This document shows positions 1 to 20,837 of a stretch of 20,837 bases of DNA, in pieces (position 1 is the stretch's first letter; each line of letters begins with the position of its first letter). A model generated the notes under the pieces. It did not search any database. It saw nothing but the letters and a program-made list of their open reading frames with translations, and was not told the origin of the DNA. The DNA comes from a virus. Position numbers and translations under genes: made by a program. The stretch lies in the IMG/VR virus record IMGVR_UViG_3300031730_000197, positions 1 through 20,837 of that record; one strand, written 5' to 3'.

Positions 1-591
1 GACATCAAGTTCTCGGAGCCCGCGGACTTGGGCGGTTCGTACTCCGAGTTCCTGCGCACCCAGTTCCGGGCGGTGGCAGCAGCGCTGGGCATCACCTACG
101 AGCAGCTCACCGGCGACCTGACGGGGGTGAACTACTCGTCCATCCGTGCGGGGCTGCTGGAGTTCCGGCGCCGCTGCGAGATGGTCCAGCACGGCGTGCT
201 GGTGCACCAGCTGTGCCGCCCAGTGTGGTCGGCATGGATGAAGCAGGCGGTGCTGGCGGGCGCGCTGGAGGCCCCGGGGTTTGCAAGAGGTGGAGCGGCC
301 CGGCGGCGCCAGTACCTGCAGGCCAAGTGGATCCCGCAGGGCTGGCAGTGGGTCGATCCCGAGAAGGAGTTCAAGGCCATGCTGCTGGCCATCCGGGCCG
401 GGCTGATGAGCCGCTCGGAGGCCATCTCGGCCAATGGCTACGACGCCGAGGACGTGGACCGCGAGATCGCTGCCGACAACGCCCGGGCTGACGCGCTCGG
501 CCTGATCTTCGACTCCGACCCGCGCCATACATCCAAGGACGGCGGCCGGGCCGAACCGAGTGCTCCTGCGGCTGGGGAGGCGGCGCCATGA
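1..591 (+). CDS. Phage portal protein, lambda gpB family (3' part only)
   Basis: This is the C-terminal part (196 codons) of a portal protein, the dodecameric ring at the unique capsid vertex through which DNA is packaged and ejected. The reading frame is open from base 1, so the true start lies upstream of the window; lambda gpB is about 530 residues, so well over half is missing. The visible part carries stretches I recognise from lambda gpB: KFSEPADLGGSYSEFLR, GITYEQLTGDLTGVNYSSI, a following FRRR, the LCRPVW block, and WIPQGWQWVDP with AIRAGLMSRSEAIS. The last 20 or so residues are Ala/Pro/Gly-rich and poorly conserved. The stop overlaps the next start as ATGA (588-591), a translational coupling typical of portal-protease pairs. 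Family assignment is firm from these motifs; only the 5' boundary is unknown. Confidence 0.95.
   Translation, partial: DIKFSEPADLGGSYSEFLRTQFRAVAAALGITYEQLTGDLTGVNYSSIRAGLLEFRRRCEMVQHGVLVHQLCRPVWSAWMKQAVLAGALEAPGFARGGAARRRQYLQAKWIPQGWQWVDPEKEFKAMLLAIRAGLMSRSEAISANGYDAEDVDREIAADNARADALGLIFDSDPRHTSKDGGRAEPSAPAAGEAAP
574..580 (+). promoter_or_regulatory. Strong ribosome binding site for the prohead protease
   Basis: GGGGAGG ends 7 bases before the ATG at 588 and lies inside the last codons of the portal gene. It fixes the protease start at 588 and suggests that the overlapping ATGA junction is an independently initiated and coupled start. Confidence 0.7.
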
Positions 592-1838
592 ACCTGTTGC
601 CCAACTTGGCGGCGCGGGTGTTCGGCGCGCCGCTGCTGATCCATCGTCCCAAGCTCGACGTGATCCTGGCCGTGCTGGGGCCCCGCGTCGGTGTCATCGA
701 CCTGGCCGCGCCGGCAGGCCACTTCCCTGTTCCGCGCACCCCGGCGAGCACGGAGCCTTCGATCGCCGTCCTGCCCATCCACGGCACGCTGGTCCGCCGT
801 ACCGTTGGCCTGGAAGCCGAATCGGGACTGCTGAGCTACACCGCCATCGCGGCCCAGCTGGATGCGGCGTTGGCCGATTCGAACGTCGCCGGCATCTTGC
901 TGGACGTCGACTCTCCGGGTGGCGAGTCGGGCGGCGTGTTCGACCTGGCCGACCGCATCCGTTCAGCCGCTGCCGTGAAACCGGTCTGGGCGGTCGCCAA
1001 CGATGCTGCCTTCTCAGCCGCCTATGCGCTGGCATCGGCCGCCACCCGGGTGTTCGTCTCCCGCACCGGAGGCGTCGGATCCATCGGTGTCATTGCGATG
1101 CACGTCGACCAGTCCGTCAAGGACGCCCAGGACGGCCTGCGCTACACGGCGGTGTTCGCCGGGGACCGCAAGAACGATCTCAACCCGCACCAGCCGATCT
1201 CCGACCAAGCCCATGCCTTCCTGCAGGGCGAGGTGAACCGGGTCTACAGCCTCTTCACCGAGACCGTGGCGCGGCACCGCGGTCTCAGCACCGATGCCGT
1301 CCGGGCCACCGAAGCCGGCTTGTTCTTCGGCCAGGACGCCATTGCCGCGGGGCTGGCCGATGCGCTCGGCGGCTTGGACGACGCACTGGCGCAGCTCACC
1401 CACACGGTTTCTTCACCCCCGGCGCTGCAGGCCAGCCGCCCGGGTTCCTTGCCCGACCTGGCCGCTCCGGCCCTTCCTATTGACGCCTCACCCATGAACG
1501 ACTTGCCCAACCCTCCTCCCACCTCCGGCGCCCTGCCGGCCCAGCCAGCGGCCCCCACCAGCCTGACGGTGGCCGACGCCATTGAGATCGCCCAGACCTG
1601 CAGCCTGGCCGGCCGCACCGACCTGATCGCCGGGTTCCTCGAAACCGGTGTGTCACCGGCCCAGGCGCGCAGCCAACTGCTGGTGGCGCAAGCCACGCAG
1701 TCGCCCGAGATCGTCAGCCGCATCGGCCCGAACGCCGCGGCTTCGGCTGCCGCGTCGGCCGCCAACCCCGCCTCCCCGGACAACCCGCTGATCCAGGCCG
1801 TCAAGCGCCGCATGGCCGCCCATCCCACCCAACCCTGA
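588..1838 (+). CDS. S49-family prohead protease with C-terminal scaffold domain (lambda gpC/Nu3-like)
   Basis: This 416-residue protein is a SppA/ClpP-fold serine peptidase that matures the prohead. The protease part spans about residues 55-290. It has the DVDSPGGESGG strand-turn motif (106-116), the AFSAAYALAS nucleophile block and GSIGVIAMH (164-172). The catalytic Ser-Lys dyad is predicted as Ser143 and Lys195 (in AGDRKND). Their 52-residue separation equals the spacing I recall for lambda gpC (Ser166 and Lys218). Residues about 300-416 are Pro/Ala-rich, then helical, and end in a basic segment (AVKRRMAAHP), as expected of a scaffold that binds capsid subunits. An in-frame Met303 could give a separate scaffold product. 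The gene follows the portal with a 4-base overlap and is followed by the decoration and capsid genes, the lambda order. Confidence 0.93.
   Translation: MNLLPNLAARVFGAPLLIHRPKLDVILAVLGPRVGVIDLAAPAGHFPVPRTPASTEPSIAVLPIHGTLVRRTVGLEAESGLLSYTAIAAQLDAALADSNVAGILLDVDSPGGESGGVFDLADRIRSAAAVKPVWAVANDAAFSAAYALASAATRVFVSRTGGVGSIGVIAMHVDQSVKDAQDGLRYTAVFAGDRKNDLNPHQPISDQAHAFLQGEVNRVYSLFTETVARHRGLSTDAVRATEAGLFFGQDAIAAGLADALGGLDDALAQLTHTVSSPPALQASRPGSLPDLAAPALPIDASPMNDLPNPPPTSGALPAQPAAPTSLTVADAIEIAQTCSLAGRTDLIAGFLETGVSPAQARSQLLVAQATQSPEIVSRIGPNAAASAAASAANPASPDNPLIQAVKRRMAAHPTQP
1494..1838 (+). CDS. Possible nested scaffold protein (Nu3-like internal start)
   Basis: An in-frame ATG at 1494 (Met303 of the protease) would give a 114-residue protein equal to the protease's C-terminal domain. 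In lambda the scaffold Nu3 is made from an internal start in gene C, so this layout has a known precedent. The sequence begins MNDLPNPPPTSG, which reads like a fresh N-terminus after a linker, and ends in a basic helix. Against it, no clear Shine-Dalgarno sequence precedes the ATG, which sits in the context CTCACCCATG. Scaffold could instead be released by cleavage or act only as part of the fusion. I infer the nested product; I cannot show it. Confidence 0.35.
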   Translation: MNDLPNPPPTSGALPAQPAAPTSLTVADAIEIAQTCSLAGRTDLIAGFLETGVSPAQARSQLLVAQATQSPEIVSRIGPNAAASAAASAANPASPDNPLIQAVKRRMAAHPTQP

Positions 1839-1858
1839 CTTTCCCACCGGACTCTCCC

Positions 1859-2236
1859 ATGCCTGAAATCAAACAATCCCTGAACCTGGGCGACCTCCTC
1901 AAGTACGAGGCGCCCAACCTGTACTCGCGCGACCGCGTCACCGTGGCGGCTGGCCAGACCCTGCTGCTGGGCGCGGTGCTGGGCCTGGTGACCGCCACGG
2001 GCAAGGTCAAGTCCTTCGACCCCAGCGCCACCGATGGCAGCCAGTACGCCGCGGGCGTGCTGATGCAGGCCTGCGATGCCCACGCCGCCGATCGCGACGA
2101 CGGCCTGATGGTGGCCCGCCACGCCATCGTGTCCGACCACGCCCTGGCCTGGCCTGCCGGTGTTGCCACCGCCGAACGGCGCGCCGCCGTGCTCCAGCTC
2201 AAGTCGCTGGGCATCCTGGTCCGCCAAGGAGTCTGA
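1859..2236 (+). CDS. Head decoration protein, lambda gpD family
   Basis: This 125-residue protein belongs to the family that binds as trimers on the outside of the expanded capsid and stabilises it against internal DNA pressure. Lambda gpD has 110 residues, so the size fits. Recognisable features are an N-terminal arm, the LLLGAVLGLVTATGKV beta block, DGSQYAAGVL (the gpD-like DG..A.GIL strand), and a C-terminal ALAWPAG segment followed by LKSLGILVRQGV. It lies 20 bases after the protease stop and 2 bases before the capsid gene, the canonical C-D-E order. The start has CCCATG context and only a weak GGA upstream, odd for a protein needed in hundreds of copies; a leaderless-like or S1-assisted start is possible but inferred. 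Confidence 0.9.
   Translation: MPEIKQSLNLGDLLKYEAPNLYSRDRVTVAAGQTLLLGAVLGLVTATGKVKSFDPSATDGSQYAAGVLMQACDAHAADRDDGLMVARHAIVSDHALAWPAGVATAERRAAVLQLKSLGILVRQGV
2226..2231 (+). promoter_or_regulatory. Consensus ribosome binding site for the major capsid gene
   Basis: AAGGAG lies 7 bases before the ATG at 2239, within the last codons of the decoration gene. It is one of the best Shine-Dalgarno matches in the window and suits the most abundant virion protein. Confidence 0.75.
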
Positions 2237-2238
2237 GC

Positions 2239-3255
2239 ATGCAGAACCCTTTTGAGAACCCCGCCTTCGGCATGGCCTCGCTGACCGCGGCCATCAACCT
2301 GCTTCCCAACCGTTATGGCCGCCTGGACGAATTGGGCCTGTTCCCGGCCCGGCCGGTTCGCACCCGCACCGTGGTGGTCGAGGAGAAGGCCGGCGTGCTG
2401 ACCCTGCTGCCCAGCCTGCCCCCGGGCGCGCCGGGCACGGTGGGTGTGCGCGGCAAGCGCACCTTGCGCAGCTTTGTGATCCCACACATCCCGCACGACG
2501 ACGTGGTGCTGCCGGAAGAAGTGCAAGGCCTGCGCGCCTTCGGCACCGAGAACGAGTTCGCCTCCATCGCCGCGGTGCTGGCCGAGCACCTGGAGACCAT
2601 GCGCGCCAAGCACGCGGCCACTCTGGAGTACCTGCGCATGGGCGCGCTCAAGGGCATCGTGCTGGACGCCGACGGCAGCGAGCTGGTGAACCTCTACGCC
2701 GAGTTCAAGATCCCGCCCAAGACCTTGAACTTCAAGCTCAACGTCGCCACCACCCAGGTGCTGGAGAAGTGCCTGGAGCTCAAGCGCATGATGGGCAACA
2801 GCCTGGCCGGCGAGCGCATGAGCGCCCTGCACTGCCTCGTGTCACCGGAGTTCTTCACAAAGCTGGTCACCCACCCGAACGTGCAGGAGGCGTACAAGCT
2901 GTGGAACGACGGCCAGGCGCTGCGCTCGGACATGCGTGCGGGCTTCCCGTTCGCGGGCATCACCTTCGAGGAATACGCCGGCGAGGCCAGCGCCTCCGAC
3001 GGCGAAGGCGGCTGGGTCACGCGGCGCTTCATCGAGCCGGACGAGGGGCACGCTTTCCCGCTGGGCACCATCGACACCTTCTCGACCTACTTTGCGCCGG
3101 CCGACTTCAACGAGACGGTCAACACGCTGGGCCAGCCGATCTACGCCAAGCAGGAGCCGCGCCGCTTCGATCGCGGCACCGACCTCCACACGCAGTCCAA
3201 CCCGCTGCCGATCTGCCAGCGGCCGGGGCTGCTGGTGCGTGTGACGGCGAGTTGA
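2239..3255 (+). CDS. Major capsid protein, lambda gpE family
   Basis: At 338 residues it matches lambda gpE (341). These proteins adopt the HK97 fold and form the icosahedral shell. I recognise the family pattern of the Phage_cap_E group: an N-terminal MQNPFENPAF then AINLLPNRYGR and ELGLFP, the VGVRGKRTLRSFVIPHIPHD region, VVLPEEVQGLRAFG, EYLRMGALKGIVLDADGS, the LVSPEFFTKL domain, and a C-terminal THSN-type block (LHTQSNPLPICQRPGLLV). It starts 2 bases after the decoration gene with a strong AAGGAG site. No propeptide or delta domain of the HK97 type is apparent, as expected when a separate scaffold is used. The following small gene begins 8 bases after the stop. Confidence 0.95.
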   Translation: MQNPFENPAFGMASLTAAINLLPNRYGRLDELGLFPARPVRTRTVVVEEKAGVLTLLPSLPPGAPGTVGVRGKRTLRSFVIPHIPHDDVVLPEEVQGLRAFGTENEFASIAAVLAEHLETMRAKHAATLEYLRMGALKGIVLDADGSELVNLYAEFKIPPKTLNFKLNVATTQVLEKCLELKRMMGNSLAGERMSALHCLVSPEFFTKLVTHPNVQEAYKLWNDGQALRSDMRAGFPFAGITFEEYAGEASASDGEGGWVTRRFIEPDEGHAFPLGTIDTFSTYFAPADFNETVNTLGQPIYAKQEPRRFDRGTDLHTQSNPLPICQRPGLLVRVTAS

Positions 3256-3263
3256 GGGGCGGC

Positions 3264-3569
3264 ATGGGCACGCTGATCGAAACCCTCTATGCGGCCGCCG
3301 CCAACGCGGGGCTGCTGAAGTCCTGCCATTGGGTGCCACCGGACGGCAGCACGCCGCAGACCCACGAGGTGGGCTTCGCGGCACCCGATGAGACCTTGCT
3401 CGACGGCATGGCCTCGGGCACCGCGTACGCGATGACTTACCCGGCCACGATCTTCACGGGGCTTGCCCTGCGCGACAGCGTACGGATCGACGGGATGGTT
3501 TTCCAGGTACGCGATATCCGGGCCGTGGGCGACGGCTCGGAGATCCGCGCCAAGCTGACCCGCCTGTAG
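3264..3569 (+). CDS. Probable head-tail joining protein (gpFII-like)
   Basis: This 101-residue protein directly follows the capsid gene, the place where lambda-type phages encode FI and FII. Its layout (N-terminal helix, a beta segment, then LALRDSVRIDGMVFQVRDI and a final strand) resembles gpFII, whose core reads roughly as a 'D.v.i.g..f.V..v' beta unit and which caps the connector before tail docking. I chose ATG 3264 because GAGGGG lies just upstream and the open frame further upstream overlaps the capsid gene out of frame. The gene sits 5 bases before the next start. Sequence similarity to lambda gpFII is weak; a stopper or adaptor of another family is the main alternative. Confidence 0.6.
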   Translation: MGTLIETLYAAAANAGLLKSCHWVPPDGSTPQTHEVGFAAPDETLLDGMASGTAYAMTYPATIFTGLALRDSVRIDGMVFQVRDIRAVGDGSEIRAKLTRL

Positions 3570-3574
3570 CCACA

Positions 3575-4021
3575 ATGCCCGCCAACTCGATCCGCGAGCA
3601 GATCCTGCTGGCGGTGATGGCGGCTGTCCGTCCTGCCGCCGAAGGCCTTGGGGCCACGCTGCACCGCTCACCCACGGTGGCCATCGCCCGGGAGCAATGC
3701 CCGGCGTTGGTGGTGTTCCCCGAGTCCGAGGCCATCACCGCGCGGGCCAACGACCGGGTGACACGCGAACTGGTGATCCGCCTGGTGGCGCTGGCCCGTG
3801 CGGTGCCGCCGGCCACGGCCGAGACCGAAGCCGACCGGCTGCTGACTGCCGCCCACGCTGCCTTGATGGCCGATTCCAACCTCGGCGGGCTGGCGCTCGC
3901 CGCCCACGAACAGGACTGCGAGTGGGATGTCGAGGACGCCGATGCAGTGGCGTCCGCGATGCAGGCGCGCTACCGGATCACGTACCGGACGCTGGCGCGG
4001 GATCTGGCTGCACCCGGTTGA
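3575..4021 (+). CDS. Probable tail terminator (gpU-like) protein
   Basis: This 148-residue protein lies between the joining protein and the major tail protein, where lambda places Z and U. It starts with an amphipathic helix (SIREQILLAVMAAV), then a strand-rich part (QCPALVVFPESE, TRELVIRLVALAR), a helix (EADRLLTAAHAALMAD) and a terminal strand (ARYRITYRTL). This helix-sheet-helix order, with the alternating beta pattern, fits tail terminators that stop tube growth and face the head. The start has no clear Shine-Dalgarno and is 5 bases past the upstream stop, so translation is probably coupled. Function is inferred from position and predicted secondary structure; no diagnostic residue is visible. 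Confidence 0.6.
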   Translation: MPANSIREQILLAVMAAVRPAAEGLGATLHRSPTVAIAREQCPALVVFPESEAITARANDRVTRELVIRLVALARAVPPATAETEADRLLTAAHAALMADSNLGGLALAAHEQDCEWDVEDADAVASAMQARYRITYRTLARDLAAPG

Positions 4022-4064
4022 ACAACCCATGAACGAAACACCTTCAACACAAGCAATCTGAACC
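4022..4064 (+). other. A-rich, G-poor leader before the major tail gene
   Basis: These 43 bases contain only 4 G and are about 56% A+T, unlike the surrounding GC-rich sequence. They hold an ATG at 4029 opening a 10-codon frame that stops 3 bases before the major tail start. The probable role is an unstructured leader that exposes the start codon of an abundantly made protein. The mini-frame may be incidental. Confidence 0.4.
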
Positions 4065-4838
4065 ATGAGCAACTACGCAAGTTTTCAAGGGCGGGTGTAC
4101 CTCGGCAAGCGCGACGCCGCGGGCCTGCCCATCGAAGTGAGATCGCCCGGCAACGTGGCCGAGCTGAAGCTGTCCCTCAAGACCGAGGTGCTGGAGCACT
4201 ACGAGAGCCAGAGCGGCCAGCGCACGCTGGACCACCGCATGGTCAAGCAGAAGTCAGCAACCGTGAGCCTCACCCTGGAGGAGTTCACCAAAGAGAACCT
4301 GGCGCTCGCGCTGTACGGCAACCACGTGATGGGCCAGGCCGGCACGGTGAGCGGTGAGCCGGTGGGTGGCGCGGCACCCGTGGTGGGCGACCGCTACTTC
4401 CTGGCCCACCCCAAGGTGTCCGGCCTCGTGCTCAAGGACAGCAGCGCCACACCCGCGACTCTGGCGTCTGGTGTGGACTACACCGCTGACCCGGACTTCG
4501 GGGCGCTGCAGTTCCTGCGATTGGACGATGGCGGTTCACCTGTAGTGCCGTACACCTTGCCGTTCAAGGCCAGCTACTCGTTCGGCGCGGCCACCTGGAT
4601 CGGCATCTTCACGCAGCCGCTGCCCGAGCGCTACCTGCGCCTGGAAGGCATCAACACCGCGCAAGGCAATGCCAAGGTGTTGGTCGAGCTGTACCGCGTG
4701 GCCTTCGATCCGCTGAAGGAACTGGCCCTCATCTCGGACGACCTCAACAAGTTCGAGATGGAGGGCTCGCTGCTGGCGGATCCCACCAAGCCATTCGATG
4801 CCGCACTGGGCCAGTTTGGCCGCGTCGTCCAAATCTGA
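4065..4838 (+). CDS. Major tail (tube) protein, gpV-like
   Basis: This 257-residue protein is close in length to lambda gpV (246) and occupies the gpV position, before the tail assembly chaperone. Tube proteins stack as hexameric rings around the tape measure. Visible features are an N-terminal SFQGRVYLGKRDAAG strand pair, GNVAELKLSLKTEVLEHYE, the SATVSLTLEEFTKENLALAL segment typical of tail-tube beta sandwiches, and a C-terminal half with KVLVELYRVAFDPLKEL and a final EMEGSLLADPTKP, a pattern found in phage tail proteins with the 'G.L..D' strand. No C-terminal Ig domain is seen. The start follows an A-rich leader without a Shine-Dalgarno site. Similar tail proteins from other phages share this overall pattern, so the assignment is good. 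Confidence 0.85.
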   Translation: MSNYASFQGRVYLGKRDAAGLPIEVRSPGNVAELKLSLKTEVLEHYESQSGQRTLDHRMVKQKSATVSLTLEEFTKENLALALYGNHVMGQAGTVSGEPVGGAAPVVGDRYFLAHPKVSGLVLKDSSATPATLASGVDYTADPDFGALQFLRLDDGGSPVVPYTLPFKASYSFGAATWIGIFTQPLPERYLRLEGINTAQGNAKVLVELYRVAFDPLKELALISDDLNKFEMEGSLLADPTKPFDAALGQFGRVVQI

Positions 4839-4852
4839 ATCACGAGACCCAC

Positions 4853-5248
4853 ATGAACGATCTGGATACCCTGATTCCTCAAGGCATCGAACTGGTGATC
4901 GACGGCGAGCCGCTGGCCGTCAAGCCTCTGAAGGTGGGGCAGTTGCCGGCCTTCCTGCGCGCCATCTCGCCGGTGATGCAGCAGCTCACGGTCCCGGCGA
5001 TCGACTGGCTGGGCCTGTTCGGCCGGCACGGTGACGACTTGCTGACCGCAGTGGCCATTGCGGTGGGCAAGCCACGCGCATGGGTCGATGAACTGGCAGC
5101 TGACGAGGCCATCCTGCTGGCGGCCAAGGTGATCGAGGTGAACGCCGATTTTTTTACCCGGACGGTGCTGCCGAGGCTGGACGGCCTGTTCGTGCAGGCT
5201 CGCGATCTCAGTCCGGCGGGGGCTGGTTCGATGCCGTCCAGTGCCTGA
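4853..5248 (+). CDS. Tail assembly chaperone, short form (gpG-like)
   Basis: This 131-residue product is the zero-frame translation of the chaperone gene between the tube and tape-measure genes. In lambda gpG coats the tape measure and recruits tube subunits. The fold looks helical: an N-terminal beta pair (GIELVIDGEPLAVKPL), then VGQLPAFLRAISPVMQQL, DDLLTAVAIAVGKPRAWVDE and EAILLAAKVIEVNADFF. Coding character is good up to Phe101 and less so in the last 30 residues (QARDLSPAGAGSMPSSA), as expected where the biologically important frame has moved to -1. The start is 14 bases after the tube gene stop with only a weak GAG upstream. It is expressed together with a longer frameshifted form. Confidence 0.88.
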   Translation: MNDLDTLIPQGIELVIDGEPLAVKPLKVGQLPAFLRAISPVMQQLTVPAIDWLGLFGRHGDDLLTAVAIAVGKPRAWVDELAADEAILLAAKVIEVNADFFTRTVLPRLDGLFVQARDLSPAGAGSMPSSA

Positions 5249-5445
5249 TCGGACGCGGCCACCGTCTGCCCGACGTTCTCAGCTACACGCTGGCGCAGGT
5301 GCGCGGCTTCTTGGCTGCCGCCGAGCGGGTGGACGCCGCGCACGACGCTCGATTGCTCTCGCTGATCGCCATCGGCACACGGGGCGATGCCCGCCACCTC
5401 GACCAATCCATCGACAAGCTGATGGACCGCGCCACCTCACGATGA
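4853..5445 (+). CDS. Tail assembly chaperone, frameshifted long form (gpGT-like)
   Basis: A -1 shift at 5149-5155 would join codons 4853-5155 to the frame that continues from base 5155 to the stop at 5443-5445, giving about 197 residues (101 zero-frame plus 96 from the -1 frame). The -1 frame has no start of its own near its beginning, has no stop across this stretch, and encodes a protein-like sequence: WFDAVQCLIGRGHRLPDVL, YTLAQVRGFLAAAE and LDQSIDKLMDR. This fills what would otherwise be a gap between 5248 and 5442. Its stop overlaps the next start (ATGA, 5442-5445). In lambda and many siphophages the rare gpGT form binds the tube protein and the G/GT ratio matters for assembly. The frame evidence is directly visible; the frameshift itself is inferred. 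Confidence 0.85.
5149..5155 (+). promoter_or_regulatory. -1 programmed ribosomal frameshift site T_TTT_TTT
   Basis: Seven consecutive T residues are read in the zero frame as the last base of GAT followed by TTT TTT, the X_XXY_YYZ arrangement for tandem -1 slippage. Both Phe codons re-pair perfectly after the shift. A T7 run is striking in a sequence this GC-rich. A 5-bp hairpin plus a G-T pair (5183-5188 with 5195-5200, loop TTCGTG) lies 27 bases downstream, further than the usual 5-9 base spacer, so no convincing stimulator was identified. Confidence 0.85.
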
Positions 5446-6098
5446 AGATCACCGTTCGCATCGACAGCGCCGCCGCCCAGGCGCAACTTCGCCGCTGGGG
5501 TGGGGAGTTCCAGGCCAAAGCCGCCAAGGCGGTCCAGCGGGCCATGACGGCCGAGGCGGCAGCCATCAAGCAGGAGGTGCGCAGCCACGTCGCGGGGGAA
5601 TTGGCGGTGGTGAAGAAGTCCTTCCTCAAGGGCTTCTCGGCCAAGGTCCTGGTCGATGACCGGAGCGCATCGTTCCAGCGCCTGCCGGCCCTCTACGTGG
5701 GCTCAAGGATTCCGTGGTCGGGCATGCACGAGACCGGCGGCCGCATCGCCGGCCGGATGCTGATTCCGCTGCACGGCCGGATCGGTCGCAAGCGCTTCAA
5801 GGCCCAGGTGGCCGAGCTGATGCGCGGTGGCAACGCCTACTTCATCAAGAACGCCAAGGGGCACATCGTGCTGATGGCAGAGAACATCAAGGAACACGAT
5901 CGGGTGCTGTCCGGCTTCAAGCGAGGCCACCGCAAGGCCGCGGGTGTCAAGCGGCTCAAGCGCGGTGCGGACGTGCCCATCGCTGTGCTGGTGCCGAGGG
6001 TGGTGCTCAGGAAGCGCCTGGACATCGGGCGGCTGGTGACAGGCCGCATCCCTCGCTTGGCGGCGGCCATCGAACAACAGATCCGCTCCCTTCCCTGA
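5442..6098 (+). CDS. Minor tail protein (gpZ-like or DUF6441-like)
   Basis: This 218-residue protein starts at the ATG that overlaps the stop of the frameshifted chaperone. The frame is open further upstream to an ATG at 5241, but that stretch (PDRTRPPSARR...) is the out-of-frame shadow of the chaperone extension, so 5442 is preferred. It is very basic (many Lys/Arg), with a helical N-terminal part (EFQAKAAKAVQRAMTAEA, SHVAGELAVVKKSFLKGF) and a C-terminal part carrying GGNAYFIKNAKGHIVLMAE and PIAVLVPRVVLRKRLDIGR. The layout is reminiscent of minor tail proteins such as lambda gpZ and of DUF6441 proteins found next to tape measures. Position between chaperone and tape measure supports a role in tail assembly or completion. 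The exact family is uncertain. Confidence 0.6.
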   Translation: MKITVRIDSAAAQAQLRRWGGEFQAKAAKAVQRAMTAEAAAIKQEVRSHVAGELAVVKKSFLKGFSAKVLVDDRSASFQRLPALYVGSRIPWSGMHETGGRIAGRMLIPLHGRIGRKRFKAQVAELMRGGNAYFIKNAKGHIVLMAENIKEHDRVLSGFKRGHRKAAGVKRLKRGADVPIAVLVPRVVLRKRLDIGRLVTGRIPRLAAAIEQQIRSLP

Positions 6099-6101
6099 CC
6101 C

Positions 6102-9100
6102 ATGGCCAGCAACCGTATTTCCATCCTCGTCGCACTCGATGGTGCCGACGAGGGACTCAAGCGTGCCATCACCTCGGCCGAGCGCAGCCTGGGGGAACTG
6201 GCCGCCAGCGCCAAGACCGCAGGGGACAAGGCCGCAGCCGGGCTGGCAGAGGTCAGGGCCGGTGTGTCGGCGTTCGGCGACCAGGTGGCCAAGGCCAAAA
6301 CGCAACTGCTGGCCTTCTTGTCAATCTCCTGGGCCACCGGCAAAGCCCAGGAGGTCATCCAGGTCGCCGACGCCTGGAACATGATGTCCGCGCGCCTGAA
6401 GCTGGCCACGGCCGGCCAGCGCGAGTTCACCAGCTCGCAGAAGGCCCTCTTCGACATTGCGCAGCGCATCGGCGTGCCGATCCAGGAGACGGCCACGCTG
6501 TACGGCAAGCTGCAGCAAGCCGTGCGCATGCTGGGCGGCGAGCAGCGGGACGCGCTCACTATCACCGAGAGCATCTCGCAGGCACTGCGCTTGTCCGGCG
6601 CCTCAGCCACGGAGGCGCAGTCGTCGCTGCTGCAGTTCGGCCAGGCGCTCGCCTCCGGGGTGCTGCGCGGCGAGGAGTTCAACTCGGTGGTCGAGAGCAG
6701 CCCGCGCCTGGCCCAGGCCTTGGCAGACGGCCTGAACGTGCCCATTGGGCGGCTGCGCAAGCTGGCCGAGGAAGGGCGGCTCACGGCCGACGTGGTGGTC
6801 AACGCGCTGCAGTCGCAGAAGGACAGGCTCGCCGCCGAGTACGCGCAGTTGCCGCAGACGGTGGGCCAGGCTTTCCAGCGGCTGTCCAATGCCTTCGGGC
6901 AGTGGATCAGCCGGCTCGACGAGTCCACCGGCTTCACTGCCAAGCTCGCCGGGGCGTTGACCTGGCTGGCACAGAACCTCGACACGGTGCTGCAGGCGCT
7001 CCGGCGTGTCGCCGAACTGGGGCTCGCGGTGCTGGCCTACCGGCTCATCCCGGCGCTCATCACTGCCTGGCAGACCGGAGGCGCGGCCGCCGTGGCCGCA
7101 GCCAGCGCCACCGCAGCGGCCTGGGCCACGGCCAACCTGTCGGTCTCGGCCGCGGTGGCCAGTGTCGGGGTGCTCAAGACTGCGTTCGCCGTGCTGGGGG
7201 CCTTCCTGGTGGGCTGGGAGATCGGCACCTGGCTGTCGGAGAAGTTCGAGATCGTCCGCCGCGCCGGCATCTTCATGGTGGAGGTGATCGTCAAAGCGGT
7301 TGAGCAGTTGCGCTACCGCTGGGAGGCATTCGCCGCCATCTTCACGTCCGACACGATCGACCAGGCCACGCGGCGCCACGAGACGCGGCTGGGGGAGATG
7401 AACCGGATCTTTGCGCAGATGCACGCCGATGCCCGGCGCGCATCGGACGCCGCGGGCGCGGCGATGACCACGGCCGGCGCCACCGCCGAGGAGATCGCCA
7501 GGCGGCTGGATGCCGTGCGCCAGGGCACGCAGGAAGCGCTCGGGCGCGGGGTGGAGGCTGTTCACAGCGCCTTGGAAAAGCTCAAATCCCAGCTCGGCGA
7601 GGTTGAGCACGCGGCGAACAAGGCTCAGCAGACCGTCAACGACACGACGGCCAAGATGGCTGCGGCCTACCAGGGGCTGAGCGCCCTCATCGAGGCGAAC
7701 CTGCAGCGGCAGACCGACGCGGTCAAGGCGCGCTACCAGCAGGAACTGGTCGAGCTGGACTTGTCTCGACAGTCGCAGGCCGCGCAGATCGCTGCGGCCA
7801 CGCAACTGCTGACGGACGCGCTGGCCCACCAGACCGGGCTGCGGCGCCGGACCACGGCAGACATCCTCGCGCTGATCGACGACGAGTCCCGCGCCCGCAT
7901 CGAGGCGGCCCGTCGCGAGGGGCAGACCGATGCCGAGCGCGCCGCCAACGTCCAGCGCGTCGAGAACGGGATCCTGGCCACCAAGCGCCAGACGCTGACC
8001 CAGGCGCTTGCCGAGTACCGCCAGCACGTCGAGGCCCTCAACGCCGAAGCCAACCGGCACCTGGCCGAGATCCAGCGCATCGAGGACGAGAAGCGTCGGC
8101 TGTCGATGACCACGGAGGAACGCATCCGCGACATCCGGCGCCAGGGGATGGCGGACTTCGAGGCGACTGAGGACCGCAAGCGCCAGATCGTTGAGTTCCA
8201 GACCCAGGCCCGCGAAGCGCTGGCCCGGGGTGAGTTTGATCTCGCACGGCAACTCGCGCAGAAGGCCATGGACCTGGCCGCGCAGGTGGCCACCACCCGG
8301 GCCGGCGAGGCCCGGCGCGCCGAGGAGGCACGCCGGCAGGCCGAGCAGGCGGTGTCGCAGGTCACGCAGCTCGAAGCGCAGGCCCGCGATGCGATGCGCC
8401 GGCAGGAATCGGCGCAGGCCGCAGCCTTGTTGCGCCAGGCCGAGCAGTTGCGCGCCGAACTGGCCCGCAAGACCAGCGAGGCCGATGCGCAGATCGCGCG
8501 GGGCAAGGACAGCGTCAACCAGGCGATCCAGCGCATCCGAGAGTCGCAGGAGATCCTCAACCAGGCGCTGGACGCCGAAGGGGCTGCCCACCAGAATGCC
8601 GCGCAGTCGGCCCTGTCCGCCCGGGGCGAGATCCAGCAGACCCTGGCAGCGACGGCCGCCCAGATCGACCAGATCACGGCCAAGCTGCAGCAGGGGCTGA
8701 AGATCACACTGGAGGCGGACGCCACCCGCTTCAACCAGGCGCTCGCCGACCTGGACAAGGCACTGGCCGACAAACGGTACCTGCTGGCCATCCAGGCCGA
8801 CTTGCAGCAGGCAGAAAAGCAACTGCAGGCCTACGAGCAGTTGCTCAAGGACGGCAAGACGCTGCCGGTCGATGCCGACGTGTCCCGGGCCCGGGCGGCG
8901 CTGGACCAACTCAAGGCCTACGCCGATCAGCACTCGGAGTTCGAACTCCGCGTCGCGACCGAGAAGGCACAGGCGGCCATCGCCAATGTGCAGCGGCAGA
9001 TGCAGGCGCTGGACCGCATCGAGACCGAGTCGCGGCACCGCGTCCAGACGAATGTGGAGGCGGCTCGTGCCGAGATCCAGAGCCTCAACGGCATGAACAC

Positions 9101-10151
9101 CTCCAGCACGCACACCGTTCACGTGCAGCGGGTCGAGGGGAATGCCGCGGGTGGGTTGGTAGGTGGGTTGGTCGGTGGGGTCGTGAGTGCGCGGCGTTTT
9201 GCGGATGGCGGCCAGGTCGCCCCGGCCTTCCCGCGCATGAGTAGCGGCACGGTGCCCGGCTCCGGCCACCACGACACGGTGCCCCGCACGCTGGATGCCG
9301 GGGCCTTCGTGTTGCGGCGGGCGGCGGTTCAGAAGTACGGACGTGGGGCGCTTGCGGACGTAGCGAAGTTCGCAACTGGAGGCGCGGTGCTCGGGTCGGG
9401 AAGCACGCAGTCACCTGGAATTCTGGGCGGTGCTGCCAATCCCTCCGGCAAACGCAACCGCGAAGCCGCCGAGGCCCTGAAGATGATCGATCTGGGCCTG
9501 CAAGGCATGGGCGAGTACACCGGGTGGCTGCAAGCCCGCTATGGCGCCGCGGTGAGCCTGACCATGCCACGCCGGACGATGGACCGCTACAGCCAGCAGG
9601 CGGGCCAGGACCGGCGCGCTCTGGACGACCTGCTGGGTCGCCGCCAGTTGACTGCCAACGAGCGGGCGACGGTCGAGCGGGTCAAGCAGACCTGGCGCCA
9701 GGCGATGGCGCAGCCGCTGCTGTGGGGCAAGGATCTTGAGCGCGAGCTGATCGCCTACATGGAGCGCAACCAAGGGCGCTTCTACCGGGCGGGCGGCCTG
9801 TCCAGGTCCGACACGGTGCCCGCCATGCTGACTCCGGGCGAGTACGTCGTGAACAAGGCCGCCGTGTCGCGCCTGGGGGCCGGCTTCTTCGAGGCGGTCA
9901 ACAACCTGTCGCTGCCGGCGCGCACGTTGGCGCAGGGGGTGCAGGGATTTGCGACCGGCGGCCTGGTGCTGCCGGCGACCACTGGCGTCGCACGCCCAGT
10001 GCTGGCGGCTGACAGCGCCGCAGCCGGGCCTGTGCGCACCGTGCGCGTCGAACTTGCCTCCGGCGGCCGCCAGGTCACCGCGTCCATCGATGCCCGCGAC
10101 GAATCGCGGCTGCTGCAGATCCTCGAGGCCGCCCGCACCCGCTCGGCCTGA
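6102..10151 (+). CDS. Tail tape-measure protein
   Basis: At 1349 residues this is the longest protein in the window. It sets tail length and leaves through the tube ahead of DNA. Residues about 85-270 match the N-terminal domain common to tape measures (MMSARLKLATAG, AQRIGVPIQETATLYGKLQ, GEEFNSVVESSPRLAQALA, TADVVVNALQSQ). Residues 306-323 and 357-378, with an Ala-rich stretch between, are hydrophobic and may insert in the host membrane. Residues about 480-1000 are Gln/Ala/Arg/Glu-rich coiled coil. A Gly-rich GGLV linker follows. Two copies of a DTVP...L..G..V motif with FATGG ends occur near 1036-1095 and 1231-1310. At 0.15 nm per residue the tail would be near 200 nm. No Shine-Dalgarno site precedes the start, 3 bases after the upstream stop. 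Confidence 0.95.
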   Translation: MASNRISILVALDGADEGLKRAITSAERSLGELAASAKTAGDKAAAGLAEVRAGVSAFGDQVAKAKTQLLAFLSISWATGKAQEVIQVADAWNMMSARLKLATAGQREFTSSQKALFDIAQRIGVPIQETATLYGKLQQAVRMLGGEQRDALTITESISQALRLSGASATEAQSSLLQFGQALASGVLRGEEFNSVVESSPRLAQALADGLNVPIGRLRKLAEEGRLTADVVVNALQSQKDRLAAEYAQLPQTVGQAFQRLSNAFGQWISRLDESTGFTAKLAGALTWLAQNLDTVLQALRRVAELGLAVLAYRLIPALITAWQTGGAAAVAAASATAAAWATANLSVSAAVASVGVLKTAFAVLGAFLVGWEIGTWLSEKFEIVRRAGIFMVEVIVKAVEQLRYRWEAFAAIFTSDTIDQATRRHETRLGEMNRIFAQMHADARRASDAAGAAMTTAGATAEEIARRLDAVRQGTQEALGRGVEAVHSALEKLKSQLGEVEHAANKAQQTVNDTTAKMAAAYQGLSALIEANLQRQTDAVKARYQQELVELDLSRQSQAAQIAAATQLLTDALAHQTGLRRRTTADILALIDDESRARIEAARREGQTDAERAANVQRVENGILATKRQTLTQALAEYRQHVEALNAEANRHLAEIQRIEDEKRRLSMTTEERIRDIRRQGMADFEATEDRKRQIVEFQTQAREALARGEFDLARQLAQKAMDLAAQVATTRAGEARRAEEARRQAEQAVSQVTQLEAQARDAMRRQESAQAAALLRQAEQLRAELARKTSEADAQIARGKDSVNQAIQRIRESQEILNQALDAEGAAHQNAAQSALSARGEIQQTLAATAAQIDQITAKLQQGLKITLEADATRFNQALADLDKALADKRYLLAIQADLQQAEKQLQAYEQLLKDGKTLPVDADVSRARAALDQLKAYADQHSEFELRVATEKAQAAIANVQRQMQALDRIETESRHRVQTNVEAARAEIQSLNGMNTSSTHTVHVQRVEGNAAGGLVGGLVGGVVSARRFADGGQVAPAFPRMSSGTVPGSGHHDTVPRTLDAGAFVLRRAAVQKYGRGALADVAKFATGGAVLGSGSTQSPGILGGAANPSGKRNREAAEALKMIDLGLQGMGEYTGWLQARYGAAVSLTMPRRTMDRYSQQAGQDRRALDDLLGRRQLTANERATVERVKQTWRQAMAQPLLWGKDLERELIAYMERNQGRFYRAGGLSRSDTVPAMLTPGEYVVNKAAVSRLGAGFFEAVNNLSLPARTLAQGVQGFATGGLVLPATTGVARPVLAADSAAAGPVRTVRVELASGGRQVTASIDARDESRLLQILEAARTRSA
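9150..9185 (+). repeat. Three 12-bp G-rich tandem repeats in the tape-measure gene
   Basis: Units GGTGGGTTGGTA, GGTGGGTTGGTC and GGTGGGGTCGTG follow directly and encode GGLV GGLV GGVV. The first two differ at one base. G-runs at 9149-9151, 9153-9155, 9165-9167 and 9177-9180 could form a G-quadruplex with loops of 1, 9 and 9 bases. The repeat makes a flexible linker between the coiled coil and the C-terminal modules. Confidence 0.8.
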
Positions 10152-10181
10152 CTTTCGTTCCCTTTCTCCCCGTCCAATCCC

Positions 10182-10601
10182 ATGCAACTCAAAAACCTCG
10201 CCGATGGGGTAGCCCTGGTGCTGCCCGACGATTTGGTGTGGAGCGACGAACACGCCTGGAGCCCAGCAGTCGCCTCCGTGTCCTACCTGCTGACTGGTGC
10301 GCTGCTGGTGCAGTCGGCCACACGCCAGGCGGGCCGCCCCATCACCTTGGTGGGCGCGCCCGACATGGCCTGGGTCACGCGCGCGGTGGTCGACACCTTG
10401 TACGGCTGGGCCGCGATCCCCTTGTCGGCTACGGCAGGCCGCTTCGAACTGGCCCTGGCCGATGGTCTCGGAGGCAGCCCCTTGTTCACGGTGGCTTTCC
10501 GCCACGCCGACACCGCCATCGAAGCCGAACCCGTCACCGGCTTCCCTGCCCGTGCCGCCACCGACTTCTACCGCCTGACGCTGCGGTTGATGGAACTCTG
10601 A
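10182..10601 (+). CDS. Tail-tip protein of unknown family (gpM position)
   Basis: This 139-residue protein follows the tape measure by 30 bases, the place where siphophages encode a distal tail or gpM-type protein. I do not recognise a family with certainty. Visible are a beta-rich N-terminus (LADGVALVLPDDLVWSDE), a middle segment with RQAGRPITLVGAPDMAWVTR, and a C-terminal half ending in FYRLTLRLMEL. The hydrophobic LPDDLVW..EHAWSPV-like pattern suggests a compact beta protein with no signal peptide or membrane segment. Upstream sequence (10152-10181) is pyrimidine-rich and has no Shine-Dalgarno; the start is in CCCATG context. Coding is supported by sustained frame, length and tight spacing to both neighbours (16 bases to the next start). 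A role joining tape measure or tube end to the tip is inference. Confidence 0.85.
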   Translation: MQLKNLADGVALVLPDDLVWSDEHAWSPAVASVSYLLTGALLVQSATRQAGRPITLVGAPDMAWVTRAVVDTLYGWAAIPLSATAGRFELALADGLGGSPLFTVAFRHADTAIEAEPVTGFPARAATDFYRLTLRLMEL

Positions 10602-10617
10602 ACTCAGGAACCCACCC

Positions 10618-13600
10618 ATGCCCATCCAGACCGGTGACGTCAAGCTCGTCGCCTCGCAAGTCATGAACGACGTGGAGGAAGGCGGCGGCGCCCCCACCGC
10701 CACCGTCATCCAGGACGGCGGCAGCAACACCCTCTTCAACGACATCTCCGAGCTCGACCGCGCCGCAGGCCGGGTCAACCTGCGCAAGGTCTTTGCCAGC
10801 ATCCAGACCAACACCACCGACACCTACCTGGGCGGCAACGTCGTGGTGTCCGACCCGCCGAACGACCCGCGCGTGGCCATCACCATCTTCTCCACCGACG
10901 AGGTGTTCGATCGCCGCACCCAGGCGCGTGACCGCATCGAGGCCTACCTGAACAAGGGGTCGCTGTGGAGCGGCTACTTGCTGGAGAACCATATCGCCGG
11001 CCAGCGCTCGATCCAGTTGTTCCAGCGCGATGGCGCGGAACTGCCGACGATCGGCAAGACCTTGTACCTGGTCGCCAACGAGGGTTTGTCCAACGAGGTG
11101 GCGCAGTACGTGCGGATCACCCGCGTCGCGTCGCAAGCGCGCACCTACAGCGTCAACACCGGTAACAGCATCGTCGACTACAGCGCGCTGGTGGTCACCT
11201 GTGACCTGTCTGACGCCCTGCGCTACGACTTCCCTGGCTCGGCGCCGAATCGGCTCTTCACGATGGAGACCGGCAAGACCCGCACGCGCGACACGGTGGT
11301 GGCCGATGCGGCCAAGTATTGCGGCGTGGTCCAGACCACCCAGCCGCTGGCGGTCGGCGACGTGGCGGCCGAGGTGGCCAGCGTGTTCACGCAGCTGGTG
11401 CCCTCGGCCCAGACCGAGACCCCGCTGCTGGACCTCACGGCCGGTGCCAGCGCGGAGACGATGGTCGACTCGGCCCAGACTGGCGCGCCGGGCACGGCGA
11501 CCCTCATCTCGGGCAGTGTGTTCAACGCCGCCACCACGCTGTCGCTGGGCAACCCGATCCAGCCCGGCTCGCTCACGATCACTGCCGGCAGCGCCACGCT
11601 GGTGGACCGCGGCGGCGATCTGCTGGACGGCGCCACCGTGGTCGGCACCGTCAGCTACGGGCGCGGTGAGGTCGCCTTTGCCAGCAGTGCGCCGACCTAC
11701 GCCGGTACCAAGACCGTCGGTTTCCGGCCGGGGGCCGCACCGATCCGCGTGGCCGACACGGCCGGCATCCGCGTCGACATCGAGAGTCGCTCCTACAACT
11801 ACCTGCTGACCATCGTGCCCGCTCCGGCCGCCGGCACGCTGCGGGTCAGCTACAGGGCCCAGGGCAAGTGGTACGACCTGCGCGACAACGGGGCCGGCGT
11901 GCTCAAGGGCAGCCGGCCCGAGATCGGCGTGGGCACCGTCAGCGTTAGCAGTGGCAGTGTCGCCGTGACGCTGGGCGCGCTGCCGGACGTGGGCAGCGAG
12001 ATCGTCTATGCCTGGGGCAGCCGGGCCAACTACTTCAACCGCTCGGCCAGCACTGTGGCGCCGCCGCGGGTGGCGCTGCAGCTTTCGCACGCCGGTGTGA
12101 CTCCGGGGAGTGTTGCGATCACCTGGAACGATGGCACTGCGCGCAGCGCCGCGGACAACGGGCGGGGCCAGATCACCGGCAGCGCCACCGGCACGATCAA
12201 CTACCAGACCGGGCTGATCGACCTGGTGCCGGCACAGCTTCCTGCCGGTGGGCAGACCTACAGCGTGGCCTACACCTGGGGCCCGCCCACCGCGCAGGAA
12301 TTCCATGCCCCGCTGCGCAACGGTGACGGCACGGTCAGTGTGGCGCTGGACTTCGGCGGCCTGATCTCCGGCAGCGTGGAACTCGAGTGGAACTTGCTGG
12401 TGGCCCAGTACGACTACATCTCGACCACGCCGGCCGAGATGCAGGTGATCCGCGCGACCGATCCGATCAAGATCGTCCGTGACGACGGCAGCGGCACGCT
12501 GCGGGACCCCCAGGGTGCGAGCGTCGGGACGGTCAACTACGCGTCCGGCGTCGTGCGTTTCCTGCCCGACACCACGGTGCGCATCCCGGTTGGCCGCTAC
12601 ACGGTCGCCCAGATCGGTACCACCCGGGTGGGCAGCGGCAGCGACGTCAAGTTCGTCCCGGTCTACCGCAACCTGTTCTCGCGCTGGGAGTACGTGACCG
12701 CCGGGGCCTCGATGCCGCTGGACGAGAGCGCGCTGGTCAAGGTGCGGTACCGGGCCACGGGCACGTCCAACGCGGTCACGGAGACCTTCACCGCGGGTGC
12801 GATCAACCTGGACCTGACGCCCAGCTTCGCCGAGACCATCGTGCCCGGCAGCATTCATTTCACCCTCGGCGGCAAGAGCTACTTCGACCGCCTGGGTAGC
12901 CTGTACCACGACCTCAATCCGATCACCGGCGCTGCCACGCTGGCCGGGGCCATCAACTACACCACCGGCGAGGCGGCACTCAGCGCCTGGGTGCCTGCTG
13001 CCTCCAACGCAGTCACGCTGCGCTCCCTGCTGACCACCTTGGACGGCACCCCGGTGGACGAGGCCACCTTCCGCGTACCGGCCGCCCCGGTGCGCCCCTC
13101 CAGCTTGCAGATCCTGGCCACCCGGCTCACCGGCGGCACGATCAACGTCAGCGCCGACAACAGCGGCCGGATCTCCGGGACCGACGTGCTGGGCAGCATC
13201 GACTACGAGACCGGCGTCGTGCGCGTGCGCTTCGGGGCCTGGGTGGCCGCCGCCGGCAACGAGGGCCAGATGTGGTACGACCCCAATGCGGTTGTGACCC
13301 TCGACGGCCTGGCGCGAATCTTCAAGCCCGTGCCGGTGTTCGCCGACACCATCAAGTACAACGCGGTGGCGTACTCCTACCTGCCGCTGGACGCCGACAT
13401 CATCGGACTGGACCCGGTGCGGCTGCCGCAGGACGGCCGCGTGCCGATCTTCCGCGCCGGGGACTTCGCGGTCATCGGCCATACGGGCACTGTCGGGCCG
13501 ATCACGGTGAGCAACGGCCAGGTGGTTTCCTGCGGCCGCGTGCGCCTGTCCCGGGTGCGCGTGCTGGGCACCAACGGCGCGGTCATCACCGCGGGCTACG

Positions 13601-14244
13601 CGGCTGACTTGGAAGCCGGCACGGTGACCTTCACCAACGTCACGGGCTTCGCCCAGCCGGTCACGATCGAACACCGCATCGAGGACATGGCCCAGGTGTC
13701 GGACGTGCAGATCTCGGGCCGGCTGACCTTCACGCGCCAGATCACGCATGCCTACCCCACCGGCTCCCACGTCTCCTCGGCGCTGATCGCAGGCGACCTG
13801 CGCGCCTACGTGTCCAAGCTGTTCGACCAGGCCACCTGGAGCGGCGTGTTCGCGGACGCACTCTCCGGCAGCGCCGCGACCGCCACCTACAACGACGTGC
13901 TGGCGCCCATCGCCGTGACCAACGCCGGGGCGATCACCGAGCGCTGGGCGATCCAGTTCACCAACACCACCGCCTTCAACGTCATCGGCGAGCACGTGGG
14001 CGTGATCGCCACCGGCAGCACTGCCACCGACACCGCGCCGCTGAACCCCGCCACCGGCAAGCCCTACTTCACGCTGCCCGCCATCGGCTGGGGCGCCGGC
14101 TGGGCCGCAGGCAACGTGCTGCGCTTCAACACCACCGGCGCGCTGTTCCCGGTCTGGGTGGTCCGCACCATCCAGCAAGGGCCTGAGACGGTGACCAACG
14201 ATTCCTTCACCCTGCTGATCCGCGGCGACGTGGACCGGCCCTGA
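10618..14244 (+). CDS. Large tail-tip protein with repeated beta modules
   Basis: This 1208-residue protein has no family I can name with confidence. The N-terminal 230 residues are mixed alpha/beta (IQDGGSNTLFNDISELDR, NLRKVFASIQTNTTDTYLGG, FDRRTQARDRIEAYLNKGS). From about residue 320 to 870 there are six degenerate modules with the pattern 'GSv.i.w ... D.G.G.l ... GtinY.tG.v.l', with GT[VI] starts near residues 343, 440, 525, 637, 777 and 859. The C-terminal 330 residues contain VQISGRLTFTRQITHAYPTG and end with VTNDSFTLLIRGDVDRP. It is probably a tail-tip or central-fibre component, given that it sits between the tape measure and the hub-like gene. AGGA lies 9 bases before the start. No Cys-rich, enzymatic or collagen-like motif was seen. 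Confidence 0.85.
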   Translation: MPIQTGDVKLVASQVMNDVEEGGGAPTATVIQDGGSNTLFNDISELDRAAGRVNLRKVFASIQTNTTDTYLGGNVVVSDPPNDPRVAITIFSTDEVFDRRTQARDRIEAYLNKGSLWSGYLLENHIAGQRSIQLFQRDGAELPTIGKTLYLVANEGLSNEVAQYVRITRVASQARTYSVNTGNSIVDYSALVVTCDLSDALRYDFPGSAPNRLFTMETGKTRTRDTVVADAAKYCGVVQTTQPLAVGDVAAEVASVFTQLVPSAQTETPLLDLTAGASAETMVDSAQTGAPGTATLISGSVFNAATTLSLGNPIQPGSLTITAGSATLVDRGGDLLDGATVVGTVSYGRGEVAFASSAPTYAGTKTVGFRPGAAPIRVADTAGIRVDIESRSYNYLLTIVPAPAAGTLRVSYRAQGKWYDLRDNGAGVLKGSRPEIGVGTVSVSSGSVAVTLGALPDVGSEIVYAWGSRANYFNRSASTVAPPRVALQLSHAGVTPGSVAITWNDGTARSAADNGRGQITGSATGTINYQTGLIDLVPAQLPAGGQTYSVAYTWGPPTAQEFHAPLRNGDGTVSVALDFGGLISGSVELEWNLLVAQYDYISTTPAEMQVIRATDPIKIVRDDGSGTLRDPQGASVGTVNYASGVVRFLPDTTVRIPVGRYTVAQIGTTRVGSGSDVKFVPVYRNLFSRWEYVTAGASMPLDESALVKVRYRATGTSNAVTETFTAGAINLDLTPSFAETIVPGSIHFTLGGKSYFDRLGSLYHDLNPITGAATLAGAINYTTGEAALSAWVPAASNAVTLRSLLTTLDGTPVDEATFRVPAAPVRPSSLQILATRLTGGTINVSADNSGRISGTDVLGSIDYETGVVRVRFGAWVAAAGNEGQMWYDPNAVVTLDGLARIFKPVPVFADTIKYNAVAYSYLPLDADIIGLDPVRLPQDGRVPIFRAGDFAVIGHTGTVGPITVSNGQVVSCGRVRLSRVRVLGTNGAVITAGYAADLEAGTVTFTNVTGFAQPVTIEHRIEDMAQVSDVQISGRLTFTRQITHAYPTGSHVSSALIAGDLRAYVSKLFDQATWSGVFADALSGSAATATYNDVLAPIAVTNAGAITERWAIQFTNTTAFNVIGEHVGVIATGSTATDTAPLNPATGKPYFTLPAIGWGAGWAAGNVLRFNTTGALFPVWVVRTIQQGPETVTNDSFTLLIRGDVDRP
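11605..13230 (+). repeat. Six degenerate beta modules in the tail-tip protein
   Basis: Within residues about 330-870, segments such as GTVSYGRGEVAF, GTVSVSSGSVAV, GTINYQTGLIDL, GTVNYASGVVRF, GAINYTTGEAAL and GSIDYETGVVRV recur at spacings of about 82-140 residues. Each is preceded by a D/N-G turn (DNGAG, DNGRG, DDGSG, DNSG). The repeats are at protein level; I do not see long nucleotide identity between them, so they are old duplications. Confidence 0.65.
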
Positions 14245-14265
14245 TCAAGACGATCCAAGACTCCC

Positions 14266-15534
14266 ATGAGCAACAAAGTCAAATGGATGTTCAACGGCAT
14301 GACCGGCGCGCCGGTGCTGACCAACAACTGGGGCAGCATGGTGGCGTTGCTGGACGCCTGCCTGGTCAACGGCTTCAACCTGCAGACGGTCGCGACCATC
14401 ACCCGCACCGGCTCCACAGCCACCGCGACCCTCAGTTCCGGCCACGGCTTCGTGGTCGACCAGGTCGTACGCGTCGCCGGCTGCGACCAGCCTGAGTACA
14501 ACGGCGATGTCACGCTCACTGCCGTCACATCCGCCACGGTGAGTTTCAGCGTCGCGGGCGCGCCGGTTACGCCCGCGAGCACGGTCACGACGATCACGGT
14601 CAAGGTGGCACCGCTGGGTTTCGAGACCGTCTTCACCGACACGAACAAGCGCGTCTACCGCAGCCCCAACGTGCTGAGCAACCGCCACTTCCTGCGCGTG
14701 GATGACAACGTGCCGGCCGGCTACACCAGCACCTGGGCCAAGTTCGCCCGGGTCACGATCGCCGAGGGCATGGCGGACATCGACACCTTCGTCGGCGGCC
14801 GCGCGCCCTACAGCCCGCCGCAGCCCACCGCCAACGAGATCCCCAGCGGCAGCGGCACGTCGATGTTCTCAGGTTGGTTCAAGTGGTACTACGCCCGCAA
14901 CAGCAGCAGTGAATCCAACGGCGACAACGGCGCCTGGGCGCGCAGTTGGGTGCTGGTCGGCGACGACCGGGGCTTCTTCCTGTCGAACTCGTCCGGCTTC
15001 GGCGGCGACAAGCGCATCCTGCACGCCTTCACCGACTTCGACAGCTACAAGCCGGGCGACAACTATGCCTCCTACCTGATCGCTTCCGAGCGCTACCGGA
15101 CCGTCAGTGACGCCAATACCAGCTACGCCCACCAGGACGCCGCGTCGGCCTATTCGCTGGACACCACCGGCAAGACTTGCATCCGCAACTACACCCAGAT
15201 CGGCGACAACGCGCGGCTGGGCATGCTGTCGCTGAACGACGGCAACACGCAGAGCCTCTCCAACCGGTCCGCGTTCTTCGTGTTCCCCAACGGACCCGAC
15301 TACAGCCTGGTGCTGCACCCGATCTACCTGCGCGAGTCCACCGGGCACCTGCGCGGCATCCTGCCGGGCCAGTTCTGGATCCACCAGAACCAGCCGTACG
15401 GGCACCTGTCCGTCATCGACAACGTCATCGGCTACGAGGGCCGCAAGTTCCTGATCGTGACGCTGAGTTCGTTTTCGGACGAAACCAACAGTTGCGGCTT
15501 TGCCTACGACATCACCGGGCCGTGGAGGCCGTAA
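14266..15534 (+). CDS. Tail-tip or fibre protein with small beta domain
   Basis: This 422-residue protein begins VKWMFNGMTGAPVLTNNWGS, and has a compact beta domain at about residues 45-110 (SGHGFVVDQVVRVAG, QPEYNGDVTLTAVTSATVSF) that resembles small beta domains often found in phage tail proteins. The remainder (120-422) is aromatic and Ser/Asn/Gly-rich (MFSGWFKWYYARNSSSESN, DDRGFFLSNSSGFGGDKR), with several Trp/Tyr clusters, which is common in receptor-binding or structural tip proteins. I do not recognise a family for that part. It lies 21 bases after the 1208-residue gene and 3 bases before the next gene. Upstream, only AAGA-like purines precede CCCATG. The protein-coding call is firm; the role is inferred from context. 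Confidence 0.85.
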   Translation: MSNKVKWMFNGMTGAPVLTNNWGSMVALLDACLVNGFNLQTVATITRTGSTATATLSSGHGFVVDQVVRVAGCDQPEYNGDVTLTAVTSATVSFSVAGAPVTPASTVTTITVKVAPLGFETVFTDTNKRVYRSPNVLSNRHFLRVDDNVPAGYTSTWAKFARVTIAEGMADIDTFVGGRAPYSPPQPTANEIPSGSGTSMFSGWFKWYYARNSSSESNGDNGAWARSWVLVGDDRGFFLSNSSGFGGDKRILHAFTDFDSYKPGDNYASYLIASERYRTVSDANTSYAHQDAASAYSLDTTGKTCIRNYTQIGDNARLGMLSLNDGNTQSLSNRSAFFVFPNGPDYSLVLHPIYLRESTGHLRGILPGQFWIHQNQPYGHLSVIDNVIGYEGRKFLIVTLSSFSDETNSCGFAYDITGPWRP

Positions 15535-15537
15535 CCC

Positions 15538-16497
15538 ATGGCCTATCCGTTCAACGAGACCTTCGCCACCGGGATTCCGGCAGGGTTTGCCACAGCAGGG
15601 GGCAGTGGAAGCATGACCGCCACTTGGAATGCGACAGCGCAAGCAGTCGATCTGGTGTTCTCTCAAGCCAGCGCCTTGTGGCAGATCACGGCGGCCACCC
15701 AATCCAGCGACTTCTGGTTCGAGATGGATGTGGAAATCATCGCCTCACCGACCAGCACCCCGCGCTTCGGGTTCTGGCTGTGGGACGGAATGGGCGCCCT
15801 CGAAGGCCACGCCCTGATCGTTTGGGAAGGCTTCTGGGACTACAGCGCCAGAAACGCCTCGGGCACAGCTTCCGAGTCCGAGACCCGGCCCTCGGCCTGG
15901 TGGGCCGGCGTGGGCGCCAGGAGGACATTGCGCATCGACGTCAAGAAGAGTGCTCAGGGAATATGGTCTACCTTGTTGCAGATGGATGGCGAGCCCGTTG
16001 GGGGCTTCGGCAAGCGCTACTACGCGAGCTTCCTTCCCTGCATTTTTGGCTGGGGCATCACGGTGCGCCTGCACCGCGCCGCGGGAGGAACACCGAGCGC
16101 GCTTGGTGATGCGCCGCTGTTGCAACGCCGCGCGGCCAGGTCGGTGGTGGGGCGGCGAATCCTTGTTCCTGAACATGCTGCGGCGCTCAAGTTCAATCAC
16201 CGCGGCCTGCGGCTGCTGACGGGGACGCGCAGCCACTACTACCACGGCCGCCACCGCATCCGGGGCACCGTCAAGGAGAAGGGGCTGCAGGCCGATGTGC
16301 CGGTGTCGCGCCGGGTGCTGCTGATCGACGAGCGCACCTGGTTCGTGGTGCGGGCGGCCTGGAGCGATGCGGCCACCGGGGCGTACGCATTCGAGCGCAT
16401 CAACCCGGACATCCGGTACGTGGTGATGGCGTTCGACCACCAAGGAAACTACCGCGCCGTGGTGGCGGACAACCTGCATGCGGAGCCGATGCCGTGA
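15538..16497 (+). CDS. Tail protein with lectin-like and carboxypeptidase-regulatory-like domains
   Basis: This 319-residue protein has two parts. Residues 1-180 look like a concanavalin/LamG-type jelly roll: FNETFATGIPAGF, then DFWFEMDVEII, RFGFWLWDG and TLRIDVKK, the alternating strand pattern of carbohydrate-binding beta sandwiches. Residues about 239-319 resemble the small regulatory domain of carboxypeptidases common in phage tails: RIRGTVKEKG, SRRVLLIDERT, WSDAATGAYAFE and YVVMAFDHQGNY. It starts with CCCATG and a strong GGAGG site (15524-15528), and its stop overlaps the next start by 4 bases. The first part is less GC-rich than the second by hand count, a possible recombination trace. 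Role as a host-surface contact protein is plausible but not shown. Confidence 0.8.
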   Translation: MAYPFNETFATGIPAGFATAGGSGSMTATWNATAQAVDLVFSQASALWQITAATQSSDFWFEMDVEIIASPTSTPRFGFWLWDGMGALEGHALIVWEGFWDYSARNASGTASESETRPSAWWAGVGARRTLRIDVKKSAQGIWSTLLQMDGEPVGGFGKRYYASFLPCIFGWGITVRLHRAAGGTPSALGDAPLLQRRAARSVVGRRILVPEHAAALKFNHRGLRLLTGTRSHYYHGRHRIRGTVKEKGLQADVPVSRRVLLIDERTWFVVRAAWSDAATGAYAFERINPDIRYVVMAFDHQGNYRAVVADNLHAEPMP

Positions 16498-16883
16498 TCC
16501 GCATCTCGACGGAGTTGAGCGACGCCAGGCTGCAGAGCGTGGTCGCGTTCCTGGCGGCTGGTGTCGAGGCGGCCCGGGTGCAGGTCTACGACGGCGCGCG
16601 GCCGGCGCTGGCGGGTGTGCCTGCGGGCAAGCTGCTGGCCGCGATTGCGCTGATGGAACCAATCGGCACCGTGGCGGACGGGCTGCTGACCATCACGCCA
16701 ACCGGCGAGGTGTTGATCGTCAACACGGGCCAGGCGGCGTGGGCACGCGTCGTCAACGGGAGCGGCACGCTGGCCTGGGACTGCGACGTGTCGGATCTGA
16801 ATGGCACGGGAGAACTGCGCCTGCCATCGACGACGCTGTATGCGGGGGGCTACACGCGCATCGTGTCGGGGGTCCTTGGGTAG
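16494..16883 (+). CDS. Small tail-tip protein of unknown family
   Basis: This 129-residue protein starts at GTG 16494, preceded by GGAG (16482-16485) and overlapping the upstream stop by 4 bases, which fits translational coupling and excludes later starts as the first choice. The N-terminus (STELSDARLQSVVAFLAAG) is helical and the rest strand-rich, with GKLLAAIALMEPIGTVADG, LLTITPTGEVLIVNTGQA and LPSTTLYAGGYTRI. I do not recognise a family. Its place between a lectin-domain tail protein and the hub-like protein suggests a tip component. It has no membrane segment or signal peptide. Confidence 0.8.
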   Translation: MIRISTELSDARLQSVVAFLAAGVEAARVQVYDGARPALAGVPAGKLLAAIALMEPIGTVADGLLTITPTGEVLIVNTGQAAWARVVNGSGTLAWDCDVSDLNGTGELRLPSTTLYAGGYTRIVSGVLG

Positions 16884-16936
16884 CTTGGGAAAGGGCGGGG
16901 GTGATGTAGAGGGTGACGCACAGGGGGTGAGATCGC

Positions 16937-18844
16937 ATGGCGGACATTGACCTTGTTTTTGCGCAGACGCCGGGCGTCGCGGACCTTGTCTTCGGCGGGG
17001 CGGACACCGGACCGGTCCTGCCGGTCGATGCGACGCTGGTCGCCACGCTGCCGGCACTGAGCTTCGCGGCGCGGGCGATTCCAAACGCGGAGTTCGCGCT
17101 GGTGGCAATGCTGCCTGCGTTGGCGATGAGCGCGGAGGGGCGGTACCAGTCCTATGCCGCTCGGCCGACGGTGGGGCGGAGCGTGGCGAGCTGGCAGCGT
17201 GCGACACAGGGCAGGACTGGGGTGCAGGATCGCAGCGACGCCACCGGGCGCGACAAGACGTCGGGCGCCGTCGCGTGGGCCATCGCGTCCACGCACCTGG
17301 TGGGTGTCGAGCATCGACTCCTTGGCGCGCTGATTCGGGCCGAGGTGGCGAGTCGGGTGGTGCATCAGGATGCTGAACCGCTTTCGCCCGGTGAACGCAC
17401 CAGCCGCAGCAGTGATTCGCTTCGGCTGCGTACCAGCAGTGCGTCGAGCTACGAGGATGCGACGCGTGCCGGGTGGATGCGCAGTGCTGTTCGTCATCAG
17501 GACACGCTGCGCGACCGGCGACGAGCATCCACCTCGGGCTACGCGCGGGCGCAACGTCACGCGGCCGCAAGGAAGCACGAGGGGATCCAGAGCGCACACG
17601 TTTCGCGCGTCTCGTGGATGGTCTCGCATCAGGGTGCGATCGTGCCGCGGCCCGGGCCCCGCCTTGTGGACCCGGGCACACCGCCGGTGGTGGTGCCTTG
17701 CTACACGCCTTCGGTGGCGCTGCTGTTTACGGAAGCGGTGGCGGTTGATGGCCACCTGGTGTTTGTCTGTGAAAACCACGTCGAACCGCCCTCGGAACAC
17801 GAGCCGGTCGTCGTGCCTGTTCGGAGGGTGTACTGGGTGATCAACAACGTGAGCCTGCGCCGGGTGCTCGATGGGGCCGAGGTGCCGGTTTTCAGCCTGT
17901 CGCTGTCGTTGGATGCCGCATCGTGGGCCTGGGGCTTCGAGGCGGTACTGCCGGCGACCGGCCTGGCTCAGGTCGAGCCCCACAGCAACGGCCCGGTCGA
18001 ACTGGCGGCCGAGGTGAACGGCACGACCTTCCGCGTGCTGGCCGAGAACATCAGCCGGGAGCGCAGTTTCGGCGCGGCGAGCATCCGGGTGTGGGGGCGT
18101 GGCCGCAATGCGGTGTTGGCGGCGCCCTATGCGCCGGTGATGAACTTCTCGAACCAGGAGCAGCGTACCGCCAGGCAGCTGATGGACGACGTGCTGACCC
18201 ACAACGGCACCGCCACCGGCGTGCCGCTGGGCTGGGCCGTGGATTGGGGCCTGACCGACTGGAGCGTGCCAGCGGGCGTCTTCAACCACCAGGGCACTTG
18301 GATCGACGCTCTGCTGGCCGTCGTCGGTGCGGCGGGGGCCGATCTCATTCCGCACCCGTCGGCGCAGAGCTTGAAGGTCCGCCACCGGTATCCGGTGGCG
18401 CCGTGGGAGTGGGGAGCAGTGACACCGGACTTCGTGCTGCCTGCCGATGTGGTGTCGCGCGAGTCGCTGCGTTGGCAGGACAAGCCCGCCTACAACCGCG
18501 TGTTCGTCTCGGGTCAGGAGATTGGCGTGCTGGGCCAGGTGACGCGCGCAGGCACGGCCGGCGACGTGCTGGCGCCCATGGTGGTCGATGCCTTGATCAC
18601 CGAAGCCGCCGCGGCGCGCCAGCGGGGCCTGGCGGTGCTGGCCGACACCGGCCGGCAGATCGAGGTGACGCTGCGCCTGCCTGTGCTGGCCGAGACCGGG
18701 ATCATCGAACCCGGCGCGTTTGTGCGGTATCAGGACGACGGCCAGGATGGCCATGTCAGCCGGTTGGGGCTGGTACGCAGCACCCGTGTGGAAGCGGGCC
18801 TGCCCGAGGTCTGGCAAACGCTGGGGGTGCAGACCTATGCATAA
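16937..18844 (+). CDS. Hub-like tail-tip protein with Arg/Ser-rich N-terminal spacer
   Basis: This 635-residue protein has three parts. Residues 30-66 hold two copies of a short 'LVATLPALSFAA' unit. Residues about 68-230 are Arg/Ser/Ala/Gln-rich and low in hydrophobics, with ASWQRATQGRTGV, RSAVRHQDTLRDRRR and ARAQRHAAARKHEG, likely a helical or flexible spacer. Residues about 295-635 look like a tail hub (gp27/gpD-like): ALIRVW-type strands, QEQRTARQLMDD, PAGVFNHQGTWIDALLAVVG, RWQDKPAYNRVFVSG and ETGIIEPGAFVRYQDDG. A very similar C-terminal pattern occurs in other phages' tail proteins. It overlaps the OB-fold-like gene by 8 bases; hub and OB-spike genes often neighbour each other. The hub call is a fold impression, not a domain hit. 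Confidence 0.75.
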   Translation: MADIDLVFAQTPGVADLVFGGADTGPVLPVDATLVATLPALSFAARAIPNAEFALVAMLPALAMSAEGRYQSYAARPTVGRSVASWQRATQGRTGVQDRSDATGRDKTSGAVAWAIASTHLVGVEHRLLGALIRAEVASRVVHQDAEPLSPGERTSRSSDSLRLRTSSASSYEDATRAGWMRSAVRHQDTLRDRRRASTSGYARAQRHAAARKHEGIQSAHVSRVSWMVSHQGAIVPRPGPRLVDPGTPPVVVPCYTPSVALLFTEAVAVDGHLVFVCENHVEPPSEHEPVVVPVRRVYWVINNVSLRRVLDGAEVPVFSLSLSLDAASWAWGFEAVLPATGLAQVEPHSNGPVELAAEVNGTTFRVLAENISRERSFGAASIRVWGRGRNAVLAAPYAPVMNFSNQEQRTARQLMDDVLTHNGTATGVPLGWAVDWGLTDWSVPAGVFNHQGTWIDALLAVVGAAGADLIPHPSAQSLKVRHRYPVAPWEWGAVTPDFVLPADVVSRESLRWQDKPAYNRVFVSGQEIGVLGQVTRAGTAGDVLAPMVVDALITEAAAARQRGLAVLADTGRQIEVTLRLPVLAETGIIEPGAFVRYQDDGQDGHVSRLGLVRSTRVEAGLPEVWQTLGVQTYA

Positions 18845-19067
18845 CCTCTACCAGCAGTTCCGCGCGCTGCTGCCAGATCCGCCGTTGCAGGTCGGCACCG
18901 TGATCGACGTCGGGGCCGGTGGGATCAACGTGCGGTTGCCCGGTGGCGGCCTCGTGAAGGCCCGGGGTGATCCCGGCAGCACTGCAATCGGCCAGCAGGT
19001 GTTCGTTCGCGATGGGGTGATCGAAGGCCCGGCCCCCAACCTGACGCTGGAGGTGATCGAGATCTGA
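18837..19067 (+). CDS. OB-fold-like tail-tip (spike base) protein
   Basis: This 76-residue protein starts at ATG 18837, inside the stop region of the hub-like gene (8-base overlap). Earlier in-frame starts would read through its coding sequence in the wrong frame, so 18837 is preferred. The sequence has a helical start (MHNLYQQFRALLP) and then five short strands: QVGTVIDVGAGGINVRLP, LVKARGD, GQQVFVRDGVIEGP and LTLEVIEI. The G.V..v..g...V.LP beginning is typical of OB-fold domains at the base of gp5/VgrG-type spikes. There is no needle, lysozyme or PAAR region, so only the base is encoded here. It is the last gene before the terminator. Confidence 0.7.
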   Translation: MHNLYQQFRALLPDPPLQVGTVIDVGAGGINVRLPGGGLVKARGDPGSTAIGQQVFVRDGVIEGPAPNLTLEVIEI

Positions 19068-19115
19068 CGACGAGTCCCGCTGTGCCTGCCTGACCCAACC
19101 GCTGATTCAACCCTG

Positions 19116-19159
19116 AACCCGTCCCGAGGCTTGTCGCCTGGGGACGGGTTTTGTTCTTG
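19116..19159 (+). terminator. Intrinsic transcription terminator between tail and lysis genes
   Basis: AACCCGTCCC (19116-19125) pairs with GGGACGGGTT (19141-19150), and AGGC (19127-19130) with GCCT (19136-19139), leaving one G-G mismatch and a TTGTC loop. A T-rich run (TTTTGTTCTTG) overlaps and follows the 3' arm. On the opposite strand the flank is not T-rich, so it should act only on + strand transcripts. It sits between the tail-tip and lysis genes. Confidence 0.85.
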
Positions 19160-19172
19160 TGGAGCCCATCCG

Positions 19173-19484
19173 ATGACTGAAGACCAAACCGATGCCGAAG
19201 CCGCCGTGGCGGTGGAGAACATGCTCCTGCTGCGCAGGCAGGATTTTGATGAACTGCTGGAGCGCGCAGCCGAACGAGGCGCCGAACGTGTATTGACGCA
19301 CTTGGGTCTGGAGAACGGCCGCGCTGCCCAGGACATCGGCGAACTGCGCGCCCTGCTGGATGCCTGGCGCGACGCCCGCCGCACCGCCTGGCAGACGGCG
19401 ATCAAGGTGCTGACCACCGGCCTGCTGGCCGCGCTGGTGGCAGGCATCGCCCTCAAGCTCAAGCTGTTCGGAGGCGGCCAATGA
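19173..19484 (+). CDS. Single-pass membrane protein, holin candidate (DUF6127-like)
   Basis: This 103-residue protein starts at ATG 19173, preceded by GGAG (19161-19164, 8-base spacer); an upstream in-frame start would lie within the terminator hairpin. Residues 1-75 are charged and helical, with RRQDFDELLERAAERGAERV, and a conserved-looking DIGELRALLDAWRDARRTAW block. Residues about 76-97 (AIKVLTTGLLAALVAGIAL) form one transmembrane helix, followed by a short KLKLFGGG tail. The architecture and the 'LRxLLDAWRDARRTAWQT' block recall DUF6127 proteins near phage lysis genes. It is the first gene after the terminator and overlaps the next by 4 bases (ATGA). Holin function is inferred from size, one helix and place. 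Confidence 0.65.
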   Translation: MTEDQTDAEAAVAVENMLLLRRQDFDELLERAAERGAERVLTHLGLENGRAAQDIGELRALLDAWRDARRTAWQTAIKVLTTGLLAALVAGIALKLKLFGGGQ

Positions 19485-19963
19485 TCGAGACCTTGCTGGG
19501 TGGCCTGCTGGGCGGGGCCTTCCGCCTGGCCCCGGAACTGCTCAAGTGGCTGGACCGCCAGGGCGAGCGCCGCCACGAGTTGGCGATGCAGGACAAGGCG
19601 CTCGAGTTCGAGAAACTGCGTGGAGCCCAGCGCATGGCCGAGATCGGCGCTGCCGGCGATGCCGCTTTCGACACGGGTGCCATCGAGGCGCTGCGGCAAG
19701 CCATCGGCGCGCAAGGCCGGCCGTCGGGGATGAGGTGGGCCGATGCGTTGTCCACCAGCGTGCGGCCCGTCATCACCTACAGCCTGATGGGGCTGTACTG
19801 CGCGGTCAAGGCGGCCAGCACCGCGATGGCGTTGCGGACGGGTGCGGGATGGGAAACCGCCGTGCCGCGTGCATGGAGCGAGGCCGACCAGGCGCTGTGG
19901 GCCGGCGTGCTGAACTTCTGGTTCCTCTCTCGGGTCTGGGAGCGCCGCGATGGTCGGGCGTGA
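19481..19963 (+). CDS. Phage membrane protein, holin candidate (GTA-holin-3TM-like)
   Basis: This 160-residue protein starts in an ATGA overlap with the previous gene, with GGAGG (19470-19474) 6 bases upstream. It has an N-terminal amphipathic helix (IETLLGGLLGGAFRLAPELL), a charged linker, one clear membrane helix at about 96-118 (PVITYSLMGLYCAVKAA), and a second hydrophobic stretch at about 137-150 (ALWAGVLNFWFLS). The segment 'W.DALS.SVRPVITY..M.LY..VK' and the closing 'DQALWAG.L.FWF.SR' resemble the three-helix phage holins described for gene-transfer agents. Its stop lies within the endolysin's beginning (14-base overlap). It and the previous gene may form a holin/antiholin pair; which one makes the hole is not decided by the sequence. 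Confidence 0.7.
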   Translation: MIETLLGGLLGGAFRLAPELLKWLDRQGERRHELAMQDKALEFEKLRGAQRMAEIGAAGDAAFDTGAIEALRQAIGAQGRPSGMRWADALSTSVRPVITYSLMGLYCAVKAASTAMALRTGAGWETAVPRAWSEADQALWAGVLNFWFLSRVWERRDGRA

Positions 19964-20471
19964 GGAGCGCCAGCCGGAGCTTGCTGCCGTGATCGCAGTG
20001 CCGCAGGCCGCCATCGACTTGGCCAAGCGCTTTGAAGGCTTCCATCGCGTGCCCCGCAACGATCTCCTGCGCCGGGCGCATCCGTACCTCTGCCCAGCCG
20101 GCTTCTGGACCGTGGGCTACGGGCATCGCTGTGCATCAGACCACCCGCCGCTCACGCCGGCCGAAGCCGAGGTCTACCTGGCGCAGGACCTGGTGGCGGC
20201 ACTGCACGCCACGCTGCGCTGGTGCCCGGTGCTGGCCACCGCACCACCGCAGCGGCTGGCGGCCATCGTTGACTTCTGCTTCAACCTCGGGGCAGGACGG
20301 CTGCAGACCTCCACTCTGCGCCGGAGGATCAACCAGCGCGACTGGGCCGAGGCCGCCCGGGAGATGCGCCGCTGGGTTCATGGCGGCGGCCGCGTGCTGC
20401 CGGGCCTGCAGGCCCGCCGAGAGATTGCTGCCCAGTGGCTGTGGCGCGACGCTGCGCGCCCAGATCGATGA
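19950..20471 (+). CDS. Endolysin, GH24 (T4/lambdoid-type) lysozyme
   Basis: This 173-residue protein is a muramidase of glycoside hydrolase family 24, which cuts peptidoglycan at the end of infection. The catalytic Glu is predicted as Glu29 in AKRFEGF, with Cys48 and Thr54 in YLCPAGFWTVGYGH completing the E-(D/C)-T triad. Glu and Cys are separated by 18 residues instead of the usual 8, owing to an insertion (VPRNDLLRRAHP). Further family signs are LVAALHATLRWCPVL, AAIVDFCFNLGAG and LRRRINQRDWAEAAREM. There is no signal peptide or SAR anchor, so export needs a holin. The start at 19950 has GGGAG 8 bases upstream; GTG 19989 (Val14) is a possible alternative. It overlaps the holin candidate by 14 bases. 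Confidence 0.93.
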   Translation: MVGREERQPELAAVIAVPQAAIDLAKRFEGFHRVPRNDLLRRAHPYLCPAGFWTVGYGHRCASDHPPLTPAEAEVYLAQDLVAALHATLRWCPVLATAPPQRLAAIVDFCFNLGAGRLQTSTLRRRINQRDWAEAAREMRRWVHGGGRVLPGLQARREIAAQWLWRDAARPDR

Positions 20472-20505
20472 ACGCCTTGCAATCCATGCGCGACAGCGCG
20501 TTCAT
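20468..20505 (+). other. Weak inverted repeat after the endolysin gene
   Basis: ATGAACGC (20468-20475) is complementary to GCGTTCAT (20498-20505) with a 22-base loop that can form a short CGCG stem. It overlaps the endolysin stop (20469-20471) and has no T-run after it, so it may be an mRNA end structure or chance. Confidence 0.25.
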
Positions 20506-20540
20506 AGCACCACTGCAAACCAACCCCCAGGAGAGAACGC

Positions 20541-20837
20541 ATGTCCAGCAGATTCCACATCGTCACCATCGAGGACTTCGTGGCCAACGAGATCGACGCC
20601 GACGCCCAGCACCACCTCCTCGACCTGTTCGAGTCGGCGGTGCGGTCGATGCGGCCCACCCTGGCCCGCGAGGCCCGCTTCGAGACCAGCGACTTTGCCA
20701 GCGCCGAGCAGCGCGACGTGACGGGATTCAGCCTGCACCTGACCCGCCTGGGGCGCGGCGAGCAAACCATGTGGCAGGGCAGCTTCACGCGGATCGGGCA
20801 GCGCCTGGAAGTGCTGGCCCTCAGCAAGGACGACTGA
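20541..20837 (+). CDS. 98-residue conserved-looking protein of unknown function
   Basis: This small protein follows the endolysin by 69 bases and is preceded by a strong AGGAGAG site (20529-20535, 5-base spacer), which fixes the start at 20541. It ends with a TGA at the last base of the window. The sequence (ITIEDFVANEIDADAQHHLL, FESAVRSMRPTLAREARF, FSLHLTRLGRGEQTMWQGSF) is a helix followed by a small beta sheet, with no membrane segment, lipobox or signal peptide, so it is not a spanin. I do not recognise a family. Its position at the end of the lysis cassette and the good ribosome site suggest a real gene, possibly regulatory or a morphogenesis accessory; this is inference only. Confidence 0.75.
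   Translation: MSSRFHIVTIEDFVANEIDADAQHHLLDLFESAVRSMRPTLAREARFETSDFASAEQRDVTGFSLHLTRLGRGEQTMWQGSFTRIGQRLEVLALSKDD

Follow-up and report, generated by a model that had tools for sequence, protein, structure and literature searches.

What kind of tail-tip protein is encoded downstream of the tape measure gene of this virus, and what might be the role of the repeat that it carries? The window, i.e. the whole stretch of DNA analysed here (20,837 bases), makes up the entire virus record, and the gene occupies positions 10618..14241 on the plus strand, where an open reading frame (ORF) with a conserved start codes for 1208 aa. The product is a large, previously uncharacterised tail-tip protein of siphophages, in which six old copies of one small beta-sandwich domain are placed between two conserved ends, and it probably forms an arm or a collar at the site of contact between phage and host. 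A 1214-aa frame is open on the opposite strand (10534-14178, minus); it was discounted as being most likely a shadow of the high-GC coding sequence.

The initial annotation could not place the protein in a named family. Such a family does exist, without an assigned function: residues 1-1207 match positions 1-1200 of the 1200-position phrog_6128 profile, that is, over the full length, with a score of 1390 bits. Short relatives constitute phrog_9261, and the module structure of neither group is described in the papers that we found. Members of phrog_6128 are carried by hundreds of phages and prophages of Proteobacteria. Relatives were retrieved from at least 570 IMG/VR stretches and from 250 stretches in GTDB contigs, the hosts belonging mainly to Burkholderiales, Xanthomonadales, Aeromonas and other Proteobacteria, and isolated phages that carry a relative infect Stenotrophomonas, Pseudomonas, Acidovorax, Marinobacter, Psychrobacter, Shewanella, Vibrio and Pseudoalteromonas. 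Outside the family, single-sequence searches with the protein against PDB, Pfam and NCBIfam returned nothing useful, the whole-protein profile produced only a chance match in the PDB, and tblastn seeded with a single natural module recovered family members only.

The protein was initially proposed to contain about six repeats of one module, recognised by a glycine-containing motif. The motif as originally written matches the protein only once; its loose form, G[TSA][IV][NDS][YV]xxGx[VIA], has six matches, located at residues 343, 439, 525, 637, 777 and 859. In 2000 shuffles of the sequence the loose motif was found 0.006 times on average and once at most, a figure that is somewhat circular because the motif was taken from the same protein. 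The repeat was therefore tested independently by hhalign comparison of 71-residue windows around each motif, cut from an alignment that comprised 80 diverse relatives; this profile-profile comparison was done in place of a self-dotplot. All 15 pairs of modules matched each other with probabilities of 87–98% (mean 95%), whereas modules compared with control windows had a median of 0.65%; one control window overlapping module 2 did match the modules, as expected. The six-module repeat is thus real. Direct repeats in the DNA of the gene are short and diverged only, indicating that the duplication is old and ruling out a recent repeat expansion. Moreover, modules at the same position are 33–53% identical between phages, whereas those at different positions share 20–30%, so that the duplication is older than the phrog_6128 family itself.

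A hidden Markov model (HMM) of the module delineated six domains, all on the plus strand, which together span residues 308-880, slightly more than the range of 330-870 given originally. These are module 1 (residues 308-374, 11539..11739; i-E 1.3e-16), module 2 (399-469, 11812..12024; 5.9e-20), module 3 (493-558, 12094..12291; 1e-20), module 4 (581-656, 12358..12585; 7.9e-15), which has an insertion ahead of its DDG turn, module 5 (738-811, 12829..13050; 1.3e-13) and module 6 (824-880, 13087..13257; 2.9e-17). The motif copies are separated by 96, 86, 112, 140 and 82 residues, in agreement with the reported spacing of 82-140. Long beta-hairpins lie between modules 4 and 5 (residues 652-728, 12571..12801, plus strand; strands 652-671 and 678-698). 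They form the least conserved region of the protein (mean information 1.62 bits), followed by module 4 (1.88 bits).

Six modules equal the sixfold symmetry of a tail tube, and the two-module relatives described below would also reach six if they assembled as trimers, so one chain might be imagined to encircle the tube or the hub as a pseudo-sixfold ring. The uneven spacing, the long hairpin between modules 4 and 5 and the Ig-like, not tube-like, folds predicted for the modules all speak against such a ring, which we consider highly improbable. Of the two architectures suggested in the initial annotation, a beta rod or a ring, the latter is unsupported; the former is plausible, though the ends of the protein suggest anchoring on both sides.

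In the AlphaFold2 model of residues 1-1200 (mean pLDDT 86.3, pTM 0.64) the protein is almost all beta. In all six copies the motif strand begins 2-3 residues ahead of the glycine of the motif, and the following strand starts exactly 8 residues past that glycine. In the model the motifs thus do not fall in unrelated folds, the outcome that, according to the initial annotation, would have refuted the repeat. The general order of elements within a module is a PGS[LV] strand, a D-G turn strand, a short strand, the GT[IV]xY strand, the GxVxL strand and a closing strand. This shared strand order, together with the profile homology, describes homologous beta-sandwich domains in tandem, as in Ig-like or FnIII-like arrays, and each module is accordingly modelled as a small Ig-like beta sandwich. 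The sandwich type comes from VIA-align of the whole model, in which such regions gave weak matches to many unrelated Ig-type beta-sandwich folds, and assignment to any one superfamily is accordingly tentative. Foldseek searches with the whole model returned low-probability matches to unrelated beta proteins only. A likeness of modules 1-2 to the T4 gp6 and P1 wedge proteins (Z 4.5-5.7) and a match to the phrog_219 wedge family (E 0.04-0.16) did not rise above background, and we make no claim from them.

A match to the module outside the family lies in the major capsid protein gp23 of phage P1, where the stretch 241-294 matches the module profile with an E-value of 1.3e-4 (hhalign, 76%). It is present there as a single copy of ∼50 aligned residues in a myophage capsid protein, as opposed to six copies in a tail-tip protein. 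A beta-rich surface I-domain has been described in gp23 (PMC12810830), and the matching stretch would fall within it. The module type may thus not be confined to tails, and the likeness of P1 gene 23 (L322 5068-6774, minus strand) hints at modules common to capsid and tail proteins. A PDB entry named 'Gp23' was traced to this same capsid protein and hence lends no support to a role in the baseplate.

Module number is steady within the family. When 293 full-length ORFs, many of them close relatives of one another, were searched with the module HMM, six modules were detected in 278, five in 14 and four in one; the remaining copies in these 15 ORFs are probably degenerate, and no change in module number was seen among the full-length members. 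The repeat-number variation that the initial annotation proposed to look for was seen in the short, marine relatives of 703-824 aa from Shewanella, Vibrio and Pseudoalteromonas phages. These retain the first ∼120 and the last ∼490 residues, including the regions of modules 5 and 6, and lack modules 1-4. In the Marinobacter phage AS1 a break between modules 2 and 3 divides the gene, giving two ORFs, and two ORFs are likewise found in the Acidovorax phage ACPWH.

Ig-like domains of other virion proteins have been proposed to be passive decorations or spacers that make weak, nonspecific contacts with glycans. Such a role would agree with the resemblance of the modules to many unrelated beta-sandwich folds, with the similar stretch in the P1 capsid protein and with the existence of short relatives that live without modules 1-4. 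We nevertheless regard it as unlikely for the protein studied here, since full-length members have a fixed number of six modules and each module is closer to its counterpart at the same position in other phages than to modules at other positions (33–53% against 20–30% identity), which suggests a defined role for each position.

The ends of the protein are its most conserved parts, and both are retained in the short relatives. Mean information is highest in residues 1-108 (10618..10941, plus strand; 2.93 bits), a region that is possibly tube-like, even though VIA-align matched it to no solved fold; in a Dit protein, docking on the tail tube is the task of a tube-like domain made of a beta-sandwich and a helix. 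The C-terminal beta region, residues 881-1208 (13258..14241, plus strand), follows with 2.81-2.86 bits; neither a tube domain nor a Dit fold was matched in the C-terminal third by VIA-align of the whole model. Residues 109-229 (10942..11304, plus strand) match OB/beta-barrel domains in VIA-align. This barrel superimposes on residues 244-326 of the distal tail protein of phage JBD30 (8rk3_D; Z 8.5, 2.2 Å over 83 residues), on T5 pb9 (4jmq_A; Z 7.0) and on a tube protein (Z 8.6). An OB barrel is expected of a Dit protein, yet it is not diagnostic of one, since tailspikes score equally well or higher (7w1c, Z 9.7; 4ru4, Z 9.6). The Dit proteins JBD30 gp49, in which the OB domain was assigned to residues 252-320 (PMC11445458), and T5 pb9 thus share with the six-module protein an OB barrel (Z 7.0-8.5) and a gene located near that for the tape measure. 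Both are much smaller (554 residues resolved in gp49 and ∼200 in pb9) and do not carry a six-module array.

The two ends are predicted to fold together. The pLDDT of residues 230-270 is 79-91 in the full-length model and falls to 40-76 when residues 1-276 are folded alone, a drop that could partly be a truncation artefact, and VIA-align of the whole model found single beta folds built jointly from residues 236..1055 and 269..918. Both observations point to a common fold of the N- and C-terminal parts, with the module array as an insertion between them, and this in turn suggests an array anchored on both sides rather than a free rod. A tentative extension is that the array forms a doubly anchored arch, with both feet on one base to which the two halves of a Dit-like protein, N-terminal and C-terminal, would contribute. 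Phages would then vary the length of the arch through the number of modules (six in most, two in the marine relatives) while keeping the anchor.

Neighbouring genes were scored in ∼320 related loci, many of them cut short. The conserved gene order is tube protein, tape measure, a 139-aa gene, the six-module gene and then the hub. In the window, all of the following genes being on the plus strand, the major tail (tube) protein (4065-4835) matches NCBIfam NF052337 (tail_tube_6XGR; E 4e-61), the tube type of the flagellotropic phages YSD1 and Chi, and is present in 282 of the loci. A DUF6441 protein gene directly before the tape measure gene (5436-6095) is found in only 114. The 139-aa protein (phrog_4408; 10182..10598), encoded between the tape measure and the six-module protein, is present in 304, and the probable baseplate hub (635 aa, 16937..18841; phrog_6079 tail protein) in 290. 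Directly 3' of the hub gene, a conserved 76-aa protein (phrog_5076; 18837-19064) is encoded in 263 of the loci; it had no significant match in the PDB, and its sequence looks like that of a small beta barrel, perhaps of the OB type. The six-module gene has the same position in phages S1, Lodos, AS1, ACPWH and others, and the block is carried by Mu-like phages, by integrase-bearing phages and by one PolB-bearing phage.

When the hub profile was compared with PDB sequences, the highest-ranking phage protein was Mu gp44 (1wru), a weak match (E 0.19 only) to a protein of 379 aa as compared with 635 aa here; a hub homologue in Psychrobacter phage Y8A is annotated as 'Mu-like prophage tail protein gpP'. 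Residues ∼75-235 of the hub form a basic stretch with WQxA-like repeats, which in one relative (L161) are spaced by ∼14 or 28 residues. The hub gene of Vibrio phage 2.096 contains features annotated as 'CRISPR spacers', probably a mis-call on such in-gene repeats. The initial annotation had also noted that lambda L-, I- and J-like genes are missing, and this stands: lambda-type J (PF13550), L (PF05100), I (PF06805) and M (PF05939) gave no match at E 10 in the window, the controls being positive in E. coli and the tail region being covered even if the record is perhaps a fragment.

The position of the gene just after that for the tape measure is also where JBD30 has gp47 and gp48, the proteins of its arms, and this raises the question of whether the protein is a lateral tail fibre or adhesion arm, an Ig-like rod that binds a pilus, a flagellum or a polysaccharide. 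Some records of relatives carry the name 'tail fiber', and tandem beta modules with tailspike-like OB barrels would fit adhesion. However, sequence and module number are steady across hosts of several orders (278 of the 293 full-length ORFs have six modules), and the ends are more conserved than the modules, unlike in a typical host-specific binder. The genes that do vary among relatives lie downstream, between the six-module gene and that for the hub, and include some with lectin, SPRY and FG-GAP annotations; because of this variation, sugar or receptor specificity more likely sits in their products. One of them in the window, a 422-aa protein (14266-15531, plus strand), has a region (residues 41-114) that matches tail-fibre and virion-structural PHROGs (E ∼1e-3) and, judged by its sequence, is a possible candidate for the receptor-binding protein. 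An adhesion arm is for these reasons a rather doubtful reading of the six-module protein.

Evidence that the family belongs to the virion comes from the Shewanella phage MuM16-1, whose particles were shown by mass spectrometry to contain the short homologue p45 as well as p46 and the hub-like p48; its authors hypothesised that the conserved block takes part in surface receptor recognition (PMC8541194). p45 (824 aa) resembles the six-module protein in its N- and C-terminal parts, and modules are weakly detectable in it only around the positions of modules 5 and 6.

The OB barrel, as in the Dit proteins of JBD30 and T5, the conserved gene block from tube to hub and the presence of p45 in virions lead us to favour, at about even odds, a Dit-like tail-tip scaffold whose six Ig-like modules make up an arm or a collar. 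The N-terminal region with its OB barrel and the C-terminal third would fold jointly into a base, which would dock between the tail tube and the Mu gp44-like hub, as Dit does. The six modules, inserted between the two halves, would project from this base, and the resulting arm or collar may stiffen the tip and present it to the cell surface.

A widespread, unnamed tail-tip family (at least 570 IMG/VR and 250 GTDB-contig stretches) thus gains a map of its domains and a role that can be tested. The results suggest a tip that combines a Mu-like hub with a YSD1-type tube instead of lambda-type proteins. Such a tip would be common to phages of the Mu-like, integrase-bearing and PolB-bearing kinds, among them phages of Pseudomonas aeruginosa, which are amenable to laboratory work.
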